64,000 bases of DNA from Actinomucor elegans (taxonomy: Eukaryota; Mucoromycota; Mucoromycetes; Mucorales; Mucoraceae). The notes beneath the pieces were generated by a model. The model was not told the DNA's origin, did not search any database, and worked only from the letters and a program-made list of their open reading frames with translations. How positions within the stretch are numbered: the first letter of the stretch is position 1; the number at the start of each line of letters is the position of its first letter. The position numbers and the translations under genes were made by a program. Where the stretch lies: assembly GCA_026027325.1 (NCBI GenBank), contig JAMSLZ010000008.1, forward strand, positions 1,550,001 through 1,614,000. The letters are read 5' to 3'. Of the stretch, positions 1-64,000 are shown one piece after another.

Positions 1-569
1 TAAATCATCCAACGTTAGACGCATCAATGCCTCCGCTATTCATATATGGTTAAGATTAAGCTTTATGAATATGAACTATTAGGCTTACCGTCAACTCGGT
101 GGGGTTGATTCGAGTTGATAGAAAAAGTACCAGCAATAAACATATCTAAAACAGCAATAGCAATCGCCTCTCTTTTTTTAAAGGTACGGTTGGTAGTGGA
201 TTCTTTGTAAAAGTAGCCTATTTGAGGGTCTATATCTAACAAAATTGCTACAACAAACAAGTCCAGAACCCGTCTGGTCTGTTCGGTTGGATCCGTTCCG
301 AGACTTGCCCAGGAATTGATCAGTGTTTGAATACGAGGACGTCCACCAACATCAAAAAGACGCCAACACCCATGGACAGGTATTTGAGATGGCTCATCAA
401 AATCTCTTTTGATGAGAGATATTACTAGCTGTACCATATCTTGTAGTTTTGTAGTATCAATATCAAAGTGCTGGAGCTTGTTCTTGACAGCTGCTTCTTG
501 CACTTTGAAACATCCTTCACGTACTGCACGCAGACTTGAAAGATATTCTGTATCGAGTGGTACCACCAT
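1..569 (-). CDS. URC4: URC4-like (DUF1688) protein, 3' part outside the window
   Basis: Partial gene; the start codon is at 567-569 and the gene runs off the left edge. Exon 1 is 89-569, a 53-bp GT-AG intron spans 36-88, and exon 2 (1-35) continues in frame. The product has the DUF1688 layout: an N-terminal 'YLSSLRAVREGC' type segment, 'NKLQHFDID', 'SLIKRDF', and 'HGCWRLFDVGGRPRI' followed by 'SW'. Across the splice it reads 'HRVDAEALMRL', which is the family pattern. DUF1688/URC4 proteins are needed for the fungal URC pathway of uracil catabolism (known from Lachancea kluyveri); the exact reaction is not settled. It is divergent from the isochorismatase gene at 885. The family assignment is by pattern recognition and the symbol is by homology only. 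Confidence 0.85.
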
Positions 570-884
570 TTACTCTATTTTCAAAACAAGATAATGATGA
601 AAGAAAAACAAAAGAAAAGAAACCAGATGTTTATATATAATGAAAACGACCTCAATAGGAGACTAATACATGGTAACTGTCTAGACATTGAAAGGGATTG
701 ATAATCACTGTTTCTTTAAATACGACTCTCCTATCATTGATGACTGTAATTAGTTGCAGATCCAAGGTCTATAGTGGCTATTGTGCGGAGTACAATGTTT
801 CACTACGGTTGCTGGTATACCACGCTTTTCAAAAATATAGCACCAACTTAATAACGTTTTTTCCCACTCTTTCTTCTATACCAA
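570..884. promoter_or_regulatory. Shared divergent upstream region (URC4-like / isochorismatase)
   Basis: This 315-bp AT-rich stretch lies between two divergent start codons and must hold both promoters. I see no recognisable operator or convincing TATA/CCAAT arrangement. Small ORFs crossing it are shadows. Confidence 0.5.
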
Positions 885-1708
885 ATGTCCATCAAGAAAA
901 TCACAAAGTTATTACCTCAAACAACTGCCTTGTTCGTCTGCGATGTCCAAGAAGTCTTCAAGGGGCTCATTTGGCAATATCCTTCTGTTATTTCTGTTGC
1001 TGGAAAAATGGTAAAGTCTTAAATAGCATAATAAAATCAAGCTCTCATTTCTTTCTATTAAGATCAAAGCCAGTAAGCTTTTAGATATTCCTATTGTAGT
1101 GACTGAGCAGTATCCCAAAGGTATTTTGCCCCTATGTTTATCTAAACTGCGTTATAACGCGTCTTTTGTTTAGCGTTTGGACATACTGTTGCAGAACTTG
1201 ATATTTCAGATGCAAGTGTTTGCCTTGCAAAGACCAAGTTCAGTATGTATTTGCCCGAAGTAGTTGATGTTTTAAACAAGAACAATACAAAATCTATCTT
1301 GTTATTGGGAATTGAGGTAACAGTGGCAATTTCTTTCCCGAGATACGTACACTAATAGGACCAAACTTTAGAGCCATGTTTGTGTTCTTCAAACAGCTCT
1401 TGAACTCCTCGAAAACGATTACGATGTCTATGTTATCGCTGATGGTGTTTCTTCTCAAAACTACCCTGAGATTGATATCGCTATTGCTGTAAGTTATTAT
1501 AAAAAGTTTCAGATAGCTATTACTAACAAACAAGTAGCGCATGAAATCCGCTGGAGCTACAATCACCACTTCGGAATCCGTTCTCTTCCAATTAGTTCAA
1601 GATGCTAAACATGAGAAATTCAAGGGCGTTAGTGGTATAGTAAAGGAATACATGGAATCTAGCAAAGTCAATAAGCTTTTGCAAAGGTTTTCTGGCGCCA
1701 ATTTGTAA
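885..1708 (+). CDS. Isochorismatase-domain hydrolase (ISOC1/ISOC2-like)
   Basis: Five exons: 885-1010, 1063-1120, 1174-1316, 1372-1488 and 1538-1708, with introns of 49-55 bp, giving 204 aa. The protein shows the cysteine-hydrolase triad expected of the family: Asp in 'LFVCDVQ' near the N terminus, Lys in 'AKTKFSM', and the nucleophile Cys in 'GIESHVC'. '[13 protein letters not shown]' is typical of the ISOC1/YcaC-like branch. Substrates of these eukaryotic members are poorly known, so no reaction is assigned. The first ATG gives a compact protein beginning just before the catalytic strand, matching family length (about 200 aa). The stop lies only 27 bp from the convergent COA8 stop, so the 3' UTRs must overlap. 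Confidence 0.9.
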
Positions 1709-1735
1709 TAAATAAGCATTTATTTTGTATATCTT

Positions 1736-2432
1736 CTATGATTCAAAACTCTTTTCCCAGAATCCATTTCCTTTATTCACTTGCGATGCTGGAGCAATGT
1801 GATTCTTTGACTTTAAGGCGCGGATGGCTGCTTTAAATCCAGGGTATAATTGAGCAACGTTCATCTTCCACCATGCACGGTTGTACTCCATTTGACGGTC
1901 ATAAGCTTTGTTTAAAAAGTCTTTATAGAATACTGACATGGCTTCTGCTGTAACTTCTTCGCCCTTTTGTTTTACTATAATGCATGGTTAAAAAAAATGC
2001 CTCCTGAAATTTTTTGCATTTGCACACTCACATTGATCCTCATAATCTGCTTTTGCTTGAGCAAACAGTTTATTGTTTCTGTGCCAAAAGTCTTCGTTGA
2101 ATGCATCCACTTTTTGACATGACTCTCTCCATTCTCGTTCCTATTAAGCGGCTTTTTAGTTGCTAGTCTTTCTCTGTTATATATTTTTATCCTACTTCTG
2201 CCGTTTCATTAGGAGGTATATAGTATTTGACAGGTCGAAGGTTAGAAATTGGATCAGGTGTACCAATCATATCTGCAGCAACTGGCTTTGATAAACTCTC
2301 GCACCATTTGGCCTTTATCGATTTATCTAGGTAGTATTTATTAGATATCTCGTTATTTTGTTTGTTATAGTGCTGGTATTTACTTTTGATAGATGAAGTA
2401 AGTGTACGTCTGCTACAATATTGCAATGTCAA
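1736..2432 (-). CDS. COA8: Cytochrome c oxidase assembly factor COA8 (APOPT1 family), mitochondrial
   Basis: Three exons on the minus strand: 2196-2432, 2032-2140 and 1736-1974, with introns of 55 and 57 bp, giving 194 aa. The N terminus (MTLQYCSRRTLTSS) is rich in Arg/Ser/Thr and lacks acidic residues, as expected of a mitochondrial presequence. It is followed by the COA8 signature 'DPISNLRPVKYYIPPNET', then a charged helix 'EREWRESCQKVDAFNEDFW', then 'FYKDFLNKAYDRQMEYNRAWWKMN'. The same order of blocks is known in animal APOPT1/COA8. Family members act in the mitochondrial matrix in complex IV assembly and protection from oxidative damage. The middle exon was placed by homology and splice sites. 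Confidence 0.9.
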
Positions 2433-4457
2433 AGGTTTTAATGTATGCTAGTTTACAAATGAAACTAAATTAGAACATTTCCACAAAGTTTACTGGTATT
2501 AATCAGACTCACTCGCGCTATCGTGGTCATTGCAGTATATTACAGTTCCAAATGAAAGTTTATTGTAGGATAAAAAAGTAAAAGGATGAGATTCAATCGC
2601 AGGGATACTTGCCAATCTTATTCGGTAACTCACGATGACTGCTTTTTCAACGATTTCGTCAGGTATATCATCATATATCTTCCAGAGTAAGAATGCTTCT
2701 AATAAACGAATGAAGCATTGAGTCATGCTAAAACAAGCAGTTATTCCTTTGAACAATAAATGTTTCGACGTTGTTTACAGGACTCCTTCATTAGAGCAAT
2801 AGTATCTTATGAGGAAACATCTATCACTATTACTGACTGTCGGCCATTGAAACTGAAGCCTGTACAATAAGAAAAGCTGTATTAATTCATGGTGGTGGAT
2901 TGATGCTTTCATCATGTCAAGTAAAATATGAAACACATGGTAGCTTGGAAAATAGATTAATGAATGTCAATATTTATTTTACACAACTTTTCCATGTCCT
3001 TAATGAAAGAATCAATGCAATTTAATCTATAACACCTTTTGGATATTATCATATTCTATTAGAATACTTTGAAATACCCAGTTTGATGAAAGGAATCAAA
3101 CTAACAGTAACAACAAGATTTTTTTTCTAATTCAGCCAATTAACCAAGGCACCGGTTTCCAGGTAAATATAGACGAAAACGTGCTCTTTCTTGTTAGCCA
3201 ACTTCCGTAGTCGTGTATAGCCGTTAGTAGTCGCTAGAGGCGCTATATGCCGAGACATACAACTGTATGGGATTATAAACCTATGGCTCACTTTCACTGC
3301 ACAGGGCCACATTTTAACTTAATAATGAATTGAAAGTATAACTTTTTTTTGGAAGGGTATACAATTTGTAAGTATACATGTGGATTAACTGTGTCTGTTC
3401 TATATATGCCTATGAAACGACGTTGATTTCTTTGACAAGTGTTTATTCCATTTTTTATTAACCTCTGCTGTGTCGGGTCTATTGACAACTGCAACAATTA
3501 ATCAGAAAAACCTTTTGCAGTTTTTGGCAGCAGAGTTTGTGTAGAGAACGCATGAATCTCTCATATACTTTCCTCACTATAACATTTCTAACGTTGTATG
3601 AAGGTTCGAAACACGAATGAGTTGAGCTTTTCGGTGGTTTCCCTCTTGAATAGCTGTTTCTATGGCTTGATACTCCCGCATAGGTGGTTTTTGAGCTTGC
3701 TCTTCAAATGAAATGGCTGTTCTACAGTATATAATAAGATAAGAGTGTTGGACAATTTGATAGTATTACAATTGAAGTATAACTCAGGAAATACGACATG
3801 ATGGAAATTGGAACGTGGCACTTTTCTTTCCAGCTCATTTTAAAGCATTAACACAATCAATACTGCTAGGCAAACAGAAATTTGGAGGGAAAGCAAGTCT
3901 CCCTCCTTCATCTGAAGGCCCATGGTAGCTCCCCCCCCCCCCTCCCGGATGTTCCTCGGTGGACAACAAAGGCCGCAAACGTAGAGAGCACAGGATCGAC
4001 TATTTTTTTATGTCAACTAGATTTAATAATCAATAGGTCTCTCAATGAATCCCAATCACATGTCATATTAGTACATGATCAAAATGGGCTTCTACTTCTA
4101 TTAAGTAGATTTGAATAATCGACGTGACATTTACACACTCAGTAATCCAATTTTTTCGCTTAAACTTCCAATCCTCAGATAATATGCAGTTGCTTTGAAG
4201 GTATTATACTTATAGATAATATCTTGAATGCGACTAAAGACTAGCCTTCAAACATCAACTGAGTTAGTACTTTGTGCCTTACTAGATAGGTTCAATTGAC
4301 CTAGAAGCGCAAAGTGACTATTCGTTTCGCGTAGATTAGACTCCGTCTCGAAGTTACCCTTTTTAGTACATCTCATCAGTTTCTTTAATTGATAACTTTT
4401 CTGGTTTACTATAGATAAGAAATGAATAGGACGATGGACAAATATGTCACGGAATTC
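2433..4457. other. About 2 kb without a confident gene
   Basis: The stretch between COA8 and MMS19 contains short ORFs on both strands but none with a recognisable family or a convincing ATG. Two pieces are protein-like: 2499-2756 (-), an 85-codon ORF with no ATG at its first codon, and 3598-3720 (-), described separately. A C11 tract lies at about 3931-3941. It may hold decayed coding sequence. Confidence 0.4.
3598..3720 (-). other. Exon-like open segment of unknown identity
   Basis: On the minus strand a 40-codon open stretch follows a possible acceptor (TGTAG) and ends at a possible donor. It reads 'FEEQAQKPPMREYQAIETA' and continues with a polar helix-like composition. Its codon usage resembles the real exons nearby more than the surrounding AT-rich DNA. 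I do not recognise the family and could not build a full gene around it; it may be one exon of a small gene or a relic. Confidence 0.25.
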
Positions 4458-7400
4458 ATGATATCTGAAAACAAGGCTTCGCCCAGTTCAGTGAAAGCTA
4501 CCGAGAATATTGTCGACCGTGAGTTGCTTCATATCTATTGTCTTTAGCTTCTATAAACTGACTGAGAGCATAATTTATCTAGTCGTGAATGCCGAGGACG
4601 TAAAGTCGAATCTGCTGCAATTGATCCAATCGATGGGTGAGTATCTCACTCATGAAGATGACAGTATTCGTTCCAAAGGTTAGAATTGGTTCAGTTCCAG
4701 TGATTTATGCGTGACTGATCTTGTTCTTTCTGCATAGCAACATCACTTTTGTCATATACCCTGGAGCAATGCGACCAGGCTAAGTTGGATGAGTCCGCTG
4801 GTAGGATTTCATTTGAAGACATGTAATGTTTTGACGTAAAGCTAATATTCATATATATAGTCTCGGTACTCGTCAGTTTTTACTGTAGTCGTTTATCAGA
4901 TCAAGCCAGCGTGCCAAACTTGATGACAGGACTCGTTGCATTATCAAGCAAATTTGATCATTTCAATACAAAATGTACACAATCTGTATGCCAAAGGTAC
5001 AAATCAAATAATTCTTGGTTAAAATGTGTTGAATCTCGATCTAATTCGGTTTATATTCAAGTCTCTTTGAGGACATTCACGTACAGTCATATCCCCATAT
5101 TACCAGAAATGCCGCTTTTCAGATATTCGAAAATCTATTGGACTATCATTGTAATGGTAAAATACACAAAAAACACGGTAAAATATATGGTATTGATCTA
5201 CATTTATTGGCAGACCTAAAGATAATTAGAAATGAGTTCATTTCTGGATTTATCAGATCGATTTCCGGTGAAAAAGATCCTCGTAATTTGATGATTGTAT
5301 ATACTATTATCCAAAAGATTGTAGCATTGCTGGATATCACTAATCATGTTGAGGTATCAGTTGATATAAACAAAACAAGTGTATCAGGCTGATGATATAT
5401 TTTGTAGGAACTATTTGATGTTACATTCTGTTACTTTCCTATCACTTTCCGCCCTCCTCCAGATAATCCATATGGTATTACAGCAAAAGATCTCAAGTTG
5501 AACCTTAGAAAATGTATGGCATCTACACCATTATTCTCAAAGTTTGGAATACCTCTCTTGCTACAAAAAATGTCAACCACGGCAGGAAGTGCCAAGGTAA
5601 AGTAGTTTTAAATGTACATCAGGTCTAAGCGAGGTGTACTGAATTGCTGGATTCTGTTTCTAGAAAGACTCTCTAGAGACAATTACAGCATGCGCTTCAG
5701 TCTATCCCGCTGACGAACTATTGGCAGTTGGTTCGAAACTGTATGATGCTGTGAAAATTGAGATTATCAATGGAGATCCAGATCCAGGACTTCGAGATGC
5801 ATCTCTGGAGGCCATCACTGCCCTGACGAAAGCAATGACAAGTCAAGAAGTCTCGCCTGTAAAAGACGTGGAAGTGACAAGGGTGTTAAAGCCCCTTGTG
5901 AATGATTGTATAACATTACTCAACGAGCTGGACGAAGACAGCGTTAAGCCAGCCAGTTTGGTACTAAGAGCTGCTGCTTCTGCTTCACGTAAGTCAAAAT
6001 ACCAAGAAATGCATTTTATGCTGACTGAATCTTTTGTATAGCTTTTGCTTATTCATTTATTGAAAGTGCAATTGTGCCGCTTTTATTGCGACAATACCGA
6101 GAACACAATGCAATGGCAGATCGTTATTTGATCTTATGTACCATGGTTGCGATAATTCAGGCAAGAAAGATTGTCTTTGGGCAAACTACTGGAAATGACA
6201 GTGATGGTATACACACACATATATATATGTATGAAGTTTGATATATTAAAGACCTAACAATTCATATAGTCGATGTTGGCCATGATTCAGTACTGGTTTC
6301 ATACAAAGAACGATTGTTAGATATTTTTACTGCAGCTGTCAAGACATCCAAAGAACATCCTGAAATCCGTTTAATGGGTATCCTGGGCTTGGGCTTATTA
6401 TGTGTTCTCAAGAACTACATTTTGAAAAATGAAGTTAGTAAAATAATGTGCATGTTACTTAAGTGCTTAATTTTTATTTCTGAACATAGAGAGCTGTCAG
6501 TGTCCAAGCACTGAGTACTGTTTTGGAATCAGAAGAGGAAGATAGACTAAGAATGTCTGTGGAAATGTCACTTGCTGAAATCGCGACATTTGATGCAACT
6601 CTTATCAAGCAGATTACTGTACCTGCATTAATAGGTCTTTTACCTGACTTTTCCTCGACGAAATCCGATAGCAATTCAGACATTGTACCATATAAGCTTA
6701 CCTTAAAGACAATCCAAAAACTATGTGTGTTTCCTTCTGTCTATACCGCTGCTGAACAACATTTATTGAACAAGTTTTCGTACATATGTGGCCACAGTAA
6801 GATACTATCCCAACGCGTTTATATAAATGAATTGTTCTGAACAATTCCATCTTCTATTAGATGAGGACAAGCGATACGCTCTGGAAATCGTATCAACTCT
6901 GCTAAACCTTGTTCAAACCAAAGATAGCGAAAAGCATTCCGATATAAAGAACTGTGCCAAGACTTTACTACCTCAATTAATGAAACTGATCACTACTGCT
7001 GCAATGGATGCTAAATCACACAAATCGCAGATTGTTATATTAAGTGATGAAGTGACAAAAACGGTAAACTTGATATTCATAACTGTTTTAAAGAACTTGA
7101 GTACTGGGTAGGTATATGTAGTAAATTAGATTAAAAAAACAAGCACTGATTGATAATTCGCAGCGAGCAGCAAGATTACGCTGCTCAAACATTCAAGTAC
7201 TTTAGGGAAGCTAATTTGGATGATCTTGGCCTAAACGCTACGCCCGATTTCTGCCCCCTTTCTGCTAATGCGTCAGAAAATCAGGCAGCATGCACCCAAA
7301 TCTTTGCGACAGTAGTTGGCGTCCTTCGTAAGGATGTTTGTTTGCCCATCATATCATCCGAAACGTTTTTGGATGAAATGGTTGGCGAAGCACTTAAAAG

Positions 7401-8540
7401 CAATTGCCAAGCTCAAATCGTTTCTTTTTCAAGGATCATTGCCTCTGTCATTAACAAGTGGAAAGACGGTAACGCTATTTAATGTCTGAGGTTCAATTTC
7501 TGTTTTGTTTATAATCTTTGGTTTTGTAGATGATAACTTCAAAATTTATTTGAAGACCTTGCAGAGCAGATTGAATGATCTCGTAGAAGCAAAATCGCTC
7601 TCTGCACTGACTTTGTATATTTGGGTATGTAAATCGGTATTGCTATACGAAAAAATCTGCTACTAAAACAAATGAAACAGGTTGCAAAGGCACTGATTAC
7701 CCGTGGGCATAAAATGGGATTGGAAATGACAGAGGCAATCCTACAATGGATTCCTGGTTCTGTTATTGGAAAACAATTGTCCAGTGGTTTTGATATCTTG
7801 ATTGGAGATGATCCATTTTGCTTGAATAAGCAATGCTTTGCAAATATATCCGTAAGGATACCCTTTTGATTGAAAAAGAGCAATTGCTGACTGATGATCT
7901 TTCAAATAGTTCCTGTATAAGCAAAAATTTATGACCTATTCTCTTCCAAAGCTTTTGGGTAGTTTTAATACAGCTACAGAAGGTAAGGTTCTTCAAGAAA
8001 ATGAATAAGAAAGCTGCTTAAAATTGAATATACCCACTGTATAGACGAAAAGTTGAATTACCTTATTGCCATTGCATATCTTTTGAAGAACGTCCCAAGG
8101 TCCATTCTCATAGACCAACTTCCTCCTGTAATGTATATTTATTTTAGAGAATCCAAGTTTCTATTAACTCATTTTATGCGTAGCTTGTACCGCTTTTGAT
8201 TGAATCCATGTCTTTCCCTGATACGGCTCTGAAGTTATCTACGCTAGATTTATTCCAATTTGCCTTGAACGAAGCCACCGATATCATGGCCAAGCACATC
8301 ATTACTCTTTTGCCGGCTTTCATATCTTTAACGACGCCCAAAGAAGCCTCTATGAAAGTGAGAATATCAGCATTGAAATGCATTGAGCTTGTTTCAACCA
8401 AGATTTCTCGCGATATCGTCTTGCCGTATGTAAAGCAGACTTTGAAAGCTACTGCTATACCTTTAGACGATAAAAAACGACTAGTTAGAAAACAAGCTGT
8501 AGAATGTAGAGAGAGTTGGTATCTTATTAGTCAGAAATAA
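4458..8540 (+). CDS. MMS19: MMS19/Met18 HEAT-repeat protein, cytosolic Fe-S cluster targeting factor
   Basis: Seventeen exons: 4458-4518, 4583-4678, 4738-4800, 4861-4996, 5062-5353, 5408-5596, 5664-5988, 6042-6206, 6270-6433, 6490-6796, 6861-7107, 7164-7468, 7530-7624, 7681-7851, 7910-7982, 8045-8127 and 8184-8540. They sum to an intact 1042-aa frame, about the usual family length. The N-terminal half contains the MMS19 hallmark 'CYFPITFRPPPDNPYGIT', followed by HEAT-type helices throughout. The C terminus 'LLPAFISLTTPKEASMKVR' matches the C-terminal HEAT domain of the family. MMS19 is the substrate-docking subunit of the CIA targeting complex that delivers Fe-S clusters to DNA polymerases, primase and helicases such as XPD. 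The start is uncertain: ATGs at 4423 and 4435 are out of frame as printed, although homologs suggest about six more N-terminal residues. Confidence 0.9.
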
Positions 8541-9820
8541 AGCACAACTTCATTATCAACCAATGATAAAATGCGCTATTTGTTTTCGGTATGATGTTGA
8601 ACATGTAGAAATAAACATTTAGATTTATGGGGGAGATTTATGATAAGGAAGATTCCTTTTTTTTTGGGTGGGGCAAATTCTTTTATTTAGAAGACCCTTT
8701 AAGCTTCACAGTGAGTGGATTAAAATTCGCTATTATTATTTATATACAAATGGGCTCAGGGTGCAAGCAAGGGTAAAGTACTAAACACGATGTAGAAAGA
8801 CCAGTCCAGAGTATATTCATTGTATAGAGCATGACAGGCTTGAGTGATAGTCGTAATAACTAAAATAGTCCTAAAGGGCACGCAGGATAAGAGCGACGAT
8901 TTGTAGAGTTCAAAGGGAAGGGTACAGATCATAGGTTTTAATGGCGATATTTCACAAATGAAACATTGTTGAAAGTTGCCGTGTTGTTGGGGCAGGTAAA
9001 AAGGGAAATACTAGAGTCGACAAAACTATAGCCTATATAGCAAATTTCTGAGAGCATTCAAATCTCAAATGTTCCAGGTTTTCAGTGGACTGATGCCATG
9101 AAGTCGAGCAGACAATACAGACAGGTGAAAGAATGAAGGCGAGCTATTATACTATGCAATACAACCTTTATGGCGACGCTTTCACGGAGGATGTGATACT
9201 AAGCGTTGTGTGTCAATAATAGAATAGACATGGACCAAAAGGAGCGCCAGCTTTGAGGGGAAGCTTCAGATTTGGAATTAGACAGTTTTGCGCATGTTAA
9301 AAGTTTATAGCCCTGTATGGAAGGAGAAACCTGTTTAGATTTTGGAGAGAATAGTTGAAGTGGAAGAGAAAGGAATTTATTGATGAATGATGGTAGGTTA
9401 GAAAGGGGAAAGGAATGGTGGAAGGGAGATGATCATGGATTTGTAGTAGGTCTAGCGTATGTACTGGAGTATGGATAAAGAAGTGTAAACAAACGCGTGA
9501 AAGACTATGGTGCTGTTTAGTGCGTTTGCAACTTGGTAGGTTGATAAGCAAGATGGTATATCATTGCACAAGAATACTCTTGTTTCATAATGACATCTTT
9601 TGTTCCCAGCGATAATTACTAAGCGAGGGGAAAATCTAGATAAGATGGCAATTGTAATCTTTATCATATCATCGAGTCACGAAATAACGCAATTTTAATT
9701 GATGTATGTTATAGTTTATTATTGTTAAAGTATGTACAGTATTAGATGTAGTGTATGCCAGAGATATGATAATAATCGTATATATATAAAAAAGAGCTAA
9801 GTTAATGAAATATCAATTAC
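8541..9820. other. Intergenic, no gene seen
   Basis: This 1.28 kb region lies between convergent MMS19 and MET16. The plus strand is purine-rich over roughly 9320-9440 (runs such as GGAAAGGAATGG). No ORF with family similarity was found; it probably comprises the two 3' UTRs and spacer. Confidence 0.5.
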
Positions 9821-10657
9821 TTAAGCCGTAATAGCGTTTTGCTGTTGGATTTGTTGAGTTTCTCTCTTCTTCTTTGATGCCATGAAAGCAGCACGCATCT
9901 TGAAGTAATCCTTGTGGAGCCCACATTCGGTCTTTTGTTGACCAGTCCAGCGACCAGAGCGTTCGTCACCATTGACAGGAGCATGGGTAGAGTGCCAATC
10001 ACCAATTGAGCGATAGCCTTGATCAACCAATGCGTTGTATGGGACTTCATTAGCGCGAATGTATGTCCAAACTTGTTGGTAGTCCCAATAGGCAAGAGGG
10101 TTCAATTTGATGAGTCCAGTACCGTCAACTTCCAAGATAGGGATGGATTCTCGGTCGCCCTTTTGACTACGACGACGACCAGTGATCACAGACTTGACAT
10201 TCAATTCATCATATGCGCGGCGAGCAGGTTCGACTTTAATAAGGTAATCATAAGCGTCTTCATCTGTTTCCCATAGCTTTTGGCCATATTCAGTTTCAAA
10301 GTCTGTAGTAGTGTTGCATTTCATGGGCTTAAAGACCTTGAGGGGTACATTATAAGTAGATTTACAGCGTTCAGCAAGATCCAATGTTTCTTTGAAGTGA
10401 TAAAGCGTGTCCAAGAAGATCAATGGAACAATATGGGCTTGGTTTCGATCGACGCTGATTTTGTTAATCATATCAAGCGTAGCAAGGCCGGTCAACCCAA
10501 AGGCAGTGGTTTGGTACAAGTTAGGCAAACAGTTGATTGCCCACTCAAGAACTTCTTTTGGCTCCAATGTTGCGAGATATTGGTTCAAATTCTTTAAGGT
10601 TTCTGGTGTTAAATCAGCACTGGACTGGATTTTGCTATTAATGGTACTGGAAGGCAT
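9821..10657 (-). CDS. MET16: Phosphoadenosine phosphosulfate (PAPS) reductase
   Basis: Intronless 278-aa ORF. PAPS reductase reduces PAPS to sulfite and PAP using thioredoxin, a step of assimilatory sulfate reduction in the cytosol. The protein shows the adenylyl-binding block 'TAFGLTGLATLDMI', 'FLDTLYHFKETLDLAERC', the 'ITGRRRSQ' loop, 'LNPLAYWDYQQVWTYI', and the catalytic Cys in the C-terminal 'KTECGLH' motif. Only that single Cys is present in the motif and the extra Cys pairs of APS reductases are absent, which supports PAPS specificity. The start ATG at 10655-10657 gives the normal fungal length. Confidence 0.97.
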   Translation of the reverse strand: MPSSTINSKIQSSADLTPETLKNLNQYLATLEPKEVLEWAINCLPNLYQTTAFGLTGLATLDMINKISVDRNQAHIVPLIFLDTLYHFKETLDLAERCKSTYNVPLKVFKPMKCNTTTDFETEYGQKLWETDEDAYDYLIKVEPARRAYDELNVKSVITGRRRSQKGDRESIPILEVDGTGLIKLNPLAYWDYQQVWTYIRANEVPYNALVDQGYRSIGDWHSTHAPVNGDERSGRWTGQQKTECGLHKDYFKMRAAFMASKKKRETQQIQQQNAITA

Positions 10658-11951
10658 TTTGAAGATTTATATGGTTTAAAGGATAAAGAAAAAAATGTTT
10701 CTGATGCAAGTTTTGTAGTATTTATACGTTTAGTGGAGGAGAGACTCGTAAGTGCTTGGACTTAATTTGGCAACCTATGGAAGCTGTTTAAGATGATTTC
10801 CTAGCCAATGATATTTGATCGAAATGGCGAAATTAATAGAATACTCTCGTCAACGAGTCTTATCGAATCCATTAACAGGTCTGAGTCGCAAACCTACGAT
10901 GTGCGCCGATAATGGCTAGTTGTATTATAAATTAAGACGAATAGTGTGGAATCTATACGGAAGATAATGAGTAATGTAGCCTATAAGCCATCTTCAGCGT
11001 ATCTTCGTGATAACTTCTCATTTCGTAGTCCGTTTCATCCACTTGATCTAATTATTAAGCCAACCTTTGATTTATAACAATGATATCATTTATATACATC
11101 AATTTCATCTTATACACATCATAAGTCAAAGTATCCACTGATCAACATTAGCTTCGAAAAGGAAATGTTTGCTCAAGAGCCTTTTCATTACCATTGGAAA
11201 CTTTATAATATAATATTGCTCCAGATTTCATAAGTGTATGCAACCAAGTGCTACTGCCGTACTTGCTATAAAGTCGATAGCTGATCATGTCCGGATCTAG
11301 CTTTTTTTTTTAAAAAAAAATTACAATTCCTTTGAAATAAGGATGCTGTTTGATTAAATCTGTATGTCTGTTCCATTTTGCTTTACAGTAATTCACTAAA
11401 TTTTCTAAATACAAAAATACTTCAGAATTTAAGTATATTTTTTGAGTGATTATAAACAAAGTGATATTAGAAACATAGTTTCTAAAGTGTCTCTAATACC
11501 ATTAAAACAAATAATAAAAATGTATGACTCGAATACGCATTGTGCGGCTTCTCAGCGCTTATTGGATGTCGATGATTCAACACATTAAATTCTTCGTTTC
11601 AGATTGGTATGTTAATGATAAAGTATTGCTTATACCAAAAAAACTAATGAGCAAGTAGGTACATCGTTAAATGGTACTTCTTCAAAGATCTGCTTATTAT
11701 TTCAACTCATACAGTTATGCTTGATAAACATTCATTTTTAAGCCTTCAAAAAAAAGATAATTTTAATTTGTGTATTATATATTTCAGAAAATATACAAGA
11801 AAATACCTTTCAATACTCTCAATCGATTCAAATATATAACATTAATCAAATATGCTGTTTAACATCGTTTTTATGCTGAAAATAAGTGCCAAGTATGTTC
11901 GGAGACTGAAAATGATTTACAGCAGGGAATGCCTCAGAGATCTGTTTTCAA

Positions 11952-12000
11952 CATCTCTAAATCTCCCAATCGATCTTGGTTTAAGCCATGTTTGATGACT
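11952..12000 (-). repeat. Interspersed repeat family, degenerate copy
   Basis: On the minus strand it reads like the family core: a GATG-CA.AC segment, then 'ACCAAGATCGATTGGGAG', then 'ATTTAGAGATG'. It is more diverged than the copy at 24561. Confidence 0.45.
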
Positions 12001-12239
12001 AGTGCCAATTCTGATTGAATTAATGTTCCACTAAAGCCATTGTTTTACTGCATTTCAGGTGGTAAATTACGCATATATATGATCTTTAATTTATATGAAT
12101 TCATGCTTGGGCTCTAGATTTCTCAATCCTTTTAGATGAAAATCGTAACTAGTTAGTAATCTAAACTTCAATTGAGCTGCTTAATCTATTAGAGCTTCCA
12201 TCAATGGCAGCATATATTATATTCCGCAATAATTAACTA

Positions 12240-12532
12240 TGAATTATGTGCAATTCATATAGTTTAAATCCAATGAACAATACATCTATCGGCCAATCTT
12301 GGTGAAATGACGCATCTAATTACTGTTTCTTATTCAGAATAATCTGTATATATGAGAACCTTTTTTTTTTTTAAAAAAAAAAAAGATAAATTATAATCAG
12401 TATATTGTACTTGTCGATAATTAATTGCAAATTACATGTCATACACTGTATAGTTTAAATATAATGATCAATATATACCTCAACCCATCTCAGTGAAATA
12501 TCCTACCTAATTAGATGTACGTACTTGGAATA
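12240..12532 (-). repeat. Two tandem copies of the interspersed repeat, about 190 bp apart
   Basis: The copies at about 12240-12341 and 12430-12532 share, in the same order on the minus strand, a 'GAATAAG'-like block, a 'TTAGATG' block, a 'TTTCAC' block, and a downstream segment related to 'TATAGTTTAAAT'. A T12A12 tract lies between them at 12361-12384. The shared flanks extend the repeat unit well beyond the 50-bp core. Confidence 0.5.
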
Positions 12533-13122
12533 AGTCGCTACATCTATAAGAACTTTAAGAAAACCTAGAGATCATGTCGAACGAAAAAAAAAAAAAAAAA
12601 ATCTTTTTTATTCATACTAACAGAAATCAAGAGCTACAGCTTTAAAAAAGAATCCTCATATGCAAAATATATCACACTATAACTTTGTATTATTCCTCTA
12701 CAGAATGATATTGCTCTATGAGGTGTAATACAACAAAGGCTTCTTTAGGATGTTATTTTGCTCTGAATATCAGGCGATATTTTATAGCTTCACTTTGGAT
12801 TTACAATGGCGTTTTGATCTATTTATACAAAAAAAAAGAATGTAAAATATAGGTATATTTACTTTGATAGAGTTGCAATGTTTTTGAAATACAAATGGTG
12901 TCTGATGCGATATGTAACTTGAACAAACGGTCTTCAGGCAGGCTTAAAAGTAGAAGGTATAAGAGTCCATTAATAGCATTTGAACTCCACTTCAAGTGGG
13001 AGGAGAGTCACAACCACTAAGTGCGGGCTCTGGTTCGTCGTAGCTGCGGGCGATTCTCCGAGTCCAAAAGAGACCATCAAGTTAGCAATTCAATAGACCT
13101 TCCTTTTTTATCAGATTTCATC

Positions 13123-13763
13123 ATGGGTAAGGCACTATACGATTATCATAGAATAGGCAATGGGGTTAGAGATTAGCTTAAGTGGATAGTTTGGACGGAT
13201 GAATAGTTCAAATGGATGGATGGATTACATTCACGAAATACAGACAAAAAAAAAGAGGGCACTGTCAATGAGAGGGCTCATTAGACCATTCAATATTCAA
13301 TTTGAATTAACGATAATGTTGCATTATAGGTAAGGGACAACCTAGAGGTTTGAACGCTGCTCGTAAGCTCCGTATTCACCGTCGTGACCAACGTTGGGCC
13401 GATAAGCAATACAAGAAGAGAGCTATCGGAACTGCTTTCCGTTCTTCTCCCTTCGGTGGCTCTTCTCACGCCAAGGGTATTGTTCTCGAAAAGATTGGTG
13501 TTGAAGCTAAGCAACCTAACTCTGCTATTCGTAAGTGTGTCCGTGTTCAACTCATCAAGAACGGTAAGAAAGTTACTGCTTTCGTCCCCAATGATGGTTG
13601 TTTGAACTATGTCGATGAAAACGACGAAGTTTTGATTGCCGGTTTCGGTCGTAAGGGTCGCGCTATTGGTGATATTCCTGGTGTCCGTTTCAAGGTCGTC
13701 AAGGTCGCTGGTGTCTCTCTTCTCGCTTTGTACAAGGAGAAGAAGGAGAAGCCCAGATCTTAA
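13123..13763 (+). CDS. RPS23: 40S ribosomal protein uS12 (RPS23)
   Basis: Two exons: 13123-13126 (only ATGG) and 13330-13763, separated by a 203-bp GT-AG intron, giving 145 aa. The protein is nearly identical to eukaryotic uS12: '[19 protein letters not shown]', '[15 protein letters not shown]', and the highly conserved '[15 protein letters not shown]' and 'VPNDGCLN' loops, the latter holding the hydroxylated Pro at the decoding centre. The intron directly after the first codon plus one base is common in ribosomal protein genes. It is about four times longer than the usual 50-65 bp intron here, so it may carry regulatory sequence. The gene is convergent with the J-protein at 14061. Confidence 0.98.
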
Positions 13764-14060
13764 ACTATCTCGCTTTACTCAACAGTTACAAACCGCTCAA
13801 AAAACTTTCAGTTTATCACTTTTTTCATCTTTGTTAAACTTATTCCAACTCTACGTACGAAAATTTTATAATAAAATTTGAAAAAAGGAACCAGGATAGC
13901 GTCGAATAGAGGGTTTTTTATATATGGGAATTGATAGGAGGGAGAATCTATTCGAGATATATGAATACAAGGCATTGTGCTGTCTATAGCTATATAAATA
14001 GGGGTTTTGTTTTTGATTCTATGTTCAATGTAAGGTATAGGATTTCATAGTAATAAGTAT

Positions 14061-14708
14061 CTAGCTTAATGCTTGTGTTGCATAAGCTATGCCTGTCAGT
14101 ACAATGCCTAGTCGCCATAACCGGCCCCAGAGACTCTCCATTCCTTGGGCCGGCTTGTCTAGTACTGAATCATCTCCTGCAGCTCTTCTTCGCTCAGCTG
14201 CGTTCTCCATTCTCTTTCTACGTCTATGTTCTTCTGCTTCGTAATGTCTGTAATAATGTTCAGCATAATCAAACCCTCCTCCGGTGCCTGATTTATTGCT
14301 TTTCATGTGTTCTGCTTGCTCCCTTGCGCTCGTTGAACCTGTACTTCTTGGCTTCCTATTTCTGAAATGCCATGCTTGAGTGTTCGTCTTACTTCCACCA
14401 GCTCTGGAATACTTTGCCATAGGATTATGATATCCTCCAATATCGTCATTATCTCGACCAGTGTTACGCTCATAATCATATTTCTTTTTGCTTGCTTCAT
14501 TACCCAACACTGCATAAGCTTCATTAATCTCGAGAAATAACTTGTGTGCTTCTTTGTTATTTGGATTAAGATCAGGATGATATTTTTTGGATAGTTTATA
14601 ATAATTAGTTTTGATCGTTCGTTTGTCAGCTCGTTCATTCAAATTCAATACGTCGTAAAAGTTTCTCTTTTGTCGAGAAATGGTTGAATGGAAACATCGT
14701 CGATACAT
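14061..14708 (-). CDS. Mitochondrial DnaJ/J-domain protein
   Basis: Intronless 215-aa ORF. The N terminus (MYRRCFHSTISRQKR) looks like a mitochondrial presequence. A J domain follows directly (about residues 16-78): 'NFYDVLNLNERADKRTIK', 'YYKLSKKYHPDLNPNN' with the invariant HPD, then 'LFLEINEAYAVLGNEASKKKYDYE'. The middle is polar and Arg-rich. The C-terminal 'LWRLGIVLTGIAYATQALS' is hydrophobic enough for one membrane segment. The layout resembles mitochondrial DNAJC30/DNAJC4-type co-chaperones; which Hsp70 it serves is inferred to be the mitochondrial one. Confidence 0.85.
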   Translation of the reverse strand: MYRRCFHSTISRQKRNFYDVLNLNERADKRTIKTNYYKLSKKYHPDLNPNNKEAHKLFLEINEAYAVLGNEASKKKYDYERNTGRDNDDIGGYHNPMAKYSRAGGSKTNTQAWHFRNRKPRSTGSTSAREQAEHMKSNKSGTGGGFDYAEHYYRHYEAEEHRRRKRMENAAERRRAAGDDSVLDKPAQGMESLWGRLWRLGIVLTGIAYATQALS

Positions 14709-15240
14709 TTCACAAACAAGGGTTGAAAAAAAAAAAGATAAACTGTGGAGAAGAGTAATTTAGACTTATTGTTCTAAAACTACAGACTGCGCTTGATTGG
14801 GTCTCCGGTCGATCTAAAATTCTACATCAGAGTGATGGTATGATATAGCGGACAAAGTTGCGTCTACAACAACAGTATTCTTACATAGTACTTTTGCAGG
14901 GTAAATTCCGATTGTAAATCACTACTATAGCGCGTACCAAATTGTCTGTCATAATAAGTTCTTCACAATGGTATACGTAGGCTTGTCCCTACTTTGGCTG
15001 TCCATCTGCGTCGGATATACAGTATAATGGATGGAGGAAAATATGGTTAGGGATTTCAGTACTAGATATGAAATTAGTTACCACTATAAGCTGCGAGCAA
15101 GTCAATGTGAATACCTAAACTCAAAATAGTATATCACAAGCTGAGATATAGAAAGTCGCATTTTATTATATAATGGTTATATTTCACTTAAATAAAAGCT
15201 TTGACAGATGCAATGGTTCACACTGAGTATAGATTGGAAA

Positions 15241-15292
15241 TCAGATGCGATATTTGATCGAGTTTGATCGAATGATCTAGAGATGATTTGGC
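15241..15292 (+). repeat. Interspersed repeat family copy
   Basis: Contains 'TCAGATGCGATATTTGATCG', then GATCG and 'ATGATCTAGAGATGA', the family core. It is followed by an AT-rich arm that resembles the arm after the 15431 copy. Confidence 0.6.
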
Positions 15293-15341
15293 ATCTTATG
15301 TATATTTACATTTAATTCGTTATTAATCATTAACAAATGTG

Positions 15342-15366
15342 TTTTTATTTTATTTTATTTTATTTT
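15342..15366 (+). repeat. Simple repeat (TTTTA)n
   Basis: Five or so consecutive TTTTA units, located just after the 15241 interspersed-repeat copy. Confidence 0.85.
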
Positions 15367-15430
15367 ACAATATAGTGAAGCCAAATAAAAGTTTTCTCGA
15401 TTTAGTGTTTCATTATGTATATAATATGCT

Positions 15431-15482
15431 ATTCAGATGCGGCATTTGATAGAAATTGGCTGAAAGATTTAGAGATAATCAG
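15431..15482 (+). repeat. Interspersed repeat family copy
   Basis: Contains 'TTCAGATGCGGCATTTGATA', then an A-rich GG-containing block and 'AAGATTTAGAGATAATC'. It is head-to-tail with the 15241 copy, about 190 bp away, the same spacing as the 12240/12430 pair. Confidence 0.55.
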
Positions 15483-17687
15483 ACACTGTCGCTATAAAAT
15501 ATATGTAATTTACTGCTAATTATTAAGCACACAGTATATCCATTGCAATGTAATAAATAGATACCCTAGAAAATCCAGAAGTTCATTCTAAATGTGGCTA
15601 CTATTAAGATGTGATATTTGATTATTTCTCAAATGTAAGGGTGAAAACACTTGGCGCATCAGGAACGTTTCCATCTAATTGCAATCGATAAACACGATCT
15701 TATCTATTGGTCAAGTGCTATTTGATGTAAAGCATGATAGGGCATTCATCAACAGGCATGAGCCTGGTTTGGAGCAAGTGCTTAGGTCGGCTTATCTTAC
15801 AATTTCCATTATATATAATAACAGAATTAGGAAACAAAATTCAAAACGGCGCATCAAGTGTAAAAGAATCATTTCAACCAAACAACATTCATTCGTGTAA
15901 GATTTATTTAAAAAAAAATTATTAAAAAAAGGTAATTAAACTCTTCTTGGTTCTCAAAGTTATCTTTGATACTAACAGAATCAACCACGAGAAGGTGAGA
16001 GTTTCAGACTGATCCCATAGGAGCTCCGGAGAGTCCTTCATTACGTATCATAACGTGTAATAATATTAGTAATACAAAATAAAAAAACCCACTATTAATA
16101 CATCGCAAGCGAAGAACTAAAGTGGATATTTATATAAGTAAAGGTAATATGTAAAGTTTTGCCCGTCTGCACTTCATCATCTTGAACAGTATGGTTCAAA
16201 AATCTGTCAGGTAGAGCCTACAAAGAGAGAGCTCAAGATGTCTATTATCTTGGTAAGCAATCATCAATGTCAAATTTTCGCTGCCAGAATCATATCTTGA
16301 ACGAATGAATATATTTCGAATGGGAGCCCTGCTATTAAAGCTGTCTCGTATCCGCGTATGGTACATAGACCAGTTAAACTAGAGAACAAATAAATCATAT
16401 TATTCATTCTCCAAGCTCCATAACACTATTCCAGAGGCTACCAAGCTTCCGTTTATATGTTACAGATGCAAGCCATATAGTTATGATAGTTCAAATAACA
16501 TGATATTAGAGAAAGAAGACAGAACTGAAAAGCCCTATATCTTTAAACTGCGAGACATAACTAATAATGGGTAAGGCTAGATAGCCAACGCACTGTAATA
16601 GCTCTTCCAAACAGTATATCTTTTCTAACTAAAGAAAAGAAAAGAAAAGATTAGGTTGGAGCGCTGATTTTTAAGATAAGTTGTGGGACACAGTGACTAT
16701 TAATATAAACGATGACTTGAACGATTTAACTGGACACGCATCAAAATTCGGGCCACCCACTTAAAAAGGCATTCTTCCAAAAAGTCCTTAATTTGAGTAT
16801 GGCCTACTTACATTAGCTCTGTAAGTAGATCTCTCAACAAATTCTGATGCTATAGCGCATCTGATGAGCTGTATATCCTTGAAATGATTCATTACATATA
16901 CTGTAATTTTCCGTTTACTGCAGTGCTGTCAATATATTATACATGCCTATAGTTGAATATAACTTACATGAATTTTATATGACATGGTGATTAATTCTAT
17001 AGTATGCAACTGCTGTATTGTCCTAATGTCGCAGCTGAATAGTATTTTATATTTGAAAAGTGTTGCTGCATATATGGGAATCGTAATTACATTCATAGCG
17101 AGCGTAATCAATTGGAATGAGTATCACTCATATCAACATAGAAAAAGGCAAATTTCACGTTAAATATACATACGCAGAGTAGTATTGGAACACGTATGCA
17201 ACTTGTACATAAGTAGAAGTAACCGCTAAACATTTTCTACGCATTACTTTACTACAAAAGATATACGTTGAGAAGTGTTATTTCTCCAAAGTTATACCGT
17301 CATTTACATAACATTCACTGACAGGCTATTACTTCCAATACTAGAGGGCCTGAAATTTTATCAGTATCAAACCATGATTCTTCTTGAGCTCTCTTACTAT
17401 ACCATCAAACAACCTTATTTGAAAAAACAGTTAAACTTGCAATATGAATCAATAAAATATTCGCAGCATCTTTTTTTACATAATGAAAACATTTCGATAA
17501 ACACAAAATGCATTGCATGCTATAACAATCTTATTACTGTGACAAAATATAATAGTAAGCACACTGAATTTAAATTTGGAACCAGGTTCTTTCGACCAGT
17601 TTAGCTTAGCAAAAACATGTTGACATTCCCATAAATTCTATAAAAACTATATAACTATATTCCAATCTTTCTGGAACCTATGTCTAT

Positions 17688-17830
17688 TATAAACCATACT
17701 TTTTGGATGTCGTTTGTCCCATCAAAAAACCCAATTTTTGTAAAGTTTGAATTTCTTGACTGGTGTTTGCATTGATGACGAGCAGCTCGGCAGCGAAGAT
17801 GGCGCACATTTTGCGTAACTCTTGGTAGTA
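17688..17830 (-). other. Exon-like open segment of unknown identity
   Basis: The minus strand reads as a 45-codon open segment including 'ELRKMCAIFAAELLVINAN' and 'LQKLGFLMGQTTSKK' before a stop. It is GC-richer than its surroundings and has amphipathic helical character. I do not recognise it and no flanking exon could be joined; it is possibly the remnant of a decayed gene or mobile element. Confidence 0.25.
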
Positions 17831-18866
17831 TTAAATATATTTAGAAGCATAGTCTATAATTCAAAGGATATTAGCGTCATAGAAAAGCTAAGGAAGGGTG
17901 ATGTATCAAACATATGCGGGCCTCGTAATCAGATTAATGGCGATATAGCATTAGCAGTCTTTTATTTAAATTTGTTAAGGTATTTTCCCGGGAATTTACA
18001 AGCTGGAACTGTTTTTTTATACCTATATTGGATGATTCTTTACTTTTGGTATACCCCTATTCCTTGCAAAACTATGTCGATTTGAATTACTGCAGTATTT
18101 TGATAGCTGTGTTGATTTATAACACCTTTTTTCAGTGGCCTTGGGTCTGAATTCTTAAAATGATTACTATTTAATGCAGAAAGATGTACATATAAAAGAA
18201 TATATACGAGTATTTCGTTTCAAGTTGATCGGTAATCTACAACAGACAATTCATAACATGTGTGTATTACTTTCGCTGGGGATACAAGAATATCTTTGTG
18301 CTACACTTGATTAGTTAATCGATGGCAAAATCAGTTAAAAAAGCTGCAACTAGGACTTGTTACGCCCCCAAATAAATTAGGCATCAACTGAAATTTTTAG
18401 AATGTCTGGCAATCATTTATTATGCTCTTCTGTGCTCTATACCCTATAAGTTAACGTTGACTCGGTCAGTTATGACTAAGCGCTGCCAGAATTTAAGGTT
18501 ATGCTATTGAACTCAAGCAATCGTACAGAGAATGAATAGTATTCAGTAGTTCATGCAATGACAATCCCTGAAAAACAAGCCTGAGGACCTTGTGGTACAG
18601 ATGTACTCGAATATCACTCTATTTTAGTATCCAAGACAATTACGATAGCTTAATACTTGAAAATGATGTCTTGTTCCACAGTTACAGAACATCATAGACA
18701 GCTGTGACATATACAAGGCAACTCCGAGAATGTTCGATTGCTTATATGTAGACAAAAGCATCTCAACTGACCCAAGTATGATTCATTATTACTGCACCAT
18801 AGAGCCTTTTAAAAGCAATACTGTGCCTGGAAGGTATACTATAAGCTGCTTAGACTTTTCATTTGC

Positions 18867-18891
18867 TATATATATATATATATATATATAT
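18867..18891. repeat. (TA)n microsatellite
   Basis: About twelve TA units upstream of the WNK-like kinase gene. Confidence 0.9.
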
Positions 18892-19084
18892 GTAGATTGA
18901 AAAAATGAAAGGAAAAACATGCTAGTTTCATCACTCTATTGGTACTAACTAGCGTAAATGCTTATTTATGTATGACTTGACTAAAAACAATAGAGAAACA
19001 CTTTGCTTTCCCCTTTTTTGCTGAGTGTGTTTTTTCGGGTTACATATGATATAAACCGTATGTTTCCGCACGAGAAAAAAAACT

Positions 19085-19130
19085 TCTTTCTCCCCTCTCT
19101 CTCTTTCTCTTTCTCTTTCCCTTTTGCTAT
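19085..19130 (+). promoter_or_regulatory. CT-rich leader tract
   Basis: An almost pure pyrimidine tract (CTCTCT and TTTCTC units) ends about 15 bp before the ATG of the kinase gene. Such tracts often sit at transcription start or leader regions of fungal genes; the role is inferred from position only. Confidence 0.4.
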
Positions 19131-19143
19131 ATAAATCTGATAA

Positions 19144-21383
19144 ATGACAGAAGCTCAACCGGCTTTTGATAGTCATGCAATGGTAGCTATGGATGCATTC
19201 CGAAACACATTCTTACTGGATAACAGTAAGGATCCTATCACCACTTCAACGACCATCGCTGATCATATTGACTATCAATTATCTCAAATGGAATCATCAT
19301 ATACCCTTAATAATATTGCTACTACGGGTGATTCTTCTATGAACAGTTTCATGAACAATCATACATCCAATCAAGACCTTATCGATAGATCCAATGTTAA
19401 CCAGGCAGAACATGTTCTGGAGTGCTCACCTAATAAACGCTATTGCCGATTAAACACCTTACTTGGCAAAGGAGCATTCAAGGTAGTTCACAAGGCCATG
19501 GACCGAGAGGAAGGCTATGAAGTCGCTTGGAATGTTTTACATGTAAGTATATGTATATGTATATATATAATGAGATTACCATGCTATGCTTACTTATTTA
19601 TTCCAATAAAGATTGGCCATGATAATAATAAAGATGTTAGGCATGAGATCGAAATCTTAAAGTCAGTACGACATCCTAATATCATTGCCTTTCATGATGC
19701 CTGGCTCAGTGAGAATAGAACAGAATTTATATTTGTGACCGAACTGATGACTTCGGGCACCTTGAGAGAATACATTCGCAAACTAAGTTTACCCAACCCC
19801 AAAGTAGTAAAGCGTTGGAGCCGTCAAATTCTTAAAGGTCTTGCCTATTTGCACGGACACAACCCACCTATCATTCATCGTGATATCAAATGTGATAATA
19901 TCTTTATAAATGGTGCTCATGGTGAGATCAAGATTGGCGACTTGGGCACAGCAGAGAACATGTGGCTCGGTGATAAGAAATATACTCTGATTGGCACGCC
20001 AGAGTTCATGGCACCTGAAATGTATGAAGAGGAAGGCTACAATGAAAAGGTCGACTTGTATGCTTTTGGTATGTGCTTGATCGAAATGGCCACCGGAGAA
20101 TACCCTTATGCTGAATGTACAAATACTGCCCAAGTCTACAAGAAAGTTTGTCAGGTATTTCCTCAACCGTGCATAAAAGAATTCAAATTAAACGACTATC
20201 ACTTAAGCATATCAAACCAGATTCGCTTTCCAAAATTCAGAATCAACAAGTATTGGAAGTGATCAACAGCTGTTTGTCTACTAATGAGAATGAAAGGTGA
20301 GGTTGCCTTTATATGAAAGTTTTCAGCACATTTACATCGCTTATCCATCTAGGCTGTCTGCCCAAGAATTACTTGAATGCTCCTTTCTAGCAGTGGAACC
20401 TGACGTTCTTATTTTAGAAAACGATCCCTCACATACTATTGTTGCGTTGCAAGTCGTTTTCAAAGGATCAGACAAGCTATCAGTCAAGTTTGAATTTAAT
20501 ACCGTAAAGATTTTTGACGTATGAAAAAAGTACCAGAATTGACCATCTATTATATATTAGCAAGAGGATACAGCTGAAGAAGTCGTAGCAGAAATGGTAC
20601 GTAAGCTACAAACTTGTTTTTAGAAGTACATAGGCTTACTAATGCACATCACATAGATAGAGGAGCAGGTGCTTCCAGAGAGATATCAGCAGTGGATCAC
20701 TGCCGAAATCAATCGTATTTTGAGAGACCTCGAGAAAGTTGAAGGAACTGATAGCCAGAAACATGGCGATAGCACACAGCAAGCTGTGTGGAGACGTGAA
20801 AATGATATACGATCAGAGCTCGAGAAGTCAAAAACAGACTTGTCTACCTTGCTCGAAAAAGCGCTTGAAACAGAAAAACGATGTGAATATTTAAAACAGC
20901 AAGCTATAATAGCAGAGGAAAAAGAAAAGCAAGCACTAATGGAATTAGAAAAGACCATTGCCGCAAAACTACAACGTGTAGAAGATAGTAGTGCACTATC
21001 AGACGAATATGATGAGAGATTATCTACAGAGGATGCTCAACATGATCTTTTCCAGATCAACAAAGTTCCTTCTAAAGGTAATAAGACGATAATTATTCCT
21101 TGATTTTACCGATGCCTAATAGCATTGAATAGAATACCTTGATGATACCAGTATAGATGTATTTGTAAATGATACAGCAAAGGCTACAAATCGTGATCCA
21201 TCAAAAGCAGAAGAATGGATACGTAAGCTAAAGGATCAAGATATCATGACAGTAGGTGATTTAAGAGAATTGTTAGATGAAGATTGGGCTTGTCTCGGAT
21301 TGACAGTGTTTGCTATTCGAGCACTGAAAAACATGTTGCAGAATAGCACTAGCAGTCTTGAATTTAATGCTTCTATTGTATAA
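19144..21383 (+). CDS. WNK-like protein kinase with CCT/OSR1-C-like and SAM-like domains
   Basis: Seven exons: 19144-19542, 19612-20154, 20208-20296, 20353-20503, 20561-20596, 20657-21077 and 21133-21383, giving 629 aa. The kinase domain (about residues 95-380) has the WNK hallmarks. The usual subdomain-II Lys is missing ('EVAWNVLH'), while a Lys sits in the glycine loop ('LGKGAFKVVHKA'). Other kinase motifs are 'IIHRDIKCDNIFING', 'IKIGDLGTA', 'GTPEFMAPEMYEE' and 'DLYAFGMCLIEMATGEYPY'. After it comes a small domain ('VALQVVFKGSDKLSVKFEF', 'DTAEEVVAEM') like the OSR1-C/CCT domain of WNKs, then a coiled coil around residues 450-540, then a C-terminal SAM-like helical segment ('EEWIRKLKDQDIMTVGDLREL'). 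In animals and plants WNKs sense chloride and osmotic state; the fungal role is unknown. The first intron is 69 bp and in frame, so retention would not truncate the protein. Confidence 0.9.
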
Positions 21384-21496
21384 AGTTACACACATAGAGC
21401 TTCTTTTTAGACTATGCTCAGCAGAGTGATTATACTCGAATAAAAACTGCCGTATTTCAACAACTATGTCTTTTTTATTATTATTATTTCTTTACC

Positions 21497-22003
21497 ATGG
21501 ACAAGTTGAAAAATATAATACCCTCTCGAGTACCAGACAAAGAGCAAGCTTTACAGACTGGAAACCAAAATGAACAACCGCCAAGTTACTTTGCAGAAGA
21601 TAGTTCATCATCGAATGTAACACCACCACAAGCAGACAGCGCAAATGCAAACTATGGAACAATTCCTCTGCCTCCAGCATCGGTTATGTCCAAAGCAGTT
21701 CTTCTGACGGAGCTGAAGCATCAATCATTAATCACTCACTGCCCTTACTGTAAAATGTTTATCTATACCCGAATTAAATATGAAATGGGCATGCTTACAA
21801 TAATTTTATGGTCCATTATGTTCATGTTTACAATTCCTGTATTTCATGAATATGGTTTTATCTTACTTTTGTTACTTCCAGCTACCCTCGAGATGGCTCA
21901 CAGCTGTCCTTCCTGTAAGAAAAAGCTAGCTAAATACTCGTTCATTACAGGAATAAGCGTTGATGCCCCAGTAGCCACCATGGAAAGTAACTGCGTAGTA
22001 TAA
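21497..22003 (+). CDS. LITAF-domain membrane-associated protein (paralog 1)
   Basis: Intronless 168-aa ORF. The N-terminal half is proline- and serine-rich with 'QPPSY', a PPxY-like/ESCRT-type motif. The C-terminal half is a LITAF (SIMPLE) zinc domain: 'HCPYCKMFIYTRIKYE', an inserted hydrophobic segment that would dip into the membrane, then 'AHSCPSCKKKLAKYS'. LITAF proteins sit on the cytosolic face of endosome/lysosome membranes through one zinc-bound, membrane-embedded domain. It begins 113 bp after the kinase gene and is followed by a second LITAF gene, which suggests a local duplication. Confidence 0.88.
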   Translation: MDKLKNIIPSRVPDKEQALQTGNQNEQPPSYFAEDSSSSNVTPPQADSANANYGTIPLPPASVMSKAVLLTELKHQSLITHCPYCKMFIYTRIKYEMGMLTIILWSIMFMFTIPVFHEYGFILLLLLPATLEMAHSCPSCKKKLAKYSFITGISVDAPVATMESNCVV

Positions 22004-22131
22004 ATATTGTTACACGCGTCGGGTTTTGCCAAGATTGCTTGGTTTTCACTAGGATCAGATGATATATAAAGGTCATAGCAATAAAAGAATTACTTTTTTG
22101 TCTTTTTCTTTCATTTATACCTTTCCATAAT

Positions 22132-22935
22132 ATGAATAATAAAAACAATTTGCATAATAACCCACATCGTGAGTTACCTCCACAAGAGGCACAGAGAATC
22201 TATCAACAAAGACAGTTGGAGGAACAAAGACAATTGGCTGAACGCCAACAACAATACATAGCACAGCAAAGACAATATGATGAAGAACAAAGAAAGTATG
22301 AAGAGCAGCAGCGTCAACTAGAAGAGCATCAAAGACAGCTTCAGCAACAGCAAAGACAGCTTGAAGAACGAAGAAGACAGCAAGAGCAGCATGCTATTGC
22401 TTCTGTATATCCAAAGTTGCCTTCTCAAGAAGAATTACCAAGCTATTCTGCTGCGAGTTCACCTATTATGAATATGCCTCAACCACCACAACAATATACT
22501 TCCTCACCTCAAATACAATACTCTCAATACCCAGTCTTACAACCGCAGCCACAGCTGCAGCCTCCACCAGGACCTCCTACTGTGTTTTATGGTAGTATAG
22601 CACCACCTAACACTAGTATACCTGTCGCTCCCCAACAAGAAAACCAAATAGTCCAACCTGTAGGGTCTTTAGGGACCAAATCAGAGTTGGTGCAATGTCC
22701 TCATTGTCAGCAATTTGTATACACAGTTTTAGACTATGATTCTGGATTGTGCACTGGTTTATCGGTGGGTGGATTATTCTTGGTAGGATGTCATAGTGGC
22801 GGTTGTCTTATTCCTTTCTTGTTTCCTTGGACCAAAGACGTTAGCCATCATTGCCCAGCTTGTAAGGAAAAGATTGCTACATTTACAAGACTTGAACGTG
22901 ATACACGCGTCACTGGACCTCCTCTTGGCTTATAA
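22132..22935 (+). CDS. LITAF-domain protein with Gln-rich coiled N terminus (paralog 2)
   Basis: Intronless 267-aa ORF. Residues about 15-90 are a Gln/Arg/Glu-rich segment with repeated 'QQRQ/LEEQ' units predicted to form a coiled coil. Residues 95-175 are Pro/Gln-rich with 'LPSYS'. The LITAF domain follows: 'VQCPHCQQFVYTVLDYD', a Gly-rich hydrophobic insert, 'HHCPACKEKIATF'. The zinc domain has the same spacing logic as its neighbour at 21497, but the N termini share no similarity. It lies 128 bp downstream in the same orientation. An endosomal-membrane role is inferred from the family. Confidence 0.88.
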   Translation: MNNKNNLHNNPHRELPPQEAQRIYQQRQLEEQRQLAERQQQYIAQQRQYDEEQRKYEEQQRQLEEHQRQLQQQQRQLEERRRQQEQHAIASVYPKLPSQEELPSYSAASSPIMNMPQPPQQYTSSPQIQYSQYPVLQPQPQLQPPPGPPTVFYGSIAPPNTSIPVAPQQENQIVQPVGSLGTKSELVQCPHCQQFVYTVLDYDSGLCTGLSVGGLFLVGCHSGGCLIPFLFPWTKDVSHHCPACKEKIATFTRLERDTRVTGPPLGL

Positions 22936-22993
22936 ATATTTTATTCATTATTACTATATATCTTTATACACAAAAAAAACCAAGGATTCCCTT

Positions 22994-24280
22994 TTAAGCA
23001 GTCAATACTTGATCAAATTCACCACTCTCAATCTATGTTATTAAATGATTAAAATACTGCCACTAATAAAAAAAGTACATAATTACGTACCATTTCTTTT
23101 ACAATATCCAAACCACCCAACAGTTCGCCCTTGTAGAATAACATAGGGAAGGTAGGCCAGTCCACATGAGTCTTCATACCTTGTCTGACATCATCATCTG
23201 ATAAGATATCAAAATAACCGTATTTAACATGTCTATCATTTAATAGAGCAATCAACTGTCTCGAGAATCCACAGCGAGGTTCTTCTGGTGAGCCCTTAAT
23301 AAACACCATCACAGGTTGCTTTTCAATCAATTCCTGAAGACGTGTAGATAAATCCTTCTCTTTGGGTAACATTTCAGCAAATTCGCCTGAAGCGATCATT
23401 TCCTTGATGATATCTAAACCGCCCATCAATTCACCATTGACGTACACTTGAGGGTAAGTGGGCCAATCAGAATAAGCTTTTAAGCCTATATAAAAAGGTC
23501 AGTTATCTTCAAGCGTCCTTGTTGATTTCATTGGCCATACCTTGACGCACGTCTTCATCAGCAAGAATATTGAATGAACTGTATTTTACTTTTTGTTCTC
23601 CTAATAACTCGACTAGTTGACGCGAGAACCCACAACGAGGCTAAACAAGGTATTACTAATCAACTCCATTGTATTGCTTTTTATCTGTTTTACCTGTTGA
23701 GGAGTGCCCTTGATAAAGATCATGACAGGTGCGCTATTCACAAGAGCCTTGAGACGAGCATTGAGGTCCTTGACAGGTGCCGTGCCGTTTTCTGCACCTG
23801 CTGCGGATGTATTTGCAAACTTGTTCAAGACGCCCTTGGCATGTTTAGCAACTGCGTTGGTCAACTCTGCAGCCTTGGCACCTTCGATTTGATCAGCAAT
23901 TTTACCAGCCTAAACACACATTAATAAATGAACTCTTTCTGTCTACTTGTCGCGTTTTTTTTTTTTTTTTTTTACCTTGAGAATGATAAATGTAGGCACA
24001 GCCGAGATCTCGAAACTCTCAGAAATGTCTGGGTATTCTTCAGCTTCAATCTAACGAAATCATTTTTAGTACTACTAAAAAAAAGTAACCACAAGAGATC
24101 TATATGTACCTTTAAGAATTGAAGAGCAGGGAATTTACCAGCAAGTTCAGCAAAGACTTCATTCATTTGCTGGCAAGGTTCGGCCCAAGAAGCCCAAAAG
24201 TTCAACACGTAAACAGCATCCTTCTTGGAAGCGAGATCGTTGAATTGAGCGTCAGAAGTGATCTCTGTCAAATTAGTCAT
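22994..24280 (-). CDS. GRX3: Monothiol glutaredoxin Grx3/Grx4 (PICOT type), Trx-Grx-Grx
   Basis: Six exons on the minus strand: 24110-24280, 23976-24050, 23694-23909, 23541-23640, 23091-23485 and 22994-23032, giving 331 aa. An N-terminal thioredoxin-like domain carries '[12 protein letters not shown]', a single Cys in place of CxxC. It is followed by two glutaredoxin domains, each with 'PRCGFSRQL' (CGFS) and 'GGLDI..EM' glutathione/Fe-S contacts. The last 13-codon exon ('[12 protein letters not shown]') was added because it completes the second Grx helix; without it the frame runs into intron sequence. CGFS glutaredoxins bind a bridging [2Fe-2S] cluster and work in cytosolic Fe-S delivery and iron sensing. 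Budding-yeast Grx3/4 have one Grx domain, whereas two are typical of animals. Confidence 0.93.
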
Positions 24281-24560
24281 ATTGATTATAAAGTGGGGAG
24301 TAAAAAAGAAAGGAATAGAAAGCTTTAGATCGTAACACTTGTTTGTGCCTAATCAAAAAAGAAAACTTTTTCCTTATCTGATTGGATCATTCCATCTTTA
24401 TAAAAGCTCGAAATTGGCATTTCCGCTTCTTGATTGGTTAAGCAGTCTGATTACCAGTTTCTGGTATATCAAGCACAAATCCAATTAATCATCACGATTG
24501 TCTTCCTTATCTGCAAGATATATAATCCGAGGAAATAAAGGTTTTATTACATGCACCACT

Positions 24561-24632
24561 TCATTCTGAACATGTAATATAAAACAGATGCGACATTTAA
24601 TCGAGATCGGTCAAGCGATCTAGAAATGAAGA
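24561..24632 (+). repeat. Interspersed repeat family, best-preserved copy
   Basis: Order of blocks: 'CATTCTGAACATG', about 15 bp, 'CAGATGCGACATTTAATCG', 'AGATCGGTC', 'AAGCGATCTAGAAATGA'. The same order and spacing recur at 40521, 50960 and, inverted, at 26258, all in intergenic DNA. It is too short and non-coding to be an autonomous element; it could be a MITE, SINE or solo-end relic. Confidence 0.65.
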
Positions 24633-26257
24633 AAATGGGTAATATCAGGGAAAAAAAAAACTCCCATGGAGCCTAAATTTTCAAACCCTTACTTGTACAT
24701 ATAGAGAGGATAAAGTCAATATTTTTAAGCTATAATTGTTTAATACAGTGGATTCAATATATAAATGAGTATGCCAAATCTTTTTTTGTTAATAAATATT
24801 TTTGAATACAATGCTTCTAGAATCAGGATAAAGATTTGACATGAACTTTAACTCTATTTTTGAATGATAAACGATTGTCCACACTCAAAATAACCTTAAC
24901 AAAATGTGTACTGAATTTCAAGACTCATCGAATGGCGCAAGAATGAATTGGTATTTCCTTCCTTTCATGGAATTGTCCTTGGTAAGAACTGAATTTTTGA
25001 ATCTTTTTAAAAGTATAAGCATAAAGTGAGTATTTCATAAAATATAAGTCACCAAATAAATTGTAGTATATTGGTATAGTCTTCAACGTATTGAACCTAG
25101 ATCATTCATATATTAAACAAAAGATCCAGTTTCCACGCATTTGATGACGCATTGGCCCTGTAAACGATGCATATAGAGTTCATCTGATCAAGTCAACCTT
25201 TGATTGTCTCTCCATCTACATCCTCTCCCTCCCTCCCCACTTTGTTCTTCTTTTGTTGATCAACATTTCCATGCCATGATCCATTGAAAAAGTTTGAGCC
25301 ATGAGTCATAACCGCTGATAATAGTTAGGTTGCGATAGCATATCTTTGGAAGGGTCGACTTAATGGCCTTCAGAAATTGAAAAAAAGGGGTTATATTTGT
25401 AGTCTTTCTATTAGGGCAATTCATGTTTATGTATTTTCCAAAAATTAGTTCAATACCTGTGTTTATTAATGATCTAGACACGATATAATGATTTAACGAA
25501 TTCTTTGAACCTGCTTTTAATATCAGCAAAGGCTGATATATAATTATGTTGTACTTGAAGCATAAAATGCTAGCTGAAGCAAAAATTTTGTCCAAGTCGG
25601 CCTATTTGCAAAGCTCATATTTAAATATTTGACTGGATGCTAGACCAAGAGATGTTTATTTGTAATCGACTTTGATTTTAACGGTCTTAATTCACGATGA
25701 GGTCGATCCACCTATAAGTCACTAAACTTTTGTATATTGCTATTGCCCTCTGCATCTATGTGCAGTTTGTGATCGGTTGAAAGCCGTATCTTGTCTACAT
25801 TATCCCGAATATAAAATGTAGTGAGCCTGATTCTGAATATTTGAAAGAAAAATCCTTTTATTCATTAAGCTACACTATAGATTAGTCTTCCTTATGTTGT
25901 AGGGATTTGATATTATAGTCAAGCATATTTGCGGATAGTAACATTTGTTAAGTCAATAGGTAATTAAGAACCTTACTGCAGCATATTCAAAGTGAAGCGT
26001 CAGAACTTTCAAAGAGCAGCGAGCGTACTATTATTACATAAGGATGACTGGCATTTAATTACGCGTAATCGCTATTAACATTATATCGTCAATAGATCCC
26101 TTGGCTAATCTCATTTCATGTTGCATCCAAGAATTTACACATGCTCAGAATGAACTTCTGTATCTACGAGAATATTCATTTAATTAAAAGGTAACGAGCA
26201 TATTAAGTCATTTATGATTTGAAAGTAAATTTACATATATCTCATATAATTTTATTC

Positions 26258-26330
26258 TAATGATTTCCAAATCCTTTGATCGATCTCGGTTTACTGTCAC
26301 ATTTGATAAGCTATCCATATTCAGAATGTA
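26258..26330 (-). repeat. Interspersed repeat family copy, inverted
   Basis: The minus strand reads 'ACATTCTGAATATG', about 15 bp, 'CAAATGTGACAGTAAACC', 'GAGATCGATC', 'GGATTTGGAAATCA', matching the 24561 copy block by block. Confidence 0.6.
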
Positions 26331-26728
26331 CTGCTGTATCTACTAGAGCTTGTATTAAGAAGTAAATGTTACTAACTAAAGAGCGTATATCTTTGTAATG
26401 ACAGATATCCGATGCCTTCTTCAAACTACTTGTATATCTGACTGGATACGTTAAAGAAACAGGCGTTTGTTGTGCCCGAAATCTTCGGTTATGTTTGAGA
26501 TCTAAAGGGGAAAAAAAAAAGACAGTCAATGTAATATGCTTAAAACAGTCCTCCCTCAGTCTCTTGAAATGCGTTATTGAAGCACTGAGGTTTTATTGAT
26601 CTCGGTCTAATATGAACACACTTCCACTAGTGTATAACTGCATAAATGACAAAAGAATTTGCGTCTGATAAAATCTCTATGTACATTTCTGCTTTTATTG
26701 TTGTTTTTATTCTTTCTCTATAATACAA

Positions 26729-27045
26729 CTATGCTGAGTTGGCTGATCCTTTGACGCTTCTGATGACTTCGGCGACTGAGAAATGCTTGTGTTTACTTAA
26801 AGGTCTGCAAGCTTCAATACGAACAACATCGCCTAATTTGCATGCTTCTTTTTCATCATGAACGAGATAGTTCTTGTGTGTTTTGATAGTCTATAAAAAG
26901 GGTCAACATGAGTTACTTTGAATCCAGGGGGGGTAGATCTATTTACCTTGAGAACAATAGGATGGAGCTTTGTCGAGGTCACCTTGACTTTCACAGTCTT
27001 TTGCATAGCATTGCTTACAACCATACCAACAAAGTTTTGTCTCAT
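26729..27045 (-). CDS. Mitochondrial small-subunit ribosomal protein uS17m
   Basis: Two exons (26947-27045 and 26729-26890) with a 56-bp intron, giving 86 aa. The sequence follows the S17 OB-fold: '[18 protein letters not shown]', '[20 protein letters not shown]', '[15 protein letters not shown]', 'EVIR'. The block 'CRPLSK.K.F.V' is the S17 signature. The short length and absence of the eukaryotic cytosolic N-terminal extension point to the mitochondrial (bacterial-type) homolog. It is divergent, 194 bp apart, from the LYRM2-like gene, another mitochondrial protein. Confidence 0.92.
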
Positions 27046-27239
27046 TTTAGTTTAGGTTAATGTATATAGAGTAATGGTCAAAAGTGTCAGCCTGGTTGAT
27101 ATTTGATTTTCTTTCTCGAGGGTGTGACTGGTAACAGTCACAAGCGTTGAGATGATTAGTGCTTGAACCTCAGCATATATATATATTAAGCCTGGCAGCG
27201 CTACGAATGTACTGGGTCTTTACACTCTTTAGATAGATA
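27046..27239. promoter_or_regulatory. Bidirectional promoter of two mitochondrial-protein genes
   Basis: A 194-bp interval between divergent start codons (uS17m and LYRM2-like). It contains a near-palindromic 'GTGACTGGTAACAGTCAC' at about 27123-27140 and an AT repeat at about 27176-27186. The palindrome is a plausible binding site, but its role is inferred only from position and symmetry. Confidence 0.45.
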
Positions 27240-27649
27240 ATGTTACCTACAGTTGTTCGACTTCATAAGGCCCCAGCCATGCCCAAGTTCTTTCAAGAAG
27301 GACTGACTCTAAATCATGTAAGAAAATATACATTTCCTCAACATTCGAAATTTAACAGGTTTTCATTGGTCGTAGTTTCTCATTCAAAGACAAGTCATTT
27401 CATTATACCGTCAAATTGTGCGATGCACCAAAGGAATGGAAAAAAGCCAGGCCAAAGAAATGATTCAATGGGCAAGAGCTGATTTTGAACGCCATAAAAA
27501 TGAGAGAGATATCGTATGTAGCATTAATTAGAATATAGGCAGTAGCTAATAGTATATTCTAATAGGAAAAGATCAGATCTTTACTCACTTCAGGCAAACA
27601 TCAAATGCATTCATTACAAAGCTCGGTTACTTTAGCCCATACAAGATAG
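27240..27649 (+). CDS. LYR-motif protein, LYRM2-like, mitochondrial
   Basis: Three exons: 27240-27317, 27376-27513 and 27566-27649, giving 99 aa. The spliced protein carries the Complex1_LYR pattern: 'GLTLNHFLIQRQVISLYRQ' containing L-Y-R, a downstream 'EMIQWARADFERHKNERD' helix in place of the family's 'W.R.EFr.nk', and a 'LLTSGKHQMHSLQ' tail as in LYRM2. The LYR motif binds the Fe-S biogenesis machinery and mitochondrial ACP; LYRM2 is linked to respiratory complex I. The longest unspliced frame over exon 1 is misleading, because the acceptor at 27375 restores the LYR reading frame. Confidence 0.87.
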
Positions 27650-27739
27650 CACTAAAGTCATACAACCAAACACACACACATATATATATATAACCCAGCC
27701 CATGTAGATTCTCGGTAAATGTAATAAACGTTTTATTCT

Positions 27740-30637
27740 CTAGTATACAGTAATACTCCAGCCACATTGAGCTACGGCTACCTTGGGATCCTTGATAGTA
27801 ACTACTTGCTTTTGGACATCATAACTGTATTCGATTTCATTTGCCTTGCCGCCATTCAAAGTGATTTTGGCACCTACAGGCTTACTAGTTTGACCCAAGA
27901 TTTGAATGCGTTCAATACGGACCTTTTCAACAGAGTGAGCAAATGCCTTGGCAGCCTTTGATTCAGCATCTTGATGTAAACTCTTGCAAGTCAATTGACC
28001 ATTGGCAAAAGTAAATTCAGTGTGTGCATAAGCACCTTGTTCAAAAGCGTAAGTTTCTTCATCATCCATGTACAATTGGCCTTGAGCACCGCCTTGTTTA
28101 TCTTTGGCAATGACCAAAGTGAAAGGATCCAAACGCATGGAAGGCGAACTACGACGTACACGCTCACGACGAGGTACAATGCGACCACCTTGGTAATAAG
28201 CTGGGATGGTATCCAAAGGCGCATCGACATTCTTCCAGCCTACCTCATTCACCTTTTCAAGAGACTTGACGTTATACCAAGGCTGCTCTTGAGGGAAGTA
28301 GATATCGACATTGACAGCTCCTTCAGTAGTGACAGGCCTGACAAGGATGGCATCACCCACCATGAATTGGTCTTCCATTGTCCAAGTAGCTTCATCATCA
28401 GGGAATTCCATAAACATAGGACGCATCATGGGCGTACCGTTCTTGTAAGCCTCATAAAACAAAGTGTACCAGTAAGATAAAAGCGCATAACGTTCACGAA
28501 GAGCATTGCGAGTGATAGATTTGTAAGGCTCAGCAGACAAATAAGGCTCACGACGCTTGGTGTCAATATGAGCATGGCCACGGAAGAAAGGTTGATAAGC
28601 AGCAGCTTGGTACCAACGAGCCAAGAGTTCAGGTGTAGGATTCTCAAAGAAACCAGGTACATCAGCGCCATTGAAAGGAACACCACCTATACTGTTGGCC
28701 AAAATCATTGGGTTTGTGTATTTCAACGATTCCCAGTTGGCAATGTTATCACCGGTCCAGATAGGGCCTGAACGCTGAACACCAGCATAATAACCACGGG
28801 ACAGAACAAAAGGACGCTTCTGAACCTTTGTACGTTCTCTTACACCGTCAGCAGTAGCAGCATGTGATAGAACGGCATACAAGTTGTGCAATACACGGTG
28901 CTCCCATTTACCATCATGGATCATTTCCTTTTGCATAGTGATTTCAGGGCCGTTAAAGATGGAAGGTTCGTTCATATCGTTCCAGATGTACACGTTCTCC
29001 CGTGTACCCTTGAACTTGTCAAAGCCAAACTGCTTTTTCCACCAATCGTAAGACTCTTTGTGAATGAAATCAACCCAAGAAGATTGACCAGGCCAGCACC
29101 AAGCTTCATAATCCTCACCATTTGGCTTCTTCACAAACAGGTTCTTTTCTTTGGCCTCATCACAGATGTAGTAGTTGTTAGCACGTTTGATATGAGGGTC
29201 AATGATGGTGACTAATTTACGGCCTTTGGTATCCAAAATCTCTTCCATTTCAATCGAGTTGGGGAACTTGGGTTTATCCCAAGTAAAGTACTTCTTGTCT
29301 TCAGTATATTCAATATCTAACCAAATGACATCGTAAGGCATGTCGTTCTCATCGAATTGCTTGTCTACATCCAACACATCGCGTTGGTTGATGTAATTCC
29401 AACGACACTGATGGTAGCCAATAGCAAACATTTGAGGCATAGCCGGAGCACCTGTCAATCGAGTGTATTGACGAAGAATATCCTTGGTTGTAGGGCCAAA
29501 GAATACGAAAACATCTAATACACCTGCTTCAGAAATCCAATGTGTTTGAGTTGATGTAGATTCGGATTGCTTTTTGTTGAACCCTGATACTTTTTGAATC
29601 AAACTCTAATGAATATGCAAGTTAGCATTCCAACTCAAACTCTATGATTCTATTTGTACACATACCTTGATGTCTTGATGCTTGGATTTAACAATATCGA
29701 CCCAAGTCTCAGAGGGATTCATCCAAAAGATACCAGCAGACAATCCTTGCTTATGCGCAATCATGAGAGGCACTGAGCCATAAAGTGCTGTAGGACTATC
29801 CAAAGCATATTCAAAAACATCAGTATTGTAAAGGCGATAAGGATCCGTATACGCATTATCTCCGCCGCGTGTTTCTTTTAAAGCAAGGCTGGAAGCATGT
29901 TCGGGAATACCATAGACATTAGGGAAACCATGAAAAGTAACATCCAGGGCAATTGATTCAGGGCCGTTGGGCTTTGGATCAGTCCAGGTTTTAAAGGTTT
30001 CTTCCCATAAATCCTTTTCTGAATCAGCTTCTTCTGTAGTCATTGTACCATCTTCATTGGTCTTTTCGATCATCTTGGGCTTATGTGTTTCTTTGGTACG
30101 CAAGTGTTCAAAATTGAAAAATCCTCTGTCATTAAGAGTAATAACAGGTTCATCTTGAACCAGGAATTCAATACGGACAGGATGGGGGTGGATAACAATT
30201 TTACGCATTTTATCCAGTTCTATAGTGACCAAGCCATCCTGGTTGTTGACATTCAACGCATTAACCAACTGAGGTTCTTTGATCAAGGTGTATTTGCCAT
30301 GTTCCTCGTAACGCGGTTTAATTGGTGACTTTTCGTTGATGCGAACGCGTGCCGTGTTATCCTGAAGAATATGCAAGTCCAAAGTCAAGGTCACGTCCGT
30401 TTCGGTATTTTTGATATCAGCATATATTTTACTGTTGGAAAATGTAATAGAATCTTTGATCAAGGTATAAGGTGATGTAGCCAAACTAGCTTCATCAGCA
30501 TAAGCTCTGTTTCTTCTGCAAAAGCCGGATTGCGAACATGTTTTAAAGTCTTCATGTTTCATAGCTCCAGTCAGTGTTACCGAAAACACGGCTATAAGAG
30601 CTAGTTTAGGTAGACAACCGTCCAAACGTAGCTTCAT
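27740..30637 (-). CDS. GANAB: Glucosidase II alpha subunit (GH31, neutral alpha-glucosidase AB)
   Basis: Two exons (29666-30637 and 27740-29605) with a 60-bp intron, giving 945 aa, the usual size. An N-terminal hydrophobic signal ('LALIAVFSVTLTGAM') leads to a Cys-containing 'KTCSQSGFCRRNR' block seen in glucosidase II. The GH31 catalytic core has 'WLDIEY', the nucleophile Asp in 'WNDMNEPSIFNG', the acid/base Asp in 'WTGDNIANWE', and 'GADVPGFF' and 'QPFFRGHAH'. Glucosidase II trims the second and third glucose residues from N-glycans in the ER lumen and controls calnexin binding, in complex with a PRKCSH-type beta subunit that is not in this window. Confidence 0.96.
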
Positions 30638-32248
30638 GATGGTATTAAGTCTTTAAAAGGAACACGTAAAAGTAAAAGAGCAATGTTATTTGGAATGCAA
30701 AATCAAAATGTGGGGGGTCCGAACTAAATTGAGTTTAAATAATACTGTACTATATTGACGAAATGCAATACATTTGGAAACAAAATAGAAGTACTGGAAA
30801 ACTCATCTTTTCTATAGCTAAGTTACTTGATTTGAAATGTTAAAAAAAGGTGTCTAATAATTCGTTTTTTTTTACAGCCAAATCATTCGATATGAGACGT
30901 AAAAAGACAAGCAAAACTTTACAAAGAAAATTGGATGTTTGTATATCCTGTTAGTTGAGGTTCAGCTTCATTACGATTGGCTACTACAAAAATTGCTGTT
31001 GTAAATGAATGACTTGGCTACAGAAAAAGTGAATTTTTTTTTTTTTTTTTTACTTCCAGATGTATTGTATTTCGTCAATATAGTAGATAGCATCATTCAA
31101 ACTCCATTTAGTTCGAAACCCCCCCTCCCCTCATAATTTGATTTTGCGATTCAAATAGCACTACCCAAAGTAGAAAAGGCAATTATTTATACTTCAACCC
31201 TTTCCACTGGTTGATCTAGTCGCTCAAAAATGTACACCAGATGCTAAGCAGAATCTATTATTCGACAGATATAATACAAGTACCACCATCCAATAAAATA
31301 ACTTAGTGTATGAATCCCCGACAACCAATGAAAATAGCAAGAGCTGGAGGTTTTTTGCTTCCAGTATTTATTTTGAAAGTATTCAATTTGTTTTTATGGC
31401 ATCATATATAACCAGCATACATTTGTTTTGGTATAAATGCTTACATATATTTTTTTTATTTTTATTACTTCAATAAAACTATGATTCACGGACAGAAAAC
31501 AAAATGCTCCAAAACAACCTCAATACAATAATAACTTTATATTGGCAAAAGACATGTACTATTATGCTTGCTTTATTCGATGAAATATCTATTTTTTTTT
31601 TTTGCAAAGTTTATTAATACACGTTGTATTTATTTAAAAGTCTTTCACCAAAAGTTTAGATTAATGAAACTAGTTTGTTACATCTTCGCCATCCAGTAAG
31701 TGCTAAATCCATATATTCACATTCCGATAGTGCCCCTTCTACAAAAACATGATTGGTCGATCAGCAATTCCAAAATCAATTTGATGAACTTTTGATAATT
31801 AGAAATTGCAGACAAGTGCAAAGCTATTTAACAAAGTTTGCCCTAGATTCCTTTCAGCTTCAAATAATGTGGATGTAATGATCCATTTATTTTATAAAGA
31901 TAAAATTACTGTCAAATTTGAGGTGATTTTTTGTATATTTTGCTTTCTGGCCATAAAATGGTGTTTCTACATATAAAAAAAAATTAATCGCAAAATGTAT
32001 GTTAATCCTAGTTTATGGTTAGAAAATAAATTGCATGCCTTCAAAGCAAATATCTAAAAAGTAAAGGTTTTGACTCAAGGTAAAAATCTCTTGCAAAGAT
32101 TTATTGTTTTTCATTGGCGTGCGGGCCTTCAGCGAGTTCATCTTTATTCTGATTTCTAACAAAAAAAGAAGCAGGAGTGAGCGTAAAGTGTTTTAACAAT
32201 ACATAATATGCATGTTTGGGTTTTGAATTAAATACAGCAAAAATGCAA
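30638..32248. other. Intergenic AT-rich region, no gene seen
   Basis: 1.6 kb upstream of GANAB, with long T-runs (about 31028-31051, 31590-31602) and no family-like frame. At 32101-32155 the minus strand shows a possible exon ('KDELAEGPHANEKQ' then stop) after a TTTTTTGTTAG-type acceptor. See the entry at 32249. Confidence 0.45.
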
Positions 32249-32407
32249 TTAAATTCGTTGATCATATTCGGAGATATTCTTGAGAAATAGAAGATAATAA
32301 GCTTTTGCAAGTTCCATTGGTATAACATTATATAGGAATATACCACCAAGAACACAACAGGCACATATATATATAAATACTTTTATAAGCCAAATCTTTA
32401 CCACCAT
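32249..32407 (-). CDS. Possible small membrane protein (hypothetical)
   Basis: ATG at 32405-32407, 52 codons, stop at 32249-32251. The product starts with a strongly hydrophobic segment (about residues 4-27, 'IYICACCVLGGIFLYNVIP') followed by 'MELAKAYYLLFLKN'. One membrane helix with a short helical tail is the plan of several small mitochondrial or ER proteins, but I recognise no family. A downstream exon (ending at 32101 with an acidic tail) could belong to it through an intron I cannot place in frame. It is divergent from the DinB-fold gene. Confidence 0.3.
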   Translation of the reverse strand: MVVKIWLIKVFIYICACCVLGGIFLYNVIPMELAKAYYLLFLKNISEYDQRI

Positions 32408-32616
32408 TGCACGGAATATGGCTCACGTCAGCATAAAAATTGAATGCCAACTGCATTGACGCGTGAGCATACTTAAAGCTCATTGTCACTGTTTGACCAT
32501 TTGCACGTCACATGTTCTTATGCTCAACAGTAAAGTAAACAAAGTGTCATGTATATTACAAAAGTACTCGGTCATTAATCCCTTTTCTTTCTTTTCTTTT
32601 TACTTTACATTTTAAT
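32408..32616. promoter_or_regulatory. Divergent upstream region with ACGTCA-type half sites
   Basis: It holds 'CTCACGTCAGC' at about 32422-32432, 'GACGCGTGAGC' at about 32459-32469 and 'GCACGTCACATG' at about 32502-32513, all bZIP/CRE-like half sites (TGACG). Three within 90 bp upstream of the DinB-fold gene is suggestive of bZIP control; inferred only. Confidence 0.4.
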
Positions 32617-33361
32617 ATGCCACCACCAATAGATCCAATGTCAAAGAAATCAGTCGATCAAACAGAGAATGACGCGATTCAAGAGATGGCACACGATCTC
32701 ATTCAACAAGCGATTGATTTACTACATACTTTGAACGATGTACAATATACCCACAGTTCAAAAGTAATGCCTGGAGGCACTATAGGCAAGCATTTAAGGT
32801 AAGAAAATCCTACCAGCTAGTGATTTGATTTCTTACTATATACAAACAAGACATGTTTGCGATCATTTTCATTTGTTATATGACCAATGTGACGAAATAC
32901 CTCTGGACTGGATAGTGGACTATGATATTAGAAAGCGAAATGTAATACAATCGCACTTTTAATGAATTCCCTCTGATCTTTCTAATAGAACCCATCAGAA
33001 ACTGATCGATCTATAGCCATTGATAATATGAAGCGGTTACAATCAACCTTCAAGAGATATAACCAAATTCCACTACAAACCCCATTAACACTTCGGGCCA
33101 TCATAGACCCAACCAATAGTAACAAGCTTTGTTTCAGTTCATCATTTGGCCGAGAATTATTTTATAGTTGTATACACGCTGTAAGTTTTTTTTGTTTTTA
33201 TATGGTAATTTATATTTCGGGGCCTAACTCTTTTGGGTATGCAGATTCACCATTATGCATCTATCAAAGCGATTTGTATTGAGCAAGGTATCCCTACTCC
33301 AAATGAGTTTGGTATGGCACCTTCTACGCTGCAAGATCAAGTTTCCCTTAATAAGAAATAA
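32617..33361 (+). CDS. DinB/YfiT-fold family protein
   Basis: Four exons: 32617-32798, 32851-32941, 32989-33180 and 33245-33361, giving 193 aa. The spliced protein shows a DinB-like four-helix pattern: 'IGKHLRHVCDHFHLLYDQC', 'LDWIVDYDIRKRN', 'SSFGRELFYSCIHAIHHY', 'CIEQGIPTPNEFGMAPSTL'. The His in 'RHV.DHF' and the His pair in 'HAIHHY' are the positions that bind a metal in DinB proteins. The family is mainly bacterial, with thiol-transferase or damage-inducible members; related uncharacterised fungal proteins exist. No reaction can be assigned. The upstream region holds ACGTCA-type half sites near 32425 and 32504. Confidence 0.75.
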
Positions 33362-33611
33362 AAACTTTATTCTTGAGCAACGTGCGTATAAGCTCTGAAA
33401 CAGAAACAAAAAAAAGGTGGGGTACTTTTATCAGATCCGTGAAATGATTGTGTCTTTTCTTTCGTTTGTGCAATACGTCTATTGTAAAGAAAAAAAAATT
33501 TTCAATCAGAAACATAAGAAAATAACCAATAATCATAACAACCCCTAATAAACGTTTAGCCAACTCAAAAACGATTGGATATACGGTTAGTCGCATTTGC
33601 TTTTCAATCTC

Positions 33612-33614
33612 CAT
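33612..33614 (-). other. Candidate start of an unconfirmed minus-strand small ORF
   Basis: From this ATG the minus strand stays open to about 33348 ('MRLTVYPIVFELAKRLLG', then a hydrophobic stretch). It sits 113 bp from the divergent gene at 33727 and its end overlaps the DinB gene's stop. Possible splice sites exist (acceptors near 33482 and 33398), but no family was recognised. Kept only as a pointer. Confidence 0.2.
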
Positions 33615-33726
33615 TGCGTCTTGATCCAATACAAAGGTAGCCTGGCTTTGAACACTAAAGTATAAATAATCTCGAGAAAGATACCCTTGTCTGGCTCTTC
33701 CTTTATCTCTTTATTATTTATTCATA

Positions 33727-34160
33727 ATGGTTGCTGGTGCCGCTGCTAACACTGCTAAGAAGTCCTTCTGGAGCATCTGGTATAAGCATGAAATTATCCC
33801 CATCTATGTCACCGTTGGTGCTGCTTGTGGTTTAGCTGGTTATTATCTTACTCGTCTTGCTCGGTAAAATAGATAAACAATTAAACTTTATAAAACTGTT
33901 TCTAATCAATCATCTTATGTAGTGGCCCTGAAGTCGTCTGGGATCGTACCAACAACCCTTATCCGTAAGTAACTGATGAATTGATTATTTGATAAGAAAA
34001 TTAACATTGTTATAGTTGGCAAAACATTGACCAGGATACCCAGGTCAAGTTCATGACTGTCAACCAAAAGTTTGCCAAAACGTAAGTCTCATTGGCTCAT
34101 CTCAGAAAATATGACTAACATTCTATCAAAATTCATAGTTATTCTCGTGATCGTCTTTAA
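33727..34160 (+). CDS. B12D / NDUFA4 (MLRQ)-like small mitochondrial protein
   Basis: Four exons: 33727-33863, 33923-33964, 34016-34081 and 34139-34160, with introns of 51-59 bp, giving 88 aa. The protein has one membrane helix ('IIPIYVTVGAACGLAGYYL') followed by 'TRLARGPEVVWDRTNNPYPW', the signature of the B12D family (NADH-ubiquinone reductase complex I MLRQ/NDUFA4). NDUFA4 is now regarded as a complex IV-associated subunit in animals; for fungal members the association with the respiratory chain is inferred. Confidence 0.9.
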
Positions 34161-34348
34161 GTCTGTGCGGCTTCTTTATTGATAAACATTCCCTTATCTT
34201 CAATTACGTTTTATATTATACACCATCAACTACCTCGTATTCGTCATTGATTCATTTGCCATAGAAAAAGAATAAATAAAAACTTATTTATTGTCCTAAT
34301 AATGTGTATTTTGATGTATGTAGCTTAGAGAGAATAATACAATAATAT

Positions 34349-34385
34349 GAGAGAGAGAGAGAGAGAAAGAAAGCGCGCGCGAGAA
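34349..34385 (+). repeat. (GA)n microsatellite followed by (GC)n
   Basis: About nine GA units from 34349, then a short GCGCGCGC run at about 34373-34380, located just 3' of PPP4R1 between it and the NDUFA4-like gene. Confidence 0.85.
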
Positions 34386-34500
34386 AGAATATATAGTTAA
34401 TAGTTATAATAAGTGAAAGTATAGAAATTATATGTATGTATAAGATAATATAAAGGAGAAAGCAAAAATATACACAGAACAAAAGAGATATGAACAAGTA

Positions 34501-37500
34501 TTATCCTTCCGTAGATGATCGAGGTAAAACTACTGCTGTAGTAGTTGTGCTCAAAGGCTTCTTCGTCATTGTCTTGCTAGCAGTATCTACATCAGACATA
34601 ACCTCGTCTTCATCAATACCATTCGTCATATCCATAGATTCAGCCTTCACACACTTCTTTTCTGGCGAACCTTCTTTTTCAATTACTACTTGCATTGGTT
34701 CTTCCGTTTCATCTAACGCCATCTTTTTATCTTGATGCTCTTCATGATCCTCCTCCTCTTCATCATCATCCTCATCTTCTTCGTCTTCTTCCTCATCTTC
34801 ATCAAAATTGGAGTTTTCTTCAGCTCTTGCTTCGATAGCTGCTTCAGCAACTTGAACTGCTGCCTTCATTTCCTTTTCCCTTTGCTTTTCCAATATATCA
34901 GGATCTACAAAGGACATGACAAAGGATCGTACATCACTATCCTTATCCAAGGCAAAACGATAGGTCATTTGGTCGAGCGCATGCCCAGATTCACCTTCCT
35001 GGTTGACAGTTCTAGATGGAGCAGCAATTTCACTTAATTCGCGTCGGAATGGCTCTATTCAAAAAAAAATATATATATTAGTTCGGTTTCATATATAGTA
35101 TACACTATTATTTACCGTTGGTATAAATGGTACCAATGGTACGAGAAGCTGCGATGCGGACATTCACAACTGGATCATAAGCAAGTGGAGCCAATCGAGG
35201 CAAAAAGAACGAAGCAAAGTCAGAAGCACCAATACCGGCTTCAATCAACGCTTTACATATCTGTGCAAACCTATAGATAATAACCTTCAGAATATATCAA
35301 TTACATCGATAATATCAGAACTTACACTAATCTACCACGGTAGTTCTCTGAGCGAGCAAACTCATCCAATCGCTCCATAACATGACTCAATAGAGCCAAT
35401 GCAAAATTGCGTTTATTCTCGGCCACATCATCGCCATAACCATCAGCTTGTGATAATGACTCACCATCTTCTTCTACAGCATGTTTCACTACATCCATCA
35501 CAACTGGAAACACATGGACACCTGTTTCTCTCACAGCTGCAAATTCATCATGACAAGCACGTACTACAAGTGGTAATACATGTTCTACTACACGCGATGC
35601 ATCAAACAACAAGGAAATATCCATCAGCTGAGCAGCCAAGATATTTCTCAAATGCCAGTTAGTAGCTACACCGTCCCAGACCTCGGCCAAAATAGGGATA
35701 TATTCGTTCCTTGAACTGACAGCCAATGTACCCAAGAAATCTGCTAAATGCTCCAACACACCTTGCTTCACGTCGTCCAGATCCATCAAATACAAAGCAA
35801 AGATTTGCACCAAATCACGTTCAGTACGTTCAGGGCCAATAATACGGGCAATGTCATGTAGTGAGTGAGCAAACGTGCATCTCACCTTGATTTGATAGTC
35901 TTTGGTCAAATTCAAATAGGTTTCGCGTAAATGACTGTTCCAGTATTCCACGCCCGCAGTAAGCACGACAGCTGGGAAATTATAGGCACAAATATAAGTA
36001 CGGTCAATCTCCAACTTGAGCATTTGATTGCTGCTACTATTGACATTGGATCCCAAAGATAGAAAATACTGCAAGAGGGTTTCAGGGATCTTGCCGGGTT
36101 GACCTGTTTGCTCCCATCCTTCAGGTAGAAACTTGGATACCAAATCGCCTACAATATCAGCCATGGCATTGCGTACATTACGCGATATATCATTACGGAA
36201 GGTTTCTACACTGGTTGTAGTGATTTCGGCTTTGGATTCTTCTGTTAATACACTACAAAGCTGTGGAAGCGCAAGCACACTGGATCGGCGTACATGCCAG
36301 ATTTGATCTTCAGCAAACTGGCGAAACAAAGGAAGCTAAAGTAATTACTTGTATAAGCTACTTTGCCAAGCTTTCCGGTTATTTTAACTTACCAGTCTTT
36401 CTTCTGCAACTGTCACATCTACTACCTGAGCCATACTACCGACTGCAGTAGCTGCTTCTTTTCTAACATAAAACAAGGGGTCGGAGGCCAGTTGCTCAAT
36501 AATAGGCAAGCATTCCTCTGTACAAGTTGCTGGATCAAAAGCTCCAACAATGGAGGAAATCAACTACAGAAGGATTTAGTTTTTTTTTTTTGGTTATTCA
36601 TTTACATGCTAATAAAGAACTTACAGATATACAAGTGATTTTTGCTAGACTGATTTCACCTTGGTCAAAATCATCATCCGAAGAAGGCGCGTGGTGAACG
36701 TTTAAAGAAGTTTCAAACCCTGGTGTGGTAGAAGATCTTCGACGTTCTGAAGTAGGGCCATCATCAATAGAAACACGATGGTATTTCAAAGCTTCCGATC
36801 TATTATCCTCGTCATCTTCACCAGCCTCGTGTTGTCTTTGAGGAGGCTTTCGCTGACCATTGACGATCAGCATTAACCCTTCAATCACGCCTTTGAATAT
36901 CTCACAGTCAATAACCTGTTGAAATACAGGATTTTCTTCAGACAGTCTCCGAAGTTCAGTTACAACCGAGACAATGGCTTGCTGACCTAGTGAAGCAACG
37001 CCAGAGCTTTGGTCTAAAAGAAGTCTGATGATTAATGGCGCAAAACTCTTTTCTTGAGGTGTTGTAACTGGATCTGAGGATGAAAACATGGCTGGTACAT
37101 TCTAATAAACCCGCTTTAACGCTTGAGCTTCTGCTCCCATTTGTGTCTGGTATGTACCTTGTAAAAGTATAGTAATGTCTGGTCGAGTTCACTTGCAAAT
37201 GTTTCCTTGACTGTATCGTCAATATCTGAAGCTAGTTTGTCCATGATAGGTAAAACATCCTCAATAGCCTCCGTCAAGCTAATCTCGTCTAACGCGCTTG
37301 ATAATTCTTTTGCCAATAACAGTCTAAACGGAAAAATATCCCATGAGTAATATTTCCCTCCTAGATAAGCTTAAACTTGCCTGTTAATCAAGGCATCATT
37401 CTCTCGGAATCCATAAATACGTTCAATAGGCGTCACGTTTTCATCGGCTAATAATTCGTCTTCCAATTCATCTTCTATAGATTCTGCATTAAATGAGTTT

Positions 37501-37839
37501 CGAAAAAAAAAAAAAAGAAAAAAAAAGGAGGAGACCCATTTTCGGTGACTCACCTTCAACCATGGCTTGTATTAGTGAAGGTTCTTGGTTAGACGTGTAT
37601 TCTTCATAAGGAATCACTTCAGATTCTTCTTGGTCTGTATGCTCTTGTTCTTGTTTGGCTTCATTTGTATTTACAGTCTCAGCTTCTTGTTCTTCTTGAA
37701 AAGTGGCGTCTTGTTCATAGTCATCATCAGGAAAATCAAAACCGAGATCTTTTATTTGGTTTTGACATGTAGCACGTTTAGGAATTTAATCTCGACATGT
37801 CAAGTATATATTGTTGAAGTTATTTCATTTACCAGCCAT
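34501..37839 (-). CDS. PPP4R1: Protein phosphatase 4 regulatory subunit 1-like HEAT-repeat protein
   Basis: Nine exons on the minus strand: 37833-37839, 37554-37748, 37381-37483, 37158-37323, 36625-37101, 36393-36563, 35326-36335, 35116-35270 and 34501-35054, giving 945 aa (animal PPP4R1 is about 950). An acidic N terminus is followed by HEAT repeats: 'LASDPLFYVRKEAATAVGSM', 'QIWHVRRSSVLALPQL', 'VRNAMADIVGDLVSKFLPEGW', 'KVRCTFAHSLHDIARIIGPE', 'GDLVQ/DLVQIFALYLMD' and 'NVRIAASRTIGTIYTN'. The C-terminal tail is strongly acidic (about 30 consecutive Asp/Glu-rich positions). PPP4R1 scaffolds the PP4 catalytic subunit. Exon 1 is only 7 nt. The third intron (37324-37380) uses a GC donor. The symbol is by homology. 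Confidence 0.88.
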
Positions 37840-38453
37840 TATTTTTTTTGTTAGTTAATCGTCTATTGAAAAGTCGAAACGAAAAATAGTAAAGGGAAAA
37901 AAGAAAAAAAATAGTATGGGCCATGATTTATTTCCAGCTGTTATGCCTGTCCTTCAATGCTATTGGTGTTTCGAGAAAAAAAAATTGCTCTTAGTTACCG
38001 AGCAGCAATGGTTGTTATGTCAGTATAACCTCTAAACTAATGATTGCTATGGGTAATGATGGTTGCTAAGCCAGTAGCTTTGTATTAGAGAAATGGCTCC
38101 ACTTTCTTCAAACATTCTCGACGCGCTCTTTATAAAAATAAAAATAAAATAAAAATACAAAAAAAAACTATTCAACCTCAACGCGTCTTTTGCACTACTA
38201 TTTTGATTAGAGTATACCTTTTTACTAAAAATTTTGGGGATAATAGCATTTGTTTTTTCGTTGGTTACGGCTTCTCACAGATCAATGCATGTAATTTACT
38301 TTGAGCAATAAGTTTTTTTGTGTGACATTGATCTTGAATCACGAACCAGTGTGTCACAGACTCTATTTTTTGTTAGAGCAAGGATATAGTGCAATTATCG
38401 ACGATCAATATAAAACATTGTACGAAAATGACTGCTTTCAGTTAAACTTCAGC

Positions 38454-38475
38454 CATAATAATAATAATAATAACA
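38454..38475 (+). repeat. (AAT)n microsatellite
   Basis: Seven or so AAT units ending in AACAAT, in intergenic DNA. Confidence 0.85.
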
Positions 38476-39357
38476 ATAGTAAACTCGGAGCTTTGAATTA
38501 GACAAACAAAAGCTGTACCAGATGGTTCATGAACATGATAAATCGACAAAAGATGGCAAGCCATTGAAAACAAGAGCAGAATCAGAATAGATCTAGTTGC
38601 AACAACTTATTCCCGACAAGGAGTATTAATTAAATGCGATACAGGACTGAGGTTGATCTTTTTGGAATTTGATAACATAAAATTTATGCTTGAAAAAAAA
38701 AAGCATACATTAAGCAATACAAGACGAAGAGTGTATATTTATGCTCCGGGTACATACTAATATTTTCATAAATCTAAATGCATGCTCTAAGAGGTTTAGA
38801 TTTTTCGAAAAAATGCGCATTAGAATTGTTTTTCAGAGACTTCATGTACTTCCCCATCTGAGCTGTTTAGCACTTTCTCATTTTGGAATATTATCTAGGA
38901 ACTTTTTGAAGTATACAAAAGGCGTATTTGCTTTATAGAATAATATAGATCCAATGTTAAACTCTGGCTAGTTATTAAGCTACATATTTATTTAGCGTCA
39001 AGCTGTTTTGTCGAGGACTCTTTGAATAGTGGATGCATTTGTCGATCAGCGATAGCCAATTACAGTCAAGTAAATTTCGCGATGGCAATGGCATACTTTT
39101 GCATGACTTCAAAAATATTAAAGATACCCAGAGACATGGCTTACAATTCAACCTTTTTTTTTTTTTACTAACGTTTCAGTTATATATTGATGTACCAGAC
39201 AAAAACTAAAAGGAGGCAAATTATTAAATGCTATACAAGTTTTTTTTTAGCAAATCATTCATTAGGTATGACACGGCTATTAAACGCCTCCAAGCCATAT
39301 TAGCGCCTGTATATGTCCTTTTAGATTCCGTGACATTCTTTGTGAGATGAAACACCT

Positions 39358-39420
39358 CGTTCTAAGTATTTATTACTTGAAAGATGCGACATTTGGTTAG
39401 GACCAGTCGATCGCTAAAAA
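39358..39420 (+). repeat. Interspersed repeat family copy
   Basis: 'TTCTAAGTATTTATTACTTG' precedes 'AAGATGCGACATTTGG', then 'AGGACCAGTCGATCGCTA'. The block order is as in the 24561 copy. Confidence 0.55.
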
Positions 39421-40520
39421 AGAAAAAAGTCTGCTCAAAACCCTTCAATGAAAAAGTGGATCCAGTTGATCCGGTAGTTTACTTTGAACATCTATTAATT
39501 ATTAGATGTAATATTAAACCAGGATTGCTCGAAAAAAAGTAGAGATGTAAAAATGGCTTGATTTTTGGGAAATTGCTAAAGCGTATCTTTTAGGTCATTA
39601 TCTTGTTCCTTCAGCGTGGTAGCTTGAGGACATGAATAAAACTGACAATTTTTACTTTTGGGTTCTCCTTTCTAGAAAAAAAAGTTATTTTTTTCGAGAT
39701 ATGGTTTATAGTTAATATAAGCCCATACTGTCTGCGAATACCCAAGCAAATTATTTCCTTGGGTTGTGGCTGCATCATTAAAATTTTGATCTAATGCATG
39801 TGTCATCTATCAGCAAATGGTTGATATTAAAAGAAAGATTGAATCTGATACATATTTTTTTTTTTTTATTCTTCATTCAAAGTGGACATACTCAGTCGAT
39901 AATTAATAAAAATGAAGTAAATAACTTAGTAATAGCATAACTTTGCATTACTTCTTTAGTGATATTAGAAGAAGCTTAGAGATATGATAAGATTTGTACT
40001 TCAATTTTGCGAAAGATGGCTCAGTATGTATATCGGCGGGAAAAAGCCAATAGAGCCTGTTATCAAGTTTATGGAGGCCCTCAACAACAAGACTAAGGTT
40101 GATTTAGCTCTCTGAAACTTAAAAGGCCATAGCAACACTTTTTGTGTTCTTTTTGATTTTATGGGACTTCTTGTCCTTAGTGATTTTTTGATTATATTAT
40201 ATATAGATATATATAGATAGATAGATCATTTACAATGCATATGAGCGCATTGTAGAATAATGAGAAATTAATATATAGTTTACAAATAATTATGATAAAC
40301 ACAATATATGTATTAACTGATGCAATGGTAGCGCAATTTTAATCATCACTACTTATCAGATGCATCATTACATAAATTGGGAGTGATTGAAAGATGGATT
40401 AATCATGAGTCCTAGGCTATATAAATAATAGTGTATGACAATTGTAGATGGACTATTGACGAGTAAAATATCCTAATTTTATTACTGCTAAATACTGATC
40501 CCAATAGACTTAGCGACTGA

Positions 40521-40590
40521 TTCTGAACATGACCTACTTTTCAGATGCGACCTTAAATTGAGATTGGTTGAGGAACCTGTTGATCATTAA
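40521..40590 (+). repeat. Interspersed repeat family copy
   Basis: 'TTCTGAACATG', about 12 bp, 'TCAGATGCGACCTTAAATTG', 'AGATTGGTTGAGG'. A second, weaker copy lies 170 bp upstream at about 40351-40400. Confidence 0.6.
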
Positions 40591-40846
40591 CTCTTGAATA
40601 TCACTTATAAATGCATAAATATAATGATAGTGGTTGTTTAACAACTAGTCCATATGACTCTTTATGTATCCTGCATTTGACTATTTCTCACTTTGTATAT
40701 TGAAAGCAAAGATTGGTTTTATACTTGAATATTTTATAGAAGCAATGCCACATAGTCTAAATGGGTAATATGATTAATTGTATTAATATGTAAATAGTAT
40801 GTAAGGGTCACATGCATCATTGTAGAATGAATAGTCATTCTATCTT

Positions 40847-42613
40847 TTAAAATCCACTACGTTCTCTGAGCTTTTCACCCTTCAATTTAAGGATAACCAA
40901 GAGGCCACAAGCGACGAAACTCAAAGCTGCCAAAAAGACACATGTCCATCCTGGACCCACAGCTTGTACCATGGGGTTAGCAGCCAAAGTAAAAGCGCAA
41001 GCAAGAATCATACGGACTAAATTCGCGGCAGCTGTTGCTGATGCGCCTGCACCAGGCATACAGTCAACCAAATAAGCACTAGTGGCCGTCATTGTTTGAT
41101 TCATACCGAATGTTTGAATACCAAAAGCAACAATAGGTACCCACACTGAAACACCTTTTTGGATGGACCAGCCGAAAAGCAAAATGCCACAGGGGATCAC
41201 AATAAAACAAGCGGGCCATAGATTAGCAGTTAAACGATCTTCAGCAACTGCACGACCGCCACGAAGGCGGCGAGAGCGAAGCAAGAGGCGATCTGATAAC
41301 ATGCCACCAACAATTGAACCCAGAAAATTACCAATACCAGCACCAAGATAACTCAAGCCTTGAAAAAATGGTTAATAAATCCTGTGAAGACTTTCTTCGC
41401 ATGTTGTACATACCTGTTTGCCAAGAATTGAATCCATAATGGGTTTCATATAGATCTGGGATAATAGTTTCAACAGCAAACATACACCCAAACGCAATAC
41501 CGGAAATAAAGGCGGATAAGAGAATGAAAGGGTGTCTTAACAATAGAAAGGGTTTAATTGGGTTCATACGACGTTTCTGAGCAAGAGCTGTTTTATCTGA
41601 ATTTGCACTTTCTTCAACAGTGACACTTTTTTCTACTTCTGTCTTCTTGCTTTGGTTTTCGGGTGCATTGGGTAGTTGATCCAAGGTTGCGCTGCTGGCC
41701 GAAGAAGACGTGTCGGACTTTGTATTTGAGGTGGGTAGTTCCAAATCATATTTAGCATCGATGCGATATGTTTCAGGAAAGAACAAGATCAATATGCTCA
41801 TGATAAACAAGGCAAAAGCAAAGCAAAACCAAAAAGTTGCTCTCCATGAAAGAGGGCTCATAATCAAGAAGCCGCCAATGATAGGGCCTAACAAAGGTCC
41901 AAAAAATACACCAAAAAAGTATTTACCAAAAGCAGCACCTCTGGTTTCGATAGGGTAACAGTCCTTAGAAGAAATTAAATAGTGTGAGAAATCAGCAAGC
42001 CAATAGAAAACATAGATCTTACTGCAATAACGCCTTTATGGAGTTAAGGGAATATCGAAGGAACAGAACGTATTTCGTGAGTAACAGTGTTTACTTCTTT
42101 GTATCACACTCTACCTGCACCCACTGATTGTCCACAAGAAGAGCCAACAGATTGAACACAACGAAGAACGACAAGACCCCAAATGTTGTTAATGAAAGCG
42201 GATCCAAGCGAAGCAGCAGCAAAGATCAACATGGAGAAAATAAGTAGAATACGTCTCACCTGGTAGAAATCAGAAAGTGAAGCCCAAAAAACAGGTGCGA
42301 TGCCCATTGCTAATACAAACAATGCGGCTGTCAGTGTAGTGGCAATAGAAGGTGCATTTAAATCTGCAGTAATTGCAGGTAATCCTAGACATTTGACAGC
42401 TATAAATGGTGCAGATTCAAGTTATTCAATATTGCTCTTACCTGGAAAGTAAATTGTGCTTGAAAATCCAGGAGTACTTGCACATAGACTTAGACATGCT
42501 AGAATTATGCCTTTGGTTGTGCGTTTTAATAGTCGAGGATCGGAATTGACGGGTGGTTTAAACGCAAATTTTGATTTGAGAGCAACTTTCCAATTTGAAG
42601 TTTTTGTAGACAT
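40847..42613 (-). CDS. Major facilitator superfamily transporter (DHA1-like)
   Basis: Five exons on the minus strand: 42442-42613, 42115-42384, 42023-42033, 41414-41963 and 40847-41358, giving 504 aa. Twelve hydrophobic segments are split 6+6 by a long Ser/Thr/Glu-rich cytosolic loop. Motifs include 'WASLSDFYQVRR' (the MFS motif between TM2 and TM3), 'CQSVGAGVIADCYPIETRG' (motif C and loop region) and 'LSDRLLLRSRR' in the second half. The order fits fungal H+-antiporters of the DHA1 group (QDR/TPO/AQR1-like drug, polyamine or monocarboxylate exporters); the substrate cannot be read. Exon 3 is an 11-nt microexon (GVIA), required to keep 'VGAGVIADCY'. The ATG chosen is the first in-frame one, at 42613. 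Confidence 0.9.
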
Positions 42614-44022
42614 TTCGGTTTGAAAAAAAGCCAAATACGAAGAGTGAGATCAAGCCGATTTATATAGTTTTATGCTGTTATATCACTGTGCTGAAAAACG
42701 TGACTGGAACTGCTTCTGAAAAGTTTGTCCGTCTTCTCCGCGCCCCCTCCTTCGATTCGTGATCGCGCGCCAAAATGATCTCCACCCGAAGCTTGTACAC
42801 CTTATTAATAGCGAATTGTTTGGTTATTATTATCATCTACAGTACGTCTTAGTAATTGAACCATGTACATAGCAAACCCTAATCTCAGATTTATTTGCGC
42901 TGCCTGCTGATAAAGCAATCCCTGTAATGAACTAGTTCTGCAACAATAATGTTCAATGTTTTCAACACGCTCCCTATCAAATGTTGTCATTATACCCTCG
43001 ATTTACTTTTTTTTTTTTTTTTTTTATCTAGGTACACATTTTCAACTCACGGGCCAAGCCGACAAGATCTTAGATGCAGTATTTACGAAATAATACATTA
43101 TAATTTGGTTTAATTGGATCTTGAGTAACTTTAGGACAACCCTACTATGAAACGAATGTGCTTAATCAATGACAAAATCTTGCTTTTGCTAACAATATGA
43201 TGCAAGGATTGACAAGAAGAAACTCTACTACATCATCATTACAACCTATGACTTGAAAAAAGAGGTAATCCTACTCGAGTTGATCCACCTGCCTTCTTTA
43301 GTATCTACTATGCCCAAGTTCATATTCTGGACGTCAAGCGTTATTTTATCGGTAGATGGGTATATTTATCCGATTGGCCGCCTCATTGATAATTGTGTTC
43401 ACGTAGATCGAGACTGACAAGTACTGATACAATGTCTAAATATATATACATTAACATGTATCTTCTTTTTTTAAAAGGTGTAACTGATTTTTATTCAGTG
43501 CTTTTCATGTATTGCTAAAACTATTATGCTCGATTGAATGTAACTAAATGGAGAATCAAGATTTGACAATAAGGTAAACACAGAAACGTCGTTTTAACTT
43601 TATTACTACACAGTTTGACTCTTACTGAAATGTCGCAACTCTGAACGAATAGAGAAAATAGTTCCTTTTGAATACAACAATAGTTAACCAAAGGATATAT
43701 TGTTTAAAACAATGCCGAATTGTTGTAATATTGTAGGTATTAGATAACAAGCGGTATTCGTGCAAACATCATGAGCCCCGATCAGTAAGCATTGTAACAG
43801 TAATAGGTATACCCTGATGCGTCTTAAAGCATCTATTATACCAAGTGAACTGTAGTACAAACCAGTCACAGTACGTGGGCCAACGAGTTCGAGGTTGTTT
43901 TTAAGAAACAAGACGGAAAATAACTTGGTTTCTGGGCTTCTTTACAAATACACATATAATTACAGAAAGAATTGCTTGATTTCTTTAATATTTACCAACA
44001 AGTAGTAATATAAAACCTTGAA
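42614..44022. promoter_or_regulatory. Divergent intergenic region between the MFS transporter and NOT3/5
   Basis: 1.4 kb, mostly AT-rich. A GC-rich island at about 42725-42775 ('CCGCGCCCCCTCC', 'GATCGCGCGCC') stands out close to the transporter start and may be its promoter. Short ORFs at 42805-42990 and 43684-43911 show no family. Confidence 0.4.
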
Positions 44023-46160
44023 ATGTCGATGAAAAAATTGCAAGGTAATAAAGAGGATGAAAAAAGTTTTTCGAGAAATTAAACTGGTTTACAGCCGAGA
44101 TTGACCGGGTCTTGAAGAAAGTAAGCGAAGGCGTGGAAACATTTGATAATATTTTCGACAAGATTCAGTCAACAAGTAACTCGAATCAAAAAGAGAAATA
44201 TGAGCAAGACTTGAAGAAAGAAATCAAAAAGTTACAGCGTTTACGTGATCAGATAAAGACCTGGCTATCCTCAAATGATATCAAGGATAAAACAATTCTC
44301 ATGGATAATCGAAAATTGATAGAATCTGAAATGGAACGATTCAAAAACGTAGAGCGTGAAATGAAGACCAAAGCTTTCTCCAAAGAAGGTCTGCTACAAA
44401 GAGAAAAGATGGATCCTAAAGAGAAAGAGAAGGCAGATGCCTGCGATTGGATTTGCGCGACTGTCGATGAATTATCTCGGCAAATTGAAATGGCTGAAGC
44501 TGAAGTAGAGACCCTGCAAGGAACTTCAAAAAGAGGCAAAAAGGATCAAGCTAAAGCTGAAAGAACAAACGAGCTGGAACATTACATTGAACGCGATCGA
44601 TGGCACATCAATCGCTTAGAACTCATCTTGAGACTACTGGAGAATGATCAACTTTCCTCTGAAAGAGTGAGTAGTTCTTGCTTGAGAAAGCACCAATTTT
44701 CTAATCGATTTATTAGGTGCTTACGATACAAGATGATGTTCAATACTATATTGATTGTAACCAAGTAAGTTTATTTTATCTTCTGAGAAAAAAACGATCC
44801 TCATATTCCATTACAGGAACCTGATTTCGAAGAAGATGAACTAGTCTATGATGATTTGAATCTCGAAGAAGAAGAAGAGATGTATAATGTTGGTACCGAA
44901 GATCATCATACACCTGAAGGTAAAATCGATCTGTCTTTATCTTGGCTTATTCTTACCATTTAAATGAATAGAAGTGGATACACCTTTAAAGAAATCAAAG
45001 GATATTGAAGATGATGTGCCGTCACCATCCTCTACTTGTCGGAAAACTGCAACATCAACTAGTCCTACCAGTCGTAATTACGCGTACATAACGATCCGTC
45101 TTTTGTCCGTCTAATCTCTTTTCACTAATAGCTAAATCAACAATATCCAGTAGTCCAGTAAAAACTCCCTCAAGTGTGCCGCCGCTTAAATCTCCAGAAA
45201 ATAGTAGTGCAACCATGAGACATAGCAGTCCAGTCAAAGAAAAAGGTACAAAAACAAGAGATATTTCGCAATTGACTTACCGAGATCATTATTAGCTCCA
45301 TCACCACGAGTGATAGTGCCTTCAGCTTGGGCTGAACCTATCAAGATTGTGGATCAAAACAAAACTGTGACACCCACCTTAGAAGGCAAATTAGTGCCCG
45401 AACCTGTGAGTAAATCAAGCCAGCAAAAGTCTATATCTTTATCTGCGCCTGGTGCGCAAGTCAACAACCTTTCCAATGGAAATAGTGTTACAAAAACAGT
45501 AAGTTACATAATTTATGCAACTTTGACACTATAGCTCATAAACTTATATAAGTTACCACTGGATGCTTCATTGACTCAACAGCCGGGCGCTGAAGTTGTA
45601 ACACGTCTACCTACTTCATTAGCTGATCTTGCTTCATCATTTGAAGCAATCAAATCAAAGGCTTCTGCACACGATGATTCGCAATATACAAATCGCATGT
45701 TGGACGCAAGTTTACAATATGTTCCTGATCTGATAGACTCGGAAAGGTATAGAAATAAAGCTAATTTCACTTGTCAAATAGTAATCTTTTAATAATGTAT
45801 AGGCCCAAGGTATACCAGCCTCAAACACCTCAACTGACGCCTGCGTATTATCCTCAGCAACCATTAGCTATTTTTGAGAATCCAAGTCTCTTTGAAAAGT
45901 TTGATATGGACGCGCTATTTTTCATTTTCTATTACCAACAAGGTACTTATCAACAGTACTTGGCTGCAAAAGAACTAAAAAAGCAATCATGGCGGTTTCA
46001 TAAAAAGTATTTGACTTGGTTCCAGCGACATGAAGAACCAAAAACAATCACTGATGAATACGAGCAAGGAACTTATATTTATTTTGATTATGAAGGTGCT
46101 TGGTGCCAACGCAAGAAGACCGAATTTAGATTTGAATACCGTTATTTGGAAGACGCATAA
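44023..46160 (+). CDS. NOT3: CCR4-NOT complex subunit NOT3/NOT5
   Basis: Nine exons: 44023-44044, 44095-44666, 44717-44764, 44817-44919, 44972-45073, 45132-45245, 45296-45498, 45553-45746 and 45803-46160, giving 571 aa. The N-terminal coiled-coil Not3 domain begins '[19 protein letters not shown]' and includes '[20 protein letters not shown]', '[13 protein letters not shown]', '[19 protein letters not shown]' and '[20 protein letters not shown]'. The middle is Ser/Pro-rich. The C-terminal NOT-box domain has '[17 protein letters not shown]', '[29 protein letters not shown]', '[17 protein letters not shown]' and '[17 protein letters not shown]'. NOT3/5 pairs with NOT2 on NOT1 and couples codon optimality to deadenylation. 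The intron before exon 8 was chosen among three acceptors by length and frame. Confidence 0.94.
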
Positions 46161-48580
46161 ATACTGTTATTACATTCATAAACCAGCTTTTTCTATTCTA
46201 TTAAAACTATTATTATTGTATATTTTCGTCGTTAAAACGGCCATATCATTATGTTTAGAGTACATTTGCAAAAGTAGAATGAGAGTTTTGATATTACCAT
46301 TCCATGTATATTCTAGCAAGCCTTTGGTTAATGTGTACATTCATAACTGACTAGAAATCCTTTGGAAATCACGGTATTTAGTACTGATTTCTTTAATAAA
46401 TTATAGATACACAGAATGCAACAAGTTTTTTTTTTTAAACATCAATGCATCTTTTTCATCGTTATAATTGGAAGATAAACAACCATGTTTTTATTAGATA
46501 TTATAAAAAGAATCTAAGAAATCGAGAGTTCATCGTATTACGAGCAGCAAGTGTTACAGATTTGATGAAGAGTAAATCATCGGGTACTCTGAATCTTGAT
46601 ATGAGGCAAGCTGGAATTTTGCGATCGATGAGTACTTTTTTATTGGTTCGTATGATTGTTTAAAAAAAAAGGCAATGTCATCAACACTCCACACTGCAAT
46701 GTCTCATTGATAATATCTAAAATTGATATTAGGGCTTTAAAGAGAAATAATATATCCATACCAAAGTCCACTTATTGAGAGCTGTTGATCAAGCACAAAT
46801 CAGCTAATAATTGCATCTCTAGAAAGACCATGGCTTAATACATCAGAGAGCTAGGCCTCGGATTCTTATATTTCGGTACATGCACTCGGTTTGATGGTCG
46901 GCCTATAAGGTTAAACATCTTCAATGGACCAAAGATAAGGTCAACTGGTCACTTGAACAATGGAGGCCTGTTATATGGATAGATGAGTCAAAGTCCATTG
47001 TTACCGGTAATGACAGGGCCGATTAAATAATCTGATGGGGCAGAAACAAGGTTCGTAACTCACTTCTTTTTTCCCACAGCTTAAAAAACTGGCTAACACT
47101 TTGTTTGTTGTATAGAAAATTTAAGCGGTGTTTTGCTTAATCTTACTGTTGGACCCTGACCAAACATTCCGAACTCGGGCCGTATTAATTCTAGTATGAC
47201 AAACAAAACACCACTATATTTTGAGCAGTAAGAAACAAAGGTTGATATGTATCATGCATCTAAAATGACTTGAATGCGACCAACAAACAACACAAATATT
47301 ATACCCTCACAAGGACGTTGTTGCTGAACCTAATACCAGATGATTTATGAGTCATAGTAGCATTCCTGCAGGCCCTTTTTTCAATTGTACAACGCTTATT
47401 ACCGTTAATGATGCCTGTCAATTTCACAGCCTTCCCCTCCTTGAAAGCGCTTTCCGGCATTTGATGGGCAAAATGTCATTCACTAACCTAAATCAGTATA
47501 TGAAACCCGCGCCGTTCAGCTGTTCCAGATTAAATGACGCGTTTGAGCAGAAGTTCATTCTCATAAGCAATCTAATGGAAACTTTGCAACATAATGAGCG
47601 CATTACAATTTTTTAAATAGTAATAAACAGTAGCATGAATCAACTTGAGATGTATCCATCTAGTTTCGATCAAAATATCACGTTTTATTAGTAGAGTAAA
47701 GGGCGATGATATAGCTTTCTGGTTACTAACAATACAAAGGCAACTGCGGCTCGAGAGAGTAGAAATATCACTACTATACAAAGCCATGGTTTTTGTGCAC
47801 TGACATGTTTTTAATTTGATTGGTAATGCAAATTATAAAAATAAGTACAGCAGCTTACTTTTGACGGGGAACTGTCAAATCCATTGATTATAGTCAAGAT
47901 GAAAATGAACGTAATTTACTTCCGGTCATTACTATATGGTACTTTTTTTTGCTGTTTTTTTAATTGAAAAATGACTTTAATAAATGAATGGTAGCTCATT
48001 CTGAACTAGTATTAGTTATTAAGTACTGAATTAAACCCGCATCGACCGAAAAATCTATCAATCGTAAAGTAGAGGATGATCTAGTGAACTTACGTTATGC
48101 TTTGCTTAGCGGTCTAGTTAAGTTTGGCGCCCAAGTATTAAATAATAATATCGAAGACTACTAAAATTTAATCTACAAAAAAGAATGGTTCATTTTATAT
48201 ATTCTGAAGGATCCAAATATTATCCTGATTTATTGTGTATCTTGATGGAATTGTGCAATTTTATAGGGATTAATCATACTTTTTTTTATTTCAACTACCA
48301 TTACCGAGAATTCCATATACTTCAACTTGATCTGAACTTTTTAGTTTAATCTCCGCTCCAATGAAGTGGCCTTATCTATGATGTGTGATGTCACGAGCGT
48401 AGCACTGGGTAGCACTGCGTATCTTGCTTGGCTTAACATTTTGGTTTTGTGAGAAAAAGCATCGTTTTTATTTATAATAATAGTGTGAGTAATGATTATT
48501 TACATATCATAAAAGATATAAAGCTAGTGAAGGGGACGAGGTGGTAAGGGTGTTTCTATAATGGATCTAAAAGAAAGGGC
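46161..48580. other. 2.4 kb gap with a fossil transposase
   Basis: No intact gene. A degenerate Tc1-like transposase piece lies at 46898-47045. Other open frames (46445-46663, 47347-47616) have no family similarity. AT-rich, with several T-runs. Confidence 0.5.
46898..47045 (+). pseudogene. Degenerate Tc1/mariner-like transposase fragment
   Basis: The plus strand reads 'YKVKHLQWTKDKVNWSLEQW', then 'RPVIWIDESKSIVTGNDRA', and then hits a stop. This is the Tc1-family DDE core 'A..W.K.h.nWt.e.W..ViWsDESkf..fg.dgr', including the second catalytic Asp context (W-x-DES). Stops and frameshifts lie on both sides and no terminal inverted repeats could be found by eye, so this is a dead relic. Confidence 0.65.
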
Positions 48581-50272
48581 TTATTTGCGCTGTAAAGAAG
48601 ATTGAGCTGGTGAACGACGCTTGAGATCAGAATTTGCGGTGGGCTTGGTTGTTCTATTAATAAGCTTGTTATCTTCCTCAGTATTCACTTTGACACCAGG
48701 TACAGACTCGGTTTTCGCTGCGTCGTTCAGGCGACGTTCTTCAGCTTCCATTGCACGACGGTAACGACCATCAATCAGGGGTTTGAAAGATTTGGATCGA
48801 GTCAAGCCAAAATTCGTAGCACGAGGTTTACGAATGTCAATATCCATTTCAGGTAACCACCAAGGTAACAAGGGCATACGATCACGGAAGAAATAACAAG
48901 CACCATGAAGGTACTTTGAGAAACGGGGAACTTCATGCACCAAATGAGAATCTACCAATTTCGTCAACCATTCTGGGGGTTGTTGGCCCAAATGAGTCTG
49001 TAACTTGGTTTCCAAAACTGCATAAGGGAAGCGACAAATCTCAGTTTCATCCAGTTGAGGGAATGGATAATCAATAGCCACATCAGGACGGCGCCATTCA
49101 TCCTTGTTTCTACGCACCTTATCATCCATATTATCTTCGCGAATGAATGATAAATCAGTATCCAAACTTACTCTAACGCGTTGATCACCAGGAAGTTGGA
49201 AGGCTGTACGGTTATAAAATGCACGGATAACAGGCTTGAGATTCTTCTCCTTTAATGATTTTTGTACACCAGATGCAATGAAATGAGTATCTTTACAGAT
49301 TTGCTCATCAACACCCTTTGCACGCAAACGGTCTGTAATCTCATCAGGTGTTAATTCATATTCGACATATTTTTTAACATCATCCACATCAAGTCTAAAA
49401 CGATCCTTTACAGAAGCACCATCCAACCAAGAAGCATGATGTGTCTTTCGTTCAATGAATACGTTCTTGGAAGCCATAGGGCCATACCAACGGAAACGGA
49501 TAGCTTCAGCACCTTCATCACGTTGCAAACGGCCAGTATAAAGGTCGAAATCCTCATTGTCATAATAAATACTCGAGATAGCAGAATCAGACACTTCATA
49601 CTTCTTTTCCTTATCAAAAATCAATACAGGAAGATGTAACATGATAATTGACTTGACTTCAGTGACGTTATCAGGATGGATCCAGTACTTTGCAGTGGCG
49701 CGTTCAAAAGCGTTTTGATCACCGCCAGCGGCAGAGTTACCAGTACGAGGTTTTCCTTGGAGTCGACAGAGATCATGAAGGGCCGAGATATAGACAATAG
49801 CTACTTCGAAACGTTGCTTGTCAAGAGGTTTAGCACGCAACTGAGGGATAAAGCTTTGTTGGAGACGAAGTCCAGTCCACTTGTCGTGTTTCTTGAGGAT
49901 CTTTTGGAAACCAATGTAGTTTAAACGAGTAAACTTGGCAAGATCATTTACATCAAACAAGACTTCAGTAAGAGCATCATCCATAATGTTCCAATTCTGT
50001 TCGGAGGACCAAGAAGGATTATTCATAAAGGTCTGTAGAGTTCTTTCACAATAACTAATTCTTGCTTCTACTTCGGCCAGCTTGGCAGAAATGAAATCGT
50101 ATACTTTTTCCAATTCATTCTCCAATAAATGAACAAAATCCGTTTCGTCTTGATCAGTCCAACCATGGTCGAGCTGTCTTGCCTTGAGCTCGGTCTTTAA
50201 CACATCGTAATTGATGTAAGATAAACGCCAAGGAGCAAAAATACCTTTTTGGAGCTGAGCTGCGAATTTCAT
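48581..50272 (-). CDS. SPX-VTC polyphosphate polymerase, Vtc4-like catalytic domain without membrane domain
   Basis: Intronless 563-aa ORF. The SPX domain is at the N terminus (residues 1-145: 'MKFAAQLQKGIFAPWRLSYINYD' type start, 'NYIGFQKILKKHDKWTG'), followed by the VTC tunnel domain (about 185-480). Catalytic-type positions are present: 'KYWIHPDNVTEVK', 'LQRDEGAEAIRFRWYG' with both Arg, 'VFIERKTHH', 'PVIRAFYNRTAFQ', 'RVRVSLDTDL', 'YAVLETKLQT' and 'EVPRFSKYLHG'. In yeast Vtc4 this domain makes polyphosphate from ATP and SPX senses inositol pyrophosphates. The C terminus is a charged tail and lacks the three-helix DUF202 region, so it would need a partner for membrane insertion. It lies downstream of the paralog at 51715. 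Confidence 0.93.
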   Translation of the reverse strand: MKFAAQLQKGIFAPWRLSYINYDVLKTELKARQLDHGWTDQDETDFVHLLENELEKVYDFISAKLAEVEARISYCERTLQTFMNNPSWSSEQNWNIMDDALTEVLFDVNDLAKFTRLNYIGFQKILKKHDKWTGLRLQQSFIPQLRAKPLDKQRFEVAIVYISALHDLCRLQGKPRTGNSAAGGDQNAFERATAKYWIHPDNVTEVKSIIMLHLPVLIFDKEKKYEVSDSAISSIYYDNEDFDLYTGRLQRDEGAEAIRFRWYGPMASKNVFIERKTHHASWLDGASVKDRFRLDVDDVKKYVEYELTPDEITDRLRAKGVDEQICKDTHFIASGVQKSLKEKNLKPVIRAFYNRTAFQLPGDQRVRVSLDTDLSFIREDNMDDKVRRNKDEWRRPDVAIDYPFPQLDETEICRFPYAVLETKLQTHLGQQPPEWLTKLVDSHLVHEVPRFSKYLHGACYFFRDRMPLLPWWLPEMDIDIRKPRATNFGLTRSKSFKPLIDGRYRRAMEAEERRLNDAAKTESVPGVKVNTEEDNKLINRTTKPTANSDLKRRSPAQSSLQRK

Positions 50273-51714
50273 TATTATAAATTATAGAATCAATGAGAAA
50301 GAAAAAGAAAAGAGACTGAATCAAAAACACGTTTTAAAGTGAAAAAAAAAAAGTAAATAAAAGTGTTAGCTGATGGGGTGATATAAGCAGACTCGGCTAC
50401 CTATTTTTAGGCCTTTTTTTTTTTTTTTAACTTGCTGAAACCATATTTTATGTCCAAGCCAATAATCTTTTTCCTTACTTATGATTCAGATACACCAGCC
50501 GTGGTTGGGTTATGCGAATGAAATACCTCTATTCTTTGCAAGTACCAACCTCAATGCTCGCTCAAATTAGAATGTTCCCATCCAACCTGTAATATCTCGA
50601 AAATTCATATGTGTAACACACCGTGACCTCGTTGAAAGAGTACAAAAAAAGCTGAATTACACAAAAAGCACTTCAAAGTTCCGAATGTCAACTGCTTTTC
50701 TCTTGGGTCCAACGCTTTTAATTTTAAAATAACGGACGTTTCTGTATCACGGATCCTTTCTTTCACTTTAAGGGGCTCCGACAACTTCAGCCAATTGCTT
50801 TAACGACAACCTATCTTAGTTGATAATTGCATACAATCGGCTGTCCATTGAGTGATATCTTTTTTTTTTTATTTGCAAATGCGAATTCCAATGTAACCAA
50901 AGTACTCGTTGCAACAAAGAAATTTGAGTACAGCAAAAAAAAACCTCTAGATGCGACAAGTCATTCTAAACATAGTGGACTGATCAGATGCGACATTAGA
51001 CCAAGATCGAACGAGAGATTTATACCCTTTGCTCATGCGTAGGCTTTTGTGTGCCACGCCTTGTTCGGAGTTTAGATTATTATAAATTTTCGCATGTTAG
51101 AAACAAAAATTTAAGGCTAAGTACACACTATACTTTGAAACATGGTAACTTTGAATGAACGCTTCAAGAATTTAAACATACTTCAAGAAAACTGGATTGC
51201 CTTCCAAATGACATATCTGTTGCAGGTATTTTATACGCATTTTTTTTTGCGCTGCAGGCAAAACACGGCTAGTTTTCGGAGTTGCATTTATCTTTTCCTC
51301 GTTCATGTCTTACTATAAAAGTGCCCTCATCCGAAAGAGCATGTTATACTTTATGTTTCCTGGTAGCTACATGAATCTCTTAAATTTAAACACAATTTTG
51401 CAATTTAAGTCTTTTTGTCAAGGGGAGCTATGATGGATGGGCTCATTTTCAATTATCATCAGCCAATAAACTATTGTATTGCTTAACATAGTAACAATAG
51501 GAATGAAAATAGCAGTGAATCAATACAGACCAATGTGGATATGCTTATAAGAAAAATATAGATAAACTGTAGGGCTGAACCATTATACTTGAGAGCACAA
51601 GTCTGGTGTAATTCTTCATGCTAAAACTAATAGTACATATGTATACTCTTTTGCAAAAAGAATAGAAAACTTGGAGAAAAGGTGAATGTGACCATAAGAA
51701 AGATACCTGGTTTA
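50273..51714. other. Intergenic between VTC paralogs
   Basis: 1.44 kb, AT-rich, with an interspersed-repeat copy at 50960-51020 (+). It includes the upstream region of the Vtc4-like gene. No gene seen. Confidence 0.5.
50960..51020 (+). repeat. Interspersed repeat family copy
   Basis: 'TCATTCTAAACATAG', about 10 bp, 'TCAGATGCGACATTAGACC', 'AAGATCGAACGAGAGATTTA'. The block order is as in the 24561 copy. Confidence 0.6.
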
Positions 51715-54093
51715 TTAATATACCGTTTGGTTACTGGTTTGTTGGTTGGTTTGATTATTGATTCCCAAGTATGTTCCAGAGGTATTGGGATGCTGCCATC
51801 GAAGCACAAAGTTAAGCTATGATACAAATAGATGAGATATAGAATTGTTACAATACTATAGTGACCTTACCACCATGGCACCAATTAGTAAACAACAGAG
51901 TCCTATAGGACCATAGAGATCATCATATCTCAAATTGGGTCGAGTACTGATTTGATAAGCTCGATAACGGTTTCTTAGAAATGCATAAATAGCAATCACC
52001 AATGAAACACCAAAGAAGGTCGCGCCAGCAATTGTACTGATTCTATCACCAAAGTTAAGAAGAGTTAAAGCAGCTGTCAAGATTAATGCCGAGAACTGTA
52101 ACCAATGGATAAATGTACGCTCATTGGCGAAAAAGACTTTGGGTTCCATAGTATGCGATGGAGGCTTTGCTTTCTTTCCTTTCTTCTTTTTCTTCTCTTT
52201 TTCTTCGCCCATCTCAATAATGGCAGCCTTACGAACCTCGTCATTGTTCTTGACCGTATCTGCATCTTGAAGCATATATGCCTGCGATTTGTTATTGCGC
52301 CCTTTGTAATAATAATCGATAAATGAGTTTTTCTCTTTGGTCTGAGAGCTCATGCTTTCCGGGTAACGGGACCTGAGGCCAACTCTGGAGTTGATTGTTC
52401 GAGATCTTTGTAGGGAAAGGCGACTATTGTTATCGCCAGTATCTTCGACTTGCAAGATAAAGTTGGACTTCAAGTTCTCAGAAGCATTGTCTTTTCTATC
52501 ACTGACATTATCAGTCAACTTAGGACGAAGATCACCCTTTTTACCAAGTTGAGATTCCAGATAACCCATACGATACTGGCCGTTAGGACGCAAGCTATTT
52601 GATCGGCTTAGGCCGGAAATTTGACCAGCACCTTCAATCAAGAGCTTTTCTTGTTTACCAGCGCGTATATCTGAGTCAATGTGTGAAAGCCACCAAGGCA
52701 ATAGAGGCAGAAGTGGGCTCCAGAACTGGGCTACGCCATGTATATAAGTGGAGAAACGAGGTACCTCAAAAACAAGTTTAGAATCGAGCAATTTCGATAA
52801 CCAATGAGGCGTTTCTTCATCACCAGTAATCTGTGTTTCCAGTATGGCATGAGGAAAAAGATTGATATCTTGTGCATCTACCGATTTGAACGGATAATCC
52901 ACACCTATATCTTGTCGGCACCATTCATCCATGTTTCTATTCCCGTCCTTTATAAATGCTACATTGTTATCAAGTGACACAGATAGAGTCTGGTTCTGGG
53001 GTGATTGAAATAAGAGGCGGTTGAAAAACACGCGTAGTTTAGGGCTAAGTCGCTTTTCTAATACGCTCTTTTGAATAGATTGAGCTATCGTGTAACAAGA
53101 ATCAATGTAATCTTGATCAAACCCCAAACTTTTCAAGTCTTGCGCATATTCCTCGGCACTATAAGATTGCAATAAAAAGCTTTGTACCCGATCTTTACGC
53201 ATGCAGATTTGATCAATGACTGATCCTCCTCCTCCTGAGTCTGTTTTGACAAAAGTTTTACGCTCAATACACACCTGATTTGTCTTTTCCAAAGCGTCCT
53301 GCCATCGACAGCTAATGATTTCTGCTCCATCATCACACTGTAATCGTGCTAGATACTGGCTAAACTTGTCTGTGTCGAAATAGACTACCGAATTGGATTG
53401 TTCGGTTTGTTCAAATCCTATTGTTGGCTCACTAATATATATAGGCAGGTTGAAAAGTAGTGTGGCCTTGACTTCTGTGATGTTGTCTTTATGTACCCAG
53501 TACCGAGCACGTAGTGGTGAATTTTTGTAGTCTCGCTTGATATGTAACTTGGGTGCACTTGGCTCTGACCAAGAAAAAGGTGTTTTTCGACTAATATCTA
53601 ATAACGATGACACTTGCACCAAAACACTATCAAATCTTTGGCTATCCAGAGGACGAGTCCTACATATTTCGACTAACAAGGACTGACGATTTGTATTGGT
53701 AAGCTTGTCGTGCTCTTGTATCAGATGTTCTAGTGCTTTAAAGTTGATTCGAGTATAACGTGAAAGCTCATTGATATCTGCCAAGATAGTCAGTAGTCGG
53801 CTATCAGTGGCAGTTCGTGTATCATTGTTCATTGAATTCTGTTGTGATAACAGTATACGTTGGCAGTGTCCAATCCTCGAGTCTATTTCGCGTTGTTTAC
53901 GATTAATAAATAAGTCCACCTTGCCAGCCTCTAATCGTATGGCAGACTCAAAGTCCTTTTCATCTTTGGCTGTCCAGTGGCCGCTATCACATACTTCATA
54001 TAATCCTTCGCGAATAGCTTCATATGCGACGTATTCAATTTGCCACGGTTCGTAAATGGTATCTTGGAATTCTAGTAAAAAGGACTTATTCAT
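51715..54093 (-). CDS. SPX-VTC-DUF202 protein, Vtc2/Vtc3-like accessory subunit
   Basis: Two exons (51871-54093 and 51715-51816) with a 54-bp intron, giving 774 aa. SPX domain at the N terminus; VTC domain in the middle ('RARYWVHKDNITEVKATLLF', 'CIERKTF', 'LRVFFNRLLFQ', 'EVPRFSTYIHG'); a charged linker with Ser/Arg and Lys-rich segments; then a DUF202/VTC1-type membrane domain ('ERTFIHWLQFSALILTAALTL', 'AIYAFLRNR', 'GLCCLLIGAMVLNFVLRW'). The second exon was added because it completes the last helix. Against the paralog at 48581, the Arg of 'IRFRW' becomes 'IISCRW' and 'ETKLQ' becomes 'ETQIT', so catalysis is probably lost. It likely anchors and regulates a VTC complex at the vacuole or acidocalcisome membrane. 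Confidence 0.92.
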
Positions 54094-54244
54094 TGTTGCG
54101 TAGATATAAAAAAAAAAAAAAGGATGATAGGGAAAAGAGAAAAATATAGGATGTCTTAGACAAAAAGAAAGGTTTTAGGTCAGTTGTTTGAAATTGTGCC
54201 AACCAAAAGCGTTAGTAAAGAAGGTGTTTGGTTTCGGGTTAATT
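54094..54244. other. Short spacer upstream of the VTC gene
   Basis: A-rich, with an A-run of about 14 at 54109-54122. Presumed promoter of the gene at 51715-54093. Confidence 0.4.
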
Positions 54245-55930
54245 TCTTTCAGCCAAGTAAATAGACCGCATAGGCAATACGGATATGGCCGTGGTCGACC
54301 GTTTCAATATCAATTCTTTTCTTCTTAATGGATTATTAGCTGAAAGTCCTTTGTATATTTCGAGTATCCTTCAGACATTCCCTTTAATCTCAAGATAGTA
54401 TGACTTGGTTCTGAACTGCATCGTCAAGGCCATAGTTTTCTTGTCATATGGTATCAAATGGAGCGTGAATAATGAGTGTACTATTGCTTTATAGAAACTT
54501 TTGTAGGTAATATCAAGAATACCTATCTGTAAATGATAATATTTCTGGGTAGAGCATTTTCCATACTTTGACACACCTTGGTTCATCATTATATCATAAT
54601 GTGTACTACTTCATCGGATTCTTTATTCAATTCAAATCTCAAACCTAAGAATAGAATTGAGTATATATATAGATGCGAAAAGAAGGGTGTAACAGTCTTA
54701 ACGAGGCTCTCTACTGTTCATATTCCGAGAGCGGGCCTTGGCTTTCGGGACAATCGATTATTTGCTCCTGTTCCTCGGCTAAAGTATAACGTGTTTTTTA
54801 AATAGTAGGTGTACAGGCTTTTACCTACATTAAACCTCGTATTTGAATATCATGCTGAAAAAACATAAATTTAATACTTGATCCTGGTTTAATGATAGAT
54901 GGGTTCATTTCAAGGCCTCAAGTGACAATAGGCAAATGCTACCGATATGCTACTAAACCTAGAATGTCAGCTTGATGTGTTCCCAATTACAATGATTTTT
55001 CTTGATATCCCGTAATTAATTCATTTATATATACTCACGTTGACTTGACTATACGCATTGCTCTCATCACTACGCCTTTCTCCGTGGTAGCGGGAAACGA
55101 CTTTATGCGTTTGGTAGGCTCATTTTCGGCATCTAAAATGAAACATGGAATGATTGCTGACAAATATTCATAGTTTTCTTCGTGATGGATAGGCACTCTA
55201 TCCAGGTTTTCTATTAGTAAACCTATTGAACGTTGCAATAAACCTATGTTCAAATACAGAGAAACGCAAAGGCATGTTCAAAGCCCAAAAGTAGAGCAAC
55301 GTTGCTGTTTGTTTATGATATGTCAAAAATAGTCTCGTTCTGTTGCATGCTTATGATACAACCGACTAGTTCTTGGAACTAAAACTCTTGGTCAATGTAA
55401 AGCTGGGTCAAATTGTATATAATGATATTGTTCACTGCTATTTTCTGTATCATTCTTCTACTCATCTTTAATAGACTATAAATACATATATATATATATA
55501 GTGTTTGATCTTTGTATAATTAATATTTTCTTCCATTACTGCAAAATACTTAATCTTGAAGTCCTTGACGCTTGCAAATTTATTTGCACATGTCAATACA
55601 TTAGAACCTTAATCAAACAGTGTCTGAAACCATACTGAGAAAGATCTCCGTCCAAATGAATAGAACAAGGTACACAGTTTTTATAATGGGCGAAACAAGA
55701 CGTGATAATGGTATGTAAGGTTCTTTACTAAATAGAGCCCCGATAAATAGTGAAAATCTGTTTTAGCGATAATAACGGGGTGATACTATGCTGCTAGAAG
55801 AACTTGAAAGCAACAATTACATTACTAATTGCCTAAATCATAGAATTTAGTAACGTTGAGTATTGTGAATCAAAAAAGTGATGATGTCTACACGACTGGT
55901 ATACTCGTCACAGCATTTATAATCAGAAAA
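54245..55930 (-). pseudogene. Decayed copy of the methyltransferase half of the adjacent large gene
   Basis: The whole stretch is collinear, on the same strand, with about 56650-58560. Matching landmarks include the 3' coding end ('GACCGCATAGGCAATA' here versus 'GACTGCATGAACAATA' near 56672), the 'CTACTTCATCGGATTCTTTA' block (54604 versus 57107), 'CTGTTCATATTCCGA' (54715 versus 57238), the 'GTTCCCAATTACAATGAT' block (54979 versus 57537) and 'GTTCAAAGCCCAAAAG' (55276 versus 57893). Intron sequence is preserved too (for example around 54900-54960), so it arose by DNA duplication, not retroposition. Frame-breaking indels and stops occur throughout; no continuous reading frame remains. Confidence 0.85.
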
Positions 55931-56646
55931 TACCAAACTACCATAGTATAGCCAAGATATTACGTAAATAAGATTGCATGCATACTATATTGCGAAAACC
56001 GCCCTTCTCGAGCCATATTGGCTTAATTTTGTGTCCGATTGCTTGCTTATGTATAGAATAAGTTACTACATTTATTGGAATATAATTTCAGCTAGAAGAA
56101 TTCGAAAAGTGTTCTTTTTTTGTAGTCTAACTGGAAAAAAGACATAATTTTCAAAGTTTAAATTCCAGGTGCGAATGTTGGTTAAAAAAACAGAAATTTT
56201 CGAGTTTAGTATTCCAAAACCGTAGCAGATTGCCCTTTGCTCAATAAATTATCTCAGCCTGTTTCCATCAAATGAATTTGATTTTTCTTCATTCTATAGA
56301 TTAACGCCCAAAAACCGCACTCCATTGACGGTTTGATCTTTTATCCAGTCATAAGAGCTTTATTTTGTCAAATTTATACAAAACAGTGGTTTAATCTTGA
56401 TCTTTTTTTTTTAAAAAAAAAAAAAAAAACTTGTTCTTCCTGCGATTTACAGTGCAGCATCAGATTGAAATCGATTGAAACATTTACAAACCATTGCGTT
56501 TACATTAAAAGCCTGTATTTTACAGCCAATTTCTAAACTATAATAGAGATCCGTCCAAGTACTACAGAATGAGTGACTTTATTGTTTATTGTGTGTATAT
56601 TACGAAAAGAAAAGAAATAAGGGTATTATATTAAAGCTTCTCTCAT
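55931..56646. other. Intergenic, no gene seen
   Basis: AT-rich spacer between the decayed copy and the large gene's stop codon. It contains a T10A17 self-complementary tract at 56403-56429. No ORF with family similarity. Confidence 0.5.
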
Positions 56647-57135
56647 TTATAGTTTTTGGAATATTAAATAGACTGCATGAACAATAGGGACATGGCCATG
56701 ATCGATTGTTTCTATATCAATGATCTCTTCCTCTTCTTGTTGAACTGATTCAGTTGGTTGAAAGTCTTTTCTATTTTTCGAATATCCCTCAGGCACCGTT
56801 ACTACCATTTCTTTTAATCTCAAAATATCACGTCCTAATTCCGCTTCTATATCCTCCAGAACTAGCATCGTCATAGGCCATAGCTTTCCTGTGGTAGGAT
56901 CTCGAATATCTTGTGTGCCAATAATGAGCATACCTTTACGAGCAAGCTTTAAGGCTGCTTCTGTAGCTAACCTTAGGAGCGCCTGTCTATAAACACTGAT
57001 GTTTTTGGGTAAAATACCCTCGATATGGCCCGTCACCATCAACGCCAGACCTGCTCCGGTATGTGGCGCCTTGTTCATCATTATATCATAGTGCACTACA
57101 TCATCGGATTCTTCACTCAATTCAGATATTAAGCC
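56647..57135 (-). other. C-terminal methyltransferase-like module of the large gene
   Basis: The last exon encodes 162 aa: 'HTGAGLALMVTGHIEGILP', 'YRQALLRLATEAALKLARK', 'GMLIIGTQDIRDPTTGKLW', 'PMTMLVLEDIEAEL', 'LRLKEMVVTVPEGYSKNR', 'VHAVYLIFQ'. The order (helix 'Y..L...A.EA..L', strand 'IGT.DIRD', 'P...L....', 'LKE.VV', final strand) parallels the second half of the preceding MTase domain ('YSKVVEESWRLLK', 'LGIGDNRE', 'IPVGFHLI', 'LEELV', 'FIATF'). It lacks motif I and a PPY motif, so it would be a dead half-domain, perhaps for dimerisation. This is inference from pattern similarity. Confidence 0.5.
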
Positions 57136-60100
57136 CTAATAGCATGATTGAGTATATGAGAACAGAAGGGTTTAAACATGGAGACATACCAATTTGAGTA
57201 AGGTCTGGTTGTTTTCCTCAATTCGTTTTAGTCTCTGCTGTTCATATTCCGATAGTAAATCTTGATCCTCAGGGCAGTCCACTGCTTGTTCTTGTTTCTC
57301 GCCTAAAATATAGTATATACTGGTTAATTTTTGAATAAAACACGTATAGATTATTTCATTTACCTGTGTTAAGGTTGACACTAGGTACCTGAATATCATC
57401 CAGTAAAGATGGAGGTTCTGATACTTGATCCTAGTTTTTTTTAAAAAAAAAGTTTATTTAAGACCACGAGTAACACTAGACAAATACTTGGGTGAGTTTA
57501 TGAATATGCTACTAACCTTGAATGTTAACTCAATATGTTCCCAGTTACAATCATCTTTGCCGAATCTCTCTACCATCCTAGATACACATAACTGACTTAA
57601 TTTGTATTTATGTGTTGGTTTAAATATCCACACTGTTCCCATCACTACACTCTTTCTCATAATAGCGGAATCGGGTATACCACGCGTTACACGCTTTACA
57701 GATATATTCTCAGCATCTAAAGTCAAATATATAAAGTTAGTTTATATCATCACTGACGAAATAGCCATAGTACTTACCATCTTCTTCATATTGTATAGGC
57801 ATCTTATCAATGTTTTCCTTCGGCAACTTTTTGAATGTTGCAATAAACTCGTGTGTAAATACCAAGAAATCAAACTGGACACATAGATATGTTCCAAGCC
57901 CAAAAGCGGAGCAGTATCGTTGTCTTTTATGACCTGTCAAATATGAATTCATTTTAGTACTATAGATTATAACCTAGAAAGATTTTACCAGCTCTTCTAA
58001 CTCAAACCCTTGATCAATATAAAGTCGAATCAGATGGAATCCAACTGGTATATAGAAGCAATGTTCTCTGTTGTCTCCGATACCCAATGTCAACCTTCTA
58101 CTCATCTTCAATAGTCTATAGGTTCATAAGTATATATTGATATCGATAGTAAAACTAATACAAACCTCCAACTTTCCTCAACTACCTTGGAGTACTCGAT
58201 TTTGAAGTCCTCAACGTTTGTGAATCTATTTTTACATTATTAATACGTCAAACCCTTTGAACAATCAGCATCTGAAACTGTACCGAGAGAGATCTCCTTC
58301 TAAATGAGTAGAGTAAGCTACGCAATCTTTGTACGGCGGATGTGACAAAACATGATGGTAGGACTCATCGTTAAATAGGGCTCCAGTCAAGTTACGTGAG
58401 TCTGCTTGTGCGATAATGGGACGATACTCTGCAGAGGTTAATCCTGGAGGCACCTCAAAACAACAATTGCGCTGCGACAGAGCTACAGCTGCCTAAAATA
58501 TGATATTAGTGATGTTAAACATTATAAATCAAAAGTATCATCACACTTACAGGGTTGATATCCACTCCACAGCATCTATGTTCATGAAAATGCCCCATGT
58601 TATTTGATATGTGACGATAGGTGGTTTATTCACTTACTTTCTTTGTAACAAAAAGCATTCAATAGCATCAGTGCCTATATTATATTGTGAATGAATGATG
58701 AAAAACGGTAGGATCAATACAGCTAGCTTTGTTATATACCTCTTCCTAAAAAGTTTGATAACACTCTTTCGTCTTTGCTTGTATGCTTCAAAATAGCTCT
58801 AGTAGCAAGATGAATTGATGAATCTGATAATAAAAAACAGGATTTAAATTATACCTTCGCACTGTTTGAGGTAGCCAGGTTCCTAAAGTATGACAACGTA
58901 TTAGGGTTTCTAAAATGTAAGACAAACAATGCAAGGTTTACCATGATAATCTGTCCCCGAATGCGTTGCCCAACGAGGTGCTCTTCCTGGTATATCGAAG
59001 TAAGTAGAATCAAATGTAAGCGAGAATAGCTGGTTAGGCTGCGGTTCATACGAAGCCAATCGAGATCCTGTAACAGCTTCACTGAATTTAATGGATGATA
59101 GTGCATCTCTTGTGAGGTAAGGCTTATGCGAATAGTCTTCAATTGAAGCAGCATACTCATGTTGACGCACTTGCACTCGAGGTTTTTGAAAACTATCGCC
59201 AACCAATTGCAATTGACCAGTTTCAGCAGACTTGCCATCATTATCAATAAGCAAAGCTAGTTCGAAACAAGGATTACACATGATCACTCCACCGTCATAT
59301 CCTTTTCGCCAACTACTGGCTTCGTATGTACCACAATAGCAACAAGACACAGGAATTGATCCGTCAGCCAGACGTCTACGTCGACGTGGAAACAGAGATT
59401 TCTTCTTTTTCTGAGAATCTATAATGTTCAAAAACCTTGTTAATATTGAGTTACTCATAAAGGTAAAATGGCTCTTACTGGCTGCTCTTATCTTTTCTTT
59501 CTCCCTAGCTGCTTCAGTGGCTTTTTGTGCTTCCATTTCCTTAATTATTGCAAACGCTACATTGAAAGACTTTTAGTAATATATAGAGATCAATTGCGTT
59601 GTGTATAAACAGGCTTACATGTCTCTTCGAACTGGTCTTCATTATGAGCATGATCAGCAGGAAATTTCTCATAGCACTATAGTGGAACATTAGTTGATTT
59701 ACTAGCTACTTGATAGCTGTCAAACTCTACCTCTGCGCACAAGTCAAAAGATGAGAAATAACTTGAGGCACAAGGGACACACGTAAACCAAGATTCATCG
59801 ACCAATTCTTTACTACATCCATCGCAACTGAACTTGTTGACGTATGTATCTATATCAATAATAACATAGAGTAAATGACTGTAATAAAGCTAACTCTAAA
59901 TCAAACCAATGCTTACCCTTCTTGTTATAATAAGCTTCATGAACACTACACCAAAATATAACACCACTTTTAAAGTAGCTAACGGGTTTCTGTGCGCATG
60001 GCAAATGGAAACTTTTGGAGCATTTTGATTCAAAGCATCCAATAGTAGCGCCTTTTTCTTTACATCCGTGGCACCGCTAAAAGAAAAGAGTCAACTCTCA

Positions 60101-63100
60101 AACTTGAATAAATCTGATTACAACTATCTGTATTACCATTCCTCTTCCACGCCTCAATGCTAAAGTAACATTATACCATTTTCCTTCGGGTGTGCAAAAG
60201 ACCTCGGGCGAGTATCTGGCGCAAGCATCATGAGCCCAGAACGATCTCTTTTTCTCTGTACCATTTTTGTTGAATGTAGCTATCACAAAGGGCCCAATGA
60301 ATGTACCAAGCTCTTCCGAGGTATCGTCATCGTCATTACAGAAAGCACACACTTTTCTACGTTTCCATCGTTTCAAGTATTTGTATCCTTGGTCTGTTTC
60401 TATAGGCACAGTTCCTGTGAACACTTTACTAGCATCAATCGCGCCGTTCTCCGTTTGAGGTTCTTCAACTGAAGGCTGAGAACTTTCTAACTGGGGCGTC
60501 TTATCTGATGTGTTCGTAACTTCAGTGACTGGTTGAGAATCTTGCTCTGTATTGAGTGTGCCATTCGTAGGTACATCTTCCAAGATATCTTCTTCCCACA
60601 CAGTAACCAGTTCACCTTTGATTGGTCTAGGTCCTATTTCAGAATCAATCACTGCCTGAATAGCAAAGCTAGATCGTGGATGTTCATGCCAGAATGGAAA
60701 GTTCTGATCGAAGCATCTAAAACATAAAGTCAATTAAAGCGCTCTCCAGAGCAAGAACATAAAAATAAACTATATACCTGAGGCAAAGCTCGAAACTAGT
60801 ATAATCTCTTCCAACTGACGGAGTCTCACAATAAGTACAGTAATATCTAAACTGTTTAATAACAACGCTGCATTGATTACAATGGACTTTCCAAACATCC
60901 GACTCGATATCAACTGCAAGTATATTAGATGTTAAATTCAAATCTTTTAAAAGCACGTTTTACTGGCTCATACCTTCTTCGTCGTTTTCATCATTCGTAT
61001 CTTTATGATGCTCTACTCCTTCACGATTTGAATCTTCCTCTGCAGTAGTGTCTTCTAAAGTGAGCCGCTTTCTAACGCGCTTGGGCACTTCTTGACGCAA
61101 CTCTAGCTCTGGATTCTCTAAAGGCTGCATGATAGGTTGTTCCAATTGCATTTGCTCATAGCGTTCGCGATAATTCGGTTCAATACATTCAACTTCATGA
61201 TCGTTTTCAATTGGTTGGAGCCGTCTACTTCCAAGGGTGATATACTCATCAAATGCATCAAGCCAACCGCAATAATGTACCTTGACTTTGTTCTTGTAAA
61301 TGCCGACCAACCTACCTTCATAAAGTTTTTTATCGAGATGAAGCACGGTTACATGCTGCATATAATCGTAACCATATACATTTGCTACAAACTTATAGTT
61401 TTCTAATGCCTTGGCTTGAGCTAAACGCAAGGAGATGATCTGATTATCATTAGAGTTTGAGGCTACATCAATTGGTGTTGACTGCGAGCAACAATTGTTC
61501 TCTTGGTGCGTGCTGCAGTTGTCTTCAGTCGAAGAATGGCGCTTTCTCTTGGTTGGAGCTGATGATTTGGGAACCTTTTGCTTCTTGCTATACTTCCTTG
61601 GTGTCTGAGTAGTCGTTTCCGGTACATACTCCTCATCTGGTTCAGATTCGTCTTCTTCAATATTGCTATCTCTTGAATTTGGCTTCTGACTTTGCTGTCT
61701 TCTCTTTTCCCGACGCTCCTTCTTTTGCGCTTCTTTGATAGCCTCTTCGTCCAAGTTAACAAGTAATCCCAATCGATGATAATCCTGAGGCAGGACTATT
61801 TGATGTTTTCGGTTTTTCTTTGCTTCTTCTGTTAACTCGGGATTGTTTTCTGCCATCAATAGCTCATTTCTCGCCGATTTAGATTGGCGTTTGTCCAAAC
61901 AGTTAGATTTCCCTGTCATATCATTTGACACTGACTCATGCACTACTGAATCATCGTCGACTTCATTTTCTCTGGCAATTCGTATTCTACGACTACCAAC
62001 CATGATCCATTCATCGTATTCATCGGTCCAGCCTTCATAATGCACTTTCACTTGACCTGGTCGCATAGCAACCAGTCTTCCTCGCTCCCAGAACTTGGCT
62101 TTACCTGATCGCGTATTCAGGACCTCAACTGCTTGATTATCAGTATAGCCATAAGGATTTGGTGTAAATCCATTCTTGTCTTTGAGCTGACGCATGGCTC
62201 TTCTGGTTGCAAATGCACCGGTAGTTAGATAAGCTTCATTAGTAGCAGTGTCTTCTGCGATGGTTTGTTTCTTTTCAGGCTCCATAGCGCCGATATTACT
62301 CGCTGGTCTCAAACCAATACCTTCATCAAGTTCTGCTTCAGTGCCACTTGCTTCAATAGGACGTTTGATAGTTTCCATAATCGCAGTCGCAGCCTTTTTA
62401 GCCTTTCCTTGATTCTTTTTTTTGGTCAAAGCTTTAGTTTTATCAATTGCCTTGATTATTTTGCCCTTTTTGGCTGAAGAGCCATTGGTCTTATCTTGGT
62501 AATTTGAATTTGATTCAGGTTTAGCCATCTCTACGGCAGCCGTTTTGCCCTTGCTGGCTTTTAAAGAAATAGACGGAACTTCTTGTAGATCAAGATTGAC
62601 CTTGGTATCAAATAGTACGGCTTCTTCTTCTTCCTCAGTCATTACCCTCAAGCGACGACTACCTACGGGCAACCATTCTGAAATATGAAGATCAGGGTAC
62701 CAAACTCTAACTTGCTCTTGATGCATTTCTCGAAGATAGCCAACACACTCTTCTTTGACCTTTCGCCCATCTTTTCTCTTGGAATGAAAGGTTATAGCAA
62801 CAGCACGATTGCGTCTATATCCAAATAAATTCGGTTTAAATCCATATTCATCTACTAACTCGCGTGCCATTCTACGTGTCATAAAAACTTCGTTATTATT
62901 GAATATTTGAGTGGGATCTTTGTCCAAAGCATGACTAATATAATCATCGCTTAGCTTTTTGTGAGAGCCAGGGACAGGCTTCGTTTGGGTAAATCCAGTA
63001 GCTGTTGATGCATCATTCTCTGGACTATCTATTAAATATAATAAATTAAACCCTTTGTCTATTTCAATAATGATCAAGACTATGGTTGACCTTTACCTTG

Positions 63101-64000
63101 AACTTTTGCATCATCTTTATTGGTGATTGCTTCATCTGAGGCCTCTTGCTTATTAATTTTGGTGATTTGCTCTTCATCCTCTTTGGAAAGAACGCGTAGA
63201 CGTCTGCTTTCCATAATGATCCACTCTTGGTCATCCCAATCATCGTACTGCACCATGACTTTACCGCTTCTCATCATCTCTAGCGTTCCACGATACCAGC
63301 GACCATTGATGTTTAAAACCTCTACGCGTTGGTGGCGAACAAACCCATGGGGGTTAGGATAAAACCCAAACTCTGGATCTGCCAAGGTCTTTGCAGTCTT
63401 ACGAGTCATAAAAGCACCAGTTGTAATATGGTCTTCTGGCTTGTCTTTAATGGATAAAGCTTTGATGGTGCTTTCAGCATTATTGACAATGGTTTTAGTT
63501 TTGATTTTTTGAGATTGACGTGATTTGGTGGGAGGAATAGATAGACCGATATTTCGTGGTTTCTTTGCCACAATAGCGCTTCGCTTTGCGGTCGTAGATG
63601 TATTGGCCTTTGATTGCTTGCTTGGATTTGCTGGACTCTTATTACAGATTAAGTTCTCAGACACTTTTATTTTCTTTTTGATAGAAGTCGAAGCAGGCTC
63701 GGTGCATTCTGGAGAATGACCTTTATCAAGGGCCTGAGCTTTTGTCGAGAAGCCTTCGAGGATACGCTTCCATTCAATCTGACAGTCTGAGCATACAGCG
63801 ATAGTTTGTAACGGGTCTCGATCTACAGTGCCGATGTAACTGTTTTCAATACATTGCTTACAATCAGTATATGTTGGGTGATTATCTTCGGTTTTTAATG
63901 ACTTGTCTAAAGGATTGGGTTCAATCATGCCAAGTTCAATCCAAGGGCCCAAGACATCATCATCAGATTGCAATGAATCAATAGATTCGGTGTCATCGTT
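56647..64000 (-). CDS. Giant chromatin-reader / DNA methyltransferase fusion protein (5' end outside the window)
   Basis: Twenty-one exons in the window: 63097->64000, 60974-63028, 60778-60913, 60137-60716, 59917-60076, 59731-59849, 59619-59676, 59479-59556, 58942-59418, 58855-58882, 58740-58798, 58638-58674, 58551-58575, 58284-58492, 58166-58225, 57989-58115, 57778-57933, 57517-57716, 57364-57430, 57190-57302 and 56647-57135 (about 2045 residues). Order of domains: a GATA-like C2C2 finger (CKQC-x19-CSDC); four Tudor/MBT-like repeats; a ZZ-like finger ('HCNQC..YYCTYC..LCLRCF..HEH'); an extended PHD ('CAFCND', 'FWAHDACARYSPEV', 'RCHGCKEKGATIGCF', 'FHLPCA'); a second ZZ-like finger ('CDGC..FTCVPC..DLCAECY..HAH'); a GATA finger ('SSWRKGYDGGVIMCNPC'); a DNA methyltransferase; and a C-terminal methyltransferase-like module. 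Phases agree at every junction except 57989/57933, where one base is missing. The single-gene model is inferred from uninterrupted phase and domain completion; no stop or promoter-like gap separates readers from enzyme. Confidence 0.82.
57778..59070 (-). other. DNA amino-methyltransferase domain of the large gene
   Basis: Across eight to nine exons the spliced protein reads as a complete bacterial-type MTase. Block order: 'FSLTFDSTYFDIPGRAPRW' lead-in; 'SGTDYHGTWLPQTVRRAIL'; SAM motif I 'VLSNFLGRGTDAIECFLL'; 'CCGVDINPAAVALSQRN' (acidic SAM residue); 'QADSRNL'; the catalytic tetrad position 'LSHPPYKDCVAYS', then 'EGDLSRF'; 'YSKVVEESWRLLK'; 'LGIGDNREHCFYIPVGF'; 'QRYCSAFG' and 'FLVFTHEFIATFKK'. 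Motif I lies before the PPY motif with no target-recognition insert between them. The family transfers methyl to exocyclic amino groups (N6-adenine or N4-cytosine). HPPY replaces the usual (D/N/S)PP(Y/W). Confidence 0.85.
61190..63415 (-). repeat. Four Tudor/MBT-like repeats inside the large gene
   Basis: The repeats lie at about 63160-63415, 62640-62890, 61970-62225 and 61190-61420. Each begins with a 'T-R-R/K' helix and 'G-F-x-P-N-x-x-G-Y/F' (the fourth reads 'FVANVYGYDY'). Then comes a barrel 'V-x-V-L-...-W/Y-E-R-G-x-L' and a closing 'V-K-V-H-Y-x-G-W-x-D-E-x-D-E-W-I-x-x-G-S-R-R-L-R'. The aromatic W/Y and acidic residues in the closing strand are cage-type positions used by Tudor/MBT folds to bind methyl-lysine. 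Repeat 2 lacks the GW and is shorter there. The linkers are basic and Lys-rich. Confidence 0.75.

What the first reader, a model, noticed from the sequence alone, without database searches (positions are those of the whole stretch)
56647..64000. Chromatin-reader array fused to a bacterial-type DNA methyltransferase in a fungus
Seen: one minus-strand gene whose exons join in phase and encode GATA-like finger, four Tudor/MBT-like repeats, ZZ-like finger, extended PHD, second ZZ-like finger, GATA finger, then a complete amino-DNA-methyltransferase domain (motif I 'NFLGRGTDAIEC', catalytic 'SHPPY', 'THEF' ending). Known: early-diverging fungi carry abundant N6-methyladenine and use MT-A70-type (MTA1) enzymes; bdelloid rotifers have a horizontally acquired N4-cytosine MTase fused to a chromodomain. 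Inference: this is an independent reader-writer fusion in which an MTase captured from bacteria is guided to chromatin by methyl-lysine and DNA-binding modules. I know of no described system with this domain order.
Basis: partly seen in the sequence, partly recalled or inferred. Interest (0 to 1): 0.95.

Follow-up and report, generated by a model that had tools for sequence, protein, structure and literature searches.

The report
Chromatin-reading bacterial-type DNA methyltransferase in fungi
Early-branching fungi carry a giant protein that joins histone-reading modules to an enzyme of the kind bacteria use to methylate DNA, a deeply conserved and apparently unstudied candidate writer of chemical marks on fungal DNA.

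Summary
The gene is real. On the minus strand it runs from its stop at 56647 past the window end to an ATG 838 bases beyond (23 exons in my model, 2,284 residues). Two searches found 150 and 141 full-length relatives; every named row listed (120 shown of each) is an early-diverging fungus, chytrids to Mucorales. HPPY is kept in 132 of 134 retrieved proteins. The active/degenerate tandem is also that of a prokaryotic family scored as Type II modification enzymes, with a restriction-enzyme match in 9 of 36 downstream neighbours. So the enzyme was most likely acquired once from prokaryotes, early in fungal evolution. The product is unknown: motif IV is HPPY, neither SPPY nor DPPY. The Mucor adenine-methylation study deleted other enzymes. 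This copy has one frame break, at 57933, so its intactness is unsettled. Function is inferred, not shown.

The parts
56647..64000 (-). Window part of the gene (21 of the 23 exons of my model, the first of them cut by the window end; the gene starts at an ATG 838 bases beyond, C26:1614838)
63191..63364 (-). MBT/Tudor-like repeat 1 (residues 452-509)
   Evidence: (Agenet above cut-off)
62643..62840 (-). MBT/Tudor-like repeat 2 (604-669)
61977..62168 (-). MBT/Tudor-like repeat 3 (828-891)
   Evidence: (MBT above cut-off)
61212..61391 (-). MBT/Tudor-like repeat 4 (1087-1146)
60680..60881 (-). ZZ finger 1 (1237-1283, one intron inside)
   Evidence: 8 ligands each kept in 90-96% of 118 orthologs; the ZZ match is to ZZ2, not here
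59939..60349 (-). Extended PHD finger (1394-1510, one intron inside)
   Evidence: Pfam zf-HC5HC2H above cut-off; ligands; nearest solved: KMT2D, PHF7, PHF6
59644..59826 (-). ZZ finger 2 (1526-1568, one intron inside)
   Evidence: Pfam ZZ below cut-off; 8 ligands each kept in 91-96% of 118
59267..59344 (-). GATA-type finger (1628-1653)
   Evidence: Pfam GATA E 0.002, below cut-off; four Cys in 98% of 118
57827..59008 (-). Catalytic methyltransferase domain (1740-1979): SAM motif NFLGRGTD 58755-58667 (split by an intron), SHPPY 58345-58331, THEF within 57859-57845
   Evidence: model
57934..57988 (-). Intron after which the reading frame is shifted by one position (frame break at the first codons of the exon starting at 57933)
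   Evidence: orthologs P0001, P0065, P0073 read through
56650..57657 (-). C-terminal degenerate methyltransferase domain (2016-2284), without SAM motif or PPY
   Evidence: hhalign; weak structural support
63782..63862 (-). Weak N-terminal CxxC...CxxC knuckle, lineage-restricted
   Evidence: 12 of 134 proteins

Best explanation
This is a nuclear DNA amino-methyltransferase of early-diverging fungi. Its catalytic half, a tandem of one active and one degenerate methyltransferase domain, descends from a prokaryotic modification enzyme acquired once near the base of the fungi. There it was joined to a chromatin-reading front half (MBT/Tudor repeats, ZZ, extended PHD, ZZ, GATA-type finger). Proposed mechanism: the readers bind nucleosomes with particular histone marks; the first methyltransferase domain takes SAM through its FLGRGTD and DIN motifs and methylates an exocyclic amino group, N4 of cytosine or N6 of adenine, in nearby DNA; the degenerate second domain acts as an intramolecular scaffold or DNA-holding partner, as METTL14 does for METTL3 (recalled). 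Shown: domains, conservation, kinship with prokaryotic modification enzymes, origin of the second domain (gene structure as a model without transcripts). Inferred: catalysis, product base, histone marks read, nuclear location, role of the second domain, direction of transfer.
For: One gene with readers and enzyme together. HPPY in 132 of 134 proteins; among 118 chosen for SHPPYK, GDNR in all and the DIN aspartate in 99%. Kin: PADLOC Type II methyltransferase PDLC03376, E 2.9e-30 for the window piece; HPPY invariant in 17 of 17 prokaryotic relatives aligned. Neighbours: of 36 same-strand downstream genes of the prokaryotic two-domain form, 9 match Type II restriction-enzyme models, 6 of them DpnII-type. 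Tandem: prokaryotic active against prokaryotic C-terminal domain 99.1% probability, E 2e-18, five column-shuffled controls at most 4.3%; prokaryotic against fungal C-terminal domain 99.2%, E 6e-20, no shuffled control. Tree: 23 fungal and 7 metagenomic eukaryote-like rows on one side of a branch, SH-aLRT 100. Readers: solved kin L3MBTL3 and PHF20L1, KMT2D, Peregrin (BRPF1) and Jade-1.
Against: No activity, localisation or binding data. HPPY is not given as a DNA N4 or N6 motif in the passages I saw. Nearest solved folds of the catalytic domain are tRNA N2-guanine enzymes (Trm11, TrmN, Trm14); circularly permuted DNA enzymes may be penalised by sequential alignment (inference). In some orthologs Pfam names on the Tudor repeats carry an RNA link: PUA_4 and Tudor-knot above cut-off in P0122, Tudor-knot in P0149. 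The Asp invariant in the prokaryotic SAM motif is Ser in the window. Deletions of metB and mta1 in Mucor remove asymmetric and symmetric 6mA respectively, leaving little for this enzyme if it makes 6mA. This copy has a frame break. The fungal active and fungal C-terminal domains do not match each other (0.3%). In the neighbour control (36 genes four positions away) seven restriction-enzyme models matched one gene each, so 1 to 7 genes: the contrast with 9 of 36 is not strong.
Confidence: 0.66

Rival explanations
1. The methyltransferase acts on RNA (or another nuclear substrate) rather than DNA: the readers place it on transcribed chromatin and it modifies nascent RNA.
For: Nearest solved folds are tRNA m2G enzymes, which also appear in the sequence search of the prokaryotic profile; several prokaryotic relatives are precomputed with PF01170/UPF0020; PUA_4 and Tudor-knot, names with an RNA link, score above cut-off on the Tudor repeats of P0122, and Tudor-knot on P0149.
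Against: No THUMP match. The best PADLOC model is a Type II DNA modification enzyme, the top solved relatives by sequence are a putative modification methylase and DpnA, a DNA methyltransferase, and 9 of 36 downstream neighbours of the prokaryotic two-domain genes match restriction-enzyme models.
Confidence: 0.17
2. The protein is a chromatin scaffold whose methyltransferase no longer catalyses; both halves now serve as binding modules.
For: The second domain lacks the SAM and PPY motifs; motif IV is an unusual HPPY; the Asp invariant in the prokaryotic SAM motif is Ser in the window protein.
Against: HPPY is invariant in the 17 prokaryotic relatives aligned, so it is not fungal decay; FLGRGTD is kept in 96-97% and GDNR in all of 118 fungal orthologs, and HPPY in 132 of 134.
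Confidence: 0.12
3. In this genome the gene is a recent pseudogene: the frame break at 57933 truncates the protein inside the catalytic domain.
For: The frame shifts by one position after the intron 57988-57934, and I found by hand no alternative canonical splice that keeps the frame and the conserved residues (sequence; inference).
Against: 340 codons downstream remain open with splice sites intact and resemble orthologs; one-base errors are common in long-read assemblies (recalled). Only this locus matched in the genome.
Confidence: 0.2
4. The gene passed vertically from an ancient eukaryote rather than by horizontal transfer, and was lost elsewhere.
For: The tree is unrooted and the fungal branch is long, so direction is not shown.
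Against: Every named eukaryote listed is an early-diverging fungus (capped lists), while prokaryotic members span many phyla.
Confidence: 0.08

Closest known systems
Bdelloid rotifer N4CMT (PMC8885841; passages seen)
   Same: Horizontally acquired PF01555 amino-methyltransferase fused to a methyl-lysine reader
   Different: N4CMT is a permuted beta-type enzyme with SPPY and one C-terminal chromodomain; this has HPPY, the SAM motif before motif IV, a second degenerate domain and a large N-terminal reader array, and is spread through early-diverging fungi
MetB of Mucor and other early-diverging fungi (PMC11258239; passages seen; section 12)
   Same: Prokaryote-derived amino-methyltransferase in the same fungi
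   Different: MetB is PF02384, grouped there with Type I and IC restriction methylases; a PF02384 locus lies elsewhere in this genome. No reader fusion is described in the passages seen
MTA1/MTA9 and METTL3/METTL14 (MT-A70, PF05063)
   Same: Active subunit paired with a degenerate one
   Different: Separate proteins of another family; three MT-A70 stretches lie elsewhere in this genome. METTL3/14 recalled
Prokaryotic two-domain HPPY modification enzymes (PADLOC PDLC03376 kin)
   Same: Same active plus degenerate tandem and shared HPPY, GDLS, GD and HE motifs
   Different: No reader array: the whole proteins are 436-574 residues; 9 of 36 downstream neighbours match restriction-enzyme models
UHRF1/DNMT1, DNMT3A and plant CMT reader-writer systems (recalled)
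   Same: Histone reading coupled to DNA methylation
   Different: 5mC systems, unrelated catalytic family

Membership tests
N6_N4_Mtase (PF01555) DNA methyltransferases | Pfam score above the curated cut-off | tested here: met
   29.1 bits against 26.7; orthologs P0188 34.2, P0101 38.2
N6_N4_Mtase (PF01555) DNA methyltransferases | Motif IV of the form (D/N/S)PP(Y/F/W) | tested here: not met
   HPPY in 132 of 134 fungal proteins and 17 of 17 prokaryotic relatives; the motif rule is from PMC8885841 (passages) and recall
Prokaryotic two-domain Type II modification enzymes (PDLC03376 kin) | Active domain matches the model | tested here: met
   E 2.9e-30 window piece, 3.2e-39 P0001
Prokaryotic two-domain Type II modification enzymes (PDLC03376 kin) | Homologous degenerate C-terminal domain | tested here: met
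   hhalign 99.2%, E 6e-20
Prokaryotic two-domain Type II modification enzymes (PDLC03376 kin) | Modifies DNA in vitro or in vivo | not testable with these tools
   no characterised member turned up in my searches
MT-A70 (MTA1/METTL) enzymes | PF05063 domain with DPPW | tested here: not met
   no PF05063 among the matches up to E 1; motif is HPPY
MetB (PF02384) family | N6_Mtase PF02384 domain | tested here: not met
   no PF02384 match; a separate PF02384 locus exists at C24
Histone-reader proteins (MBT/Tudor, ePHD) | Domain match and zinc ligands | tested here: met
Histone-reader proteins (MBT/Tudor, ePHD) | Binds modified histones | not testable with these tools
   needs binding assays
THUMP-type tRNA N2-guanine methyltransferases (Trm11/Trm14) | THUMP domain and (D/N)PPY (recalled) | tested here: not met
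   no THUMP match; HPPY

The most novel reading that the evidence does not exclude
An undescribed DNA-marking system about as old as the fungal radiation: a histone-guided writer, with an active and an inactive methyltransferase in one chain, that deposits 4-methylcytosine or a third, separate class of 6-methyladenine across the early-diverging fungi and is missing from Dikarya.
Probability: 0.4. Interest if true: 0.93.

Novelty: new variant of a known kind. Interest (0 to 1): 0.82.

Why it matters
Early-diverging fungi are a stronghold of non-5mC DNA methylation in eukaryotes, and two adenine writers have been worked out in Mucor (PMC11258239, passages). A further candidate, found in chytrids and Kickxellomycota as well as Mucoromycota and physically wired to histone-reader domains, is open to a simple test in a tractable fungus. 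It would show how a restriction-modification enzyme was turned into a chromatin regulator early in fungal history, and whether 4mC exists as a fungal mark. It also brings to notice a prokaryotic HPPY enzyme family with an active/degenerate tandem for which I found no characterised member.

Tried and rejected
Two separate genes with a promoter near 59 kb: rejected, because ePHD, ZZ and GATA-type ligands and the methyltransferase lie in one protein in 118 aligned orthologs, and a metagenomic protein, P0021, carries ePHD and methyltransferase (above cut-off) with a ZZ (below cut-off) in 456 residues.

Ordinary eukaryotic RNA methyltransferase: rejected as family placement, kept as a rival for substrate because the nearest solved folds are Trm11/TrmN/Trm14. 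In the sequence search with the prokaryotic profile both kinds appear: 2zie (putative modification methylase), DpnA, N4 methyltransferase 8s9n, MboIIA, CcrM and PvuII, and also tRNA enzymes such as 5e71 and 6zxw.

PF01555 over the whole genome gave nothing at E 0.1: I take this as a miss of the method, since the domain is split over short exons. NCBIfam gave no match for the two fungal proteins scanned. The viral structure library and the phage, plasmid and E. coli collections were not searched. The species of the window was not settled; the closest named proteins are Mucorales at 74-76%.

Absence from Dikarya rests on the 120 listed rows of each of two searches (150 and 141 hits; 30 and 21 rows not shown), not on a targeted search. 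Literature: ten searches of an open-access library showed no description of this family in their listings or in the passages I opened; the 2016 survey of eukaryotic adenine methyltransferases by Iyer and co-workers (recalled) is not held and Mondo 2017 was not read, so prior notice in print is possible. Seen as passages only: PMC12695648, PMC13297926, PMC8885841, PMC12344493, PMC7862722; passages plus one section: PMC11258239 (section 12), PMC8298701 (section 11).

Rows dropped: the tree used 108 rows, leaving out 5 of 80 loci without a whole target ORF (L029, L037, L057, L058, L060) and the odd-numbered single-domain loci. Two of 120 proteins without SHPPYK were left out of the conservation table, so its 100% for that motif is by selection; 132 of 134 is the fair count. 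36 of 41 downstream neighbours were scanned, five on the opposite strand left out. The control used 36 of 58 genes.

Full report
What is there. The window is C26:1550001-1614000 of a 36.5 Mb, 27-contig genome. Read on the minus strand, 20 canonical introns of 50-86 bases can be placed inside the window between 64000 and the TAA at 56647. Upstream of the window two more introns lead to an ATG at C26:1614838, 838 bases past the window end. The model has 23 exons and 2,284 residues, counting one X at the frame break. The splice model is mine, by hand, and rests on reading frame, splice sites and orthologs, not on transcripts.

Domains. Pfam gives N6_N4_Mtase, zf-HC5HC2H, Agenet and MBT above the curated cut-offs, and GATA, ZZ and Tudor_4 below. 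Four repeats of about 60 residues match a family profile, which the window's repeats helped to build; of 127 proteins of 1,280-3,100 residues, the window's included, 126 have at least one repeat and 60 have four. Their solved kin are L3MBTL3 and PHF20L1; those of the extended PHD include KMT2D, PHF7, PHF6, NTO1, Peregrin (BRPF1) and Jade-1. All 32 Cys/His ligands of ZZ1, ePHD, ZZ2 and the GATA-type finger are each kept in at least 90% of 118 orthologs.

Spread. Searching with the window's own catalytic and C-terminal region against 5.8 billion proteins gave 150 relatives of comparable length, 120 listed; searching with the chytrid Spizellomyces protein gave 141, 120 listed. Every named row in both lists is an early-diverging fungus: Mucorales, Umbelopsis, Mortierella kin, Glomeromycota, Jimgerdemannia, Kickxellomycota, Entomophthorales, Basidiobolus, Piptocephalis, Syncephalis and chytrids. 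Taxonomy was looked up for four species; the rest is recalled. No Dikarya is listed; 30 and 21 hits were not shown. Most names are 'hypothetical' or 'uncharacterized protein'; one, of Mucor ambiguus, is 'DNA methylase N-4'.

Catalytic half. The SAM motif FLGRGTD, the DIN acid, SHPPY, GDLS, GDNR and the HE of THEF are conserved. HPPY is in 132 of 134 proteins. It is equally invariant in 17 of 17 prokaryotic relatives aligned, so it is a family trait and not fungal decay. It is neither the SPPY of N4-cytosine nor the DPPY of N6-adenine enzymes as put in PMC8885841 (passages). One departure: the Asp that is invariant in the prokaryotic SAM motif is Ser in the window protein.

Genome context of the prokaryotic form. 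Of 36 same-strand downstream neighbours, 6 carry a DpnII endonuclease domain and 3 the DUF6996/6997 pair; nine distinct genes match Type II restriction-enzyme models. One neighbour carries a PDDEXK nuclease domain and one is another methyltransferase. 33 of the 36 fall into five recurring families, the largest (15) without a Pfam match in the three members scanned singly, and 16 of 36 overlap the methyltransferase gene. In 36 control genes four positions away, seven restriction-enzyme models matched one gene each, so between 1 and 7 genes. These are defence-rich neighbourhoods, and the case rests on adjacency and recurrence more than on the count. Together with the PADLOC match (E 2.9e-30 for the window's piece) this makes DNA the likelier ancestral substrate.

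Origin. In a tree of 108 rows the 23 fungal and 7 eukaryote-like metagenomic sequences stand on one side of a branch with SH-aLRT 100, the 78 prokaryotic ones on the other. The tree is unrooted, the method was the quick one, and long branches were flagged. That only fungi are found among the named eukaryotes listed, that prokaryotic carriers are scattered over phyla, and that the odd tandem architecture is shared all point to one transfer from prokaryotes before chytrids and the terrestrial fungi parted. This is inference; the donor is not identified.

What it probably does. The anatomy is that of a reader-writer: modules of histone-binding and DNA-binding families tethered to an amino-methyltransferase. 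The fungus that carries the window also has three MT-A70 stretches, a PF02384 (MetB-like) locus and two cytosine-5 methyltransferase stretches, so this would be one more writer. In Mucor lusitanicus deletion of metB removed the asymmetric 6mA motif and 70-75% of 6mA, and deletion of mta1 or p1 removed all symmetric sites; metA and metC deletions gave no significant reduction. The genes deleted there are metA (PF05175), metB (PF02384), metC (PF05063), mta1, p1 and dmt1; the PF01555 fusion is not among them in the passages I read. If the assignment of 6mA is nearly complete, 4mC is the product to look for first. This is a deduction, not a result.

Caveat of this copy. The exon beginning at 57933 is out of phase by one position with the exon before it, in the middle of the catalytic domain, whereas orthologs read straight through. 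Everything downstream is open. I cannot tell a base-calling error from a young pseudogene; it does not affect the family.

Verdict. What the tools add is that it is an old family of early-diverging fungi, that its enzyme half is an active/degenerate tandem of prokaryotic kinship with an HPPY motif, and that I found no published work on it in the library held. The principle (a captured amino-methyltransferase fused to a chromatin reader) is known from rotifers, so I rate it a new variant of a known kind, with high interest because it is testable now.

Noticed in passing
L005:3627-5836 (C26, + strand, beyond the window end): A divergently oriented set of open frames whose translations resemble a family X DNA polymerase (recalled resemblance, not searched).
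   Followed up: no
G000 C24:487289-487972: PF02384 (MetB-like) locus of the same genome, E 5e-15.
   Followed up: no
G000 C25:1708794, C5:516334, C21:3124861: Three MT-A70 (PF05063) stretches of the same genome.
   Followed up: no
L023, L026, L031, L032, L033, L035, L039, L041, L043, L045, L047, L048, L052, L056, L061: gene downstream of the prokaryotic two-domain gene: A recurring partner family of 125-196 residues, often overlapping the methyltransferase gene by a few bases; the three members scanned singly have no Pfam match; candidate unrecognised restriction or partner protein.
   Followed up: partly
L015, L024, L034, L038, L040, L053: downstream gene: A second recurring partner family of 402-459 residues; the two members scanned singly have no Pfam match.
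   Followed up: partly
P0003, P0010, P0018, P0021, P0022, P0023, P0024: Eukaryote-like metagenomic proteins on the fungal side of the tree; six of the seven fall outside the named fungi, P0018 near Spizellomyces. P0021 and P0023 carry ePHD plus methyltransferase.
   Followed up: partly
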